NCBI RefSeq assembly: GCF_004116725.1
Contig: NZ_PDKG01000006.1
Coordinates: forward strand, 62,001-126,000
Origin: Arcobacter sp. CECT 8986
GTDB taxonomy: Bacteria; Campylobacterota; Campylobacteria; Campylobacterales; Arcobacteraceae
Length of the DNA stretch: 64,000 nt
Reading direction: 5' to 3'
Below are positions 1 to 64,000 of this stretch, in pieces. Positions within the stretch are counted from its first letter, which is position 1. Each line of letters opens with the position of its first letter. The notes beneath the pieces were generated by a model that made no database searches, had not been told where the DNA came from, and saw only the letters and a program-made list of their open reading frames with translations. Position numbers and translations under genes: made by a program.

Positions 1-1672
1 GAGTATCTGCTGTCTCTTTATCTGAAGAGATAGTAACCCTAACATCTTGATAATATTCTGCAAAAGATGTAGCTTTATTACCAGGAGTATCTTGTCCATA
101 CCCTTCAAAAGAGATATCCTCTTTCCACTGTAAAGATGCCAAATAATCTAAATCTGCTTGATTTAAATTATCAAGAACATCATTATTGAAAGTTAATGTT
201 TTTATATTTCCACCTGAGAAAAGTCCAATAGATTGAATCTGGTCTTGTGTTCCCATATAATTATCTGTTGAAATCTCACCACTTACATACGTATCAACAC
301 CTGTTTTTACATACTTATCAGTAATATCACTTAATGTTTGAGCAAAAGCATCTAATTTATCTTTATAAACATTAAATTTATTATTTGGAGAATCTGTTGT
401 CAAGTTCTCTGATTGTGCTTTTAAAATACCTGATGACAAATTAATTGGCGCATCAGCAGAATAGATTTGAACACTATTTTCTCCCTCATTACTTTGATAC
501 TCATTTTTAAATATACTTGCTTTATTTGTAATAGTTGTTGCATCAGTAACATCTGTTTGCTCAGATACAAAAATTCTACCTGTGAACTTTCCAACCTCTC
601 CTGGAGTATTTGACTCAATTAATAAAAAATTATCTAAAGAGTCATTTGTAACTTTAGAACCATCATCTAACTGTTCATATGTACCATTATAAGCTGTAAT
701 AGTCTTTGATAGTTGAGGGTCATTATTGATTTTACTTACTAATGCTCTTACATAATTTGTTTCATCAACAGTAAAATCTGGATTTCCATCCCCATCTGTA
801 TCTATTCCTTCTCCATACTGAATACTTACTTCATCTGTATTATTCAATTTATAAGTAATTGTATCTTCATTGTCAAACGTAATTCCATTTAATATAGAAC
901 TAGATACAGCATCATCATTTATAAATCTATCTTGTTGTGGAGAGTATGAATCCTCTACTGTAATATCTCTTACAACAGTATTATTACCAATTGCTACAAC
1001 ATTTCCAATTTTTAATGTATAAGTTCCATTTTTAACTTCTGAACTCATATCTACATATTGAGATAAATTTAATTCTAATTGGTCTCTTTTATCCAATAAA
1101 TCATTTGAAGCAGTTTTTGTTTGCCCTATTTGTTCATTTACTTTACCTATTTCTTGTAAAATTTGATTTATTGTATCAACATTTTCTTGCATCGAATCTT
1201 TTGTTAATGCTTCTGCTTTTTCAATATCTGTATATGCAGTTTTAAGATTATCTACAAGAAGAGATGCATGTGTAGCAACATCTGATTTATATATTTCAGA
1301 AGTTGGACTTCCTCTTAAATTTTCTAAAGATTCAAGATATCTATTTAAATCTTTTGAGATACCACTTTCATCTGTCTCTTTAAAGATTGTTTCAATATCT
1401 CCAAGCATTTGACCTTTTTCATTAAAATAAGCCTCTTTAGTTGTTCCACCTAATAAACTCTGAGACATAAATGTAGATGTGATTCTATATGCACTACTTG
1501 CTTCTACACCCCTACCATAAAATCTAGAATCTATCTGAGGTAATTCAGATTGGTCAATTACTCTTCTTTTATACCCAGGAGTATTCTCATTAGCTATATT
1601 ATTAGAAACATTCTCAACTGCAATTTTTGCAGCTGCTAAACCAGTTTGGGCTACATTCAAAGAATTTAGCAT
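1..1672 (-). CDS. flgK: Flagellar hook-associated protein 1 FlgK (C-terminus beyond window edge)
   Basis: The gene reads without a stop from an ATG at 1672 to the window edge, about 557 codons. The N-terminus MLNSLNVAQTGLAAA followed by NIANENTPGYKR is the conserved rod/hook N-terminal motif, and the large variable middle is typical of FlgK. FlgK forms the junction between hook and filament, is exported by the flagellar type III apparatus, and its two ends pair as helices in the filament axis. Reading ends in EYYQDVRVTIS, so probably only the C-terminal helix is missing. An AAAGGAG ribosome site lies just upstream of the ATG. It is the last gene visible in the flagellar run and sits 58 nt after flgH. 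Identification is from motifs and context. Confidence 0.9.
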   Translation of the reverse strand, partial: MLNSLNVAQTGLAAAKIAVENVSNNIANENTPGYKRRVIDQSELPQIDSRFYGRGVEASSAYRITSTFMSQSLLGGTTKEAYFNEKGQMLGDIETIFKETDESGISKDLNRYLESLENLRGSPTSEIYKSDVATHASLLVDNLKTAYTDIEKAEALTKDSMQENVDTINQILQEIGKVNEQIGQTKTASNDLLDKRDQLELNLSQYVDMSSEVKNGTYTLKIGNVVAIGNNTVVRDITVEDSYSPQQDRFINDDAVSSSILNGITFDNEDTITYKLNNTDEVSIQYGEGIDTDGDGNPDFTVDETNYVRALVSKINNDPQLSKTITAYNGTYEQLDDGSKVTNDSLDNFLLIESNTPGEVGKFTGRIFVSEQTDVTDATTITNKASIFKNEYQSNEGENSVQIYSADAPINLSSGILKAQSENLTTDSPNNKFNVYKDKLDAFAQTLSDITDKYVKTGVDTYVSGEISTDNYMGTQDQIQSIGLFSGGNIKTLTFNNDVLDNLNQADLDYLASLQWKEDISFEGYGQDTPGNKATSFAEYYQDVRVTISSDKETADT

Positions 1673-1730
1673 AATGTACTCCTTTTGTGATATTTTTACT
1701 AATTATCACATTACAATTCTTAAAGTTAGA

Positions 1731-2447
1731 TTAAAAAGGCCAGATTTTTTGTAATAGTCTTGTACCCCAAGGAGTATGCATTACATCTTTTTCCTCACCA
1801 TTTTTAACATATAATATTTTTAAATTAGCTATTTGCGAAGAGGAAACGCTATTTTCTGGTGTTATATCGTATGGTCTAATTACCCCTGTAATTATCAATT
1901 CTTGTTTTTGACCATCAATTAATAATTGCTTATTTCCTTTGATATAATAATTACCATTTTGATATGTTTGTTCTATTATAGCAGAAATTGTAGTTGAAAA
2001 AGATTCATCTAGTGTAGTTTTTGCTTCACCATTATTTGTACTATCATTTGTTGAATTAAAACTAACTCCAGCAACTCTATTAAATTTATTAGCAATTTTA
2101 CTAACAGTTCCGCCAAGAGTATTTCCATTCATAGGTGTTAAAAGTCCTCCACCTAAACTTGTATCATCTTCTCTTGTTAATTCTCTTTTATTTTTTGTAT
2201 CAGAAGTTAAAGACTCATCAATTTGAATTTGAATTATATCTCCAATTTGTAAATCTTTTTTATCTGCAAATAAAGAAGGCCCTTTTCTAGTATATAAAGA
2301 ACCTTTTTTTCTTTCAGCAGGTTTTACAACTGGTTTTGGAAGTTGCATTTTAGGTTGAGTAAAATCTAGTTTTTCTTCAGTTGCAATACAACCAGAGAAA
2401 AGAACACAAACAGATAAACTTGTTAATGCTAAACTAATTATTTTCAT
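1731..2447 (-). CDS. flgH: Flagellar basal body L-ring lipoprotein FlgH
   Basis: This 238-residue protein begins with a lipoprotein signal peptide whose lipobox is LFSGC, with the lipidated cysteine at residue 20. The stretch LFADKKDLQIGDIIQIQIDE is the FlgH family core. FlgH assembles the L-ring in the outer membrane around the distal rod. The length is normal for the family. The gene overlaps the upstream small membrane protein gene by 14 nt, so it is probably translationally coupled to it. Its P-ring partner flgI is nearby on the other strand. Confidence 0.95.
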   Translation of the reverse strand: MKIISLALTSLSVCVLFSGCIATEEKLDFTQPKMQLPKPVVKPAERKKGSLYTRKGPSLFADKKDLQIGDIIQIQIDESLTSDTKNKRELTREDDTSLGGGLLTPMNGNTLGGTVSKIANKFNRVAGVSFNSTNDSTNNGEAKTTLDESFSTTISAIIEQTYQNGNYYIKGNKQLLIDGQKQELIITGVIRPYDITPENSVSSSQIANLKILYVKNGEEKDVMHTPWGTRLLQKIWPF

Positions 2448-2865
2448 CGTATTTACTCTCTACTACATATCTTAAATCAATTGCGATTTTTATATCTTCA
2501 ATTGTTCTTTTTACTAAAGCCATAGTACCATATCTTACAACTAATGCATCAATATTAGTGTTTGGGTCACAAACAATTACAATTTTATTTGAAATGATTT
2601 TTACATTTCTTACATTTAACTGTCCAACTAAATCAACTGCACTCTCAACTTCTCTATATATAAGCTTTTCAATTTTATCTTTTTTATCAGCCTCAACAAG
2701 TTGCTCTTTTTGTTGCATTTTAGTTAGTTTTTCTTGTTTTGCATCTTGTGCAAATTTTTCACTCATATGAAAATAGTAAGCTATAAACATAGCTATTACA
2801 GCAATGATTGATATAACTTTTATTATCAATCTTTTTTTTGATGTTCTTTTTACTGCTATTATCAT
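2434..2865 (-). CDS. Unknown single-pass membrane protein in the flagellar operon
   Basis: I do not recognise a named family. The 143-residue protein has a basic N-terminus (VKRTSKKRLIIK), one membrane segment at about residues 13-30, a charged helical stretch at about 32-70 likely to form a coiled coil, and a small alpha/beta end containing VGQLNVRNVKIISNKIVIVCD. The topology suggests a short cytoplasmic tail and a periplasmic domain. An AGAGGA site 6 nt upstream supports the ATG at 2865. It lies between fliL and flgH and overlaps flgH, so a flagellar or motor-accessory role is an inference from position only. Confidence 0.75.
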   Translation of the reverse strand: MIIAVKRTSKKRLIIKVISIIAVIAMFIAYYFHMSEKFAQDAKQEKLTKMQQKEQLVEADKKDKIEKLIYREVESAVDLVGQLNVRNVKIISNKIVIVCDPNTNIDALVVRYGTMALVKRTIEDIKIAIDLRYVVESKYDENN

Positions 2866-2879
2866 ACTATTCCTCTAAA

Positions 2880-3404
2880 TTATTTAATTACAAAAGTAGT
2901 GAAGTAAAGATTTTTTATACTATCTTTTTTAATGTCATCATTTGATGCTGTTACTTCATTTATTATAGAGTTAATTTCATCTATCAACTCTTCCTTTAGA
3001 AGTGCCTTACCACCAACAGTTAATAACTCTTCTGAACTTCTTGCACTAATTTGAGAGATTACAATATCAACAATCTCTGGTTTATGATCTTCAACAATTT
3101 GCTCAATTGTAGGCTCTATACTTTTTACAGTAAAAGATAGTTTCATTAACTTCTCTCTACCCCTAGAATTAGTTATATTCAATACTAAATCATTAATTGA
3201 AGCTTTAAAACTATCTTGTGTTTCTGAACTCTCTTTTTGTTCTTGAGCAGCTTGTTGTTTGTTATCTGATAAAGACCCTTTTGTCATCATAAAATAACCC
3301 ATCGCACCTACAGCAAGTAATAGTATAACAACTAAAACGATTAAGACAATCATTAGTCCTTTTCCGCCACTCTTCGCTGGTGCACTATTTTCTTCTTCTG
3401 CCAT
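2880..3404 (-). CDS. fliL: Flagellar basal body-associated protein FliL
   Basis: FliL is a single-pass inner membrane protein that surrounds the flagellar stator and supports torque. The 174 residues show a short cytoplasmic N-terminus, a strong membrane segment at about residues 17-38 (LMIVLIVLVVILLLAVG), a linker, and a periplasmic domain with the family pattern LVLNITNSRGREKLMKLSF and an end YFTTFVIK. It lies 4 nt after the motE-like gene, which fits a motor-related sub-cluster. Confidence 0.93.
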   Translation of the reverse strand: MAEEENSAPAKSGGKGLMIVLIVLVVILLLAVGAMGYFMMTKGSLSDNKQQAAQEQKESSETQDSFKASINDLVLNITNSRGREKLMKLSFTVKSIEPTIEQIVEDHKPEIVDIVISQISARSSEELLTVGGKALLKEELIDEINSIINEVTASNDDIKKDSIKNLYFTTFVIK

Positions 3405-3408
3405 AAAC

Positions 3409-3897
3409 CTATCCTTTTGTATTATTTTTAGTATAATCTTTTATCATCAATGTTAATTGTGAAGCATTTTTTACACTTAGAAATTTCATTATTAGAGTAA
3501 CTTTTTTCTCTTTAAGTTTCAAGATAATGTCAAATACATCTTGAATATTACCCTCATCTATCATTTTATTAAATATTTCTGCACTAACCTTTGGTTTCAT
3601 ATTATTATATATTTTTGCAGTTTTTGATTGAACTTCACCCTTAATATCTTGTAATATTACTTGATTGTCATCTTTTATTTTTTTTATTTCTTGTTTCTCT
3701 TTTTCAATTTTTGATAATAAATCTTCTAACTCTTTTTTTCTTTGCTTATATTCAGTCTCTTTTTTATTATAAAAATCATTTAACTCTTTTTTTAATTCTC
3801 TTATTTCAATTTTCTGTTTTATAAAATTTGAACTGTTTTGTTCTGCTCCAAACAATAAAATTGTAAAGAAACAAGAAATAAAAAATATTTTAGCCAA
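3409..3897 (-). CDS. MotE-like periplasmic flagellar protein
   Basis: The 162-residue protein has a signal peptide (FFISCFFTILLFGA), a long charged coiled coil at about residues 25-85 and a small helical domain at about 95-155 with the pattern IYNNMKPKVSAEIFNKM and IILKLKEKKVTLIMKFL. This is the arrangement of the MotE/MgtE-N-like family that accompanies flagellar stators. Its location between a fliJ-like gene and fliL supports a motility role, possibly as a stator chaperone. The family call rests on architecture and the helical repeat; the precise function is inferred. Confidence 0.7.
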   Translation of the reverse strand: MAKIFFISCFFTILLFGAEQNSSNFIKQKIEIRELKKELNDFYNKKETEYKQRKKELEDLLSKIEKEKQEIKKIKDDNQVILQDIKGEVQSKTAKIYNNMKPKVSAEIFNKMIDEGNIQDVFDIILKLKEKKVTLIMKFLSVKNASQLTLMIKDYTKNNTKG

Positions 3898-3908
3898 TAT
3901 TTCTCCTT

Positions 3909-4313
3909 TTAACCCCTAATATATTTACTTTGCATGTACTCACTTGCGGCTTCTTCTTCAGCTGCTAAAAGTGCTTTCATCTTCTCTTTTTTCTGTTCTT
4001 CTAAAATATAATTAAACTGTTCACTCTCTTTTTGTAACTCCACAAGTTCATTTACAACTGCTTCATATTTTTTATCTAAATTTTTCTTTTTTGCATTTAA
4101 TTTACTCATATGTAATTTCATTGTATTTTTATGAATTTGTAATATTGTAAAATCAGATATTGCTCCGTGAGGTTGAACTCCTGTAGTATTAATTTTAGCC
4201 TGAGTAACTGCAAGTTCAGTCTCAATGGCATTTATTTGGCTCATTAATTGGCCTTTTTCCATAAGTTTTCTATCTATTTGAGTCTGTTTTAGTTCATATA
4301 ATTTTTCTATCAT
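3909..4313 (-). CDS. fliJ: FliJ-like flagellar export chaperone
   Basis: The protein is 134 residues of almost unbroken coiled coil (MIEKLYELKQTQIDRK to EEEAASEYMQSKYIRG), as in FliJ, the stalk-like protein that works with the FliH/FliI ATPase of the flagellar export gate. The longest open frame starts at a TTG at 4325 inside fliQ with no ribosome site; the ATG at 4313 has GGGA 6 nt upstream and follows the fliQ stop by 1 nt, so I chose it. FliJ-like proteins diverge strongly in Campylobacterota, so the assignment leans on coiled coil, size and neighbours. Confidence 0.7.
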   Translation of the reverse strand: MIEKLYELKQTQIDRKLMEKGQLMSQINAIETELAVTQAKINTTGVQPHGAISDFTILQIHKNTMKLHMSKLNAKKKNLDKKYEAVVNELVELQKESEQFNYILEEQKKEKMKALLAAEEEAASEYMQSKYIRG

Positions 4314-4314
4314 T

Positions 4315-4581
4315 TTATTTCCCAAAAACTAACATTATATCCCATAAATCATGGGCATAAGTTACTATATGATCACCCATCCAAGGCAACGAAATCAGTA
4401 CAAATATCGAAACAAATATTATTTTAGGAACAAAAGATAAAGATGCATCAGAAACCTGAGTAACTGCTTGAAAAATTGATATTAATAGACCAATAACCAT
4501 ACTTACAATAAGCGAAGGCATACCTAATATCAAAATTATTTTTACTGTGTTCTCAGCAATTCCAATTAAATCCATTTCCAT
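4315..4581 (-). CDS. fliQ: Flagellar type III export protein FliQ
   Basis: FliQ is a small two-helix membrane component of the flagellar export gate, where several copies wrap around FliP and FliR. The 88 residues contain two hydrophobic hairpins (IILILGMPSLIVSMVIGLLI and IIFVSIFVLISLPWM) and the family signature GLLISIFQAVTQV followed by LSFVPKI. Length and topology are normal. A second ATG lies two codons in, so the exact start is uncertain by 6 nt. Confidence 0.95.
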   Translation of the reverse strand: MEMDLIGIAENTVKIILILGMPSLIVSMVIGLLISIFQAVTQVSDASLSFVPKIIFVSIFVLISLPWMGDHIVTYAHDLWDIMLVFGK

Positions 4582-4584
4582 ATA

Positions 4585-5880
4585 TTAATCTTTTATCTTT
4601 ATTGTTATCTCCAAAGTTTTATTATTCAATAATTTTTGTACTAAAGCCACGATATCTTGTGCATTTGAACTATCCAATGTTATTGAGTCTGCACTACTTG
4701 AAGTTGTTACACTTGGCTTTATCTCTTCAATACTTGGCAAAGAAGTAGTTGGCTTTATGTCTTCATTTAATCCCTCTAATGCAGATAAAACATCATTTTC
4801 ATTTAAACTATCTAATTCAGAAAACTCATTATTTGCCATCTCTTCTCCTTTTGCTACTATATTCTCTTTTATATTTTCTATTTCTTTTTTACTTATTATA
4901 TCATTATTTTCTTCAGTATTCTTTTCATCAGGAAGATTCATCAACTCATCTAAATCACTTAAATCATCTTCAGAAGCATGCTCTTCATCTAAAGCATCTG
5001 ATAATTCATCTTTTAACTCATCAGGTGTTATCTCATCTAATTTATTATTATCTTCTTCTTTATATCCATCAATATCCATATTTAGAAGCTCATCTAAATC
5101 AGACATATCTTGAATTTTATCATCACTTGGAATATCATCCAAATCTTCTGGCATATTCATTAAATCATTCATTGATGAATCATTATTTTGCTTCTCTAAA
5201 TTCTCTAAACTATTAAAAAAATCATCATCTGTTTCATTTTCATCATATTTTTTTGTAGCTGACATCTGTGCATATGTTAAAGGCTCGTCATTTTCATTTA
5301 TATATTCATTAAAATAATCTTTTGATGAAGTAGCTATATCACTATCTTCCATCTTCACAGATTGGTCAAAAAAGTCATTCATCTCTTCACTATCATCATT
5401 TGGATCAATATGTGTTAAAAGAGAACTCAACTCATCATCTAAAGGTTCAAAATCCTCATCATGCTCTTCTTCATAAGCTTCATCAACTATATTTCTAATT
5501 GATTCTTCTACTTCTGCATCAACTACATTTTTATGGGAATTTGAAGAATCAATTTTATTCAAAATATGAGTTGTTAACTCTTCCAATGAATTAACAGACA
5601 TATCACCAATTCCATGGTCAAGGAGATACTCTTGCTCTATTCCATCTTTTGGTCTTAAAAATTTAAATTTTGAATTTATTGATTTTTTCTTTATTATTTT
5701 TGAATCATCAATTAAGTAGATATCTTCAGGGTTATCTTCAATTGCATCTTTTAAATCATCTAGATTATCTAACTGGATGATAGCACTGCTTTCATCTAAT
5801 CTAAACTTAACATTGGCATGTTCTAGAAGATTATTTATTTCTTCTTTAAAGTCCGAATTTCCGTAGATATAAATATTCAA
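4585..5880 (-). CDS. Large acidic protein of unknown function in the flagellar operon
   Basis: I do not recognise a family. The roughly 431-residue protein has a folded-looking N-terminus of about 95 residues (start NIYIYGNSDFKEEINN), a very acidic low-complexity middle (about 110-375) rich in D, E, N and S, and a short ordered C-terminus (DIVALVQKLL then LEITIKIKD). The middle repeats a degenerate helical motif: MNDLMNMPEDL, MSDLDELLNMD, LSDLDELMNLPDE, FSELDSLNEND. There is no ATG near the start. TTG at 5880 has AGGG 6 nt upstream and is preferred over TTG at 5886, which abuts the AGGG. It is the first gene of the minus-strand flagellar run, 3 nt before fliQ. Confidence 0.7.
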   Translation of the reverse strand: MNIYIYGNSDFKEEINNLLEHANVKFRLDESSAIIQLDNLDDLKDAIEDNPEDIYLIDDSKIIKKKSINSKFKFLRPKDGIEQEYLLDHGIGDMSVNSLEELTTHILNKIDSSNSHKNVVDAEVEESIRNIVDEAYEEEHDEDFEPLDDELSSLLTHIDPNDDSEEMNDFFDQSVKMEDSDIATSSKDYFNEYINENDEPLTYAQMSATKKYDENETDDDFFNSLENLEKQNNDSSMNDLMNMPEDLDDIPSDDKIQDMSDLDELLNMDIDGYKEEDNNKLDEITPDELKDELSDALDEEHASEDDLSDLDELMNLPDEKNTEENNDIISKKEIENIKENIVAKGEEMANNEFSELDSLNENDVLSALEGLNEDIKPTTSLPSIEEIKPSVTTSSSADSITLDSSNAQDIVALVQKLLNNKTLEITIKIKD

Positions 5881-5972
5881 ATACAACCCTAAAATAATTT
5901 TTGTATAGATTATACCTACATTTTATAAAATTTTAGATAAAATTAATTGAAATTGAATAAGGGTATATTTCT

Positions 5973-7028
5973 TTGAAAAACATCGTTGCTATTTTACTAT
6001 TTTTAACATCAACAATTTTTGCACAAACAATAAAAGACATCTCTAATGTTGTAGGAATTAGGGATAACCAATTAATCGGATATGGATTAGTGGTAGGTCT
6101 TGCAGGAACTGGTGACAAGAGCCAATTTACGATGCAATCACTGCAAAATTTACTTAGAAATTCATATATTAAAATTCCTACATCTTCAATTAAATCAAAA
6201 AATATAGCAGCTGTTATGGTAACAGCAAAATTGCCTGCTTTTTCAAGACAAGGTGACAAAATAAAGATAAAAGTTTCAGCTATTGGAGATGCTAAATCTA
6301 TTGACCATGGGCAATTACTTTTAACTCAACTAAAAGGTGTTGATGGTAATGTTTATGCTTTAGGACAAGGTACAATTATTGCAGATTTAAATAACCTTAC
6401 AACAGGTTTTATTTATGATGGTGCTACAATTGAAAATGAAGTTGAGTATGATTTAAAAGATGAAAGTATGATTACTCTAAGTTTGAAAAAAAGTAGTGCA
6501 AAACATGCCTTTGCAATTGAGAACAAAATAAATAAAAGATTTGGTAAAAATATTGCTGTTGCAGAAGATACAAGAACAATAAATGTAAAAAAACCAAATG
6601 ATATGTCAATGGTTAAATTTTTATCTATTGTTCAAAATATAAAACTTGATGATTCATTTAAGAAAAAAATCATCATAGATATTAATAGAGAGATAATTAT
6701 TGCAGGTGCTGATATTAAAATTGAACCAGTTACAATTTCAAGAGATAATTTCACATTAAGAGTAAAAAAATCTCCACTTACAAATGAACAGTGGAATGAC
6801 AATGCAATAAATAAAGGTGTTGACATTGGAGATGAAGTAAAAATAGGAAATCAACCTGTTGTTAACATTGACAATGCATTAATAAATACAAAAAGTGCTC
6901 CAACAGTTTCTGATTTGATGAGAGCAATGAAAATTATGAAATTACCAATTACAGATATAATTGAGACTATAAAACTTATAAAAGATTTAGGTTCAATTGA
7001 TGCTGAAGTTGAAATAAGAGGACAATAA
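5973..7028 (+). CDS. flgI: Flagellar basal body P-ring protein FlgI
   Basis: FlgI forms the periplasmic P-ring, a bushing around the rod. The 351-residue precursor starts with a cleavable signal peptide (NIVAILLFLTSTIFA) followed by IKDISNVVGIRDNQLIGYGL and VVGLAGTGDK, the family hallmark, and ends DLGSIDAEVEIRGQ. The start is TTG with GGG 9 nt upstream. The stop codon overlaps the fliM ATG by one base (TAATG), so the two genes are probably translationally coupled. Confidence 0.96.
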   Translation: MKNIVAILLFLTSTIFAQTIKDISNVVGIRDNQLIGYGLVVGLAGTGDKSQFTMQSLQNLLRNSYIKIPTSSIKSKNIAAVMVTAKLPAFSRQGDKIKIKVSAIGDAKSIDHGQLLLTQLKGVDGNVYALGQGTIIADLNNLTTGFIYDGATIENEVEYDLKDESMITLSLKKSSAKHAFAIENKINKRFGKNIAVAEDTRTINVKKPNDMSMVKFLSIVQNIKLDDSFKKKIIIDINREIIIAGADIKIEPVTISRDNFTLRVKKSPLTNEQWNDNAINKGVDIGDEVKIGNQPVVNIDNALINTKSAPTVSDLMRAMKIMKLPITDIIETIKLIKDLGSIDAEVEIRGQ

Positions 7029-8125
7029 TGGCTGAGTTTTTAAGTCAAGATGAAATTGATGCTCTATTAGATATTGCCGAACAGGGCGAAGATATCGACA
7101 CAACTGTCGAAGAAAAGCCAATATCTAAAGAAAAAAACTATTCAATATACGATTTTAAAAAGCCAAATAGAATCTCTAATGAGCAATTTAAAGCATTCTC
7201 AACACTTCATGATAAGATGTTAAGAGATTTAATTACAGATCTTTCTGCAATGCTTAGAAAAATTGTAGATATAAAATTATACTCTATTGAGCAGATGACA
7301 TATGGGGAATTTATACTTTCTATTCCTCAATTAACTTCACTAAATACTCTATCAATAAAACCTTTAGAAGGAAGAATTGTAATTGAGTGTAACCCAGGTA
7401 TTTCACATAAGATTATTGCAGAACTTCTAGGTAGTGGTGCAGTTGCAGCAAGTGATAATTTAGATAGAGAACTAACAGAAATAGAAGTTGAAATATTTGA
7501 TCACTTTTATAGAATGTTTGTAAAACATATGTATAGAGCATGGGATGAAGTAACAACACTTAACTTTAAAATTGAATCAAGAGATACAAATGCAAATGCT
7601 ATTCAAATTATCTCTGACCATGAAATTGTTTTACTTGTTGTACTTGAGATAACAATTGATGAAGAATCAGGATTTTTATCAATTTGTTACCCTATTTCAT
7701 ATATTGAACAACTTTTAAATAAAATTGTTGAAAGAATCTTCTCAGAAGGTAAAAATAGAAAAATAAGTAGAAAAAGAGATATTACTACACTTATTTCTGG
7801 TGCAAAAATGCATGTTGAAGCAATTATGGCAGAAACAGAAATGTATGTTGAAGATATATTAAATATAAAAAAAGGTGATGTAATAGTATTTAATAAAAAT
7901 GCAACATCTTCTTCTTCAAAAGTATATATAAACAGAAAAGAGAAATTTGTAGGATTATCAGGCTTATCAAACAATAGAAAAGCTGTTCAAATTGAGTCTA
8001 ATATTGACCACGAAAAACAAGAAACACTTGAAATACTAAGAATTATGAGAGAAGATAGGGAACAAAAAGCAAAAGAGACAAATGCTAATATCAAACGTCT
8101 TCTTGCTGAAAAAGGTGTGTATTAA
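7028..8125 (+). CDS. fliM: Flagellar motor switch protein FliM
   Basis: FliM is the C-ring protein that receives phosphorylated CheY and helps switch motor direction. The extreme N-terminus FLSQDEIDALLDIAE is the CheY-binding motif. The middle domain is CheC-like, and the C-terminal SpoA-like part includes MAETEMYVEDILNIKKGD. A charged tail after about residue 320 is somewhat longer than in enteric FliM. No fliN follows in this window; the next gene, pyrC, is convergent and a hairpin separates them. Confidence 0.95.
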   Translation: MAEFLSQDEIDALLDIAEQGEDIDTTVEEKPISKEKNYSIYDFKKPNRISNEQFKAFSTLHDKMLRDLITDLSAMLRKIVDIKLYSIEQMTYGEFILSIPQLTSLNTLSIKPLEGRIVIECNPGISHKIIAELLGSGAVAASDNLDRELTEIEVEIFDHFYRMFVKHMYRAWDEVTTLNFKIESRDTNANAIQIISDHEIVLLVVLEITIDEESGFLSICYPISYIEQLLNKIVERIFSEGKNRKISRKRDITTLISGAKMHVEAIMAETEMYVEDILNIKKGDVIVFNKNATSSSSKVYINRKEKFVGLSGLSNNRKAVQIESNIDHEKQETLEILRIMREDREQKAKETNANIKRLLAEKGVY

Positions 8126-8146
8126 GAAGTAAAAATTACTTCTTAA
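8122..8146. terminator. Bidirectional hairpin between fliM and pyrC
   Basis: Perfect 11-bp arms TTAAGAAGTAA and TTACTTCTTAA with a 3-nt loop lie between two convergent genes and include the fliM stop codon. There is no long T tract, so termination is inferred from position and symmetry. Confidence 0.5.
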
Positions 8147-9169
8147 TTACTCAATAGATTCTATACTCCAAGCTATGCTTTCTTTTGCATACATTGGAAC
8201 TACATTTTCGTTTTTATATTCATAAACTTCAGGAACTAAAAACTCTTTTTTAACTAAAGTTACTCTTTTTTCGATAGCTTTAAATTCATAAATTTTTTGT
8301 GCATTTAAACTAACAAATGCATTTAAATTTTCCAGCTTATTATATCTATCAAAAAGTTCCACTAATACTTGTAATGCAATTGGTGAAGTGAATACACCAG
8401 CAGCACAACCACAACACTCTTTTTTATGTTTAGGATGAGGAGCACTATCACTTCCAAACATAAGCTTTGGATGTGCACTCAATGCAGCATTAAGTAATGC
8501 GCTTCTATCTTCATATCTTTTTGCAATTGGTTTACAAAATAGATGTGGTTTTAATGCTCCACCTGCAACATCATCAAGAGTAATTAAAAGATGATGTAAT
8601 GTAACAGTTGCATATAAGTTATCATATTTATCCAATAACTCAACGGCATCTTTTGTAGTTATATGTTCCATAATGATTTTTAGTTTAGGAAAAGCCAATG
8701 CCAAAGATTCATAAATAGGCATAAACTCTTTTTCTCTATCCATTACAAAACCATTAGTTTCTCCATGAACACATAATGGAATATTTAACTCACTCATTAT
8801 CTCTAAAGTTGGACGAAGTGTTTCTATATCCATTGAAGAAACACCATTTTCTGAGTTTGTTGTAATTCCTGCAGGGTATAATTTTATACCAATTATTTCA
8901 TCTTTTATATCATTTAAAAACTCATAAGAATAGTCATTTTTAAAAAACAGAGTCATAAATGGCTCAAAATTATCATCTTTACATGCTTGTTTTATTCTAT
9001 CTTTATATGATAATAAAGCATCTTTTGTAGTAACTGGTGGCACTAAATTTGGCATAATTAGCGCACCAGCAAAAGTATTAGAAGTTTTTGGACCTACTAG
9101 TTTTAGCATATCTTCATCTCTTAGATGAAGGTGCATATCCAAAGCAGAATTAATTACGAAGGTTTGCAT
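8147..9169 (-). CDS. pyrC: Dihydroorotase (type II)
   Basis: Dihydroorotase closes N-carbamoyl-aspartate to dihydroorotate in pyrimidine synthesis, using a zinc centre. The 340-residue protein has the HLHLRD metal motif at residues 13-18, [16 protein letters not shown] and the later [13 protein letters not shown] metal and substrate region, with the usual length of the PyrC type. It lies 2 nt after a P-II gene, so it is probably co-transcribed with amt and P-II. That links carbamoyl or glutamine-dependent pyrimidine synthesis physically with the nitrogen-sensing genes. Confidence 0.95.
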
Positions 9170-9171
9170 TA

Positions 9172-9528
<357 letters not shown>

Positions 9529-9597
9529 TTAGTTATATTTTAACAAAATTTGTTTAAATTAATATTATCTTAAAGCAATAATGACACTTAATGTATA

Positions 9598-10785
9598 TTA
9601 AAATGCTCTTTTAAATTCTGGATATGCTTCAAGACCACACTCTTCTACATCTAATCCTTGTACTTCTTCATCATGGCTAGCTCTTAATGGAATAATTTTA
9701 TTTATAATAAATAATACAATATATGAAGAAACAAAAGCAAATATACCTACTACAAATATACCTTTAATTTGTCCTAATAGTGTAATACTATCTCCATTAC
9801 TTGCAAAAATACCAACTGCTAATGTTCCCCAAATTCCATTTACTAGATGAACTGATAATGCACCAACTGGATCATCTATTCTTAATCTATCAAAAAATGA
9901 TACGGCAAATACAACTAATGCTCCACCAATAGCACCAATTAATATTGGAGTATGAATATCATATAAATCAGGACCTGCAGTAATTGCAACTAAACCACCT
10001 AAAGCACCATTTAAAATCATAGTTAAATCTAATTTTTTGTATTTTAAATACATAATAATTGATACGATAATTGCACCTGATAAACCTGCTGTATTTGTAT
10101 TTAAGATAGTTAAAGCAACTGCATCTGCATTCTCTTTACTTGCAATTGAACCTACACTTCCACCATTAAATCCAAACCAACCTATCCATAAAATCAATGC
10201 ACCTAATGTAACTAATGGAATATTTGAAGCAGGGATTACTCTAATTGCTCCATCTTTTGTATATCTTCCATGTCTTGCACCAATTACTAAAATAGCAGCA
10301 AGTAAAGCCCATCCACCTGTACTATGAATAACAGTTGAACCAGCTAAATCATACATACTAAGTTCTAAAAATGTACCTTCTAAGAAATTACTTCCCCATG
10401 ATACATTTACAATCAAAGGATATATTATTGCAGCCATTACTACTGTAAATATTGTTAAAGGAATTACTTTAGCTCTTTCACTAACTCCTCCACTCATAAT
10501 ATTTACAACTTTTCCTACAAATGCCATTTGAAATAGAAATGCAGCCCATTTACTCATACTATCACTACCAAAATCACCAAATGCTATAGAATACCCAACT
10601 AATAAAAAAGCCATTGAGGCAACACAATAAATTAATGTATTGATAGTTAATACTGCAGTCACATTTTTTGTTCTTACAAGTCCTGCTTCTAACATAGCAA
10701 AACCAGGAACCATAAAAATAATTAACACCATTGCAAAGATTGCAAAAAGTGTATCAATTATATAAGAAATTGAACCTAATTCCAT
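9598..10785 (-). CDS. amtB: Ammonium transporter Amt (first copy)
   Basis: This is an 11-helix ammonium channel of 395 residues. It shows FMVPGFAMLEAGLVRTKN at the N-terminus, the first channel histidine in AGSTVIHSTGGW, and the second in LSVHLVNGIWGTLAVG. GGAGGG precedes the ATG. It forms a pair with the downstream P-II gene. Its upstream region carries the shared TGTATA-N5-TATACA dyad and a TATAAT-like box, which suggests nitrogen-dependent control. Confidence 0.95.
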   Translation of the reverse strand: MELGSISYIIDTLFAIFAMVLIIFMVPGFAMLEAGLVRTKNVTAVLTINTLIYCVASMAFLLVGYSIAFGDFGSDSMSKWAAFLFQMAFVGKVVNIMSGGVSERAKVIPLTIFTVVMAAIIYPLIVNVSWGSNFLEGTFLELSMYDLAGSTVIHSTGGWALLAAILVIGARHGRYTKDGAIRVIPASNIPLVTLGALILWIGWFGFNGGSVGSIASKENADAVALTILNTNTAGLSGAIIVSIIMYLKYKKLDLTMILNGALGGLVAITAGPDLYDIHTPILIGAIGGALVVFAVSFFDRLRIDDPVGALSVHLVNGIWGTLAVGIFASNGDSITLLGQIKGIFVVGIFAFVSSYIVLFIINKIIPLRASHDEEVQGLDVEECGLEAYPEFKRAF

Positions 10786-10816
10786 ATAATTATCCCTCCG
10801 TTTATTTATGGAGGTA

Positions 10817-10822
10817 ATTATA
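10817..10822 (-). promoter_or_regulatory. Likely -10 box of the first amt operon
   Basis: TATAAT on the minus strand, 32 nt upstream of the amt ATG. Its centre is 43.5 bp from the centre of the upstream dyad, the same distance as at the second amt operon. Confidence 0.5.
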
Positions 10823-10854
10823 TAGTTTATTTCATCTATTTAAGAGTATACAAT

Positions 10855-10871
10855 TGTATATAAAATATACA
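10855..10871. promoter_or_regulatory. Dyad operator TGTATA-N5-TATACA upstream of the first amt
   Basis: A perfect 17-bp dyad with spacer TAAAA. It overlaps a 14-bp palindrome TATACAATTGTATA at 10847-10860, and the TATACAATTGT half recurs at 10866-10876. Matching dyads stand in front of the second amt gene and the divergent sensor operon. The 6-5-6 layout resembles NtrC-type sites, though the bases differ. It is a candidate site for a nitrogen regulator. Confidence 0.6.
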
Positions 10872-10883
10872 ATTGTTTAAAAA

Positions 10884-10899
10884 GAGGTATTGCTACCCC
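10884..10899 (-). terminator. Terminator after the second-copy P-II gene
   Basis: Read on the minus strand, GGGGTA-GCAA-TACCTC (one G-T pair) is followed by TTTTT, just past the P-II stop codon. It separates the two amt/P-II units. Confidence 0.6.
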
Positions 10900-10903
10900 T
10901 TTT

Positions 10904-11257
<354 letters not shown>

Positions 11258-11264
11258 TTAATAA

Positions 11265-12479
11265 TTATGATCTTTTGAATTCTGGATAAGCTTCTAAACC
11301 TGTTTCGTGAATATCTAATCCATTTACTTCAGTCTCTTCATCAACTCTTAATCCCATAACCATATCAAGGATTTTCCATACAATAAATGATGATACAAAA
11401 ACAAAGATACCAATAACTACTACACCTTTTAATTGTGCGAAGAATGTAACTTCAGGGTTAAAAATACCTACAGCTAATGTTCCCCAGATACCTGCAACTA
11501 AGTGAACAGATAAAGCACCTACTGGATCGTCAATTTTTAATTTATCCCAGAAAGGAACTGCAACAACAACTAAAGCACCACCAACGATACCTTCAATAAA
11601 TGCAACTACCATTCCTAAATCAGGTCCTGCAGTACAAGAAACTAAACCAGCTAAAGCACCATTTAATACCATTGTTAAATCAACTTTTTTATAAATAAGT
11701 TGAGTTAAAATAGCAGCAGCAACAGCACCAGCAGCAGCAGCCATATTTGTATCAGCAACAACCATTGCAATTCCATCAATATCAGCTTTAGAACCTAATG
11801 CTAATTGAGAACCACCATTAAATCCGAACCATCCCATCCATAAAATGAATGTACCAAGTGTAGCTAATGTTAAGTTTGAACCTGGAATTGGTCTTACTTG
11901 TCCATCTTTACCATATTTACCTTTTCTTGCTCCTAAAATAAGTACACCAGCAAGAGCAGCCCATCCACCAACAGAGTGAACAATTGTAGAACCAGCAAAG
12001 TCAGAAAATCCTGCTATTACTCCACCTAATTCAGTTCCACCCCATGTCCAGTGACCTTGAATTGGATAAATTACACCACTTAATACTACTGTAAAGATTA
12101 AGAAAGGCCATAATTTCATTCTTTCTGCAATTGTTCCTGAAATAACTGATGCAGCAGTTGCAACAAATACTACTTGGAAAAAGAAGTCTGCCATCACAGG
12201 GTAACCCATCGCTTCATTTGTTTTACCTGATAACATTGCTCCTGTACCAATGAAAGCTGAACCATCACCATACATAAAGTTATACCCAATAAAATAGAAC
12301 ATAATACAAGAGATTGCAAATAAAGCAATATTTTTTGTTAAAACAGTTGCATTATTTTTTGTTCTAGTTAATCCAGCTTCTAACATAGCGAAACCAGCTG
12401 CCATCCACATAACAAGAATTCCTGCGAATACGAATAGGAATCCATCTAATATATATTTTACATCAGCAAAATTTTCCAT
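11265..12479 (-). CDS. amtB: Ammonium transporter Amt (second copy)
   Basis: This is a 404-residue Amt channel with WMAAGFAMLEAGLTRTKN, the channel histidines in AGSTIVHSVGGW and LSVHLVAGIWGTLAVG, and FGFNGGSQ. It is close in sequence to the first copy but carries a longer periplasmic loop (GDGSAFIGTGAMLSGKTNEA). It pairs with the following P-II gene. Its promoter region holds the same dyad and -10 spacing as the first copy, so both units are probably co-regulated. Confidence 0.95.
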   Translation of the reverse strand: MENFADVKYILDGFLFVFAGILVMWMAAGFAMLEAGLTRTKNNATVLTKNIALFAISCIMFYFIGYNFMYGDGSAFIGTGAMLSGKTNEAMGYPVMADFFFQVVFVATAASVISGTIAERMKLWPFLIFTVVLSGVIYPIQGHWTWGGTELGGVIAGFSDFAGSTIVHSVGGWAALAGVLILGARKGKYGKDGQVRPIPGSNLTLATLGTFILWMGWFGFNGGSQLALGSKADIDGIAMVVADTNMAAAAGAVAAAILTQLIYKKVDLTMVLNGALAGLVSCTAGPDLGMVVAFIEGIVGGALVVVAVPFWDKLKIDDPVGALSVHLVAGIWGTLAVGIFNPEVTFFAQLKGVVVIGIFVFVSSFIVWKILDMVMGLRVDEETEVNGLDIHETGLEAYPEFKRS

Positions 12480-12505
12480 AAGTCTCCTTTGGTTTTTATG
12501 CTGTC

Positions 12506-12511
12506 AGTATA
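12506..12511 (-). promoter_or_regulatory. Likely -10 box of the second amt operon
   Basis: TATACT on the minus strand, 27 nt upstream of the amt ATG. Its centre is 43.5 bp from the centre of the dyad at 12544-12560. Confidence 0.5.
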
Positions 12512-12543
12512 AAATATTTAAAAAATTTTGTAAACATACTATG

Positions 12544-12560
12544 TGTATATTTTTTATACA
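12544..12560. promoter_or_regulatory. Dyad operator TGTATA-N5-TATACA upstream of the second amt
   Basis: A perfect dyad with spacer TTTTT and the same arms as 10855-10871. It lies at the same distance from the predicted -10 box as the first site. Confidence 0.6.
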
Positions 12561-12639
12561 TTTTAATTTTATTGTTTATTCTTTAACAAGTACACTATTT
12601 TTTTATTTACCCACTATGTTTTCGTAGTTTATATACAAA

Positions 12640-12656
12640 TGTTTATTTTTTATACA
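12640..12656. promoter_or_regulatory. Dyad operator TGTTTA-N5-TATACA upstream of the sensor operon
   Basis: A dyad with one mismatch and spacer TTTTT. Its centre is 41.5 bp upstream of the TATAAT box at 12687-12692 that serves the divergent plus-strand operon. This suggests autoregulation by the same factor that acts on the amt operons. Confidence 0.55.
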
Positions 12657-12686
12657 GTATTTTATTGGTAAATATAGTTATTTTGA

Positions 12687-12692
12687 TATAAT
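12687..12692 (+). promoter_or_regulatory. Likely -10 box of the sensor/NtrC-like/glnD operon
   Basis: TATAAT in the context TTTTGATATAATAG, 22 nt upstream of the ATG at 12714, whose ribosome site is AAAGGAG. Confidence 0.6.
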
Positions 12693-12713
12693 AGACAGAT
12701 TAAAGGAGTTTGT

Positions 12714-13574
12714 ATGAGAGAGTTTTTGGATCTTTATGAAGAAAACAAAGAAAAAATTGAGTACTACTTACAAGAAAGTTTGAAAAACATGGGAAAGCTT
12801 TCTATACATAAGAACTACAATTTTATACAATTGTTTAATTTATTTCCATCTTTAGAATTAGTTTACATTGTAAATAAAGACTCTAAAGTACAAATTTCAC
12901 CAGATATGTATAAACATAAAACAGATAATAAAGGAAAAGATAAAGATAGATCACATCTTCTTTCAAAACTTGAGCTAAAAGATAATTATATTGCACTTTC
13001 AAAACCTTATATAAGTAGTGCAACAAGAAATAACTGTATTACTGTTTCTATAAAAGAAGGTGATGAGATTATTTTTTTAGATTTTAGACTTGATATATTA
13101 TTAGAAAAGTTAAACTTAATTGAATTACATAAACCTTTTCATAGTATAACAAAAGCCTTTTATTTATTTGTTGGTTTTACAATGATTGCATTAGCAACTA
13201 TTACAATTCTATTTTCATTATATGATTTTGGAATATATCTATTTAAAAATCAAGATATTAAACTTGAGCTAATGTTTAAACCAATTATTGCTTTAACTCT
13301 TGGAATTGCTATATTTGATTTGGCAAAAACTATTTTAGAACAAGAAGTTTTTTTCAAATCTTATGCAAAAAACTCAAGAGTAGAGACAAAAATGATTACA
13401 AAATTTTTAATTACAATTATAATTGCTTTATCAATTGAAGCTTTAATTGTAGTATTTAAAATTGCAATTGCAGATTACGACAAGATGGTTAATGCGCTAT
13501 ATTTAATAGCAGGTGTTTCGCTAATATTAATAGCATTATCAATTTTTATATACTTTACCAAAAAGAAAAAATAA
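12714..13574 (+). CDS. Membrane protein with N-terminal PDC/Cache-like sensor domain
   Basis: The 286-residue protein starts with a soluble helical segment, then a PDC-like domain at about residues 40-145 (LFPSLELVYIVNKDSKVQISP, then YISSATRNNCITVSIKEGDEIIFLDFRLD). Four hydrophobic segments follow at about 152-172, 195-212, 228-247 and 257-277. It has no kinase, HAMP, GGDEF or MCP output domain. I saw no N-terminal signal peptide, so the sensor domain may be cytoplasmic, which is unusual for a Cache-type domain. It is 10 nt upstream of an NtrC-like gene and in one operon with glnD, so I infer a role in nitrogen signalling; ligand and mechanism are unknown. Confidence 0.75.
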   Translation: MREFLDLYEENKEKIEYYLQESLKNMGKLSIHKNYNFIQLFNLFPSLELVYIVNKDSKVQISPDMYKHKTDNKGKDKDRSHLLSKLELKDNYIALSKPYISSATRNNCITVSIKEGDEIIFLDFRLDILLEKLNLIELHKPFHSITKAFYLFVGFTMIALATITILFSLYDFGIYLFKNQDIKLELMFKPIIALTLGIAIFDLAKTILEQEVFFKSYAKNSRVETKMITKFLITIIIALSIEALIVVFKIAIADYDKMVNALYLIAGVSLILIALSIFIYFTKKKK

Positions 13575-13584
13575 AGGAGAATAG

Positions 13585-14340
13585 ATGGAAGATTTTATTG
13601 CAGTATCACCTAATTCAAAAGAGATTTTAAATTCAGCTAAACTTTTACAATCAGTAAATATTCATGCTTTAATTTTTGGAGAAATAGGTGTTGGGAAAAA
13701 GACTTTAGCCAAGTACATTGTGCCAGAAGCAAGACTTTTTACTCCACATGAGTTACAAAGAGATATTACAGATGGCGTTTTATCACTAAATAAAGAATCA
13801 ATTGTTATTGATAAAATAGAGCATATTACAAATGTTGATTTATTACTATCTTGGATAGAAGAAAATGAGATAAGAGTAATTGCCACAACTGAAGCTTTAT
13901 CTTTAAATAACAAACTAAACGATATATTCTCTATTACTCTAAGTATTCCTCCTTTATCTCAAAGAGAAGATGATTTAAAACTATTAACACAGAAATTCTC
14001 AAATGAAGCAAGTCAAGTATTAAGAAGTGAAAAAATTGTTCCATCTAAATTAATGCTAAATACAAGTAAAAATGCCCATAGTTTAAGAAAATCAATCTAT
14101 TTTTCATACCTATTTGAAACAATTGGTGAAGATGAGATTTTGATGTTTTTAGAAAACTATATGCTTACAAATCTTGAAGGTGATAACTCATACAAAGATT
14201 TCTTATATCTATTTGAAGTACCTTTATTAAAAGCTTCAAAGAAAAAATATAAATCACAAGTTCAAATGGCTAAACATCTTGGATTAAATAGAATAACTCT
14301 AAGAAAAAAACTAGATATTCATAAAGAGTTATTATTATGA
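13585..14340 (+). CDS. NtrC-like AAA+ protein without receiver domain or GAFTGA loop, Fis-type HTH
   Basis: The 251-residue protein keeps the NtrC-family nucleotide site (GEIGVGKKTLAKYI, about residues 32-45), a Walker-B-like SIVIDKIEHI in which the usual DE is DK, and a pattern resembling sensor and lid segments (IRVIATTEALSL, LSQREDDLKLL). The GAFTGA loop that contacts sigma-54 is absent: the segment between Walker A and B is shortened. There is no receiver domain. The C-terminus QVQMAKHLGLNRITLRKKLD is a Fis-type helix-turn-helix. It probably binds DNA but cannot work as a conventional sigma-54 activator. It overlaps glnD by 4 nt (ATGA). Confidence 0.8.
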   Translation: MEDFIAVSPNSKEILNSAKLLQSVNIHALIFGEIGVGKKTLAKYIVPEARLFTPHELQRDITDGVLSLNKESIVIDKIEHITNVDLLLSWIEENEIRVIATTEALSLNNKLNDIFSITLSIPPLSQREDDLKLLTQKFSNEASQVLRSEKIVPSKLMLNTSKNAHSLRKSIYFSYLFETIGEDEILMFLENYMLTNLEGDNSYKDFLYLFEVPLLKASKKKYKSQVQMAKHLGLNRITLRKKLDIHKELLL

Positions 14341-16883
14341 TAAATACATTAAATGAAGTAAATCTAGAAGTAGAAGAGCTTATTTCAAATAATGCAAGCA
14401 ATTTTGAAATATCAAAAGTGTTTAGAAATCATATAAAAGAGTATAAAAAATCTATTGATACTATCTTAGACACAACAGGTGGAAAAGATTTTTTTGTAAA
14501 AAATACAAAACATATAGATAAATTTCTTATCTCATTATATAAATATATTTTGAGAAAATACTTCGGTTCTTATCAACCAATGAGTACTTCAATTCCTATT
14601 ACTTTAGTTGCATTGGGAAGTTATGGTAGAGAGCAACTTTGCATATATTCAGATATAGATTTGATGATACTTTATGAAGATATCAAAGGCTATAATCTTA
14701 GAGAAATCATGGAAGAGTTTATTACTTTAGCATGGGATTGTGGATTAAAACTTGGTTCTAGAGTACATGAACTAAAAGAAGTTGAAGAAGCTGTAAAAGA
14801 AGATATCACAATAAAAACTGCAATTATTGAATCAAGAGTTATTTATGGTTCTAAACATCTTTGGTTTGCTTATGAAAATACTCTAAATAATATTAGAAGA
14901 ACAGATGTAAAAGAGTTTGTTACTCAAAAATTAGAAGAGCATAAACAAAGACTTCTAAAAAATCCTTTGAAAATGGAACCAAATGTAAAAGATGGATATG
15001 GTGGTCTTAGAGAATCAAATATGATTTTTTGGATGTCATATATTCTTTATGGTGCAAAAAGTACAAAAGATTTAATAGGAAAAGAGATAAGTGAAGAGGA
15101 ACACAAAACATATAGAAGTGCATTAGAGTATATTTTCCAAATTAGAAATGCTTTACACAATATTTCTAAGAAAAAACTGGATATGGTAAATTTAGATGTA
15201 TTACCAGAACTTAGTACAAAATTAGGTTTTGTAAATACTCCTAGATATACAAAAGAGCGACAATGTATGTCAAAACTTTTAGGGGCACTTCATACTATTC
15301 ACTTCTTTTCAACTATTATTGTAAAAAAATTCACAAGAGTTTTATTAGATGATAGAGCAGATATAAAACTAATAAAAGATTCAAGACTAAAAAAAGATAT
15401 TTATCTACATGAAGGTAAAATTTATACTTCATTTAAAAGAAAACCTATTACTTTAAATGCTTTATTAAAAGAATTAATAGCTCTTCCAAGTGAAGTAAGC
15501 TCTTTTGATATGTCATATATTTACTTTGCTAGCAAAACAAAAATACCAAGAAAACAAAGTAAAGAGTTAAAGAAAAATATAAAAGCTATTTTATTTAAAG
15601 ATAACCTATATCCAATTATAAAACTTTTATACAATTCAAGCTTATTTAAAACAGTATTACCTATTACAAAAAAAATAATAAATCAACCACAATTTGATGG
15701 ATACCATCAACATCCAGTTGATATTCATTCAATTAGAACACTAAAAAAAGTAGAAAACATTGAAGATGATTTTGTAAGAAGTATTTATGAATCTTTTAAT
15801 AATACAGAAAAATCAATAGTTAAAATGGCTGCGTTACTACATGATGTAGGAAAAGGAAGAACAGCTGACCACCACATTGCAGGTGAAAAACTATTTAAAA
15901 ACTTCGCAACATCACTAGAATTAGATGAAGTTCATATTCAAACTGCGGCACATTTAATTAGATATCATAATATGATGAGTGCATACTCTAAAAATGAAGA
16001 TATCTATTCAGAAAGAATTATCTTAGCATTTACAGGACTTGTAAAAACTGAGCAAATATTAAAAATGCTTTATGTAGTTACATATGCAGATATTTCTGCT
16101 GTTGGAGAAGGAATTTATAATAGTTCTATTTCATCACTATTAAAAGAGTTATATTTACAATCTCTACCTGCTTTTGAAAATCAAGATTTAGTAAAAGAAA
16201 GCTCAAGAAGAATTGCAAAAATCAATGCAATAAAAAATCTAAAAAGATACAAAGATTTACCATATATTACAAAGAAAAAAATCTCTTATATCTCTTCTAA
16301 TCAAATTTTCTTAAGATTAAAAGCTGATGATATTTTAGATATTGCAATAAAAGCAAAAGATGTAAATAATTATATTTATAAAATCACAAATAATGAACGA
16401 TTAGTAATAAGAATCATTAGAAAAGATTCTTTAAACTTAGGTTTTTTACTTGGAAATTTAGAGTTTTTAAATATTTTTAGTATGGACATATATAAATTAT
16501 ATGATGAGAAAAAAGCTTTTGAAATCACTTTTAGTGAAAAAGTAGAAGATGATGATTTGGCATATATAAAAAATATTATAGAAAACTCTTTTGATATGAC
16601 AAAAAAACAAAAAATCAAAAAACCTATTATTAAAAAATCACAAATAGAAGCAAACTGTAATCACAGTCCATACTTAGCTTCACTTCAAATTAGAGCAAAA
16701 GATCAAAAAGGTTTATTTGCTTATGTTGCAAAAATATTTGATGATTTTAATATAGAAATAGAAAGTGCAAAACTAGCAACTACAAAAGGCTATACAAGAG
16801 ACCTTATTCTAATAGAAAAAAATGGTGAATTTTGTGGAAAACAAGAAGAGATTGTAAAATTAATCTGCCAAGAAGAAGAGTGA
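14337..16883 (+). CDS. glnD: Bifunctional P-II uridylyltransferase/uridylyl-removing enzyme GlnD
   Basis: GlnD adds UMP to the T-loop tyrosine of P-II when glutamine is low and removes it when glutamine is high. The 848 residues show the nucleotidyltransferase motif GSYGREQLCIYSDIDLM (G94, S95, D106, D108), the GlnD-specific NVKDGYGGLRE region, an HD hydrolase domain with LLHDVGKGR near residue 500, and a C-terminal ACT domain (ASLQIRAKDQKGLFAYVAK). A first ACT-like segment before it is weakly conserved. Both P-II targets are encoded next door on the opposite strand, so sensor, modifier and targets lie in one locus. Confidence 0.96.
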   Translation: MINTLNEVNLEVEELISNNASNFEISKVFRNHIKEYKKSIDTILDTTGGKDFFVKNTKHIDKFLISLYKYILRKYFGSYQPMSTSIPITLVALGSYGREQLCIYSDIDLMILYEDIKGYNLREIMEEFITLAWDCGLKLGSRVHELKEVEEAVKEDITIKTAIIESRVIYGSKHLWFAYENTLNNIRRTDVKEFVTQKLEEHKQRLLKNPLKMEPNVKDGYGGLRESNMIFWMSYILYGAKSTKDLIGKEISEEEHKTYRSALEYIFQIRNALHNISKKKLDMVNLDVLPELSTKLGFVNTPRYTKERQCMSKLLGALHTIHFFSTIIVKKFTRVLLDDRADIKLIKDSRLKKDIYLHEGKIYTSFKRKPITLNALLKELIALPSEVSSFDMSYIYFASKTKIPRKQSKELKKNIKAILFKDNLYPIIKLLYNSSLFKTVLPITKKIINQPQFDGYHQHPVDIHSIRTLKKVENIEDDFVRSIYESFNNTEKSIVKMAALLHDVGKGRTADHHIAGEKLFKNFATSLELDEVHIQTAAHLIRYHNMMSAYSKNEDIYSERIILAFTGLVKTEQILKMLYVVTYADISAVGEGIYNSSISSLLKELYLQSLPAFENQDLVKESSRRIAKINAIKNLKRYKDLPYITKKKISYISSNQIFLRLKADDILDIAIKAKDVNNYIYKITNNERLVIRIIRKDSLNLGFLLGNLEFLNIFSMDIYKLYDEKKAFEITFSEKVEDDDLAYIKNIIENSFDMTKKQKIKKPIIKKSQIEANCNHSPYLASLQIRAKDQKGLFAYVAKIFDDFNIEIESAKLATTKGYTRDLILIEKNGEFCGKQEEIVKLICQEEE

Positions 16884-16895
16884 TTACCTCTTCTT
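16873..16895 (+). terminator. Terminator after glnD
   Basis: Arms AAGAAGAG and CTCTTCTT with a 7-nt loop overlap the glnD stop codon and are followed by a T-rich tract. Confidence 0.6.
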
Positions 16896-16995
16896 TCATC
16901 TTTTAACTTTTTACGTTAATTAGCATAAAATCAATTTTTAGATAAAATATCTATCTTACCTATAAGCAAAAAAATCAAATAAAACAAGGAATTAA

Positions 16996-18486
16996 ATGTA
17001 TCAAACCATTAAAAAAGATTGGTTTTCTAATATTAGAGCAGATTTATTATCTGGAATAGTTGTAGCGCTTGCACTAATTCCAGAAGCTATCGCTTTTTCA
17101 ATTATTGCAGGAGTTGATCCAAAAGTTGGGCTTTATGCATCTTTTTGTATTGCTGTTGTTATTTCATTTGTTGGTGGAAGACCAGGAATGATTAGTGCAG
17201 CAACTGGAGCAATGGCTTTAGTTATGGTGGATTTAGTTAAAGATTATGGTCTTCAATATCTACTTGCAGCTACACTTTTAACTGGTATATTTCAAATAAT
17301 TTTGTCATACATTGGTATTCATAAACTAATGAGTTTTGTTGCAAGAGCAGTTGTTATTGGGTTTGTAAATGCACTTGCCATACTTATTTTTATGGCTCAA
17401 CTTCCAGAACTTACAAATGTAACTTGGCACGTATATGCACTAACTATTGCAGGACTTGGAATAATTTATCTTTTTCCATATGTTCCTAAAATTGGGAAAA
17501 TGCTACCTTCACCTTTAGTAAATATAGTTGTTCTTACTATTTTTGTATATATTATGGGACTTGATGTAAGAACAGTTGGTGATATGGGACAACTACCAGA
17601 TGCATTACCTGTATTTTTTATTCCTGATATTCCTTTTAATCTTGAAACATTAAAAATTATCTTACCTTATTCAAGTGCTTTAGCAATTGTTGGTTTATTG
17701 GAGTCTTTTATGACAACTACAATTGTTGATGAGTTAACAGATACAAAAGGTGATAAGAAAAAAGAAGCAAGAGGACAAGGTATTGCAAATATTGCAACAA
17801 GTTTCTTAGGTGGTATGGCAGGTTGTGCTATGATTGGTCAATCAATAATAAATATAAAATCAGGGGGAAGAGGAAGATTATCAACTTTTACTGCTGGATT
17901 TTTACTTTTAATTATGGTTGTATTTTTAAGTGATATAATTTCACAAATACCAATGGCAGCTTTAGTTGCAGTTATGATTATGGTTTCAATTGGTACATTT
18001 GATTGGGCTTCAATAAAAGGATTAAAAGAACTTCCTTTATCTACAAATATTGTAATGCTTACAACTGTTTGTGTTACTGTTTATACACATAACTTAGCAC
18101 ATGGTGTAATATCTGGTGTTTTACTTGCATCACTATTTTTTGCAAACAAGATATCTCACTTTATGTATTGTGAAACTTCTTATGATGAAAAAAATGATGT
18201 TAAAACATATAAATTTGTTGGTCAAGTTTTTTTCAATAGTTCAGATAAATTCTATGAAACATTTGATTTTAAAGAAGTATTAGATAAAGTAATTATAGAC
18301 TTATCTAAAGCACATTTCTGGGATGTATCTGCTGTTTATGCTTTAGACAAAGCCGTAATCAAATTTAGAAGAGAAGGTTGTGATGTAGAAGTTGTTGGCA
18401 AAAATGAAGCCAGCAAAACTATTATTGATAGATTTGGTATTCACGATAAACCAGAAGAGATAGACAAAGTAATGGGAGGCCACTAA
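16996..18486 (+). CDS. SulP family anion transporter with STAS domain
   Basis: SulP proteins move anions such as sulfate or bicarbonate, often with sodium or protons. The 496 residues begin [26 protein letters not shown], the family N-terminus, and continue through about a dozen membrane helices including [22 protein letters not shown] and ATGAMA. A C-terminal STAS domain (about 405-490, [20 protein letters not shown]) follows. The substrate cannot be told from sequence; bicarbonate and sulfate are both possible. AAGGA precedes the ATG. A universal stress protein gene starts 1 nt after its stop, so the two are almost certainly co-transcribed. Confidence 0.9.
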
Positions 18487-18487
18487 A

Positions 18488-19327
18488 ATGAGTTATGTTT
18501 TATGTTGTGTTGATGGTAAAAATTTTTCATATGACACTTGTGATTATGCTGTATTAGTTGCAAATAATATGAATCTTCCTTTGAAATTTTTAAATGTTGT
18601 AGAGAGAACTTATAGCGTTACTAGTATTGATTTATCAGGTAGCTTAGTGCTTGGTGAACGAGAAGAGATGCTAGAAGAGTTAGCAAGAGAAGAAGAAAAA
18701 GAGTGTAAAAAAGTAAAAAAAGAGGGAAAAGAGCTTCTTAATGAATTAAAATTAAGAGCTATGAAAACTTGTAAAAATGAAGTATCTATTTCACAAATTC
18801 ATGGAGAGATTATTGAAAATATTTCTGAATATGAAAATGATATTGAAGCATTAGTAATAGGAATTACAAGTCATGAAGAACACAAAATTGGTGAAAATGT
18901 AAAAGAGATAATAAGAGCTATTCATAAACCTGTATTATTAGTTAATAGCAAATTTGAAGAGCCTAAAAAAATGCTTATTGCATATAATGGCTCAACAGAA
19001 TCAAAAAAATTATTAGACCAAACTTCAAACAACCCTCTATTTAAAGATATAAAAAGAGATATTGTTAATCTAAATACAAATGAGGCTGAAGGATTAAAAC
19101 TTCTAAATGAAGCAAGAGAAATCTATGCTAAGAAAAATTATGAAGTAAACACAACTATTTTAAATGGAACAAGTGAAAATTTATTGATTGAATATTTCAA
19201 TGAAAATAATTGTGATATTTTAACAATGGGAGCATTTGGTCACTCTAGAATAAAAGAGTTTATTTTTGGAAGTTTCACATCTGAAATAATAACAAAAATG
19301 AAAAAACCTATTTTACTTTTTAGATAA
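18488..19327 (+). CDS. Tandem-domain universal stress protein
   Basis: The 279-residue protein contains two UspA folds in tandem, about 1-155 and 160-279. The second keeps the ATP-binding pattern GAFGHSRIKEFIFGSFTSEI; the first has GITSHEEHKIGENVKEII, which lacks the typical GxxGxxxxxxxxxGS(T/S) ligands, so it is probably nucleotide-free. A charged helix interrupts the first domain at about 57-90 (EEMLEELAREEEKECKK). Coupling to a SulP gene suggests it regulates or responds to that transporter, but this is inference from position. Confidence 0.88.
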   Translation: MSYVLCCVDGKNFSYDTCDYAVLVANNMNLPLKFLNVVERTYSVTSIDLSGSLVLGEREEMLEELAREEEKECKKVKKEGKELLNELKLRAMKTCKNEVSISQIHGEIIENISEYENDIEALVIGITSHEEHKIGENVKEIIRAIHKPVLLVNSKFEEPKKMLIAYNGSTESKKLLDQTSNNPLFKDIKRDIVNLNTNEAEGLKLLNEAREIYAKKNYEVNTTILNGTSENLLIEYFNENNCDILTMGAFGHSRIKEFIFGSFTSEIITKMKKPILLFR

Positions 19328-19358
19328 AAGAAGAAGAATTTATTTTCTTCTTCTTTTT
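19327..19358. terminator. Bidirectional terminator between usp and rarD-like genes
   Basis: AAAGAAGAAGAA and TTCTTCTTCTTT form a long stem with a 6-nt loop and T tracts on both strands between convergent genes. Confidence 0.7.
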
Positions 19359-20218
19359 TTCACTGCATCATATGAAAAAATTATAAGTGCTATCCAAATT
19401 ATTATAAATGTAATAAATTTATTTATATTTACCTCTTCATTATATAAAAATATAGCAACAAAAAAAGCAACGGTTGGTCCACTATATTGTAAAAAACCCA
19501 ATGTTGTTAAATCTAATCTAATTGCTGCACTATTAAACCATAATAGAGGCAATACAGTTACTAATCCACTTAAAGCTAAGATAAACATATTGTAAGAGTC
19601 TAAAGTATTAAATACACTTGTGGAATTTTCATATACAAAATATAGATAAAATGCTGCAAAAGGAAGCATAATAATAGTTTCTATAAATAATCCAGGCAAT
19701 GATGCTATTTCAACTTTTTTTCTTACCATTCCATAAAAACCAAAAGAAAAAGCTAATCCTAGTGCAATTAAAGGAATATTACCGATTGTTATTAACTGAT
19801 AACAAATTGCTACAAAAGCTAAAGTAATAGCTACTTTTTGAAGTCTATTTATTCTTTCATTAAATATAAAAAAGCCTAACGCTACACTAACTAATGGTGT
19901 AATAAAATATCCTAAACTTGCCTCAACTATTTTATTAACTGAAATTGCATATATAAAAGTAAACCAATTAAAAGATATAAGTAATGAAGCAATAATTAAA
20001 TACTTCATTTTTTTCATACTTCTAAAAATTGGTTGTAAAGTATAAAATTGTTTACTTATAAATAGTAGAAAAATTAAAACAACAACAGAGAAAATAACCC
20101 TTGCTGCTAAAATTTCAAAGGGAGGAACCATCATTACTTGTTTGTAATAAATAGGAACCAATCCCCAGAAGAAAAATGCACAAAGTGCATATATTAAACC
20201 TAATTTTCTTTCATCCAA
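19340..20218 (-). CDS. rarD: EamA-family permease, RarD-like
   Basis: The 292-residue protein has ten hydrophobic helices in two EamA repeats. The start GLIYALCAFFFWGLVPIYYKQ and GYFITPLVSVALGFFIFNERI are typical of RarD. RarD proteins are exporters of uncertain substrate within the drug/metabolite superfamily. The only suitable start is TTG at 20218, with AGAG 7 nt upstream; a nearby ATG is out of frame. It stands alone between a convergent terminator and the arsenic cluster. Confidence 0.88.
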   Translation of the reverse strand: MDERKLGLIYALCAFFFWGLVPIYYKQVMMVPPFEILAARVIFSVVVLIFLLFISKQFYTLQPIFRSMKKMKYLIIASLLISFNWFTFIYAISVNKIVEASLGYFITPLVSVALGFFIFNERINRLQKVAITLAFVAICYQLITIGNIPLIALGLAFSFGFYGMVRKKVEIASLPGLFIETIIMLPFAAFYLYFVYENSTSVFNTLDSYNMFILALSGLVTVLPLLWFNSAAIRLDLTTLGFLQYSGPTVAFFVAIFLYNEEVNINKFITFIIIWIALIIFSYDAVKKRRRK

Positions 20219-20309
20219 AATATAACTCTTTTTTTATTTTTTGTAATTATATTTTGTTATTACTTTACTTTAGGTAAGTATTGATACTAAATTACTAAAT
20301 TAAGATATT

Positions 20310-20543
20310 TTAGCTTTTTAATAATGTTGCAATTTCTTGTGCTGTTAATAATTTTCCTGTACTTTTTACAACTCCATCAACTACTAAAGCAGGTGTACTC
20401 ATAACTGAATATTCCATAATTTTTTGCATATCTTCAACTTTTTCTATTTGTGCAAATAATTTTTCATTTGCCACTGCTGTTTTTGTATTTTCAAAAAGAG
20501 CTTTACATTTAGAACAACCAGTTCCTAAAATTTCAATTTTCAT
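20310..20543 (-). CDS. Mini-thioredoxin (redox-active disulfide protein)
   Basis: The 77-residue protein is a minimal thioredoxin fold with the redox motif GCSKCKALFENT near the N-terminus and the cis-proline motif MSTPALVVDG. It lies 10 nt downstream of an ArsP/YraQ-type permease, a common pairing in which the small redox protein is thought to hand a metal(loid) or reducing power to the permease (inference). As the last gene of the arsenic operon it may support arsenic reduction or export. Confidence 0.9.
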   Translation of the reverse strand: MKIEILGTGCSKCKALFENTKTAVANEKLFAQIEKVEDMQKIMEYSVMSTPALVVDGVVKSTGKLLTAQEIATLLKS

Positions 20544-20553
20544 TTTTTATCCT

Positions 20554-21513
20554 TTATAAAATTGTATTAAATATATATCCAATAATAATAATTCCACTAC
20601 CTATTATTAGAAAAAATGTTGCTATTAATTTTGTGTGCAACAATCTTTTTAAAATCATCGCTTCTGGTAAAGATAAAGCTGTAACTGCCATCATAAAAGA
20701 TAGTGCACTACCTAATAACATTCCTTTTGAAGTCAAAACTTCAACCAAAGGCATAACTCCAGCTGCACTTGCATACATTGGAATACCTAAAACTACTGAT
20801 AATGGAACTGCATACCAAGCATCTCCACCTGTATATTTAGCAATAAAATCAGTAGGAATATATCCATGAATAAATGCACCAACAGCAACACCTAAAACTA
20901 CATATAAATATATTTTTTTAAATATATCCATTGTATAAGAAAATGCCTCTTTAACTCTTTCTTTGTTATTCATAGTTATTGAAGGATTTTCACAACACCC
21001 ATCAATTGGTTGAATATCAAGAAGAATATATTTTTCCATTTTCATTTTCCCAATTACAAATCCACCAATAATTGAGACTAATAATCCAAATCCTATATAA
21101 ATAGCAGTGATTTTCCATCCAAATAATGAGAACAACATTGCAATTGCAATTTCATTATTTAAAGGAGCAGATATTAAAAAAGAAAAAGTTACTCCCAATG
21201 GAATTCTAGCTTGCAAAAATCCTAAAAAAAGAGGAATAGCACTACAAGTACAAAAAGGAGTAATTATTCCAAAAATACTTGCTAATATATTTCCAGTAAA
21301 CTCTGATTTTCCCTGTAAATATGCTCTAACTTTTTCTAAATTAAACCATGTTCTTAAATATGATACTACAAATATTATTCCTATAAGTAAAATAAATATT
21401 TTTATTGTATCAAATATAAAAAAATGCAAAGCTTGGGCTAGATGTTCTGTTTTATCTAATCCCATTAAATTATAAACTAAATAATCTACAAACTTTTCCC
21501 AATAACTAAACAT
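20554..21513 (-). CDS. ArsP/YraQ-type permease (putative organoarsenical efflux)
   Basis: The 319-residue permease has eight or nine hydrophobic helices in two halves. The conserved cysteine pair lies in ITPFCTCSAIPLF (C88, C90), followed by FSFLISAPLNNEIA, and the second half has the related SVVLGIPMYASAAGVMPL. ArsP relatives in Campylobacter export trivalent methyl- and phenyl-arsenicals. The gene overlaps arsC by 8 nt inside an arsenic operon, which supports that role over other YraQ functions. The real substrate is not provable here. Confidence 0.85.
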   Translation of the reverse strand: MFSYWEKFVDYLVYNLMGLDKTEHLAQALHFFIFDTIKIFILLIGIIFVVSYLRTWFNLEKVRAYLQGKSEFTGNILASIFGIITPFCTCSAIPLFLGFLQARIPLGVTFSFLISAPLNNEIAIAMLFSLFGWKITAIYIGFGLLVSIIGGFVIGKMKMEKYILLDIQPIDGCCENPSITMNNKERVKEAFSYTMDIFKKIYLYVVLGVAVGAFIHGYIPTDFIAKYTGGDAWYAVPLSVVLGIPMYASAAGVMPLVEVLTSKGMLLGSALSFMMAVTALSLPEAMILKRLLHTKLIATFFLIIGSGIIIIGYIFNTIL

Positions 21514-21907
21514 TTAAAACTTCTTTTATTTTTGGCAATAGAATTCTTTCTATTTCATCATATGTTTGCTCAAATGCTTCATAACCTTTTTTATCTGGGT
21601 CTTCAAATCCAATATGAATCTTTTTTACAGGTTTAGGAAACATAGGACAAGTCTCATTTGCATGGTCACATACAGTTACTACTAAATCATAATCATTTTC
21701 TATTACTGTATCTAATGTTTTACTATGATATGAACTTTTCCAAATATTTTTACTTTCTAGAAGTTTTTTTGCATTAGGATTTACTTTTCCACTTGCTTTT
21801 ACACCACTTGAGTGAGCTTCAACTCCATCAAGTTTTGCATTTATTAAAGCTTCAGCGATAATACTTCTACATGAATTCCCTGTACATAAAATTAGAACTT
21901 TTTTCAT
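21506..21907 (-). CDS. arsC: Arsenate reductase, thioredoxin-linked low-molecular-weight phosphatase type
   Basis: This enzyme reduces arsenate to arsenite. The 133 residues contain the P-loop CTGNSCRS (C8, R14, the CX5R motif) and the second redox pair in VTVCDHANETCP (C80, C87), matching the thioredoxin-coupled class typified by Staphylococcus ArsC. It sits directly downstream of arsB, so the product can be exported at once. Confidence 0.95.
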   Translation of the reverse strand: MKKVLILCTGNSCRSIIAEALINAKLDGVEAHSSGVKASGKVNPNAKKLLESKNIWKSSYHSKTLDTVIENDYDLVVTVCDHANETCPMFPKPVKKIHIGFEDPDKKGYEAFEQTYDEIERILLPKIKEVLNV

Positions 21908-21919
21908 CTTAATTCCTTT

Positions 21920-23179
21920 TTATATTAATGTTAATAAAACGATGAATAACACTGGTGGTGTCACAACTAAACCAAATTTTGTATATTGCCAAAATCCAAT
22001 ATGAACACCTTTTTTACTTAATACATGTAACCATAATAGCGTAGCTAAACTACCAAACGGAGTCATTTTAGGTCCTAAGTTACATCCAATTATATTTGCA
22101 TAAGCTAATACATCATGGGGAACATTTTTTAAAGCTATATCCATTATCATAACTGTCGGCATATTGTTCATAATTGCACTTAAAAATGCAGATATAAATC
22201 CAGTTGAAATAACTGCAATAAAATCACCTTTTGTTGATAAATGCATTAATACATTTGATAAATAATCAGTTAATCCAGCATTTTTCAATCCATAAACAAC
22301 TATATATAAACCTATACTAAACCATACAACTTGCCAAGGTGCAGTTTTTATTGTAAGCCATGCTTTTGCATTTTTTGTATAACTTGCGATTGCTAAAAAA
22401 ATAATTGCACCACTTAAAGCAAATAAACTAACAGGTAAATCAAAATAATCACCTACAAAATATCCAATTAATAAAATCAATAAAAATAACCATGAGAATT
22501 TAAATAGTGTTTTACTTTTTAGTACCTCATCAGGATTTTTCAATAATGAAATATCAATTTGTTTTGGAATATCTTTTCTTAAAATCAACCATAAAACAAA
22601 TATAGAAATAACGGTACTTACAATATATGGTAATATCATATTTGCTAAGTATTCAAAAAAACCAATATTAAAATAGTTTGCAGTTACAATATTTGTAAGA
22701 TTTGAAAATACAAAAGGCAATGAAGCACTATCACTTATAAATCCACCTGCTAAAATAAAAGCTAAGATAGTCTTTGCATTTAACTTTAATATTTTCATCT
22801 TTGCTAAAATAATTGGTGTTAAAATAAGTGCAGCACCATCATTTGCAAAAATTGCAGATACAAATGAACCTAAAAGTAGTGAATAAATAAACATCTTAAT
22901 TCCACTTCCATTTGATAGTTTTGCCATCTTTATTGCACACCATTCAAAAAAACCTATTTCATCTAAAACCATAGATAAAATTATAATTCCTATAAATGCT
23001 AATGTAGCATCCCAAACAATATTTGTAACATCAATTACATCATCAAAATTTACAACTCCCAAGACTAAAGCAACAATTGCTCCTATTATGGCAGTTGTTC
23101 CTATTTGTAATCCTTTTGGTTGCCATATTACAAATACCAAGGTTATTATAAATATACCACTTGCTAAAAACATTCCCAT
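21920..23179 (-). CDS. arsB: Arsenite efflux pump ArsB
   Basis: The 419-residue integral membrane protein belongs to the ArsB/NhaD ion-transporter family, with about 11 helices, IFANDGAALILTPIILA in the first half and NMPTVMIMDIAL and NIIGCNLGPKMTPFGSLATLLWL in the second, the ArsB hallmark. It exports arsenite and antimonite by proton antiport. No arsA ATPase gene is present, so it is presumably driven by membrane potential alone. A candidate ArsR operator lies 12-35 nt upstream of its ATG, so it may have its own promoter. Confidence 0.95.
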   Translation of the reverse strand: MGMFLASGIFIITLVFVIWQPKGLQIGTTAIIGAIVALVLGVVNFDDVIDVTNIVWDATLAFIGIIILSMVLDEIGFFEWCAIKMAKLSNGSGIKMFIYSLLLGSFVSAIFANDGAALILTPIILAKMKILKLNAKTILAFILAGGFISDSASLPFVFSNLTNIVTANYFNIGFFEYLANMILPYIVSTVISIFVLWLILRKDIPKQIDISLLKNPDEVLKSKTLFKFSWLFLLILLIGYFVGDYFDLPVSLFALSGAIIFLAIASYTKNAKAWLTIKTAPWQVVWFSIGLYIVVYGLKNAGLTDYLSNVLMHLSTKGDFIAVISTGFISAFLSAIMNNMPTVMIMDIALKNVPHDVLAYANIIGCNLGPKMTPFGSLATLLWLHVLSKKGVHIGFWQYTKFGLVVTPPVLFIVLLTLI

Positions 23180-23190
23180 CCTTTATTTAA

Positions 23191-23214
23191 ATATATCAAG
23201 ATATATTGATATAT
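23191..23214. promoter_or_regulatory. ArsR operator in front of arsB
   Basis: A perfect dyad with arms ATATATCAA and TTGATATAT and spacer GATATA. It is the exact reverse complement of the core of the site upstream of arsR (23949-23972 region). The ATCAA-N6-TTGAT form is the classical ArsR/SmtB operator layout. Confidence 0.75.
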
Positions 23215-23221
23215 AAAAATC

Positions 23222-23243
23222 AAAAAAAAAGAGTTAATAACCC
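23222..23243 (-). terminator. Possible terminator after the cyclotransferase-like gene
   Basis: On the minus strand AAAGAG and CTCTTT pair around a 9-nt loop that contains the stop codon, followed by nine T residues. It is weak, so some read-through into arsB is likely. Confidence 0.45.
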
Positions 23244-23587
23244 TCTTTTTCTTCAATCTCATCTTTTAAAACATATATATAAGTATCCACATCTAACTCA
23301 TCATATCTTTCAACCGTAACTTCTTGTCTTATAAACTCACTTCCTTCAAACTCATCAAGATAATCCCAATTATTAATTAAATTTGTTGAATAAAATAAAA
23401 ATCCGTGAATTGTATCATCACCTTGGTCTAATCTTATTCCAGGATATCCCATACTTGCACTCCAACCAGCATCAATTAGTTTTCCTTTTACCGTTGCAGG
23501 GACAAACTTTCCTACAATATTTTCTAATACATATGCATTTGGACAGTTTGGCATAAGTGTTCCATATACAAAAAGTGTTTCTGTCAT
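23234..23587 (-). CDS. Gamma-glutamylcyclotransferase-like (AIG2 family) protein
   Basis: The 117-residue protein has the family glycine loop near its start (FVYGTLMPNCPN), GYPGIRLDQGDDTIHGFLF, and the acidic segment LDEFEGSEFIRQEVTV holding the catalytic glutamate region. Family members release 5-oxoproline from gamma-glutamyl compounds or act on other gamma-glutamyl amines. It overlaps arsR by one base (TAATG) and lies upstream of arsB between two ArsR operators, so it is probably induced by arsenic. A link to thiol metabolism is possible but not shown. Confidence 0.85.
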   Translation of the reverse strand: MTETLFVYGTLMPNCPNAYVLENIVGKFVPATVKGKLIDAGWSASMGYPGIRLDQGDDTIHGFLFYSTNLINNWDYLDEFEGSEFIRQEVTVERYDELDVDTYIYVLKDEIEEKEGY

Positions 23588-23904
23588 TAAATATTTTCCT
23601 TAGTACAACTTTTTTTTAAAGAGGGTAATTCTATATCTAAAAACATTATCTCTTTTATACATGATAATCTAAACTCATCAAGTGGATTTCTTATACTATA
23701 ATAAGCCCATCTTCCTTGTCTATCAACTCTTAAAAATCCTGCTTCTTTTAATATTTTTAGATGTCTTGATAATCTTGATTGTATCATTTCAAAAGAGTTT
23801 TCCAAATCACATACACAACAAGAACCATGAATATTAATAAACTTTAATATTTTTACCCTTGTCTCATCATTTAAAGAAGATACTGTTTTTAAGAATATAT
23901 CCAT
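23587..23904 (-). CDS. arsR: ArsR-family arsenic-responsive repressor
   Basis: The 105-residue winged-helix protein has the metalloid-binding cluster GSCCVCDLENSF in the position of the classical ArsR ELCVCDL helix, then MIQSRLSRHLKILKEAGFL as recognition helix and DRQGRWAYYSI as wing. A C-terminal cysteine is also present (KKSCTKE). It would repress its own operon until trivalent arsenic binds. A long perfect dyad lies 43-74 nt upstream of the ATG. Confidence 0.95.
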   Translation of the reverse strand: MDIFLKTVSSLNDETRVKILKFINIHGSCCVCDLENSFEMIQSRLSRHLKILKEAGFLRVDRQGRWAYYSIRNPLDEFRLSCIKEIMFLDIELPSLKKSCTKENI

Positions 23905-23946
23905 AATCTCTCTTTTTTATGTTTTAAGAAATTATATCACAATTTT

Positions 23947-23978
23947 ATACATATATCAATATATCTTGATATATGTAT
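23947..23978. promoter_or_regulatory. ArsR operator upstream of arsR
   Basis: A perfect dyad with 13-bp arms ATACATATATCAA and TTGATATATGTAT around the 6-bp spacer TATATC. Its central 24 bp equal the reverse complement of the site in front of arsB. It lies between the arsR start and the 3' end of the TonB receptor gene. Confidence 0.75.
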
Positions 23979-23987
23979 ATTAATATT

Positions 23988-26078
23988 TTAAAATTTTCTT
24001 TTAAAATTAAATGTTATTTTTCTAGGTTCACCAGAATAAAGTCTATAATCGTTTGTTCCAGATTCATAATATTTTTTATCTGTAATATTCTCTACATTTA
24101 ATGCAAGTTCCCAATCTTTTAAAGAGTAATGAAGTCCCATATCATATCTTGTATAAGATGGCAGTTCAACTCTTGTTGTTTTTGATGAACTTGTATATGT
24201 TTTATCTCTATATACAACTCCTGCTGTAACACCCAATGTTCCATCATATATTTTTTTAGGAATATTATATCTTGTAAATAAAAATGCTGTTGATTCTGGA
24301 CTATTTTTAGGAGTATTTCCCATATCTTTTCCACTTACATACTCAGTTTCATTATATGCATAACCTGTTTTAAATTGCCAGTTTGCAGTTGGTAACCATT
24401 GTATTTCTGCTTCAATACCTTTACTTTCAACCTCACCTTTTAACTCATAATATCCACCAGGATTACTCTCAGCAACATTTTCTTTATTAATTTTATAAAA
24501 AGATAAAATTGTATTTAGTTTTTCAGAAATATTGATTTTTGTTCCAACCTCAAATTGCTCTGATTTTTCAGAATCTAAAGAGTTTCCAGTTTTATCAACT
24601 CTCTCAGCTGAGTTTGGATCATAACTTTGAGCATAACTTCCATAAATAGAAAATGTATCATTTATATTATAAACTGCACCAATAGAACCCACATAATCAG
24701 TTGATAATTTAGTCATATTATCAACACAATTACCTCTTAAGCACTCGAAATCAATTTTTGTTCTATCTACTCTTAATGAACCAACTAATGTCAATTTATC
24801 TGTTACATCAATTTTATCTTGAACATAAAGACCTGCACTATAAGATTTTGTTTCTCTTCTATTCCCTTCATTATCAACAGCATCACCGCCTAATTTAGGA
24901 TTAAAGATATTTAAATTAGGAGAAACAGTTCCTCCATAAACTTTTCTTACAAAATCTGTTCTTTTATATGCACCAGAAAGACCAAATAACATATTATGAT
25001 TCATATCTAATAGTTTTGTATTATATTTCAAATTTGTATCAAAACTATGCCAATCTCTCTCATTGTATTGATGTCTATTTCTTCTTGTTAATGTTGTATC
25101 TTCTATATTAACACTATTATTAACTCTTCTATTTTCATATAATTTTCTATCATCTTCATGAAAAACACTTCTCCAAGCAAATTTATAAGATAATTCACTA
25201 TTTATATAATGGTCTAAACTTATATCAAAAGCTGTACCTTTATCATTATCATAATCATTTTTTTCTTGATAAACAGTCTCTAATGATGCTACATCATTTA
25301 TATTATGATTAGCAGCAGCAAGTCCATCATCTGCACTTCCTTTTTCATTTCCATATTCCATTGCAACCAATAAAGAAGTATCATCATCAATATTCCATAA
25401 AAGACTAGGATAGATATATAAGTTTTTAAAATTTACATCTTTTCTATATGAATCTATTTTCTCACCAACAACAATAAATCTATAAAAAAGATTATCTGTT
25501 AATGGCCCAGTTGAATCAAAAGTAGTAGTTATTCCATTATCTTCACCAAACTTAGAACTATCAGTCATATAAGTTTGAAAAGATGTATCAATTGAAAAAC
25601 TCTGTTTTGATTGGGGAAGTTTTGTTTGAATATTTACTAAACCACTTGGTTGCATAGCTCCATAAAGAACAGAAGCAGGACCTTTTACAACTTCAATTCT
25701 TTCTACATTTGCAGTTGAAGGTGAACCCATTCTACTAATTAATCCTGACATTCCATTTACTTGTATATTTTGTAAATTTGTCTGAAAACCTCTTATCATT
25801 ATTGCATCAGCATTTTTACCAACTTTTGTTACACCTGTTGTGTAATCATATGTATCTTCTATTCTTTGGGCTTGTAAGTCATCAATTAAAGATTTTTTAG
25901 TAACAAAGACAGAGTACGGAGTCTCTTTATCACTAAATTCACCTTTCATACTACTTGAAGAATACTCTTCAAAGTAAGATTCCTGTGCTCCAACAACTAA
26001 AACACTCTCTAGTTCTTGAGCAAAAATTGTTGCATTATTTAACAAAAATAAAAATGCAAACATATACCTCTTTTTCAT
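23988..26078 (-). CDS. TonB-dependent siderophore-type outer membrane receptor
   Basis: The 696-residue protein has a signal peptide (KRYMFAFLFLLNNATIFA), a TonB-box-like ESVLVVG, a plug domain (DLQAQRIEDTYDYTTGVT, IMIRGFQTNLQNIQVNGM, VERIEVVKGPASVLYG) and a 22-strand barrel ending in phenylalanine (KITFNFKRKF). The plug pattern fits ferric siderophore receptors of the FhuA/FpvA type; the ligand is unknown. No tonB-exbBD or siderophore ABC genes are nearby, so it must use a distant system. A Fur-like site precedes it. Confidence 0.92.
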   Translation of the reverse strand: MKKRYMFAFLFLLNNATIFAQELESVLVVGAQESYFEEYSSSSMKGEFSDKETPYSVFVTKKSLIDDLQAQRIEDTYDYTTGVTKVGKNADAIMIRGFQTNLQNIQVNGMSGLISRMGSPSTANVERIEVVKGPASVLYGAMQPSGLVNIQTKLPQSKQSFSIDTSFQTYMTDSSKFGEDNGITTTFDSTGPLTDNLFYRFIVVGEKIDSYRKDVNFKNLYIYPSLLWNIDDDTSLLVAMEYGNEKGSADDGLAAANHNINDVASLETVYQEKNDYDNDKGTAFDISLDHYINSELSYKFAWRSVFHEDDRKLYENRRVNNSVNIEDTTLTRRNRHQYNERDWHSFDTNLKYNTKLLDMNHNMLFGLSGAYKRTDFVRKVYGGTVSPNLNIFNPKLGGDAVDNEGNRRETKSYSAGLYVQDKIDVTDKLTLVGSLRVDRTKIDFECLRGNCVDNMTKLSTDYVGSIGAVYNINDTFSIYGSYAQSYDPNSAERVDKTGNSLDSEKSEQFEVGTKINISEKLNTILSFYKINKENVAESNPGGYYELKGEVESKGIEAEIQWLPTANWQFKTGYAYNETEYVSGKDMGNTPKNSPESTAFLFTRYNIPKKIYDGTLGVTAGVVYRDKTYTSSSKTTRVELPSYTRYDMGLHYSLKDWELALNVENITDKKYYESGTNDYRLYSGEPRKITFNFKRKF

Positions 26079-26133
26079 TATTTTTCCTTGTGTGAATTTA
26101 AAAAGTGAAGAAGTATATGTAAATATATGTTAA

Positions 26134-26170
26134 TTCATTCTTAATAAAGATTATCATTATTAAGAATGAA
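26134..26170. promoter_or_regulatory. Long dyad with Fur-box-like core upstream of the TonB receptor
   Basis: Perfect 14-bp arms TTCATTCTTAATAA and TTATTAAGAATGAA enclose AGATTATCA. On the minus strand the core reads AATAATGATAATCTTTATT, close to the Fur consensus GATAATGATAATCATTATC. The same hairpin also follows the lrgB stop codon and could end that transcript. Both roles are inferred. Confidence 0.55.
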
Positions 26171-26192
26171 TATGTAAGATGATTTTAGTAAT

Positions 26193-26906
26193 TTATTTAA
26201 AAATTGAGATTACAATAGGAAGAAATATTGCAGTAAACATTCCACTTAATCCCATTGCTAAAGCTGAGAATGCTGCTGCTTTTTCCCCTATTTCTATTGC
26301 TCTTGCAGTTCCTATTCCATGAGATATTAAACCAAGTGCAAAACCTTTAGAAGTTTCATGTTTTACTTTCACAAGTTTGAAAATAATTGTTCCAAGAAGT
26401 GCTCCTATTATTCCTGTAATGATTACAAATCCAACAGCCAAAGATGGAATTGCACCTATTTGTTTAGAAGTTATAATTGCAATTGGTGCTGTAATTGATT
26501 TTGTTGTCATAGATAAAATTGTCTCTAAATTTGCATCTAAAGACCACAACAATCCAACAGCAATAACTATTGAAAATACTCCTGCAACAACTAAAGTAAT
26601 TGCAATTGGTATAAATAATGACTTTATATATTTTAAATTATTAAATAAAGGCAATGCCAAAGCAACAGTTGCAGGGCCAAGGAAAAAGTGAATGATTTTA
26701 ACAGAATCAAAATACTCTTCATATGAAGTTCCAGTTAATAAAATAGCACTCATAATTATTATATATGCAATTATAATTGGTTGAAGTAATGTATTTTTAT
26801 TAGTTTTTTCATATATAATTATTCCTATTTTAAATGATGCCATTGTTAAAATAAGCCAAGTTAATGGTGTTGAAGTTATATAATTTTCTAATGCTTCAAA
26901 GTTCAT
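26193..26906 (-). CDS. lrgB: LrgB/CidB family membrane protein
   Basis: The 237-residue membrane protein has about seven helices and the family segments FFLGPATVALALPLFNN, SMTTKSITAPIAI and GLISHGIGTARAIEIGE. LrgB works with LrgA; in Gram-positives the pair influences murein hydrolase activity and pyruvate uptake, and in plants a homologue exports glycolate. The role in Campylobacterota is not established. It overlaps lrgA by 11 nt. Confidence 0.93.
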   Translation of the reverse strand: MNFEALENYITSTPLTWLILTMASFKIGIIIYEKTNKNTLLQPIIIAYIIIMSAILLTGTSYEEYFDSVKIIHFFLGPATVALALPLFNNLKYIKSLFIPIAITLVVAGVFSIVIAVGLLWSLDANLETILSMTTKSITAPIAIITSKQIGAIPSLAVGFVIITGIIGALLGTIIFKLVKVKHETSKGFALGLISHGIGTARAIEIGEKAAAFSALAMGLSGMFTAIFLPIVISIFK

Positions 26907-27249
26907 TTTTTGCCTTTTTGTCAGTTAAATAATCCATTAATTTTGCACTAAAAATAAGTGCAACAATTGTACCTACTAATAAAGAGATAAGAATAGCCCA
27001 AAACTCTTTTTTCAAAATATCTGCTTGTGTTATAATTCCCATTGCAGCAGGAATAAATAACATTGGTAAATATCTTAGATGAATAAATACAGCATTATCT
27101 AAACTTTGAAAACTTCTTTTTCTTATCATTAAAAAAATCAATAACAGTATCATTCCTATAACAGGTCCAGGAACAAGTAAAGAGAAAAGTTTTGATATAC
27201 ACTCTCCAATAAATTGAAAAACAAGTAATACAATAATTCCTTTTAACAT
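26896..27249 (-). CDS. lrgA: LrgA/CidA family holin-like protein
   Basis: The 117-residue protein has four hydrophobic helices and the family start LLVFQFIGECISKLFSLLVPGPVIGMILL, with LPMLFIPAAMGIITQ later. LrgA and LrgB form a two-component membrane system; transport of small carboxylates is the best supported activity elsewhere. The promoter region is shared with a divergent regulator gene and contains two direct repeats. Confidence 0.92.
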   Translation of the reverse strand: MLKGIIVLLVFQFIGECISKLFSLLVPGPVIGMILLLIFLMIRKRSFQSLDNAVFIHLRYLPMLFIPAAMGIITQADILKKEFWAILISLLVGTIVALIFSAKLMDYLTDKKAKNEL

Positions 27250-27287
27250 TTTTATATCCTTAAAAAAAATGAAATTATAGAGTTTTA

Positions 27288-27328
27288 TAGACTTTTTGTC
27301 AACTTTTTATATTTTGTAGACTTTTTGT
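27288..27328. promoter_or_regulatory. Direct repeats TAGACTTTTTGT between lrgA and the divergent regulator
   Basis: Two identical 12-bp copies lie at 27288-27299 and 27317-27328, 29 bp apart, close to three helical turns. They sit in the intergenic region between lrgAB and the YheO/DauR-type gene and could bind that regulator. Confidence 0.45.
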
Positions 27329-27360
27329 ATTTTTAAAGTTTGTTTATTGTAAGATTCTTT

Positions 27361-27969
27361 ATGAATAAAAAATTAATACCACACATCACAGTTTGTGATG
27401 CTATTACAAAGCTTTTCTACCCAAATGTTGAAGTTGTTTTACACGATGTAAAAGAGGAAAAATTAGTTCATATCTCAAATGCTTTTTCAAAAAGAGAGAT
27501 TGGTGATAAGATGATAAATGATGTTAAAGACTTTAAAGCATTAACAACAGATATCATAGGACCATATGAAAAAGTAAACTTTGATGGTAAAAAACTAAAA
27601 ACTGTTTCGTCTATTATTAGAGATGAAAATAGTGAAATAATAGGAATAATGTGTATCAACTTCGATATACAAACATTTGAAAATATTTTTGATTCTTTGA
27701 AATCTTTTTTAAATCTTGAAGATAAAAAACAATCTCCAAATTTACTATTTTCTCAAGATTGGAAAAGTCATACAAATAGATTGATAAAAAAGTTTTTACA
27801 AATAAAAGATAAAAAGATAGAAGAGCTTAAAATAAAACAGAAAAAAGAGTTAATACTATTTTTAAATGATAAAGGTATTTTCTCAATTAGAAATGTTGTT
27901 GCATATTTATGTGAGATTTTAGATATATCAAGAGCAACAATATACAAATGGCTTAAACAAGAGAATTAA
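27361..27969 (+). CDS. YheO/DauR-type transcriptional regulator (PAS-like plus HTH)
   Basis: The protein has an N-terminal YheO-like PAS domain (about 1-115: VVLHDVKEEKLVHISNAF, then EIIGIMCINFDIQTFE) and a C-terminal helix-turn-helix (about 155-200: EILDISRATIYKWLKQ). DauR represses D-arginine catabolism in Pseudomonas; other members are uncharacterised. The longest frame begins at TTG 27340, but ATG 27361 has an AAGA element 6 nt upstream and gives the usual N-terminus, so I chose it (202 residues). It is divergent from lrgAB and convergent with a DAACS symporter; either could be its target. Confidence 0.85.
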   Translation: MNKKLIPHITVCDAITKLFYPNVEVVLHDVKEEKLVHISNAFSKREIGDKMINDVKDFKALTTDIIGPYEKVNFDGKKLKTVSSIIRDENSEIIGIMCINFDIQTFENIFDSLKSFLNLEDKKQSPNLLFSQDWKSHTNRLIKKFLQIKDKKIEELKIKQKKELILFLNDKGIFSIRNVVAYLCEILDISRATIYKWLKQEN

Positions 27970-27980
27970 ATCTCTTGTTT
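27955..27980. terminator. Bidirectional terminator between the regulator and DAACS genes
   Basis: Perfect 10-bp arms AAACAAGAGA and TCTCTTGTTT with loop ATTAAA span the two convergent stop codons. Confidence 0.7.
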
Positions 27981-29199
27981 AGCTATTATAAATTTTTTCA
28001 TCTAACTCATTTTCACTTTTTGCAACAAAAACTGTAACCATAGCATCACCTGTAACATTTACAGTAGTTCTTGCCATATCTAAGATTCTATCAATTCCAG
28101 CAATAATAGCAACACCTTCTAAAGGTAAATTAACAGAAGTTAAAACAAGTGTCAACATAATTAAACCAGCACCAGGAACACCTGCTGTTCCAATTGAAGC
28201 AAGTGTTGAAGTTAAAATAATTGTCAACATATTTGAAAAAGTCAAATCCACACCAAAAGCTTGAGCAACAAACATCGCACATACACCTTGATAAATAGCA
28301 GTTCCATCCATATTTATTGTTGCACCTAAAGGTAAAACAAAACTTGAAATTGATTTTGATGTTCCTAAATTATTAACAACATTTGATGTTGTAACAGGAA
28401 GTGTTCCAGAACTACTTGTAGTTGTAAATGCAATCATTTGAGCAGGGAAAATACCTTTAAAAAATTTAATAATACTCAATTTAGATATTAATTTAATAGA
28501 TAATCCATAAGTAAATACCATGTGTAAAATAGAAGCTATATAAACACACAAAATAACTTTTAATAGACTATATAAAACATCCATTCCATATGATGCACTA
28601 ACCCAAGCCATTAAACCAAAAATACCAAATGGTGCAAAAGATATTACAATATCTGTCATTTTAAACATTACTTCAGAAAAAGAACTGAAAAAATCTTTTA
28701 CAGGTTTTGCTTTATTACCAGCTAAATTAATAGAGATACCAAGAACAATTGCAAAAAAGATAATTTGTAAGATATTACCTTGAGCTAGACTGCTTATTGG
28801 ATTTGTTGATACTATATTTAAAAGTGTATCTACTAATGATGGTGCAGTTTTTGAAGCAATAGTTTCATTATTTACTAAAGATACTCCAACACCTGGTTCA
28901 AAAATATATCCAAAAGCTAGACCAATTGTTATTGCAACTGCTGTTGTTGCCAAGTAGATGAAAAAAGTTTTTAACCCTACTCTTTTCATTTTAGATAAAT
29001 CATCCATAGATGTAATACCACTTACAAGTGTTACAAAAATAAGTGGAACAATCAACATCTTAATTAAATTTAAAAATAGTGTCCCTAAAGGTTTTAAGTA
29101 AATTGCAATATCTTTAAAAATGAGTCCTGTTACTAAACCAAGAATCAACCCTAAAAATATCTTCTGCCACAACGGCACCTTTTTATATAAAGCCCACAT
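27979..29199 (-). CDS. DAACS family dicarboxylate/amino acid:cation symporter
   Basis: This is a GltP/DctA-type symporter of about 406 residues with eight helices and two re-entrant loops. It carries the serine-rich loop TTTSSSGTLPVTTS and the substrate and sodium motif NMDGTAIYQG, with TVNVTGDAMVT near the C-terminus. It takes up glutamate, aspartate or C4-dicarboxylates with protons or sodium. A GTG at 29205 is possible, but ATG 29199 has AAGGAG 5 nt upstream. It lies downstream of a two-component system near asparaginase, Dcu and aspartase, so aspartate or asparagine products are plausible substrates. Confidence 0.92.
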   Translation of the reverse strand: MWALYKKVPLWQKIFLGLILGLVTGLIFKDIAIYLKPLGTLFLNLIKMLIVPLIFVTLVSGITSMDDLSKMKRVGLKTFFIYLATTAVAITIGLAFGYIFEPGVGVSLVNNETIASKTAPSLVDTLLNIVSTNPISSLAQGNILQIIFFAIVLGISINLAGNKAKPVKDFFSSFSEVMFKMTDIVISFAPFGIFGLMAWVSASYGMDVLYSLLKVILCVYIASILHMVFTYGLSIKLISKLSIIKFFKGIFPAQMIAFTTTSSSGTLPVTTSNVVNNLGTSKSISSFVLPLGATINMDGTAIYQGVCAMFVAQAFGVDLTFSNMLTIILTSTLASIGTAGVPGAGLIMLTLVLTSVNLPLEGVAIIAGIDRILDMARTTVNVTGDAMVTVFVAKSENELDEKIYNS

Positions 29200-29281
29200 T
29201 CTCACTCCTTAAAATTAAGCTAATCTTTAATTTTAGATAAATAAAGTGATATAAAGTGGACTTTTTTATAAAATTTAAAAA

Positions 29282-29935
29282 TTATTCAATCTCTGCTGCA
29301 TCAATTGAATAACCCAATCCTTTTACTATTTTTATAGATTTTTCAGGTATTTTTTTTCTGATTCTTTTAACTAAAGCTCTAATGTTACCTAAAGATGTAG
29401 GTTCACCTTCCCATACATACTCTTCAATTTCATCAAAGCTAAATACTCTGTGTACATCTTTTGCTAGTAATTCTAGAAATAAAATCTCTTTTTTTGCAAG
29501 TTTTACTTCTTCCCCATCTTTTGTCAAACAATGTTTTGTATAATCAAATACAAAATCATTTCCTAAATTTAATACTTTTGTTTCATACTTACATAATTTT
29601 TTTATTTTATGTATTAGTTCATACATAAAAAATGGTTTTTTCAAAAAGTCATCACACCCTATTTCATATGATGTTTGAATTTTATCTAGCTCGTGATTAG
29701 AACTAATAATAATTACTGGAATATCTTTATGATACATTCTAATTGATTCTAAAATCGATATTCCATCCAAAGAAGGAACATTTATATCCAAAATAAAACA
29801 TTGATAACCATTTACTAATGCTTCTAAAGCATCCTCCCCATCGTAAAATGTATCAACTTTATATCCTTCTTTTTCTAAGGCACTAGAGATTAAATTACAT
29901 AATCTTTCGTTATCTTCAAGCACTAATATCTTCAT
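29282..29935 (-). CDS. OmpR-family response regulator
   Basis: The 217-residue protein has a receiver domain (phosphorylated Asp50 in CFILDINVP; conserved lysine in FLKKPF) and a C-terminal winged helix (about 120-215: LTKDGEEVKLAKKEILFLELL, then NIRALVKRIRKKI). It overlaps the upstream sensor kinase gene by 20 nt, making a cognate pair very likely. Its position between the DAACS symporter and the asparaginase-Dcu-aspartase genes suggests those as targets. Confidence 0.93.
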   Translation of the reverse strand: MKILVLEDNERLCNLISSALEKEGYKVDTFYDGEDALEALVNGYQCFILDINVPSLDGISILESIRMYHKDIPVIIISSNHELDKIQTSYEIGCDDFLKKPFFMYELIHKIKKLCKYETKVLNLGNDFVFDYTKHCLTKDGEEVKLAKKEILFLELLAKDVHRVFSFDEIEEYVWEGEPTSLGNIRALVKRIRKKIPEKSIKIVKGLGYSIDAAEIE

Positions 29936-32138
29936 GATTTAATTCCAATTTTATACTAAATTTTGCACCTAATTCTGTATTTATAACACTTATAACCCCA
30001 CCCATTTTATCTTCAATAATAAGTCTAGCCATATATAAGCCTATACCATGACCTGTATGTTTTGTCGTATAATAAGGTTCAAATACATTATTTATATGCT
30101 CTTTTGAGATTCCTCCACCATTGTCCTCTATTTCAATTAATACATAATTATCTATATTTTTGATACTTATATTAATAACTCCTTTTTTTATGTTATTAGC
30201 TTTTTTATTTTTTATAATTGCTTCTTTTGCATTGTTTACTATGTTTAAAAGTGTTTGCATTAACTCATTTTTATATCCTAAGATATTTAAATTACAATTT
30301 TTGGCAACATTTATATTTACTTTTATATAGTTATATTTTATATTATGTCTTACAATTTCCATCATTCTTACAACAGATTCATATATATCAAATACAGTTT
30401 TTTGATTTGATGGTTTTATAAAGTTTTGAAAATCATTAATTGTTTCTGTCATATAACGTACTTGAAACATAATATCATTTACAAATTTTGAACTCTCTTC
30501 ATCTTCTTGTGTACCATTTTCATAGATTTGCTCTTGGGCTATTGTTGCTATTTCTACTAATGGACTTTTCCATTGATGTGCAATTGATGAAAATATCTCC
30601 CCAATCTCTGCTAATTTAGATTGTTGGATAATAAACTCTTGATGTTTCATCTTCTCTTGTAGTGCAGCTTTTTCTTTTGTAACATCTGTAAATACCGTAA
30701 CTGTACCACTTGTTTTGAAAATATTTTCAGTATAGTTTGTCTGATTTAACATAAAAATATACTCTTTGTCTTCATCTGTTTTAAATGTTATCTCATTTTT
30801 TCCAGCTAAATTTTTTATCATTTTTAATAAATTATTTACATTATCATTTTCTATATAATCTTTTAATTTTCTACTTTTATCTTCTAGGGTAAATAACTCT
30901 AAAAACTCTTTAAATTTAGAGTTAGAATCAACAATATATCCATTTTGGTCTTGCCATAAAATTGGACTTTGAACTGAGTTTAATAAAACTTTATCGAACT
31001 CCATTCTTTGTTTTAATTTTTTTGCATTTTTTATTCTATGATATAAATTGTGGATAAGTCCAAGTGTTAAAAATAGCAAAAATGGTGAAAGAACAAATAC
31101 AAAATCAATAAATTTTCTATATTTATCAAAAAAAGATACAGGAGCATTTACATACTCAAATTTTTTATGTAAAAGTTCAGGTGATAAAAAGAACTCTTTT
31201 GCTTTTTGATAATCAAAAACATAACTGTATGATAAATCAGTTTGAATAATAGGAGACATTGAAGGGTCTTCTAAAATCTTCATAATTACTTTTGCAGAAT
31301 TTTTCCCTAATTGTTTTATATTTACTAGTTTCCCTCCAAAAGCACCTGCATTGATAAACAAATCATCTGTAATAAATACAGGCAGTTTTGCATTTTCAAT
31401 AAATGAAGCAATTTCATAATTTTTATTTAGTTTTCCTGTACTATCATTATAAAATCTGATAAAAAATATAGCTTCATTCTTTTTAAATTTTGAGAATTTT
31501 TTATTTAATTTATCAAAAGTTATATTTCTTATATATTCAACTTTATATTTATTTCCTATTTCATTAATTGCTTCTTTTATATATGGTTCTGAATCATCAC
31601 CGTTTGCACTTTTATCATTTATAATATAAAGTTTTTTAATATCTGGCATAATTTTTGGAATCATTTTTATAGTTTCAGGAATTGCTCTTCTTTCCATCAT
31701 ACCTGACACTTTATCTTCCAAATTAAACTGTTTTACATACTCCCTTGAAAATTGCTCTAGTCCTATGAAATATACAGGTTGGCCATTTGTACATAAATCT
31801 TTGTAATATTTTAAAACAAACTCATATGCAAAAGGGTCAATTGCCACAACTAAATCATATTTATGTTTTGAAAGTTGAAGTAAATATAACTCTTTTAATT
31901 TATTATAATACTTTTGAGAAGTTATTCTTTTAGAGTCCATATATAAAACATTTATGTCAATATTTGTTTTATAAAACACCTCTTCCATACCTTTTATAAC
32001 TTTATCACTCCAATCAAAACCTTTGTGATAAGAGTTTATAATAAGTACGTTTTTAACGCCGCTTGCATATAAGTTTATAGAAAAAAATGAGATTATAAAA
32101 ATAAGTAGAAATCTTTTAATAAATAATTTGTGCATCAT
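29916..32138 (-). CDS. Sensor histidine kinase with periplasmic ABC-substrate-binding-like domain
   Basis: The 740-residue kinase has a signal or anchor segment (FLLIFIISFFSINLYASG), a periplasmic domain resembling the ABC_sub_bind family (about 28-330: LIINSYHKGFDWSDKVIKGM, VYFIGLEQFSREYV, LPVFITDDLFINAGAFGGKL), a membrane helix near 347-365 and a PAS-like region (about 380-490). The kinase core follows: H-box SIAHQWKSPL, N-box NIVNNAKEAI, and G boxes DNGGGI and GHGIGLYM. It probably reads a small molecule bound in the periplasm; an amino acid or C4-dicarboxylate is a guess from neighbours. It pairs with the overlapping response regulator. Confidence 0.92.
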   Translation of the reverse strand: MMHKLFIKRFLLIFIISFFSINLYASGVKNVLIINSYHKGFDWSDKVIKGMEEVFYKTNIDINVLYMDSKRITSQKYYNKLKELYLLQLSKHKYDLVVAIDPFAYEFVLKYYKDLCTNGQPVYFIGLEQFSREYVKQFNLEDKVSGMMERRAIPETIKMIPKIMPDIKKLYIINDKSANGDDSEPYIKEAINEIGNKYKVEYIRNITFDKLNKKFSKFKKNEAIFFIRFYNDSTGKLNKNYEIASFIENAKLPVFITDDLFINAGAFGGKLVNIKQLGKNSAKVIMKILEDPSMSPIIQTDLSYSYVFDYQKAKEFFLSPELLHKKFEYVNAPVSFFDKYRKFIDFVFVLSPFLLFLTLGLIHNLYHRIKNAKKLKQRMEFDKVLLNSVQSPILWQDQNGYIVDSNSKFKEFLELFTLEDKSRKLKDYIENDNVNNLLKMIKNLAGKNEITFKTDEDKEYIFMLNQTNYTENIFKTSGTVTVFTDVTKEKAALQEKMKHQEFIIQQSKLAEIGEIFSSIAHQWKSPLVEIATIAQEQIYENGTQEDEESSKFVNDIMFQVRYMTETINDFQNFIKPSNQKTVFDIYESVVRMMEIVRHNIKYNYIKVNINVAKNCNLNILGYKNELMQTLLNIVNNAKEAIIKNKKANNIKKGVINISIKNIDNYVLIEIEDNGGGISKEHINNVFEPYYTTKHTGHGIGLYMARLIIEDKMGGVISVINTELGAKFSIKLELNHEDISA

Positions 32139-32204
32139 AAAAACCTTATAAATATTATAAGTAATATTATAACATTTATAAATTATTTTAGATTAAGAAA
32201 AGAG

Positions 32205-32233
32205 GCAAAAAGAGATAAAAAATCTCTTTTTGC
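32205..32233. terminator. Terminator after asparaginase
   Basis: Perfect 12-bp arms GCAAAAAGAGAT and ATCTCTTTTTGC with loop AAAAA lie just past the asparaginase stop codon. Confidence 0.7.
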
Positions 32234-32240
32234 AAATATA

Positions 32241-33305
<1,065 letters not shown>

Positions 33306-33339
33306 TTAATATGGAAATTTTTCTGATTAGTTAAAAACT

Positions 33340-33363
33340 ATGTGCAAGTTAATCCTTGCACAT
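33340..33363. terminator. Hairpin between dcu and asparaginase
   Basis: Arms ATGTGCAAG and CTTGCACAT with a 6-nt loop lie in the 85-bp gap and are followed on the minus strand by AGTTTTTA. It probably gives partial termination or processing between the two genes. Confidence 0.5.
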
Positions 33364-33375
33364 AATTTAGTTTAT

Positions 33376-34677
33376 TTAGATAATTACACCTGCGAACATG
33401 AATCCGAAGATTACACTTAATGTAATTGCTACAACACCTGGAATCATAAATGGGTGGTTAAATACAAGGTTACCAATTCTAGTAGAACCTGTATCATCCA
33501 TTTCCACAGCTGCTAATAGCGTAGGGTAAGTTGGTAATACAAATAATGCACTTACTGCTGCAAATGATGCAATTGCAGTAGTTGGATCAACACCTAGTGC
33601 TAATGCTGCTGGCATTAATGCTTTAGTTGTTGCACCTTGAGAGTATAACAACATACTAGCAAAGAATAATGTTACAGCTAACATCCATGGATATTGATTT
33701 AATAATTCACTTGCGAAACCTTTAATTTCATCGATATGAGCACCAACGAAAGTAGTTCCTAACCATGCAACACCAAGTACACAAATACAAGCACTCATAC
33801 CTGATTTGAATGTTGATGCACTAATAACTTTACCTGTATCAATTTTACAAGCTAATGCAATAATAGTTGCACAAGCTAACATAAATACCATAATAGCTGC
33901 ATTTCTTGGTAAAGAAGGGTCAACAATTATTCCAACTTTTTTACTAATTAATGTAGCATAAGTTACAACTGCAAGAATAGTTACACAAAAAATTGCAACT
34001 GATAATTTTGCACCTTTTTTAATCTCAACTTTAGATTCACCTCTTAGTTTAACAAGACCTTTTTCTAATCTTTCTTTATAAACTGGATCATCTTTTAAAT
34101 CTTTACCCATAAAGTTACTAAAGAATGCTGTAATCATACAAGCAGCATAAGTAGTAGGGATAACGATTGCTAATAATTGAATATAACCAACACCTAGTGG
34201 TTCTAAAATTCCACTAAAGAAAACAACTGCTGCTGAAATAGGAGAAGCTGTAATCGCAATTTGTGATGCAACAACTGCAATACTTAAAGGTCTTGATGGT
34301 CTAATTCCTTGCTCTTTTGCAACTTCAGCGATAACTGGAAGTGTAGAGTAAGCAGTGTGACCTGTACCTGCAAGTAAAGTCATGAAATATGTAACAGTTG
34401 GTGCTAAATATGTAATTTGTTTAGGATTTTTTCTTAAAATATCCTCAGCAATTTTAACCATATAATCTAAACCACCTGCAACTTGCATTGCTGCGATTGC
34501 TGCAATAACTGACATGATAATCAAAATAACATCGATTGGAATACTACCTGGTTCAAGTCCAAATCCAAGACATAAAACAAGAACTCCAAGTCCACCCGCA
34601 TAACCGATTCCAATACCGCCCATTCTTGCTCCTAAGAATATGGCGGCTAACACAACTATTATTTCTAAAACTAGCAT
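33376..34677 (-). CDS. dcuA: Anaerobic C4-dicarboxylate antiporter Dcu
   Basis: The 433-residue membrane protein has the DcuA/DcuB pattern: EIIVVLAAIFLGARMGGIGIGYAGG at the start, TYLAPTVTYFMTLLAGTGHTAYSTLPVI and ASQIAITASPISAAVV. Dcu carriers exchange fumarate, malate or aspartate for succinate during anaerobic growth. Placed between aspartase and asparaginase and near frdCAB, it would bring in aspartate and export succinate. The DcuA versus DcuB choice rests on the aspA link and is not certain. Confidence 0.93.
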   Translation of the reverse strand: MLVLEIIVVLAAIFLGARMGGIGIGYAGGLGVLVLCLGFGLEPGSIPIDVILIIMSVIAAIAAMQVAGGLDYMVKIAEDILRKNPKQITYLAPTVTYFMTLLAGTGHTAYSTLPVIAEVAKEQGIRPSRPLSIAVVASQIAITASPISAAVVFFSGILEPLGVGYIQLLAIVIPTTYAACMITAFFSNFMGKDLKDDPVYKERLEKGLVKLRGESKVEIKKGAKLSVAIFCVTILAVVTYATLISKKVGIIVDPSLPRNAAIMVFMLACATIIALACKIDTGKVISASTFKSGMSACICVLGVAWLGTTFVGAHIDEIKGFASELLNQYPWMLAVTLFFASMLLYSQGATTKALMPAALALGVDPTTAIASFAAVSALFVLPTYPTLLAAVEMDDTGSTRIGNLVFNHPFMIPGVVAITLSVIFGFMFAGVII

Positions 34678-34718
34678 AACATCCTCCTTAATTAATATGT
34701 TTACTTATGTCGTCTAAC

Positions 34719-36119
34719 CTATTTTCTTTCTCTTGGTTTAATCATATTTTCTGGTTTAATAATATCGTCTAACTCTTCTTTAGTTAATAGTTTTCTTTCT
34801 AATACGATGTCATAAACTGATCTACCAGAGTCTAATGCTTCTTTTGCAACATTAGTTGAATTTTCATATCCAATATATGGATTTAAAGCTGTAACTAGAC
34901 CAATACTATGTAATACTAAATCTTTACATCTTTCTTCATTTGCAGTAATACCATTAACACATTTTTCAGCTAATGTTTCAAATGCATTTTTCATCATGTT
35001 GATTGAGTTGAATAAGTTGTAAGCAATTACTGGTTCAAATACGTTTAATTGTAATTGTCCACCTTCACTTGCCATAGTAATAGTAACATCTGTACCAATT
35101 ACTTGGAATGCAACTTGGTTAACAACTTCTGGGATAACTGGGTTAACTTTACCTGGCATAATTGATGAACCTGGTTGCATTGCTGGTAAGTTAATTTCAT
35201 TAAATCCTGTTCTTGGTCCTGAACTTAAAAGTCTTAAGTCATTACAAATTTTAGAGATTTTAGTTGCAACTCTTTTTAATACTCCAGAAATTTGTACGTA
35301 AGCACCTGTATCTTGAGTAGCTTCAACTAAGTCTTTTGCAGTAACAAATGGTCTACCAGTTACTTCTTGTAATCTTAATTCTACTTCGTGTGCATATGCT
35401 GGGTGAGAGTTAATACCTGTACCAATTGCAGTAGCACCTAAGTTCATTTCTCTTACTAGTTGTTGTGCATCAACTAATCTTTGAATATCTTCTTCAATCA
35501 TTGTTGCGAAAGAATGGAATTCTTGTCCTAAAGTCATTGGAACTGCATCTTGTAATTGAGTTCTACCCATTTTTACAACATCTTTAAATTCTTCTGCTTT
35601 ATTAGCAAATGCTTTTCTTAAAACATTCATTGAATCAGTTAATTCATATAATTTTTCGAATAAAGCAATTCTAAATGCAGTTGGATATGAGTCATTTGTT
35701 GATTGTGATTTATTTACATCATTATTTGGGTGTAAATATTGATATTCACCTTTTGCGTGTCCTAAAATTTCAAGTGCTCTATTTGCAATAACTTCATTTG
35801 CATTCATATTAATAGAAGTTCCTGCTCCACCTTGGATCATGTCTACTACGAATTGGTCATGTAATGAACCAGCAATGATTTCATCACAAGCTGAACAAAT
35901 CGCATTTTTTTTATTTTCTTCTAATGTTCCTAAGTTATAATTAGCTAAAGCTGTTGCTTTTTTAACTTTTGCTAATGATTCAATAAATGTAGGAAATTGA
36001 GATAATAAAACACCAGTAATATGGAAGTTTTCTTGCGCTCTAGCAGTTTGTACTCCATAATATACTTCGTTTGGTATTTCTTTGTCTCCAATTAGGTCAT
36101 GTTCCATTCTAGTTTTCAT
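34719..36119 (-). CDS. aspA: Aspartate ammonia-lyase (aspartase)
   Basis: Aspartase converts aspartate to fumarate and ammonia. The 466-residue protein starts RMEHDLIGDKEIPNEVYYGVQTARA and has NDVNKSQSTNDSYPTAFRIA and the superfamily signature GSSIMPGKVNP with the catalytic serine loop. Length is normal. It heads the aspA-dcu-ansB run and provides fumarate for the neighbouring fumarate reductase. The upstream 456-bp region holds structured repeats. Confidence 0.96.
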   Translation of the reverse strand: MKTRMEHDLIGDKEIPNEVYYGVQTARAQENFHITGVLLSQFPTFIESLAKVKKATALANYNLGTLEENKKNAICSACDEIIAGSLHDQFVVDMIQGGAGTSINMNANEVIANRALEILGHAKGEYQYLHPNNDVNKSQSTNDSYPTAFRIALFEKLYELTDSMNVLRKAFANKAEEFKDVVKMGRTQLQDAVPMTLGQEFHSFATMIEEDIQRLVDAQQLVREMNLGATAIGTGINSHPAYAHEVELRLQEVTGRPFVTAKDLVEATQDTGAYVQISGVLKRVATKISKICNDLRLLSSGPRTGFNEINLPAMQPGSSIMPGKVNPVIPEVVNQVAFQVIGTDVTITMASEGGQLQLNVFEPVIAYNLFNSINMMKNAFETLAEKCVNGITANEERCKDLVLHSIGLVTALNPYIGYENSTNVAKEALDSGRSVYDIVLERKLLTKEELDDIIKPENMIKPRERK

Positions 36120-36344
36120 AATAAATCCTTCAAAAATATTTTATTTGTTTAAAACCAAAATCTTAAATATAATTTAAACTAAGACTTTAATTTTTTACTT
36201 AAAGAAATTCTATTCCTGTAAAGTGAACTAAAAGTTACTTTTTGAATATTTATTCAGATTTTTTAGCATTTTTTTGATTTTTTTATAATATTTATTTGTA
36301 GTACTTATATATAATATGTGTTAGGGAAAAATTGGGCAATAAAA

Positions 36345-36374
36345 AAGCCCTAGAAGGATGTAAAACTAGGGCTT
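36345..36374 (-). terminator. Strong hairpin terminator upstream of aspA
   Basis: Arms AAGCCCTAG and CTAGGGCTT with a 12-nt loop are followed on the minus strand by TTTTTTA. It lies about 150 nt beyond the frdB terminator, so it may end a separate short transcript. Confidence 0.65.
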
Positions 36375-36378
36375 CTTC

Positions 36379-36592
36379 TTTTGGTTGTTTTATACTTTTT
36401 TATAGTATTAGATTTTTAAAGTTTAGTAATATATTTTGAAATAATGTTTGAATGTCAACCTCCCTACCAAAAAGAGTAGCATTCAAAACCTTTTACATTG
36501 CGCTTTTTTTCTAATAACTGATTATAAAAGCTCCAGGGGGATGGGGGTTCTGGAGCTTTTAAGTTTTGGTTGTTTCTACTCTTTTATAGTAG
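36379..36592. repeat. Duplicated element TTTTGGTTGTTT plus small hairpin
   Basis: Copy one (36379-36408) is TTTTGGTTGTTT, T, then a 5-bp stem ATACT/AGTAT with a 7-nt loop. Copy two (36564-36592) is TTTTGGTTGTTT, then stem CTACT/AGTAG with a 7-nt loop. The stems differ by a compensatory A-T to C-G pair. Copy two overlaps the frdB stop codon. Each copy lies beside one GC hairpin. Confidence 0.6.
36526..36560 (-). terminator. Terminator of the frdCAB operon
   Basis: Arms AAAAGCTCCAG and CTGGAGCTTTT with a 13-nt G-rich loop lie 16 nt past the frdB stop codon and are followed by TTTTATAAT on the minus strand. Confidence 0.8.
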
Positions 36593-37295
36593 CAAGCTTT
36601 CTTCGCATATAAGCAATTTTATTTTGTAAAGGAAGGTGTTTTGGACAAGTATCCTCACAACCAAGAAGAGTCATACATCCAAAGATTCCATTATCATCTC
36701 CAACTAATTCGTAATAGTCTTCATCTGTTCTTTCATCATGTGGGTCACATTCAAATCTTGCAACTCTATTTAACCCAACTGCACCAACGAAATCTTCTCT
36801 GATTAATTTTGTTCCACAAGCAGCAACACAACATCCGCACTCAATACATCTATCAAGTTCGAATACTTCGTCAGCTACATCTGGATCAATTCTTTCTTCA
36901 AGATTAGCAATATCAGTCTCTTTAGAAGTATGAATCCAAGACTCAACTCTTTTACTCATACCATCCATCCATTCACCTGTATTAACAGATAAATCTTTGA
37001 TTAGTTTGAATGTTGGTAAAGGTAATAGAGTAATAACACTATCTAAATCTTTTGTTAAAGTTCTACAAGCAAGTTTTGGTCTACCATCAATCATCATGGC
37101 ACAACTTCCACAAATACCTGCACGACATACGAAGTCAAAACTTAGACCTGCATCTAAAGTCTCTCTAATTTGAGTTAGAGCTAAATAGATTGTCATACTG
37201 TCTGTTTCTTCAATTGAATAATCTTTGAAATACGGTTTGCTATCTCCACTTTGTGGGTCGTATCTTAATACTCTTATTGTTAATTGTCGTGCCAT
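36576..37295 (-). CDS. frdB: Fumarate reductase iron-sulfur subunit
   Basis: The 239-residue subunit carries electrons between the membrane hemes and the flavin. It has the [2Fe-2S] cluster cysteines in [12 protein letters not shown] with a fourth cysteine in RPKLACRTL, and the two C-terminal clusters in [12 protein letters not shown] and [13 protein letters not shown]. The gene overlaps frdA by one base. The length matches the Wolinella and Campylobacter subunit. Confidence 0.96.
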
Positions 37296-39277
37296 TAGTT
37301 AACTCCTAATCTAATATTTTTTCTTTTGTACTCATCTTGTAGAGGGAAAGGCATTAATGCATCTTGAATCTCATATCTGTCTTTACCTTCAGCTTCCATT
37401 TTTTCTCTTAATTCATCAACTTCAGCTTGTCTTTTTGCAGAATCTGGATGTTCAATAATCATACCTTTAGCACCGTAACCTCTAAATGCTGGTGGTATTT
37501 CCATTGTCATAATATCTAGATCTTCATACTCAACAGTTGGCATTGTATCACCATCTTTCCATGAAGTAAGAGTTCTTTTTAACCAGTTAGCATCATCTCT
37601 TTTTGGATAATCTTCTCTTGTATGCGCACCTCTTGATTCAGTTCTATCTGAAGCACCTTTAGCAACACAAAGTGCTACTTTAAGCATCATTGGAACTCTA
37701 TAAGCTTCTTCAAGCTCAGGGTTTGCACTAAGTTGTTTATGTTTAATAGAGATATTTTTAGATCTTTTATATAAATCTTCTAACTCTTTAACTGCTTTAT
37801 CTAATCCGTTACCATCTCTAAAGATACCAACGTAATCTTGCATGATTTTTTTCATTCTGTTTTTGATTTTGAATACATCTTCATTACCATTTCTAGTAAT
37901 TAATTCTTGCATATATGATTCTTTTTCTTTTACGAATTGCTCAATATATTTAGTTTCAATTTCAATTTCATTATCTTTACAAAAATCTGCAAAGAAGTTA
38001 CCTACAATCATACCTGCAACAACTGTTTCAGAAACTGAGTTTCCTCCAAGTCTGTTAAATCCGTGCATATCCCAACAAGCTGCTTCACCACAAGAGAACA
38101 GACCTTTTAATGTTGGAGACTCACCAGTTGGTTTTGTTCTAATACCACCCATTGAGTAGTGTTGCATTGGGTGAACTGGAGCCCAACCTTTTGCACCTTC
38201 GTCAGCTGGATCGATACCTGCGAAGTATTCACAAATTTCTTGTACATCTCTTAAGTTTCTTTCGATGTGTGCTCTACCTAAAATAGAGATATCTAACCAT
38301 AAGTGTTTACCATATGGAGAATCTACACCTTTACCTTTTCTGATGTGTTCCATCATTCTTCTTGAAACAACGTCTCTTGAAGCAAGGTCTTTTTTCTCTG
38401 GTTCGTAATCTGGCATAAATCTATAACCATCAACGTCTCTAAGAACACCACCATCACCTCTACAACCTTCTGTTAATAAAATACCAGATGGGAAAAGTGG
38501 AGTTGGGTGGAATTGTACAGCTTCCATATTACCAAGTTTTGCAACTCCAGTTTCAAGTGCGATAGCAGTACCGATACCTTCACAAATTACTGCGTTTGTA
38601 GTAATTTCATAAATTCTTCCGTATCCACCAGTAGCAATACATGTACCTTTTGCAACATAAGCTACGATATCACCTGTAATTAAATCTCTTACAATTGCAC
38701 CATAACATCTGTTATCTTTATGAATAAGACTAATTGCTTCTTTTCTATCTTCAATGTTAACATTGTTTTTTAAAGCTTCATTCGCAACAGCAAATAACAT
38801 TGTATGTCCAGTTGCATCAGCTGTATAACATGTTCTCCATTTTTTAGTACCACCAAAGTCTCTTGATGTAATAAGACCATGTTTGTTTTCATCTTCATAA
38901 ATGTTTGTTTTTTTAGTATTAATTACCGCTTCGTGGTTACCTTTTCTAATTCTAGTCCAAGGCACACCCCATGCTGCTAATTCTCTAATTGCTTTTGGAG
39001 CAGTTGTAACGAACATTCTTGCAACTTCTTGATCACATCCCCAGTCAGAACCTTTTACAGTATCTGCAAAGTGTACGTCTTCGTTATCACCTTCAGACAT
39101 TTTTGCATTACCTAAAGAAGCTTGCATACCACCTTGTGCAGCCGCACTATGTGATCTTTTTACTGGAACTAAACTTAAAACTGTAGTACTTAAACCTTTA
39201 TCTGCTGCGGCAACTGCTGCTCTTAAACCAGCTAATCCACCACCAATTACTAATGCATCACAATATTTAATTTTCAT
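37295..39277 (-). CDS. frdA: Fumarate reductase flavoprotein subunit
   Basis: This is the catalytic subunit (660 residues) that reduces fumarate to succinate at a covalently bound [20 protein letters not shown] is the dinucleotide fold and [17 protein letters not shown] contains the flavin-linking histidine (H43). Further conserved segments include [21 protein letters not shown] and [23 protein letters not shown]. In Campylobacter the Frd complex also oxidises succinate, so activity in both directions is possible here. Confidence 0.97.
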
Positions 39278-39288
39278 AATAAAACCTT

Positions 39289-40059
39289 TTAATCTTTTAA
39301 TATTTCTATAGTATTTGTATTTGGTTGATATTTTTCACCTGGTGCGATATTATGATCTAATCCAATTTTAATATACGCAGCTAAAGAAACAACACCTAAA
39401 GTCATAAACACATAACTTAAGATTTTTTTAACTTTGATTAAATTAGCTCTTGTTTGTTTTGGATTTTCACCATCAAACCATCCCCATTTCATTGCAGCTC
39501 TGTATAAACCAACAGAACCATGAATCTCAACACAGATTAATAATACAACATAAAGTAACCACATATGATTTTCAACAACTCTATAAGCAGATGCAAATGG
39601 TCCGATATTTTGTGGTTGAGTAAACATAATAAATAAGTGTACTAATCCAGCGAACATCATGATTAAACCACTAATCCATTGAAACATCCACATTGAAGTA
39701 TCTTTATGATGCATCATTTTAGAATGTTCTCTAATTCTTATATATGCTCTATAACTAGTTGGGAATTTTCTAGCTCCTAAAATTGCATGAACAATAAATA
39801 TAACTGTAATAGCTAATACAATCACACTTACTACTGCAGGAATCCCACCTTCAAATAAGAACTCAAGTTCAAACATTTTTGTAACAGTATACATTACATC
39901 CTTACCTAACAAAATTGTTGAAACGAACAGCATGTGTCCCATCATAAATAGTGCTAGGATAACACCTGATGCTGTTAGCATAACATCTAATTTAGCAGGT
40001 GTTCTACTCTTTTTACCCTGAGGTGTAACCCCAGTGAATGCTTCAATAACATTTTCCAT
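39289..40059 (-). CDS. frdC: Fumarate reductase di-heme cytochrome b subunit
   Basis: The 256-residue membrane anchor has five helices and matches the Wolinella type. Four histidines at 42, 91, 141 and 180 keep the exact spacing of the Wolinella heme ligands, each two positions earlier. Glu178, in CVEIH, corresponds to the E-pathway glutamate, and Glu64 to the menaquinol-site glutamate (from memory of the Wolinella enzyme). It oxidises menaquinol and passes electrons to FrdB. Gene order frdCAB is typical of Campylobacterota. Confidence 0.96.
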
Positions 40060-40265
40060 AAATTACCTCCATGTAATCTTATAAAATACTTATTTTTTTT
40101 GATTAAGTAATTTTATAAGAAAAATATGACATAAAAGGTACTTTTTATACAAAAATAGGCTTTTTTTTAAAAAAAATATTCTAATTTTTTAAATTTAGTA
40201 AGATTTAAGATATAAACGTGACTTTTTTAAGATTTTTTGTAATTAATTGAAGAAAGAAGAAAATA

Positions 40266-40291
40266 TTAGTAAAGCTAAAAAGCTTTACTAA
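40266..40291 (-). terminator. Terminator after transketolase
   Basis: Perfect 10-bp arms TTAGTAAAGC and GCTTTACTAA around loop TAAAAA lie just beyond the tkt stop codon. Confidence 0.65.
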
Positions 40292-40297
40292 TTTATA

Positions 40298-42208
40298 TTA
40301 TAAGTCGTTTTTGATTTTTTCTGTTAAAGAGTCAACTGTAAATCCAAACTCTTTAAATAATTCACCAGCAGGAGCACTTGCTCCAAAAGTATCCATACCA
40401 TAAACAACATCTGCAAATTTATAGTACTCTAATCCTCTTGCAGCTTCAACAGCAAATACTTTAGTGTTATTATCAACTACTTTAGAGATATACTCTTTAT
40501 CTTGTTCAATAAATAGGTCAAAACAAGGAACTGAAACAACATTTGCAATAATTCCTTCTTTTTCTAATGCACAAGCTGTTTTAACAGCAAGCATAACTTC
40601 ACTACCGCTTGCCATAATAGTAACTGTTGCATTTTCTCTTTGTTTTAATAGATATCCACCATTTGATACATCACCAAATGCTTTTTCATCTTTTAAAATT
40701 TCTAAGTTTTGTCTTGAACATACAAATGCAGTTGGAGCATTTAATTTAAATGCAGTTTTCCATGAATCAACATTTTCATTTGCATCAGCTGGTCTAAATA
40801 CATAGAAATTTGGTAATGCTCTAAATTGTGATAAATGTTCAATTGGTTGGTGAGTTGGTCCATCTTCACCAACACCAATAGAATCATGAGTCCAAATAAA
40901 GTGTTGAGGAATTGAAGCAAGCGCTGCAATTCTTGCACTTGGTTTTAAATAATCAGAGAATACAAAGAAAGTTGCAGAATAAACTCTAAATAATCCATAT
41001 AAATTCATAGCATTTGAAATTGCTGCCATTGCGTGTTCTTTGATACCAAAGTGAATATTTCTACCATTTGGAAAATCACCCATATCTTTTAATTCAGTTT
41101 TATTTGATGGAGCTAAGTCTGCACTTCCACCTAAAAATCCTGGAACTGATTTTGCAATTGCATTTAAAATTTTATGATTTGAACTTCTTGTCGCAACACT
41201 TTGCTCACCAGAAAAATCTGGATATTCAATTGCATCAAAATTAGGATTTTGAAGTTCTTCAATTTTTTGTTTTGTTTCATCACTTAATGATTCATTCCAA
41301 GCATTTTCTGCTTCTGCACCTTTGATTAATTTATCAAATGCACCTTTTATATCATAAGGAACTACAAATTTTTCATCAGGATTAAATCCAGCTTTCTCTT
41401 TTGAAGCTCTAATTTCATCTTCACCTAATGGTGCTCCGTGAGTATGATGACTTCCTTCTAAAGTTGCTGCACCTTTTCCAATTGCAGTTTTTGCAATAAT
41501 AAGTACAGGTTTAGTTGCTTCTTTTGCTTTTGTTAAAGCATTATCAATTTGAGTAAAATTATGCCCATCAATTTCAATTACTTCAAAATTAATTGCATCA
41601 AATCTTTTCTTAACATTTTCACTCCAAGCAATAGAAGTATCACCTTCAATTGTAATAGAGTTTGAATCATAAATAATTACAAGATTATCTAAATTTAAAT
41701 GTCCAGCAGTTGCACAAGCTTCATATGAAATACCCTCTTGTAAATCACCATCACCACATAAACAGTAAACTTTATGATTAATTACATCTTTTCCTAAAAG
41801 ATTTTGTGCATATTTAGAAGCCATAGAAAAACCAACTGAGTTAGCAATTCCTTGTCCTAAAGGTCCTGTTGTAATCTCTATACCATGAGTATGTCCATAC
41901 TCTGGATGTCCTGGAGTTTTTGAATTATGTTGTCTGAAATTTTTAATATCAGATAAACTAACATCAAATCCCCATAAATGTAATAATGAATAAACTAATC
42001 CCGTAGCATGACCACCACTAAATACTAATCTATCTCTGTTTAGCCATTTATCATTTGAAGGGTTTATATTTAAGTGTGAACTTAATACTGTAGCAATATC
42101 AGCTAATCCCATTGGTGCACCTGGGTGTCCTGAATTCGCTTTTTGAACCATATCAGCAGCTAAGAATCTAATCGTATTAGCCTGTTTTTGAAGTAATTCT
42201 TTAGACAT
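40298..42208 (-). CDS. tkt: Transketolase
   Basis: Transketolase moves two-carbon units between sugar phosphates using thiamine diphosphate. The 636 residues contain ADMVQKANSGHPGAPMGLADI at the start, the thiamine motif CLCGDGDLQEGISYEA, and the pyrimidine-domain segment TFFVFSDYLKPSARIAAL with HDSIGVGEDGPTHQPIEH. It is an isolated gene with its own terminator and supplies pentose phosphates in an organism type that usually lacks a full glycolytic pathway. Confidence 0.97.
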   Translation of the reverse strand: MSKELLQKQANTIRFLAADMVQKANSGHPGAPMGLADIATVLSSHLNINPSNDKWLNRDRLVFSGGHATGLVYSLLHLWGFDVSLSDIKNFRQHNSKTPGHPEYGHTHGIEITTGPLGQGIANSVGFSMASKYAQNLLGKDVINHKVYCLCGDGDLQEGISYEACATAGHLNLDNLVIIYDSNSITIEGDTSIAWSENVKKRFDAINFEVIEIDGHNFTQIDNALTKAKEATKPVLIIAKTAIGKGAATLEGSHHTHGAPLGEDEIRASKEKAGFNPDEKFVVPYDIKGAFDKLIKGAEAENAWNESLSDETKQKIEELQNPNFDAIEYPDFSGEQSVATRSSNHKILNAIAKSVPGFLGGSADLAPSNKTELKDMGDFPNGRNIHFGIKEHAMAAISNAMNLYGLFRVYSATFFVFSDYLKPSARIAALASIPQHFIWTHDSIGVGEDGPTHQPIEHLSQFRALPNFYVFRPADANENVDSWKTAFKLNAPTAFVCSRQNLEILKDEKAFGDVSNGGYLLKQRENATVTIMASGSEVMLAVKTACALEKEGIIANVVSVPCFDLFIEQDKEYISKVVDNNTKVFAVEAARGLEYYKFADVVYGMDTFGASAPAGELFKEFGFTVDSLTEKIKNDL

Positions 42209-42297
42209 AATTTTCCTATTTTATTGAAGTTAAATTTAATTTTAAGGCGATTATATCTAAAAAGGTTTAAAAAAAATATGAAAGATTAAAAAGAGTT

Positions 42298-42322
42298 AAA
42301 AGAGAAGTAGTACTTCTCTTTT
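42298..42322. terminator. Terminator after the adhesin gene
   Basis: Perfect 12-bp arms AAAAGAGAAGTA and TACTTCTCTTTT around one central G form a near-complete palindrome just past the adhesin stop codon. Confidence 0.7.
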
Positions 42323-42323
42323 A

Positions 42324-45300
42324 TTAAATATCTGGGTCAATAGAAACATCTTCATCAATTAATACTTTGATATTTGATGTTCCTGAAGTTGTTCCTTCAA
42401 ATACATTAAATGTTGTTCCATCATCATCAGTGAACTGTCCACCAGATTTCCAGTTATCACTTCCACCTTCTAATGTAACTCTATCTCCACTATCATCTCC
42501 AAAGATTTTAAGAACATTTTCATTATCTGTTAAGTTCTCAATCGCTTCTTCATCTATTACTAGATTATCTTTGATATCATTTGATAAATCAATAGCTTCA
42601 ATATTATGTACTTGTGATAAATCTGTACTTGCATTAATAGTGTTAATACCAGATAAATCTATACTTTCATCATCATCAATGATTAATAATGTATCTTCAC
42701 CTTCTCCACCATCAACAATATCTCCTGCATGGAATACAATCTCATCATCACCTTTTCCTGCATCAATTGTTGCATTACTTCCATGTGAATCAAATTTTTC
42801 ATCAGCATCAGTTCCGCTCATGTGATTTGTTGCATCTACATCAACTTCTAATTTTGCATTTGTAGTTACTGTATTTGTATCATCATTTTCTGATTCTGTT
42901 GAAGTTACACTTGCTGTCATTGAGTTAATCTCAGTTGAATCTAATCTTTCAGAAGAAACAAATGTAAACTCTTCTTCTTTTGCATCTTCAACAGGTAACT
43001 CAACTACTCCACCAGTTACATTATACTCAACACCTGAACTATCTTTTATTAAAGTTACAGTATCAGGAATATTATCTAGTGTAACTTTTGATAAAGTCTC
43101 ACTTCCATCAAGATCAACTAATGCAGCTGCTAATGTAATAGTATAACTATAAGCAGTTGTTGAAGAAGAACTTACTGAATTAAAGATAGAAGATTCACCT
43201 TTTACAACACTATCTCCTACTTTGATATTTTCAAAATCTTTAATTTTATATTGAATATTATCTACATTATTATCATACTCTTCTTTTGTATATCCATTTA
43301 ATATAATAGCGTCGTTTCCTTCGCCTCCTGATATATTATAATCATGTACTCTTCCATCTATTTGTAAAATATCATCACCTGAACCTAAAGATATTTCACT
43401 ATTCCAAGATGCATCACCTTTTATATGTACTTTATCATTTCCTGTTCCTGTGTCAATATCTCCATCAATACTTCCACCTACATATACTTCATCTGCACCT
43501 CTTCCTGTCACTATATCTGTATTATAAGTAACATCACCTTCAATTTGTACTTTATCATCATCTGAACCTTGATAATAGTCTGCTGCTGTATTAATATCAC
43601 CATTAATATTTCCTTTCACAGTTACACTATCATCTCCAGAAGATGTTTTTATATCACTATTATATTGAACATTACCAGATATAACTACTTCATCATTACC
43701 CCCACCTGAGTAGATATCACCATCTATACTATTATTTATTAGTACTTTATTATCAGATGAGTTACCAAAATAATTATCATTGTATCCTAAATTATTTAAC
43801 ACAGTTGAGTTACTTGATACAGTACTTCCATCCCACTCATCAAAAGTCAAATCCAAAGAAGAAGAACCAGAAATTTCAACTTCTCCATTTTCTTCAATAC
43901 TAAAGCTTAATTTTGGAGCTTTTGCTTCTGTATCAACTTCATTAACGATATTTATTTTTACATCAAAATTTGTAGTATCACCATTTGAATCACTTGCATT
44001 TATAGTAAAGCTTTCACTATTTTCAACTATACTATTTCTCAATCCACCAAATGAATAATCACCTGTTTCAAAATTAAATTCTAATGTTCCACCAGAACTT
44101 GTTTGTAATGTAAGAATATTATTAGAAGCTTCAGATATTGTATGTGAAACTCCATCAACTTCAATTGAAGTAATAGTTATATCATCGTCACCACCAGTAA
44201 TATTGTCAAGAACATTACCTTCTACTTTTTCAAAGATATTTTCTATAAGTTTGTCTTTTAACTCATTTTCATCTTCAATAACCATTACATTTGTTTTTAC
44301 ATTACCTACACTTTCAGCAACCATATCTAAATAAGTAGTATTAGTAATTCCTTTACCAATACCTACTACATTTAACTCTTTTACATTATCACCTAAAAAT
44401 TCACCCCATTTAGTGATATAACCTTCATCTATTGCTGTACCAGATCTCCATATTGTATCAGTTCCACCTGTACCAGTTGTATCATTATTCTCTACATTTG
44501 GTGCACCATCAGATATAAAATATACTGTTGATTTTTCACCATTTTCTGGAGTTTGATAATTATCATATGTTTCAAATAATGCATCTTCATAATTTGTATA
44601 AACACCTTCATCACCTGAATGTAGGCTATTTATAGTATTTATAGCATCTTCTGCATTCATCCATCCACTATAACTTTTTGCATCAGTTCCAAATGTTGTA
44701 AGATTTATATTTACATTACTTAAATCATCATATGTATTAATTAAATCTTCTAATGCATCTTTTGCAATTGCTAATCGTGTAGTAACACTTCCATCAGCTA
44801 ATGTAACTTTTCCACTATTATTTGTCATACTTCCAGATAAATCTAAAACAATAACAACATTTTCATCACTTTTAACTGTATTAGCATCATAATCTAATGT
44901 TTTAGTTTCATCTTCACTATAAACTAATGCATCGCTATCATTTGCTTCTTTAAAATTTGTACCATCATCATTATCTCTTGCTTCTGTTGCTCTTGCAGTG
45001 ATACCTAAATCAATATTTTCTGTTCCTTCTGGAACTGTCATTTTTATACTATCAGTTACATTTTTTGTTCCATCTGGTAATTCTACACTCCAAGTACCAT
45101 CATTATTATTTGTCAATGTATATGCAGAACTTGTTGATGTAAACTCTGCACCTTCTGGAACATTTGTAATAGTAACAGTTAAACTTTCACTTCCATCTAT
45201 ATCATGTAAAGCTGCATTAAAATCTACATCATACTCTACTACAGTTTTAGTAGAAGTTTCAGGAGTAGGTATCTCAGCCCCACCTTTTGTAGTACCATCA

Positions 45301-48300
45301 CCAAAAACAATACCTTCTATATTATTTACAGTTAATACTTGATTTGTATCTAAATCTTTTATTCGTACATCTATATTATCATGACCTTGTTCAGGACCAT
45401 TATAATTCATTAATTCATATTTTGAAGCATCTTTTGCTAAATAAAGAAGATCAACTCCAGAACCACCTGCAACTGCTCCTCCATTTATATCACCAGTAAT
45501 TGCAATAATATCATTACCACCATTACTATTTATATTAGAACCACCTGCTATATCATGGTAAGTTATTGTGTCATCACCATCAGTACCATTTGTATTTACA
45601 TTTTGTAATGCATCTGCTATAGAGAATGTAGTCTCTCCAATTTTTACTAAATCAAATGTAATATTTTCTTGGTTTCCACCTGCATTTTCTGCATTATTAT
45701 TGAATTCAGAATTTCCTGGAGCATTTTGGTCTCCATTTCCAAATCCATTATTTCCACCTTTACTTTCAACTGTTACTGTTTTTTCAACACCACCACTTAC
45801 ATCAATACTTGCAGTAGGTAAATCTGCAACTGCTGTGATATTTATATCTGTTGTGTACTCTGTACTTTTAAAGTTTCCATCTTCATCACCAATTTGGAAT
45901 TTAAGTTTTACATCAGTATCACTATCATCTTTTGGCTCATAGCTTAAGTTACCTGCTGCAACATTTGCTAAAGATATAACTTGACCTGGATTAACTTCAA
46001 CTTTTGTATCTGTTGTTACTACATGTTCTTGACCATTTGCATCAATTACAGTTTGACCTTGAGTAACAGTTAGATATAAAGTACCTTCACTTGGGATTTC
46101 TGTAATTTTTATTTGCGTTACATCTTTACCAAGTTCTCCAAAATCATTTTCAGTTAAAGCATAAGTTTGGTCTTCATCAATTGTAATAGAATCATTAGTA
46201 GAAGTTAAATCATCCGTAAATGAACCACTTAAATCAAAAGAATATCTAGCAGTATTTACTTCTTCATAATTTCCACCAATTACTTCTTTTACTTTTACAT
46301 CAATATCTGATAAATCGCTAAAATCTTTAGCATCAAGAGTTAATGTTCCTCTACCTGTTGCATTTAAATCAACATTATAATCTTTTCCATTTACTTCAAC
46401 TACTGCTGTTGCTTTTCCTTGTGGTGGATAATTTTCATCTATTTGGATATTAAATGTAATTTGTCCATCAGTTGTACTAATATTTGCAATTTCTGGATTA
46501 ATAACTTCTGTATATGAAATCTCATGAATTAAATAATCATCATCATGTCCTGGTGCTGAGAATTCTGCTTTATCAAATGCCATTGGATTACCATCTGCAT
46601 CTGGGAATTCAAATGTATAAGATAAATCTACTCTATCTGTTCCACCTTGTGCCCCTACTTCTTTTAATAAATGATTATTCATATCATAATATCTAACAAC
46701 TGCATCTGTATTTGTTCCACCACCTGAAACTGTAGCGTATCCTATCTCTTTGCCGTCATCTGAAAATGTAATCTTTGCAGTTTCATGATTATTTCTCCAA
46801 GCAAAAGCAACATCTATAGAATCAACATCATTAGTAAAATCAAAAACTATTTTTTCACTAACACCATTCCAGCCATGCCCCAATTCTGAATTTGCTCCGG
46901 AACCTGATGTGTTTCCATAAACACCAAATCCATCATGATTTGTTCCTTTTACTACAGATAAATTTCCTTCATTTCCATTAGTATCATATGTACTTATAGA
47001 AATACCAGTTCCTTCACCAAACTCAGTATTTACATCTATTATTTTTGGTGCAGTTGCTACGGCTGATATAGATACATCTACTGGGTCAACATCATCATAG
47101 ATTATTGTTTTTGCAGCTGTTGAATCAAATGTTAATTTCTCAAAACTTCCATTTTCTCCTGCATTTTCTTCACTTACTGATGCTATTGATGCTGATAATG
47201 AATCTGTTGGTTTACCATCTGAATCAACCTCTTTATATACATCATCTCTAGATACTGTTGCATCTACTGTACCAGAACTAGAACCTGCTTTAATTGTTAT
47301 TGTTAATGCTGGATTTGTTTCACTTACTGCTTCACCATTTGCTCCAACATTTAATTTTACAGTTACATCATTATTTGTTGTAACTTCTTTACCATTTGCA
47401 TCTACAATTTTTGCAGTATATGTAATACTTCCACCATCTTCAATTGCTCTTTCTATTGCACTTAAACTTACTTTTACTTCATCTGGTGTTGTTTCTGTTA
47501 CAGTTGTTGTTGCTGTATCACTTGTATCTAGTTTCTCATAATTTCCACCAGTAGTTCCTGTGATTGATACTGTCTCTGTTGTTCCATCTGTTGTTCCATA
47601 TACATCATCAGCACTTGCTACTTTTACACTTCCACTTGTTTTTCCAGCTTCGATTGTTATCTCTGAGCCATTACTTAATTTGATTACTAAATCTGTCTGT
47701 GGTGCATCTTTTACACTTGCTGTATATGTTATATCTTTACCAGCTTCTACTGTTTCATCTGCTGTTAAAGTTACTTTTGTTGTATCGATTGTATCTGCTA
47801 CTTTTGCTGTTACTGTGTCTGTATCTGCTGTTAAGTTCTCGAAGTTTCCTCCAGATACACTTGTAATTTTATTATCTAATGTACTTGCATCTTTATATAC
47901 ATCTTCTGTATTTTCGTTTGTTACTTCTAATGTTCCTGTTGTTCCACTTGTAATTGTGATATCACCTAATGTTGTATGTACTACTACTGGGTCATCACCT
48001 TCTAATACTGGTTTTTCTAATGTTGCTGTAAATGTTACTGTTCCTGCTGCCTCATTTGTATTTGTTGCACTTAAACTTACTTTTACTTCATCTGGTGTTG
48101 TTTCTGTTACAGTTGTTGTTGCTGTATCACTTGTATCTAGTTTCTCATAATTTCCACCAGTAGTTCCTGTGATTGATACTGTCTCTGTTGTTCCATCTGT
48201 TGTTCCATATACATCATCAGCACTTGCTACTTTTACACTTCCACTTGTTTTTCCAGCTTCGATTGTTATCTCTGAGCCATTACTTAATTTGATTACTAAA

Positions 48301-49289
48301 TCTGTCTGTGGTGCATCTTTTACACTTGCTGTATATGTTATATCTTTACCAGCTTCTACTGTTTCATCTGCTGTTAAAGTTACTTTTGTTGTATCGATAC
48401 TATCCACAATCGTTGTAGTTGTACTTGTTGTACTATTTACTGTATCAAAACCGCCACCAACAGTTCCTGATATTGTTGTTGTAACTGTTTGGTCTGCTTC
48501 TGAATAAACATCACTATCTGGTGTAACAGGAGATATTACTGTTCCCGTTGATGCTCCAGCAGGAATATTAATTATAGAACCATTACTTAATATAATTGAC
48601 ATATCTGATAATGCAGGAGTTGAAAGTGTTGCTGTATATGTTATTGAGTTGTCATCTTCTGTAATTTGAGTTGTTGATGTTAAAGTAATTGTTACTTCAG
48701 TATCTGGGTTGTTATTTGTATTGATATTTACAGGTGTAGGGTTCCCATTTACATCAACATTTAATTGAGATCTACCAGCTAAAACATTTGCTGCTGCTGT
48801 TTGATCAAAATTAATAGGATTAAAAGTCGAAGTGTCCCCTTGTGGTCCACCAGCGGCAGCTGCATCTAATGCACTAGATAAAGAACCAAAATCATCAATA
48901 ACAATACCATCATTTGATGCTAATTCAGATTTTGAAAGCATATCTTTTAGAGAAGAGATTACATCATCACCTTTAAAGTTACTATTCATTACTGTATTTT
49001 GTAAGTCATATATTCCCGTTGGATTATCAATCATACTCAATACTGTTTTTGGTCCATTTTGATCAGTAATCAAATCAACCATATCATTAAATACGATTTT
49101 TACAGGAGGATCAAGATTTATAATAAGCTCAATAGACTTATCTCCATCAACTAAATTAAATGTATAATTTGACCCTGAATAATTATCAAAGTAGAATTGT
49201 TGCCCAGCTTTTGGCGTGATAACCATATCTTCTTTTACAGCAACTACATCATAAGTACCATTTGGTTCTTTTACAATAAGATTTAACAT
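42324..49289 (-). CDS. Giant RTX adhesin with von Willebrand A domain, type I secreted
   Basis: This 2321-residue surface protein starts without a signal peptide. Residues 1-140 resemble the retention module of LapA-type adhesins and end in LDAAAAGGPQ (AAAAGG at 143-148), a possible LapG-type cleavage site. About five Ig-like repeats of roughly 100 residues follow (200-740); two share identical DNA. A jelly-roll-like segment lies near 760-940, then cadherin-like parts. A von Willebrand A domain has MIDAS motif DLSGSMT (near 1480) and FISDGAPN. A glycine/aspartate beta-roll (about 1843-2000) and RTX nonapeptides (GKGDDEIVF, GGEGEDTLL) lead to the C-terminal secretion signal. ABC, HlyD and TolC genes lie upstream. 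Its own TATAAT-like box lies at 49326-49331. Confidence 0.9.
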   Translation of the reverse strand: MLNLIVKEPNGTYDVVAVKEDMVITPKAGQQFYFDNYSGSNYTFNLVDGDKSIELIINLDPPVKIVFNDMVDLITDQNGPKTVLSMIDNPTGIYDLQNTVMNSNFKGDDVISSLKDMLSKSELASNDGIVIDDFGSLSSALDAAAAGGPQGDTSTFNPINFDQTAAANVLAGRSQLNVDVNGNPTPVNINTNNNPDTEVTITLTSTTQITEDDNSITYTATLSTPALSDMSIILSNGSIINIPAGASTGTVISPVTPDSDVYSEADQTVTTTISGTVGGGFDTVNSTTSTTTTIVDSIDTTKVTLTADETVEAGKDITYTASVKDAPQTDLVIKLSNGSEITIEAGKTSGSVKVASADDVYGTTDGTTETVSITGTTGGNYEKLDTSDTATTTVTETTPDEVKVSLSATNTNEAAGTVTFTATLEKPVLEGDDPVVVHTTLGDITITSGTTGTLEVTNENTEDVYKDASTLDNKITSVSGGNFENLTADTDTVTAKVADTIDTTKVTLTADETVEAGKDITYTASVKDAPQTDLVIKLSNGSEITIEAGKTSGSVKVASADDVYGTTDGTTETVSITGTTGGNYEKLDTSDTATTTVTETTPDEVKVSLSAIERAIEDGGSITYTAKIVDANGKEVTTNNDVTVKLNVGANGEAVSETNPALTITIKAGSSSGTVDATVSRDDVYKEVDSDGKPTDSLSASIASVSEENAGENGSFEKLTFDSTAAKTIIYDDVDPVDVSISAVATAPKIIDVNTEFGEGTGISISTYDTNGNEGNLSVVKGTNHDGFGVYGNTSGSGANSELGHGWNGVSEKIVFDFTNDVDSIDVAFAWRNNHETAKITFSDDGKEIGYATVSGGGTNTDAVVRYYDMNNHLLKEVGAQGGTDRVDLSYTFEFPDADGNPMAFDKAEFSAPGHDDDYLIHEISYTEVINPEIANISTTDGQITFNIQIDENYPPQGKATAVVEVNGKDYNVDLNATGRGTLTLDAKDFSDLSDIDVKVKEVIGGNYEEVNTARYSFDLSGSFTDDLTSTNDSITIDEDQTYALTENDFGELGKDVTQIKITEIPSEGTLYLTVTQGQTVIDANGQEHVVTTDTKVEVNPGQVISLANVAAGNLSYEPKDDSDTDVKLKFQIGDEDGNFKSTEYTTDINITAVADLPTASIDVSGGVEKTVTVESKGGNNGFGNGDQNAPGNSEFNNNAENAGGNQENITFDLVKIGETTFSIADALQNVNTNGTDGDDTITYHDIAGGSNINSNGGNDIIAITGDINGGAVAGGSGVDLLYLAKDASKYELMNYNGPEQGHDNIDVRIKDLDTNQVLTVNNIEGIVFGDGTTKGGAEIPTPETSTKTVVEYDVDFNAALHDIDGSESLTVTITNVPEGAEFTSTSSAYTLTNNNDGTWSVELPDGTKNVTDSIKMTVPEGTENIDLGITARATEARDNDDGTNFKEANDSDALVYSEDETKTLDYDANTVKSDENVVIVLDLSGSMTNNSGKVTLADGSVTTRLAIAKDALEDLINTYDDLSNVNINLTTFGTDAKSYSGWMNAEDAINTINSLHSGDEGVYTNYEDALFETYDNYQTPENGEKSTVYFISDGAPNVENNDTTGTGGTDTIWRSGTAIDEGYITKWGEFLGDNVKELNVVGIGKGITNTTYLDMVAESVGNVKTNVMVIEDENELKDKLIENIFEKVEGNVLDNITGGDDDITITSIEVDGVSHTISEASNNILTLQTSSGGTLEFNFETGDYSFGGLRNSIVENSESFTINASDSNGDTTNFDVKINIVNEVDTEAKAPKLSFSIEENGEVEISGSSSLDLTFDEWDGSTVSSNSTVLNNLGYNDNYFGNSSDNKVLINNSIDGDIYSGGGNDEVVISGNVQYNSDIKTSSGDDSVTVKGNINGDINTAADYYQGSDDDKVQIEGDVTYNTDIVTGRGADEVYVGGSIDGDIDTGTGNDKVHIKGDASWNSEISLGSGDDILQIDGRVHDYNISGGEGNDAIILNGYTKEEYDNNVDNIQYKIKDFENIKVGDSVVKGESSIFNSVSSSSTTAYSYTITLAAALVDLDGSETLSKVTLDNIPDTVTLIKDSSGVEYNVTGGVVELPVEDAKEEEFTFVSSERLDSTEINSMTASVTSTESENDDTNTVTTNAKLEVDVDATNHMSGTDADEKFDSHGSNATIDAGKGDDEIVFHAGDIVDGGEGEDTLLIIDDDESIDLSGINTINASTDLSQVHNIEAIDLSNDIKDNLVIDEEAIENLTDNENVLKIFGDDSGDRVTLEGGSDNWKSGGQFTDDDGTTFNVFEGTTSGTSNIKVLIDEDVSIDPDI
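47456..47789. repeat. 334-bp identical direct repeat inside the adhesin gene, copy A
   Basis: Line-by-line comparison shows this segment identical to 48065-48398. The offset is 609 bp, exactly 203 codons, so recombination between copies would keep the reading frame. Confidence 0.95.
48065..48398. repeat. 334-bp identical direct repeat inside the adhesin gene, copy B
   Basis: The partner of 47456-47789. It encodes one Ig-like repeat (TADETVEAGKDITYTASVKD and following). The sequences outside both ends diverge at once. Confidence 0.95.
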
Positions 49290-49325
49290 AACAGACTCCC
49301 TACAGTTTTATATTTATTCTGTTAT

Positions 49326-49331
49326 ATTATA
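49326..49331 (-). promoter_or_regulatory. Possible -10 box of the adhesin gene
   Basis: TATAAT on the minus strand within the 87-bp gap between the kinase and adhesin genes. A run of nine T residues precedes it and could also act as a weak terminator of the upstream operon. The adhesin ATG has AGGGAG 6 nt upstream. Confidence 0.45.
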
Positions 49332-49376
49332 AAAAAAAAGTCTCTTTAAAGTTTCTTTTTTCTTAAAATTTAAATT

Positions 49377-50192
49377 TTAATTATTTTCTGTAAGGTTAAG
49401 AGGAGTGATGATTTTAAATAGTGCTCCATTATTTGAATTAGTTACATCAAGATAACCATTCATATTTTTTTCAATTATTACTTTTGACATAAATAGTCCA
49501 ACACCTGTTCCATTACTTTTTTCAAAAGTTACAAAAGGTTTAAATATATCTTGAATATTTGCTATTTTAATTCCACCTGCATTATCTTCTATAAGTACAA
49601 CTGCTGTATCTTCTTTTTTATCGATTGTGATTTTTATTAGTGGATTTTTTACTTTTCTTAAAATTAAAATTTCTCTTGCATTATTTATTATGTTTATTAA
49701 AACTTGTGAATATTCACTTTTTAGACCATAAATCTCAGGATTTTTCTTTACAACAATTTCAATATTTATATTATTCTCTTTTAAAGATGTACTTAAAATA
49801 TTCATAACTGAATTTAATTGTGTAGATAGATTAAATTTATGTTTTTGCTTGTTTGCTGAAAAAAAGTTTCTAAAATCATTTATTGTATTTGACATATAAT
49901 TTGTAATTTCATTTAACTTTTCAATTGCTGTTAATAACTCTTTTTTATTTACAGTATTTTCAATTTTTGCTTTTGCTTCAATTGGAATAAATAAAGAGTT
50001 TATCTCCATCAAAGGCTGTCTCCATTGATGTGCAATAGAAGATAGCATTTCTCCCATAGATGCCATTTTACTTTGTTCAACCAAGACTTTTTCTTTTTCT
50101 TGATTTTTTCTAACTTCTTCTTTGATTTTAGATTCTAATTTTTTATTCTCTTCTTCAAGCTGTAAAAATTCATCAAGATTTGTTTGTCGCAT
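49377..50192 (-). CDS. Soluble histidine kinase in the adhesin operon
   Basis: The 271-residue kinase has no membrane segment or recognisable sensor domain. A coiled coil (about 5-40) leads to the H-box MLSSIAHQWRQPL, then N-box NIINNAREIL, and G boxes EDNAGGI and GTGVGLFMSK. It must sense in the cytoplasm or through a partner. It lies 4 nt after the WG-repeat lipoprotein gene and immediately upstream of the adhesin gene. No response regulator adjoins it; the nearest is the divergent regulator at the head of the operon (57692), which may be its partner. Confidence 0.9.
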   Translation of the reverse strand: MRQTNLDEFLQLEEENKKLESKIKEEVRKNQEKEKVLVEQSKMASMGEMLSSIAHQWRQPLMEINSLFIPIEAKAKIENTVNKKELLTAIEKLNEITNYMSNTINDFRNFFSANKQKHKFNLSTQLNSVMNILSTSLKENNINIEIVVKKNPEIYGLKSEYSQVLINIINNAREILILRKVKNPLIKITIDKKEDTAVVLIEDNAGGIKIANIQDIFKPFVTFEKSNGTGVGLFMSKVIIEKNMNGYLDVTNSNNGALFKIITPLNLTENN

Positions 50193-50196
50193 ATTA

Positions 50197-50922
50197 CTAC
50201 TTTATGTTATTTTTATCTATAAAATATGTTTTTTCACTTTCAATTACTTTTGCTTTTCCTTCAATAAAATCAGATGCAAAATCAAATTTTGGTGCTATCA
50301 CTTCTTTACAATCTTTATTTATAAATCCCCATTTATTATCTTTTAATACTCTTGCTAAACCTTCTGAAAAATCAAATACCTTATCATAATCAAAACCAGA
50401 CAATAGTTTCATATCAGGATTAATACAAGCATATTTATTATTTATAAATGACTTCACAAAAGATATTTCATCTACAAAATCTCTTGCATCGCTATATAAA
50501 GGCTTTTGTATAAGCTCAAAATCTTTATTTATGTATCCATATTTATCATTTTCTTTTACAACTGCTACACCTTGATAAAAATCAGAAATTTCACTAAAAA
50601 TTGGTTCAAAAATGATTTTATTATCTTCACTTATAATTCCATATAAATTTTTGTATTCATAAATAAAGTACTCTTTTGTATCTCTATTATGAATCCAGTG
50701 TAAGTTTAGTACATTCTTAGAAGAAAATTGTTCATTTCTAGAGTTGTAATTTTTCATCAAAGTTAAATCATCATACATAACTGGAATTTGATTTTTCTTT
50801 GTATTTACATTATAAAGTCCAAATTTTTCATTTTGATTTACTATTTGTAAACTCTCATTTGATGTACATCCAACAAAAGCTAATACTGCAAATAACTCTG
50901 CAACTAACAATTTTAATTTCAT
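50197..50922 (-). CDS. WG-repeat lipoprotein
   Basis: The 241-residue precursor has a lipoprotein signal (VAELFAVLAFVGC). The body is a series of about six WG/KWG-type repeats: FGLYNVNTKKNQIPVMYDDL, YGIISEDNKIIFEPIFSEI, YGYINKDFELIQKPLYSDA, YACINPDMKLL, WGFINKDCKEVIAPKFDFA. Such repeats form solenoid or propeller-like binding surfaces; the ligand is unknown. It sits between an OmpA-like lipoprotein and a soluble kinase in the adhesin operon, so it may sense or hold adhesin at the cell envelope (inference). Confidence 0.85.
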   Translation of the reverse strand: MKLKLLVAELFAVLAFVGCTSNESLQIVNQNEKFGLYNVNTKKNQIPVMYDDLTLMKNYNSRNEQFSSKNVLNLHWIHNRDTKEYFIYEYKNLYGIISEDNKIIFEPIFSEISDFYQGVAVVKENDKYGYINKDFELIQKPLYSDARDFVDEISFVKSFINNKYACINPDMKLLSGFDYDKVFDFSEGLARVLKDNKWGFINKDCKEVIAPKFDFASDFIEGKAKVIESEKTYFIDKNNIK

Positions 50923-50930
50923 TTTATATC

Positions 50931-52166
50931 CTAGTTTTTAGATACTTCTATCTTAAATTCAATTATATTTTTTTTACTATTTTGTATATTTAGATTTTCA
51001 TCTGCAAATATATTTTTTTCTATCCAAATAATATTATCTTGTACAGATTTATTATCTATATTTTTTAAATAATCATAAACTTTTTGAGAACTTTCAACTG
51101 TTCCTTCTTCAGATAAACTTTCATTTGAAAGAATTATTACATTTACTATTTGGTTTTCATATTTTCTTAGTACTTTTACATATTTTGGAATAAATTCATT
51201 TAGTGCTTTTTTAAGACTCTCTTTCAACTCATTATTTTCAAAAAAACTATTTTCACTTGAAAAAGTAACTGTTAAACTATTCTCATCTAAAGAAGCAGCC
51301 CATGTTGGTAGTTCAAGAGAAAGTTCATTTATTAAATCTTTTTGCAATGCATCTAGTACATAAATAGAAATCTCTTCTTGTTTAATATCTTCAAAATTAT
51401 CATATGAAGCCATTACTTTTAATGTATAAACTCCATTTTCAAGTTTATCTTTTATATTTGTACACCATCTATTGTTTTTAATATTCACATCATATGTTTT
51501 ATCTTTTATTGATAAAACTATATTTTTTGTATTTAAATCAAGTACATCTCCACAAATTAGTGGTCTTTTATTATTTATCAATGGATAATTATCAATAGTT
51601 ACTAACTCTTTTTTAACTATTTTTGTCTCTTCTTTTTCAGTTTCTTGAGGAATTAAATCTTCTAATTCATTATTTAAAGCTTCATTCTCTTTGCACAATA
51701 GCTCTTTATCATCTGCATTTATCAAATCTATTAAAAAACTATTATCAAGTCTATTTATATAATCTTTTGTAGTTAAGTTTTGTTCATCTTTTATATTTAT
51801 ATTTGCACCATTACAAATTAAAAGTTTTGACATATCTATATAATTATTTTTAATTGCATCTAAAAGTGCAGTATCTTTAAAGTTATCTTTTTCATCTAAT
51901 TTTGCATTGTTATCAATAAGTAGTTTGGCAATTTCCACATTATTATTTCTTGCAGCAATATGTAAAGGTGTATACCCTAATGTATCAACTTTATTAACAT
52001 TATCTTTGGAGACAAGTGATTTAACTTTTTCATAATCATTTGTTCTTACTGCTAATAAAATATCATTTTCATCTAAAGTTATACTATTTTGTTTATTACT
52101 TAAATTTGAAGCTACACATCCTGCTAATAAAACTAAAACTAATATTCCTACTATATAACTTTTCAT
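50931..52166 (-). CDS. Lipoprotein with ankyrin repeats, Ig-like region and OmpA-like C-terminus
   Basis: The start at ATG 52166 gives a lipoprotein signal (SYIVGILVLVLLAGC); an upstream ATG at 52193 in the hlyD end would spoil it. Three ankyrin repeats follow (TLGYTPLHIAARNNNVEIAKLL, then KDTALLDAIKNNYIDMSKLL), then a spacer, an Ig-like region (about 195-275) and a domain resembling OmpA/MotB (SSENSFFENNELKESLKKAL, SSQKVYDYLK). Peptidoglycan-binding residues look degenerate. In Shewanella a bpfA-type adhesin operon also carries an OmpA-like gene, which supports a role in adhesin surface display; the ankyrin fusion is unusual. Confidence 0.82.
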   Translation of the reverse strand: MKSYIVGILVLVLLAGCVASNLSNKQNSITLDENDILLAVRTNDYEKVKSLVSKDNVNKVDTLGYTPLHIAARNNNVEIAKLLIDNNAKLDEKDNFKDTALLDAIKNNYIDMSKLLICNGANINIKDEQNLTTKDYINRLDNSFLIDLINADDKELLCKENEALNNELEDLIPQETEKEETKIVKKELVTIDNYPLINNKRPLICGDVLDLNTKNIVLSIKDKTYDVNIKNNRWCTNIKDKLENGVYTLKVMASYDNFEDIKQEEISIYVLDALQKDLINELSLELPTWAASLDENSLTVTFSSENSFFENNELKESLKKALNEFIPKYVKVLRKYENQIVNVIILSNESLSEEGTVESSQKVYDYLKNIDNKSVQDNIIWIEKNIFADENLNIQNSKKNIIEFKIEVSKN

Positions 52167-52173
52167 CCCTATT

Positions 52174-53640
52174 CTATCTCTCTGTAAATGCATTTTGTTT
52201 TACTTTTAATATAGGTTTTAAAATAAAATCCAAAATTGTTTTCTTTCCAGTTATAATATCAACACTCGCAACCATACCAGGTATAATTGGTAACTTTCTA
52301 CCATCTTTTTCCAAGAAGTTTTTATCTGTTTTTACGATAACTCTATAATAACTTTTTTGGTCTTTTGATTCTTTATCTACAATACTATCTGCTGAAATAT
52401 CAACTATTTTTCCATCTAACCCACCATAAATAGAAAAATCATATGCAGTTATTTTTACTATTGCTTTATGACTTGGATTTATAAAAGCAATATCTTTTGG
52501 ATCTATTTTTGCTTCAACTAATAAACTACTACTATTAGGAACAATCTCGACTAAGTCCATCCCTGATTGAACAACACCACCAATTGTATTTAGGTATATT
52601 TGTTTTACTGTACCGTCAACTGGAGATTTTAATATAGTTTTTGCAACTTTATCTTTATCAGCAACTAATTTTGCTTTTATTTTATTTAGTTCACCAACTG
52701 TTTTTTGTAGAGTATCTGAAGCTTCTCTTTTAAATGCATTTACTTTTTCATCTATTTTAAATCTTGCTTCTTTTATTGCAAGTTTAGATCTAGGAACAGA
52801 TAAAAGTGCAGCATCTAAATCACCACTTGTTTTGTTATACTCTTTTTCAATATTTAAAACATCATATTTAGACTTTGCACCTTTTTGAGCTAATAATTGA
52901 ATAGTTCTTCTTTGCTCTTTTATAATTCTAAAACTCTTTCTTAAATTTTTGATTGTATATTGAACTTCTTTTAACTCTTGTTGTTTTTGTCCTAATTGAT
53001 TTTTCAAAACATCTACTGAAGATTTAAGTTCATTATATTGACTATATAAAAGACTTCGTTCAGAGGCTGCATATTCTTGACCATTTTCCAATACTTCTTT
53101 TGGAAATTCCAATTTAGGAATAGGTTTATTTATATCAATATTTGCTTCAGCTTCTAATCTTACTTGTACAGCCATCAAATTTAAATAAGCTTGTTTATTC
53201 TCTTCAAAAGAGGCTCTAAATCTTGTAGTATCTATTTTTAATAAAGGATCACCTTTTTTTACTTGTTGACCTTCTTTTATCAAAATTTCTGAAATAATAC
53301 CACCATCAAAAGATTGTACTCTTTGGATTTTATCATAAGGAATTACTTTTCCATTTCCCTTTGCAACTTCATCAATCTTAGCTAATGATGCCCAAAGAAT
53401 AAAAAGAGTTAATACTCCAATAACAATTGAAAATACTATTTTTGATACATAAGTTGGCTCTTCATTTGCATAACTATAACTTGTATAAACAAAATCCAAA
53501 TCTTCTTTTTGATTCTCATTTAGTCCATATAGACTCTTTATCCAAGAAATCAAACCTTTTTTATTAGCTTTTTTATTTAAATTTTGTTCTTTTGAAGTAT
53601 TAGATTTATTATCAAATTTTTCTTTTAAATTTTTCATCAT
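52174..53640 (-). CDS. HlyD-family type I secretion adaptor
   Basis: The 488-residue membrane fusion protein has a cytoplasmic N-terminus (1-65), one membrane helix (about 66-85), a lipoyl-like half motif (SFDGGIISEILIKEGQQVKKGDPLL), a long coiled-coil hairpin (about 150-320), the second half motif (ILKSPVDGTVKQIYLNTIGGVVQ) and a beta-barrel domain ending PGMVASVDIITGKKTILDF. It links the ABC exporter to the outer membrane channel. It is 1 nt after the ABC gene. Confidence 0.95.
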   Translation of the reverse strand: MMKNLKEKFDNKSNTSKEQNLNKKANKKGLISWIKSLYGLNENQKEDLDFVYTSYSYANEEPTYVSKIVFSIVIGVLTLFILWASLAKIDEVAKGNGKVIPYDKIQRVQSFDGGIISEILIKEGQQVKKGDPLLKIDTTRFRASFEENKQAYLNLMAVQVRLEAEANIDINKPIPKLEFPKEVLENGQEYAASERSLLYSQYNELKSSVDVLKNQLGQKQQELKEVQYTIKNLRKSFRIIKEQRRTIQLLAQKGAKSKYDVLNIEKEYNKTSGDLDAALLSVPRSKLAIKEARFKIDEKVNAFKREASDTLQKTVGELNKIKAKLVADKDKVAKTILKSPVDGTVKQIYLNTIGGVVQSGMDLVEIVPNSSSLLVEAKIDPKDIAFINPSHKAIVKITAYDFSIYGGLDGKIVDISADSIVDKESKDQKSYYRVIVKTDKNFLEKDGRKLPIIPGMVASVDIITGKKTILDFILKPILKVKQNAFTER

Positions 53641-53641
53641 A

Positions 53642-55798
53642 TTATTTACTCATTTTATTAAATACTTCTTCTTTTGGTCCATCAAGTATTATTTGTCCAT
53701 TTTCAACAATAATAACTCTATCAACTAATCTTAAAAGAGATGTTTTATGAGTTACAACAATCAAAGTTTTATCCTCTACAATCTTTTCAACTCTATCAAT
53801 AAACATTTTTTCTGTTTGTCTATCCATTGAATTTGTTGGTTCATCAAGCATTAAAATATTTGGATTTGAAATAAGTGCTCTTGCTAAAGTAACTGATTGT
53901 CTTTCACCTCCACTTAAGCCTTCACCTCTTTCTCCAACAATTAAATCATATCCAGCTTCATGTTTACCTAAGAACTCATCAAGTCCAGCAACTTTTGAAG
54001 CCCGCAATAACTCTTCATCAGAAACATACTGTTCACCAATTGTTATATTATCTTTAATTGTTCCCATAAATAAAAATGGTTCTTGTGGAACAAATCCAAC
54101 TGCTTGTCTTAAATCAACAGGGTCAATTTGTCTAATATCTACTCCATCAACTAAAACAGAACCTTTTGTTGGTTCATATAAGTTCATAAGAAGTTTTAAA
54201 AGTGTAGATTTTCCAGAACCAATTTTTCCTAAAATTGCTACTCTTTCACCTTGCTTAATTGTAAGATTGATATTTTTTAAAGTTTGGTGATTTTGATTTT
54301 TATATGCAAATTGAACATCTTTAAATTCAATATTTCCATTTAAATTTGGTCTACTTATATATGATTTATTCTCTTTTTCTACTGGCATTTTCATAACCTC
54401 ATCAAGGTTATTTAAAGATAACATAGTTTTATCATACTTAATAATCATACCAACAAGTTGAGAAACAGGAGCAATAACTCTACCATTTAACATCATAGCT
54501 GCAATAATTGCACCCATTGTCATATCACCTTTTCCAGCCAAATACACACCAGCAGCAACAATTAATATATTTGAAAACTGAGAGATAAATGCTGTTAAAA
54601 AAGTAATTGTTTGAGATAAAAACTGCCCTTTATCAGAATAGTGAATAGTTTTATTTACAGCTTGATCCCAGTGTGTTCTCATTCTATTTTGAGCTCTAAT
54701 ACTTTTAATAATTTCAAGACCAGTTACAGTTTCAATCAAAGTTGTATGTTTTATTTGCTCTTCTTTTACAGAGTTTTCAATAATTGCTTTTAAAGGTCTT
54801 TGAATATACCAAGAAATACCAACAGATATAAGTACTGTCAAAATAGTAATATAACCTAATGGTCCTCCAATATAAAAAATTACAGCAATAAAAATCAAAA
54901 TAAAAGGAAAATCAACAGCAGCTGCAATACTAGCACTTGTAAAAAACTCTCTTACACTTTCAAATGATTGTAATCTACTTACAAACTGTCCAGTAGAAGC
55001 TGGTTTTGCATCTATTTTAATATTTAGCAATTGATTAAATATTCTATTTGAGATTAATGTATCTGCTCTTTTACTTGCAAGTCCTAAAAAGTACGACCTA
55101 AGAAGTTTTAATATAAAGTCAAAAATCATAGCCAATGAAATACCAAAAAAGAGTGCCCACAAGGTTTCCATTGCGTTATTTGGAAGAACTCTATCATAAA
55201 CATTCATTGTAAATAAAGGTGTTGCTAATATAAGCATATTTACAAATAAAGATACAATTATTACTTGTTTATAAATACCTCTATTTCTTTTTAGTGTTCC
55301 CCAAAACCAATCTTTTGGTTGTTCAACTATTACTTCATTTTCTATTCTATTATTAAAGTTAAACTCTGGTTTTACGATTATTAATTCGCCTGTATACTCA
55401 GACTCTAATTTTTCTAAAGTAAGAGTTGTGATTCCAGAACTAAGTCCAGGAATAATTACCTCAACTCTTTTTTCTTGAATATCATAATCTAATAATACAC
55501 AAGCTCTTCCTTTAGCAAGAATTAATACAGAAGGTAATGCTAATTTTGTAATATTTGGGATTGCTCTTTTTACTACTTTTGTAGTTAGCCCTATTCTTTT
55601 TGAAGCTTGTAAAAACATATCTACATTCATAGAAGATTTATGAATAGGTAAACCAAAAGTCAAAGATTGATGAGAAGTCTCTCTTTTATGATACTTTGAT
55701 AGAAAGACTAAGCACTCTAATAAGTCATCTACTTGTCTTCTATCTTTTAAATTTTTTAATGTACCGTCTTTATTTTCATTTACAGTTTCTTTACTCAC
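53642..55798 (-). CDS. Type I secretion ABC exporter, LssB/LapB type
   Basis: The 718-residue transporter has an N-terminal C39-like domain without a clear protease active site (LLECLVFLSKYHKRETSHQS), six membrane helices (about 175-440) and an ATPase domain with Walker A LGKIGSGKST near 528, signature GLSGGERQSV near 633 and Walker B ILMLDEPTNSMD. The non-proteolytic N-terminal domain is typical of exporters for RTX adhesins. The start codon is GTG with AAGGCGG upstream. It lies 17 nt after the TolC gene. Confidence 0.95.
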   Translation of the reverse strand: MSKETVNENKDGTLKNLKDRRQVDDLLECLVFLSKYHKRETSHQSLTFGLPIHKSSMNVDMFLQASKRIGLTTKVVKRAIPNITKLALPSVLILAKGRACVLLDYDIQEKRVEVIIPGLSSGITTLTLEKLESEYTGELIIVKPEFNFNNRIENEVIVEQPKDWFWGTLKRNRGIYKQVIIVSLFVNMLILATPLFTMNVYDRVLPNNAMETLWALFFGISLAMIFDFILKLLRSYFLGLASKRADTLISNRIFNQLLNIKIDAKPASTGQFVSRLQSFESVREFFTSASIAAAVDFPFILIFIAVIFYIGGPLGYITILTVLISVGISWYIQRPLKAIIENSVKEEQIKHTTLIETVTGLEIIKSIRAQNRMRTHWDQAVNKTIHYSDKGQFLSQTITFLTAFISQFSNILIVAAGVYLAGKGDMTMGAIIAAMMLNGRVIAPVSQLVGMIIKYDKTMLSLNNLDEVMKMPVEKENKSYISRPNLNGNIEFKDVQFAYKNQNHQTLKNINLTIKQGERVAILGKIGSGKSTLLKLLMNLYEPTKGSVLVDGVDIRQIDPVDLRQAVGFVPQEPFLFMGTIKDNITIGEQYVSDEELLRASKVAGLDEFLGKHEAGYDLIVGERGEGLSGGERQSVTLARALISNPNILMLDEPTNSMDRQTEKMFIDRVEKIVEDKTLIVVTHKTSLLRLVDRVIIVENGQIILDGPKEEVFNKMSK

Positions 55799-55815
55799 TA
55801 AAAAATACCGCCTTA

Positions 55816-57570
55816 TTAGTTATACTTACGATAAAGTCTTTGATGCTTTGATATATTATCCACATATGGATTAGAAGATAATATATCTTTTGATAAATTA
55901 TTTAAAACCTCTTTTGCTTTACTATATTTAGTAAATATACCTAATAAAACCTTTGAATTCATTTTATCTTTTCCAAAAGAAAATGTAACAACTTTGCCTC
56001 TTAAATTATTTTTATCTAAATAGCTATTTAACCTTTTTGTTTGTATTGTACCTAGATTAATTGTATATTCATTATTTGGTGCATTTAAAAAGTTATCAAT
56101 AGTTTTATTATTTTTTTCTTTTTTAGGTAATGTATAAAGTTGTGTTGATGCAGTAGAAATTCCATCTTCTTGAATATCAGTTGAGTTAGTTTCAAGAAGT
56201 TCTTTCAATTCATCAGAAAATTCCTCTTTTTTCTTATCTGGATTTATTTTATAAACCCTTGGTTTTATCTTGCTACAGTCTTGGTCTTGTGATCTTAAAA
56301 TTGAATCACCAATTTTTGATAAAGAGTATAATAAATCATAATAGTTATCAAATAAAGCATACTCTCTTTCTATTAAACTTTGAGTTGATTGGTATAACTC
56401 TGTTTGTGCATTTAAGATATCAACAAATGTTCTAGTACCTGCTTCAAACTCATTTTTATAAACTTCAACAATATTTGCATTTGCATCAACATACTTTTTA
56501 AGTACGCCTACTCTTTTTTTATCATTTTCATATTTATAATATTTGTCTTTTACATCTTGAATTACTTTATTTGTAATCTCATCTAAAGTCTTTTTTTGTT
56601 CTTGTAAGAAAAGTTTTTCTTGTGTATCTTTAACTTTATTTGCTCCACCATTAAATAAATTCCAATTGAAATTTAATCTTGCATAAGTTTCATCTTCTAC
56701 ACCATTTCCATCAAGTTCAATATCACTGTCTTTACCTGTTTTTAGTTCTATATCAATAGTTGGTAAAAAGGCTGCTTTATTTTGCTCTATTTTCTCTCTT
56801 TGAACTCTTATTTTTTCTAATTGTTCTTTTATTTCATAGTTTGTTAATACTGCTTTTTTTATAACATCTACTAATTTATTTGGGATATTACTCTCATCAA
56901 TAACTGGTCTACAAACTGGAGTTTTTACATCAATACCAACATATTTTTTCAATGCATTAAGTTGTTGTTGTTTATTGCTCTCTTCTTCATAATATTTATC
57001 AGTTGCAAAATGTAATTTTGAAGATACTTGGTATGTTTCTAAAACTTCACCACTAATCTCTTCTTTTTGTTTTGCAATTGTTAAGTTATTTTTATTTGTT
57101 TTTATCATCTCTTCTGATAAAGACATCAGTTCATTAAATTTTACTAATGATGTGTAGGCTTTTGAAGTTTCTAATACTGTATTTTCAATAGCATTTAAAC
57201 TTCTATATTTATTAGATAGATTTTGGTGTTTCATCTCTCCTACTTCACTAGGAGTTAATCCACCATCATATATTAATTGTCTTAATGTAAGACCAATATT
57301 ATAACCTTTTTTTGTCATATCAGTCTCATCTCTATCATCATACTTGTCTTTTACTCTTGATCTTTCAGCAAAAGCACTTAAATCAAGTGTTGGTAAATAC
57401 TTACTTTGTTTTTCATCAACATAATATCTATAAGCTTCTTGGTTTTTTCTCTCTGCCATAACATCAGGATTTGAGATAAGTGTTCTTTCGACACTTTCTT
57501 TTAAACTTAGTGCATTTAAATTATTAAGTAGCACGAAAGAAAAAGAAAAAAATACAAATAACTTTTTCAT
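55816..57570 (-). CDS. TolC-family outer membrane channel with C-terminal SPOR-like domain
   Basis: The 584-residue precursor has a signal peptide (FVFFSFSFVLLNNLNA) and the two TolC halves (ALSLKESVERTLISNPDVMAE; NFNWNLFNGGANKVKDTQEK; ILNAQTELYQSTQSLIEREYAL). The TolC fold ends near residue 425. A low-complexity linker follows, then a domain of about 80 residues that resembles SPOR (YTINLGTIQTKRLNSYL, KVLLGIFTKYSKAKEVLNNL). SPOR domains bind septal peptidoglycan, so this fusion may position the exporter. It heads the adhesin operon. Confidence 0.9.
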   Translation of the reverse strand: MKKLFVFFSFSFVLLNNLNALSLKESVERTLISNPDVMAERKNQEAYRYYVDEKQSKYLPTLDLSAFAERSRVKDKYDDRDETDMTKKGYNIGLTLRQLIYDGGLTPSEVGEMKHQNLSNKYRSLNAIENTVLETSKAYTSLVKFNELMSLSEEMIKTNKNNLTIAKQKEEISGEVLETYQVSSKLHFATDKYYEEESNKQQQLNALKKYVGIDVKTPVCRPVIDESNIPNKLVDVIKKAVLTNYEIKEQLEKIRVQREKIEQNKAAFLPTIDIELKTGKDSDIELDGNGVEDETYARLNFNWNLFNGGANKVKDTQEKLFLQEQKKTLDEITNKVIQDVKDKYYKYENDKKRVGVLKKYVDANANIVEVYKNEFEAGTRTFVDILNAQTELYQSTQSLIEREYALFDNYYDLLYSLSKIGDSILRSQDQDCSKIKPRVYKINPDKKKEEFSDELKELLETNSTDIQEDGISTASTQLYTLPKKEKNNKTIDNFLNAPNNEYTINLGTIQTKRLNSYLDKNNLRGKVVTFSFGKDKMNSKVLLGIFTKYSKAKEVLNNLSKDILSSNPYVDNISKHQRLYRKYN

Positions 57571-57589
57571 GCATAACCTTTTTTGGTAA

Positions 57590-57666
57590 ATAATTAATTG
57601 AATTATTTCATATGTAATGTTTAAAGTAACTTAAATCTTAATATTATATAATTAATTGAATTATTT
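57590..57666. promoter_or_regulatory. Two 19-bp direct repeats between the TolC gene and the response regulator
   Basis: ATAATTAATTGAATTATTT occurs at 57590-57608 and again at 57648-57666, 58 bp apart. Each copy is itself nearly symmetrical (AATAATT/AATTATT in copy one). The copies lie in the divergent promoter region, one near each gene, and are candidate binding sites for the adjacent OmpR-type regulator. Confidence 0.6.
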
Positions 57667-57691
57667 ATAAAAATATCAGAAAAGGTAAACA

Positions 57692-58393
57692 TTGCAAAAT
57701 ATCGATTTTAAAGAAGTGCTAAAAAACCTTACTATTTTATATATAGAAGATGAAAAAAGCATAAGAGAGAATCTAACAAAAGTGTTAACTTTGTTATTTA
57801 AAAAGTGTATTAGCTTTGAAAATCCAGAAGATGCACTAGAGTATTATAATAACCATAATATTGATATTATACTTACTGATATTAACTTATCTGATATAAA
57901 TGGAATAGATATAATAAAAAAAGTAAGACAATCAAATGAAGATATTCCAATTATTTTACTTACTGCATATTTAGAGACTGATTATTTACTTGATGCAATT
58001 AAATATGAAGTTACAGAATATCTAAATAAACCTACAAATTTTGAACTTTTATTAAAAGCTTTTGAAAAAGCTGCAAAAAAAATAGTAAATAAAGGAAATT
58101 ATTTTTTTACTTTAAATAATAATTTAGAATATCGTGTTTTAAATAAAGAGCTATATGATAAAAAAAATAATAAAATTATAGCATTAACATCAAATGAACT
58201 AAAATTTTTTGAACTACTAATAAAAAATAGTAATAGAGTTGTTACTTATGATGAGATAAAAAATGAAGTTTGGGAAAACTCAATTGAAGTAACTGAATCA
58301 GCTTTTAAAAATCTATTAACAAAACTAAGACAAAAAATAGGGAAAGATGTAATTTCAAATATCTCAAAAGTAGGATATAAATTAAATATATAA
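57692..58393 (+). CDS. OmpR-family response regulator divergent from the adhesin operon
   Basis: The 233-residue protein has a receiver domain with phosphorylated Asp63 (DIILTDINLSDINGID), the conserved lysine in YLNKPTN and a C-terminal winged helix (LTSNELKFFELLIKNS, AFKNLLTKLRQKIG). The start is TTG with AAAGG 6 nt upstream. No kinase gene adjoins it. The soluble kinase inside the adhesin operon or one of the kinases at 59452 and 61480 is the likely partner. The repeats in its promoter region suggest it controls itself and the adhesin operon. Confidence 0.93.
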   Translation: MQNIDFKEVLKNLTILYIEDEKSIRENLTKVLTLLFKKCISFENPEDALEYYNNHNIDIILTDINLSDINGIDIIKKVRQSNEDIPIILLTAYLETDYLLDAIKYEVTEYLNKPTNFELLLKAFEKAAKKIVNKGNYFFTLNNNLEYRVLNKELYDKKNNKIIALTSNELKFFELLIKNSNRVVTYDEIKNEVWENSIEVTESAFKNLLTKLRQKIGKDVISNISKVGYKLNI

Positions 58394-58401
58394 TTTATAC
58401 C

Positions 58402-59439
58402 CTAATGTCTTCTTCCTTTTGCACTTAAATCAGATAAAAGTACACCAATCCATTTTGTATTGTTTGTCGATTCAAAAGCAATTTTTAGTGTCATTGTTAT
58501 AGGAACAGCCAAGAACATTCCCACTATTCCTAAAATCCAGCCCCAGAATATCAATGAAAAGAAAATAACCATAGGTGATAAACCTAACTCTTTTCCCATA
58601 AATTTTGGCTCTAATACATTACTTATAGTGATATTTATAACCATATATACAAGTATCAACCAAATTGTAATCTCAAAATTACCAGTAATTAAAGATAATA
58701 AAACAGCAGGAATAGCTGCTACAATTGAACCAATTACAGGAACAAAATTAAACAAAAATCCAATAATAGCCCATAAAATTGGATACTCAATATCAAAAAA
58801 CATCAATGCAATAAAAATGAAAAAACCAGTAAGAAAACTTGTAAAGGTTTTAACAATAAAATATTTTTGTAGATTTTGAGAAAAAAGTTTAAAATTTGCT
58901 AATCTATTATGGTCACTTTTAAATATAACTTTTAGTTTTTTTTCTAAAAGTTTTGTCTCTGATAAAATAAATGCAATTCCTATAAATACCAATAAAGCTT
59001 TAGAAAACACTGCACTTATATTTCCTAATAAACCAGTTGTAAAGTTGAAGAAATAACTAAAATTCAACGCTTTTAATATCTGTTCTTTATCAACTGCAAA
59101 ACCAAAACTCTCAATATATGAAATTATTTTTATAATTGAAGATTTGATTTGGGACTCGTAAGTAGGAAGATTTGCACTAAAACTTGCAAGTGAACTATTT
59201 ACCATATATCCTAAAAGTAAAGTAATAATAGTAAGTACAAAAAGTAATATAACATAAGCTATAAACTTTGGAACTTTTTTATTTTCTAAAACTTTTAAAA
59301 ATGCGGATAAAATTGATGCTATAAATATTGATAGTAAAAGAATTATTACTATTTCTGATGATGCTTTTATACCTGCTATTATTACAACAGCTGTTGCTAA
59401 ATAATAAAAATAGTTTTGTACATTTGTTTTTTCTGTCAT
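58402..59439 (-). CDS. AI-2E family permease (PerM/YdiK-like)
   Basis: The 345-residue membrane protein has seven or eight helices with the family end region VINITISNVLEPKFMGKELGLSPMVIF and GMFLAVPITMTLKI. Members include autoinducer-2 exporters and Na+/H+ antiporters, so the substrate cannot be named. It follows the sensor kinase gene by 12 nt and is probably co-transcribed with it. Confidence 0.9.
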   Translation of the reverse strand: MTEKTNVQNYFYYLATAVVIIAGIKASSEIVIILLLSIFIASILSAFLKVLENKKVPKFIAYVILLFVLTIITLLLGYMVNSSLASFSANLPTYESQIKSSIIKIISYIESFGFAVDKEQILKALNFSYFFNFTTGLLGNISAVFSKALLVFIGIAFILSETKLLEKKLKVIFKSDHNRLANFKLFSQNLQKYFIVKTFTSFLTGFFIFIALMFFDIEYPILWAIIGFLFNFVPVIGSIVAAIPAVLLSLITGNFEITIWLILVYMVINITISNVLEPKFMGKELGLSPMVIFFSLIFWGWILGIVGMFLAVPITMTLKIAFESTNNTKWIGVLLSDLSAKGRRH

Positions 59440-59451
59440 TTTTTAACCTAC

Positions 59452-61338
59452 TTACATTGGTATTTCTATAATAAACATTGCGCCTGTGTATTCTACATCA
59501 TTATAATTAAAGTTGTAATTACTAACTGATAAATTACCATTTAAATGTTTACAAATAATTTCATGGCTCATATAAAGCCCTATTCCTGTACCCACACTTT
59601 TATCTTTTGTTGTAAAATATGGCTCAAAAACTTTTTCAAGATTTTCTTCTTTGATTCCACCTGCATTATCATAAAATTGTAATATAACTTTTTCTTCTTC
59701 TGCTTTTGTATTTATAAATATGTATCTATTTATATCATCTCTTTTTATTAGTTCATCTCTTGCATTGTTTAAAATATTTATTAAAACCTGTAATAACTCA
59801 TTTTCTAAAGTAAAAAAGTTTATATCTTTTACCTCTTTTATAATTTCAATATTTTTTGTTTTAAATTGTGCATCTACAAGTTTTATAGTTTTTTCTATTA
59901 CCTCTTTTATATTTACTCTTACTTCATTTTTATTTGGATTAAAGAAGTTTTTAAAATCATCAATTGTTTTAGATAAGTACTGAGATGATTCATTTATTTT
60001 TTTAGTTGCACTAAAAAACTCTTCATCTTCTAATATTCCCATCTCTTTTTGAAAACTAATTCCAGTAGCTGCTGTTGAGATTACAGATAATGGCTGTCTC
60101 CATTGATGGGCAATATTTGCAATCATCTCACCCATACTTGCCATTTTTGATTGTTGGGCTAAAATATTTTGCTGTTTTTCTATCTCTTCTTTATACTCTT
60201 TAAACTTATTTTCTAAAAGTTTTGAAACATATATAGAAATAAAAAGTAATAAAATTATCAACACTGAAGATAAAATTGCAACATTTTCTAAATATCTTAC
60301 AAATTGTGCATTTAACTCTTTTTCTTTCTCTTTTAAATCTAATAAAAAGTCGTCTTCATAAAAACCACTACCTATTATCCATTTCCACTGATTTATACCT
60401 TTTATAAAACTTGTTTTTTTTACTGTTTTATTTGTTCCTGGTTTTTCTCTTTGAATATAACTATAAAAACCTTCACCCTCTTGAGCTATTCTTTTCATAT
60501 TTTCTAAATCATTTAGAAAATATCTTAAGTTCTCATTTTCATGTGCATTTGTACCTAAATACTCTTTTCTAATATGACTTAGATAGTTAAAGTTATAATC
60601 TAAAATAAATATATACCCTTGTCCAAAATATCTTATTTTATTTATATAAGAAAGAACTTTTTTCTTTACATTATCTTCAAAGTCATTCACATATTCACCA
60701 GTTCCAATAACTACATTATAAGGAGCAAAATATTTGTAAAAACTGATTTTTTTATATGCTTTTTTATCATTTTTTTTGTACCAATAATATGTATCAAAAG
60801 CTTCTGATTTATTTTTTATAGTTTTAATTATTTTTTTTACAAATTTATACCCATGTGCATCTTTGAAATTTGAGAAATCTTTTTCTTCAAACTCTTTATT
60901 TAAAGGTTGAAGTCTTTTTATACCATTTATATCATCTATAAAATAGTACCCTCTTCCATCATTAAAAATAATTGAGCCTAAAGATTGCTTTATTAGGTTA
61001 AATATCTCTTCTTTTGATTTTGTATCTTTATTTTTTTCATAAATAGATGTAGCAAGTTTGTGTGCTTCATAAACTCTGTTTTTTATCGATTTTTTTAGCT
61101 CATTTTCAGTGGTTTGTTTTATAAAGTTTATATATTCATATACTCTTTGTACCTCATCATAAACTACTTTTTTATTTTGTTTTATGAAAGTTTGTCTTAA
61201 CTTTTGTTTTTCTAATTCATAATTTTTTTTATGCTCTAAATATAGTGCAAAAGTTATAAATATAGAAATTAATATAGTTAACAAAGGCAAACTATACCTA
61301 ATAATTTTTGTTAATATTTGCTCACTTCGATAATTCAT
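59452..61338 (-). CDS. Cache-domain sensor histidine kinase
   Basis: The kinase of about 628 residues has an N-terminal membrane helix (LPLLTILISIFITFALYL) and a periplasmic region with two Cache-type modules (about 105-220 and 225-345; GRGYYFIDDINGIKRLQP, WYKKNDKKAYKKISFYKYF, QGYIFILDYNFNYLSH, NQWKWIIGSGFY). A second membrane helix (about 350-370) and the core follow: H-box MIANIAHQWRQPL, N-box NILNNARDEL, G boxes DNAGGI and GTGIGLYMSHE. A GTG at 61344 opens the frame, but ATG 61338 has AAGAG 5 nt upstream. Tandem Cache modules bind small organic ligands; the ligand is unknown. Confidence 0.92.
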   Translation of the reverse strand: MNYRSEQILTKIIRYSLPLLTILISIFITFALYLEHKKNYELEKQKLRQTFIKQNKKVVYDEVQRVYEYINFIKQTTENELKKSIKNRVYEAHKLATSIYEKNKDTKSKEEIFNLIKQSLGSIIFNDGRGYYFIDDINGIKRLQPLNKEFEEKDFSNFKDAHGYKFVKKIIKTIKNKSEAFDTYYWYKKNDKKAYKKISFYKYFAPYNVVIGTGEYVNDFEDNVKKKVLSYINKIRYFGQGYIFILDYNFNYLSHIRKEYLGTNAHENENLRYFLNDLENMKRIAQEGEGFYSYIQREKPGTNKTVKKTSFIKGINQWKWIIGSGFYEDDFLLDLKEKEKELNAQFVRYLENVAILSSVLIILLLFISIYVSKLLENKFKEYKEEIEKQQNILAQQSKMASMGEMIANIAHQWRQPLSVISTAATGISFQKEMGILEDEEFFSATKKINESSQYLSKTIDDFKNFFNPNKNEVRVNIKEVIEKTIKLVDAQFKTKNIEIIKEVKDINFFTLENELLQVLINILNNARDELIKRDDINRYIFINTKAEEEKVILQFYDNAGGIKEENLEKVFEPYFTTKDKSVGTGIGLYMSHEIICKHLNGNLSVSNYNFNYNDVEYTGAMFIIEIPM

Positions 61339-61479
61339 AGTCACTCTTTTGTTACGAAATAGTAAACTTTATGTTATTATAGTAAAAGTTTTTTTAGTTT
61401 AGTTGAATTTTTTCAATTTAATTTAATCTATTTTTAATATTCTTTTATATTAGAATTGTATTTTTATAAGGAAACAACT

Positions 61480-63576
61480 ATGAAAAGAAAAATTTACATA
61501 AAACATTTTCTTAGTTCAATGATTGGCATCTTTTCTATTGGTGCTCTTGTCTCAATACTTCTTTACTTTTTTTTAATATCATTTGAAAAAGAATCCATAT
61601 ACAAAAATAATATGCAATATGCTAAATATGAATTCAATGAAAATAAAAATACAATAAAACAAACAATAGATACTTATAAACAAGAGTTAATTGCTCTTGA
61701 AGATATAATAAAAAGAAAAAATCTTTTAGAAAACACTTATTTACTAAAAGAGTATATGCATTTACTTATAAAATCAAACAACTCAATATTTCAAATAAGA
61801 TACTTAGATAAAAATGCAGATGAAATAGTAAGAATAGATAGACTTCTAAATGGAAAAATAGTTGATAAAAAACTTCTTCAAAATAAAAAGAATAGATACT
61901 ACTTTATAAAAACATCAAATCTTCCAAAAGAGGAGTTTTATATTTCAAATTTAGACTTAAATGTAGAGCACAAAAAAATAGAAAAACCATTTAGACCAAC
62001 TTTTAGAGTATCAACTCCTCTTTATATAAAAGATAAGTTTGAAGGTATTTTGATTTTTAATTTTAATGCACAGATTCTTATTGATAAGATTACAAAAAGT
62101 AGAATTTTTGATGTTTATTATATGGATGAAAAGGGAAATTTCTTACTTCATCCAGATGAAAAAAAATCTTGGAGTACTCAACTAAAAACTAACTATAAAG
62201 TAAAAGATGAAATAAAAAATATAGACCAATTACTAAAAAATCCACTTTCAGATAAAAATGACAAATACTATATTGATAAAATTCATATAACAGACCATGA
62301 TTTTTATATAATATTATCAACAAAAGATATCTATTATGAAAACTCAATTAATGAAATAAAAAAAGAAATCTTATTTTTATTTATGATTGTTATCTTGCTT
62401 GGACTTCCTTTTGCAATATTTATAGGATTTATACAATCAAGACATGTAATTCTTTTAGAATATATAATAAACTCAATTCCTCATCCTTTATATATAAAAG
62501 ATAGTAAAGGTAAATTTATTTTAGTAAATGATGAATTAGTAAAATTTTATAATCTAAAAGATAAAAAACAACTACTTGGTAAAAACTCTTATGCCTTAAA
62601 TAATCAAAAATCTTTTGATTGTAAAGAAAAAGATGAATTAGTTTTAAAAAAAGGTAGGTTAAAAACAGTAGAAGAGATAGAATTAGAAAATAAAGATATT
62701 TTGTACTATGAAATAATAAGAGTAAAAGTTCCTTATTACTATTTTAAAAAAAATACATTTTTACTTGGTATTGCAATTGATATAACTCAAATAAAAGAGT
62801 TAAATGATAAATTAAATGAAAGAGTTGAGCAAGAAGTATCTGCAAGAATAAAAACAGAACAACTACTTGCCCAACAATCAAAAATGGCATTAATGGGTGA
62901 GATGATAGGAAATATTGCTCATCAATGGAGACAACCACTATCAAATATCACAACAGTATCAACGGGAATGAATTTACAAAAAGAGATGAATATTCTTGAA
63001 GATAATCAACTTCATGAAGGGTTAATACAAATAAATGAATCTGCACAATTTTTATCTCAAACAATTGATGATTTTAGAAACTTTTTTAAACCATACAAAG
63101 TAAAAACTAATTTTACTATTGATTATGTAGTAAAAAAAGCATTGAAACTTGTAAGTGCTCAATTTCAAGATAGAAATATTGAAATTATAAAACAAATTGA
63201 AAATGTTAAACTTAACAATTTAGAAAATGAGTTTACACAAGTTATATTAAATCTATTAAATAACTCAAGGGATGAACTTGCAACTCAATCAATAGATAAA
63301 AAACTAATATATATTGTTAGTAGAATAGAAAATAAAAAACTAATCTTTGAAGTAAAAGATAATGCAGGGGGAATAGAAGATAATATAAAAGATAAAATAT
63401 TTGATGCTTATTTTACTACAAAACAGAGTGATTCTGGCACTGGTATTGGTCTATATATGTCAAAAGAGATTATCGAAAAACATATGGGTGGAAAACTATC
63501 TTGTGAAAATGTAACTATAAATTATGAAGATAAGATTTATAAAGGTGCATGTTTTAAAATAGAATTTGATTTATAA
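61480..63576 (+). CDS. PAS-containing sensor histidine kinase with periplasmic Cache-like domain
   Basis: The kinase of about 698 residues has an N-terminal membrane helix (IGIFSIGALVSILLYFFLI), a long periplasmic Cache-like domain (about 40-300: IFQIRYLDKNADEIVRIDRL, FEGILIFNFNAQILI, VYYMDEKGNFLLHPDE), a second helix (LFLFMIVILLGLPFAIFI) and a PAS domain (IINSIPHPLYIKDSKGKFIL). The core has MIGNIAHQWRQPLS, NLLNNSRDEL, DNAGGI and GTGIGLYMSKE. The frame opens at TTG 61456, but ATG 61480 has AAGGA 7 nt upstream. It is divergent from a kinase with a closely similar core. Confidence 0.92.
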   Translation: MKRKIYIKHFLSSMIGIFSIGALVSILLYFFLISFEKESIYKNNMQYAKYEFNENKNTIKQTIDTYKQELIALEDIIKRKNLLENTYLLKEYMHLLIKSNNSIFQIRYLDKNADEIVRIDRLLNGKIVDKKLLQNKKNRYYFIKTSNLPKEEFYISNLDLNVEHKKIEKPFRPTFRVSTPLYIKDKFEGILIFNFNAQILIDKITKSRIFDVYYMDEKGNFLLHPDEKKSWSTQLKTNYKVKDEIKNIDQLLKNPLSDKNDKYYIDKIHITDHDFYIILSTKDIYYENSINEIKKEILFLFMIVILLGLPFAIFIGFIQSRHVILLEYIINSIPHPLYIKDSKGKFILVNDELVKFYNLKDKKQLLGKNSYALNNQKSFDCKEKDELVLKKGRLKTVEEIELENKDILYYEIIRVKVPYYYFKKNTFLLGIAIDITQIKELNDKLNERVEQEVSARIKTEQLLAQQSKMALMGEMIGNIAHQWRQPLSNITTVSTGMNLQKEMNILEDNQLHEGLIQINESAQFLSQTIDDFRNFFKPYKVKTNFTIDYVVKKALKLVSAQFQDRNIEIIKQIENVKLNNLENEFTQVILNLLNNSRDELATQSIDKKLIYIVSRIENKKLIFEVKDNAGGIEDNIKDKIFDAYFTTKQSDSGTGIGLYMSKEIIEKHMGGKLSCENVTINYEDKIYKGACFKIEFDL

Positions 63577-63582
63577 AAAAAG

Positions 63583-63658
63583 TGGAGGAGGTAACCGGAC
63601 TCGAACCGATGAATATCTGATTTGCAATCAGGTGCATTACCAACTTTGCTATACCTCC
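63583..63658 (-). tRNA. tRNA-Cys (anticodon GCA)
   Basis: On the minus strand the acceptor stem GGAGGTA pairs with TACCTCC, followed by U73 and an encoded CCA. The anticodon loop is TTGCAAA with anticodon GCA at 63625-63623, and the T-loop is GGTTCGAGTCC. U73 is the cysteine identity base. Length is 76 nt including CCA. Confidence 0.97.
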
Positions 63659-63813
63659 AAAAATCGGAATGAAATTATAGCAATAAATCCTTAAGATTTA
63701 TTTAATTTAATCTATTATCATTTTTTCTTTCATTTATTACAATAACTCTAATCAAATATAACTCTGTATTATTGTATCTTAGGCAATCTTTAAATACTAA
63801 AGCAATTAATAGA

Positions 63814-63819
63814 TATAAT
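63814..63819 (+). promoter_or_regulatory. Likely -10 box of the two-partner-secretion-like gene
   Basis: TATAAT in AGATATAATTCGC, 26 nt upstream of the ATG at 63846; AAAGG lies 5 nt before the ATG. Confidence 0.5.
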
Positions 63820-63845
63820 TCGCTTATATTCTATGAAAGGTTTTA

Positions 63846-64000
63846 ATGATTTATAATTTTAGTTCACGTTTTAAAATCATAAAAGGTGGTAAAATTAGTT
63901 TAATAGTTAGTGCACTTATTACTTCTTTAACACCAAGCTTTGCATCTCCAACAGGAGGAAAAGTCACTTCTGGAAATGCAACTATTACTCAAAATAAAAC
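63846..64000 (+). CDS. Start of a filamentous-haemagglutinin-like exoprotein (cut by window end)
   Basis: Only 51 codons are visible. After a basic N-terminus (FSSRFKIIKGGK) comes a signal peptide (ISLIVSALITSLTPSFA) and then SPTGGKVTSGNATITQ, which matches the beginning of the TPS/haemagglutinin activity domain of two-partner-secretion exoproteins (TpsA). Such proteins are usually very large adhesins, toxins or CdiA-type effectors exported by a TpsB barrel. No partner gene is visible in this window. Confidence 0.75.
   Translation, partial: MIYNFSSRFKIIKGGKISLIVSALITSLTPSFASPTGGKVTSGNATITQNK

Follow-up and report, generated by a model that had tools for sequence, protein, structure and literature searches.

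What is the function of a degenerate NtrC-like protein whose gene overlaps glnD? We asked this of the product of an open reading frame at 13585..14340 (plus strand, 251 aa) of Arcobacter sp. CECT 8986, here called REG; coordinates are positions within the window, the whole 64,000-nt stretch of DNA that was analysed. In the related A. butzleri the genome lacks RpoN, and the paper describing it called the absence of NtrB, NtrC and RpoN remarkable (PMC2147049). In the literature on nitrogen control in this group we found no paper describing the REG system. Our analysis suggests, with a probability of roughly 0.78, that a degenerate NtrB/NtrC pair, in which REG is the DNA-binding member, would control nitrogen assimilation without phosphotransfer at σ70 promoters.

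Anatomy of REG and its locus

REG was found in 81 of 104 Arcobacteraceae genomes, and thus the open reading frame is not a chance one. The downstream gene glnD (PII uridylyltransferase, 14337..16883, plus strand) overlaps it by 4 bp (ATGA, 14337-14340), in agreement with the initial annotation, which had placed the two genes in one operon. The glnD product matched UTase_glnD at 4.8e-103, under the curated cut-off, and GlnD_UR_UTase above its cut-off. In the genus the REG-glnD operon opens with MEMB (12714..13574, plus strand), a predicted membrane protein that matched no Pfam or NCBIfam family and that adjoins or stays near REG at most Arcobacteraceae loci. On the minus strand lie two ammonium transporter genes that are predicted targets, amt1 (11265..12479) and amt2 (9598..10785), and the PII genes glnK1 (10904..11242) and glnK2 (9172..9510). 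In most Arcobacteraceae REG is upstream of glnD with MEMB upstream or nearby, often with divergent amt1-glnK1 and amt2-glnK2; in other genera REG is found beside amt-glnK, and glnD is not there. An Rfam search gave no match in the REG locus, nor in the amt leaders of genomes lacking REG.

The initial annotation had described an NtrC-like protein stripped of its receiver domain and its GAFTGA loop, with an intact Walker A motif, an altered Walker B motif and a Fis-type helix-turn-helix (HTH). Each of these features was recovered. By profile alignment REG matched only residues 136-465 of E. coli NtrC, so that REG begins at NtrC residue 136 and the receiver is unmatched. The P-loop GEIGVGKK (residues 32-39, 13678..13701, plus strand) is intact, and among 64 aligned Arcobacteraceae proteins G32 and G37 are invariant and K38 is present in 63. 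The Walker B motif SIVIDK (residues 72-77, 13798..13815, plus strand) is degenerate. IVIDK occupies the place of FLDE in EBPs, giving DK for DE, and in the same 64 proteins the position of the glutamate holds K, N, R, D, H or C and never E. Aligned with E. coli NtrC, REG has gaps at GAFTGA and over the REDLFHRL arginine-finger stretch. The GAFTGA loop was also deleted when REG was aligned with the NifA of its own genome, and GAFTGA was not found anywhere in the alignment of the whole family. The initial annotation suggested that REG may sense ATP or ADP directly; since the P-loop is conserved, REG may bind nucleotide, and its AAA+ domain should do so without hydrolysing it.

At the C-terminal end, the Fis-type HTH (residues 203-245, 14191..14319, plus strand; recognition helix LNRITLRKKL) matched Fis and NtrC HTH profiles as well as Fis PDB entries, and its contact residues N235, R236, T238, R240 and K241 are invariant in the 64 proteins. 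Sequence matches of REG to σ54 activator, NtrC and Fis models were weak but consistent; against PF00158 (σ54 activators) REG scored 19.7 bits, slightly under the Pfam cut-off. The structure prediction and the family alignment around the loop that had been proposed as a check were both made. An AlphaFold2 model built with 31 relatives gave a confident AAA+ and HTH fold (pLDDT 89.6), whose best structural matches were EBP AAA+ domains with Z of 16-17 (Foldseek; VIA), including NtrC4 at Z 17.1 (VIA); VpsR was also among the matches. These matches support the proposed descent of REG from a σ54 activator. REG should nevertheless be classed as neither NtrC proper, because the receiver is absent, nor a σ54 activator, because GAFTGA is absent, though it would work like a σ70 NtrC.

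Among 399 Campylobacterales genomes 357 carry a REG match; weak matches among them (E near 1e-5) probably represent FlgR or other EBPs. REG relatives group together, well apart from NifA, NtrC and TyrR (support 100/100). Beyond the Arcobacteraceae they occur in two settings: in one they accompany a 229-aa protein, c11, and frequently amt-glnK; in the other they are part of a tolQRAB-pal-slyD-fabD-mtn operon. In other Campylobacterota (L124-L157) a paralogous branch of this degenerate AAA+/Fis family was seen in a tol-pal...fabD-mtn-ttcA operon, flanked by slyD and fabD.

A 17-bp dyad upstream of nitrogen genes

The initial annotation had named REG as the best candidate to bind a shared dyad. 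A shared amt dyad as the predicted REG site stood up; the element that is supported is TGTATA-N5-TATACA, a 17-bp dyad that emerged when amt promoters from the same and from different genera were aligned and that is also found at glnA and other nitrogen genes. A 14-bp palindrome, TATACAATTGTATA (10847-10860), was considered as the shared dyad and rejected, as it is not conserved; the conserved 17-bp dyad overlaps there. The exact dyad has only three copies in the 2.65-Mb genome, upstream of amt1 (12544..12560; -35 TTTACA 12534-12529, -10 TATACT 12511-12506, minus strand), of amt2 (10855..10871; -10 TATAAT 10822-10817, minus strand) and of glnA, which encodes a type I glutamine synthetase. A copy with one mismatch, TGTTTATTTTTTATACA (12640..12656; -10 TATAAT 12687-12692), is the predicted operator of MEMB-REG-glnD and is conserved in the genus and in relatives, and nifA is preceded by a degenerate copy with 2 mismatches. 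Genome-wide, 1-mismatch dyads numbered 41 versus 42 for a reversed-pattern control, and 2-mismatch dyads within the window were not enriched above chance; thus only exact dyads were used for counting.

The 6-5-6 geometry of the dyad is that of the E. coli NtrC box, TGCACC-N5-GGTGCA, although the letters differ. The E. coli box is given in the literature as the 17-bp TGCACCAnnnTGGTGCA (PMC8743547; PMC4987338), and as a control we located sites of this 6-5-6 type in the E. coli glnALG region. As a predicted element in front of nitrogen genes, TGTATA-N5-TATACA appears to be new here.

We found that the distance from the dyad to the start of the -10 box is nearly constant. It is 32 nt at amt1 (TATACT) and amt2 (TATAAT), 31 nt at glnA (TACAAT) and nifA (TATAAT), and 30 nt at MEMB (TATAAT). 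In 84 amt promoters from genomes with REG, the offsets of 31 and 32 nt together collected 83 counts of best -10 matches, versus 1 to 6 at any other single offset, with ties counted more than once. The centre of the dyad precedes the -10 box by about 40 bp, immediately ahead of the -35 region, and with the usual -10 position this would place it near -52/-53 of the predicted start. At some amt promoters (for example amt2 in L048, L070, L071 and L074) the dyad is weaker or displaced.

This arrangement bears on whether REG activates or represses. A repressor or anti-activator could use the same dyads, its binding near -53 blocking RNA polymerase under nitrogen plenty. Such a role would have a precedent in Caulobacter NtrC, which also lacks GAFTGA and both activates and represses σ70 promoters (PMC10274813), and autorepression would fit the genomes (L061, L122 among several) in which the dyad lies close to the REG start codon. 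However, the promoters of amt1, amt2 and glnA have the dyad ahead of the -35 region with a constant 31-32 nt to the -10 box, as is typical of an activator, and the poor -35 boxes of amt2 and glnA also argue against a repressor. We therefore consider repression unlikely and favour activation by REG.

The dyad was then compared with the distribution of REG. Genomes with REG carry on average 5.19 exact dyads versus 1.14 for the reversed pattern, while those lacking REG carry 0.65 versus 0.74; by these counts exact dyads exceed background only where REG is present. Those genomes that have REG without rpoN carry a mean of 4.35. In one genus, g2, the 17 genomes with REG have 2-9 exact dyads and the 14 without it have 0-1 (Mann-Whitney p = 5e-7, the genomes being related). 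REG may have been lost there only once or a few times, so that these genomes are not independent. The amt2 promoters of g2 members lacking REG have no dyad. Several of these genomes keep glnD, which argues that regulator loss, rather than PII modification, tracks the operator.

A different regulator could own the dyad and have been lost together with REG, in which case REG would only modulate GlnD, GlnK or that regulator. The binding of REG to the dyad is itself predicted, and REG and dyad could have vanished with a third gene. Against this, the dyad excess follows REG across the Arcobacteraceae, the dyad has NtrC-box geometry and REG an NtrC/Fis HTH with an invariant recognition helix, and the dyad is present in promoters of REG itself. 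We regard a separate owner of the dyad as improbable, and binding by REG as the preferred reading.

In relatives, exact dyads were found upstream of amt genes, MEMB and REG itself, of glnA, gltB, the NADP glutamate dehydrogenase gene (gdhA) and the NirB-type nitrite reductase gene (nirB), and also of nifA, a TorF-type porin and a QH amine dehydrogenase. Most of these sites have a -10 box at 30-32 nt. Judged by gene content, this set would be the classical nitrogen-assimilation regulon.

Three genomes of a further genus, g3 (G032, G033 and G034), carry 12-21 exact dyads versus 2-9 in most other genomes, which suggests a much enlarged predicted regulon. In genus g2 (L222, L260, L263 and L265), exact dyads lie between the quinohemoprotein amine dehydrogenase gene and an apparent AraC-type regulator gene, and this suggests that amine use as a nitrogen source may be under the same control. 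Also in g2, amt1 occurs only in members with REG, and those without REG have only amt2 or no amt. In the latter group (L170-L179) a strictly conserved leader, CGTCCAGCGCTGG...CTCTAAAAGGAC, lies about 20-50 bp upstream of amt2 and ends at the Shine-Dalgarno site. It could sequester this site by pairing of GTCC with GGAC and may be a replacement control element; neither an Rfam match nor covariation supported it.

rpoN, σ54 and the putative partner protein c11

The initial annotation stated that Arcobacter genomes lack rpoN and asked that the genome be checked. This holds for A. butzleri (PMC2147049). It does not hold for Arcobacter sp. CECT 8986, where we found rpoN beside nif genes and a gene for a NifA of GAF-AAA-HTH type. 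The absence of rpoN was therefore rejected as an argument for σ70. A PF00158 search of the genome gave one strong canonical EBP, NifA. In the NifA of this group (G000:C3, L049 4384-5931; L238) GAFTDA replaces GAFTGA in the σ54 contact loop, even though no other strong canonical EBP turned up in this genome.

Across the 104 Arcobacteraceae genomes rpoN tracks nif: of the 33 genomes with rpoN, 30 carry a full-length nifH and one other a fragment of it, and we saw no full-length nifH in the genomes without rpoN. In contrast, 49 of the 81 genomes with REG have no rpoN, and thus REG does not depend on σ54. We found no σ54 element (GG-N10-GC) at the amt1 or amt2 promoters, and one upstream of nifH. 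It could be argued that in genomes with rpoN, such as that of Arcobacter sp. CECT 8986, REG is still a σ54 activator, as its fold is the fold of that class. With GAFTGA, the Walker B glutamate and the arginine finger all missing from REG, with REG present in so many rpoN-less genomes and with amt promoters of this kind, we consider this highly improbable. The predicted action of REG at σ70 promoters, which the initial annotation had proposed, appears well supported on other grounds, namely the fixed -10 spacing, the lack of σ54 sites at amt and the rpoN-less genomes.

The initial annotation missed a second degenerate protein, the NtrB-like c11, which co-occurs with REG and is encoded beside rpoD. 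Of the 104 Arcobacteraceae genomes 81 carry c11, and in 102 it is present or absent together with REG; the exceptions are G041 and G076. In each of the 21 loci checked, one in this genome and 20 elsewhere in the Arcobacteraceae, its gene follows rpoD at a distance of no more than about 10 bp, and in sister lineages it adjoins REG. The 228-aa protein is barely recognised by Pfam. Its model (pLDDT 83.9) has a PAS-like N-terminal part, an assignment that rests on weak profile matches and model topology, and a C-terminal domain of the kinase-catalytic type. The top VIA match of the latter was the E. coli NtrB catalytic domain 1r62 (Z 13.9, rmsd 2.8, 118 residues), with which other kinase catalytic domains tie as fold matches. 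By hhalign the match to E. coli NtrB was weak (P 0.004, probability 8%); it pairs YDPSIPDFKL of c11 with YDPSLPELAH of NtrB and stops at the DNGP box. The H-box helical hairpin between the PAS and catalytic domains and the ATP-lid region are absent from the model. From the predicted fold, the short sequence match and the gene context, we model c11 as NtrB-like.

Proposed mechanism and relation to known systems

On the most economical reading of these data, phosphotransfer, ATP hydrolysis and σ54 contact were lost from an NtrB/NtrC pair that kept DNA recognition and its regulon. REG, presumably paired with c11, would need neither σ54 nor a receiver and most likely no ATP hydrolysis either. A REG dimer would bind the dyad through its HTH and, positioned near -52/-53, help σ70 RNA polymerase. 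Its predicted targets are amt-glnK, glnA, gltB, gdhA and the operon that REG shares with glnD, joined by nifA in genomes that have it. PII, uridylylated by GlnD and responding to 2-oxoglutarate, is probably the signal and would act in direct contact with REG or c11, and nucleotide at the P-loop of REG may gate this signal. A more specific version, which we put forward tentatively and at somewhat less than even odds, has an NtrB remnant, cotranscribed with rpoD, relay the PII signal through direct contact with a receiver-less NtrC. The latter would recruit σ70 polymerase to the Ntr regulon and, where nif is present, stand above nifA and σ54.

Several known regulators resemble REG in part. Like REG, Vibrio VpsR is a GAFTGA-less AAA+ regulator of σ70 promoters, as is E. 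coli TyrR; unlike REG, both have full-length N-terminal sensory domains, and their regulons are other ones. The fold of c11 matches RetS-type and other atypical kinases, which use a kinase-like fold but do not pass phosphate in the normal way to a cognate receiver. RetS, however, is a large membrane hybrid, whereas c11 is a remnant of PAS and catalytic domains. E. coli NtrB/NtrC (GlnL/GlnG) matches the predicted REG and c11 system in its regulon core of glnA and glnK-amtB, in the 17-bp dyad geometry and in a partner with PAS and catalytic domains. It works by His-Asp phosphotransfer, ATP hydrolysis and σ54, for which the required residues are missing in REG and c11.

The closest parallels are the NtrC proteins of Rhodobacter capsulatus and Caulobacter. 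R. capsulatus NtrC lacks GAFTGA and acts at σ70 promoters in nitrogen control, and it is reported to need ATP binding rather than hydrolysis (as cited in PMC10274813). Caulobacter NtrC, also GAFTGA-less, controls glnBA and other σ70 genes (PMC10274813). The NtrC of R. capsulatus and other Rhodobacterales is like REG in being NtrC-derived, in lacking GAFTGA and, as we infer for REG, in using σ70 promoters, but it retains a receiver and must be phosphorylated by NtrB. Caulobacter NtrC shares the absence of GAFTGA; unlike in REG, only an eight-residue loop is deleted, and the receiver Asp and ATP hydrolysis contribute. Since both proteins keep a receiver whose phosphorylation site matters, REG would be a further step.

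Many relatives of A. butzleri would thus have an NtrBC-like pair, one too reduced for family models to detect. If this is true, a two-component system can drop both phosphorelay and ATPase yet keep its regulon and operator geometry, which would make REG and c11 a natural experiment on the parts of NtrC that are really needed, and a nitrogen regulon would be predicted for many Campylobacterota.
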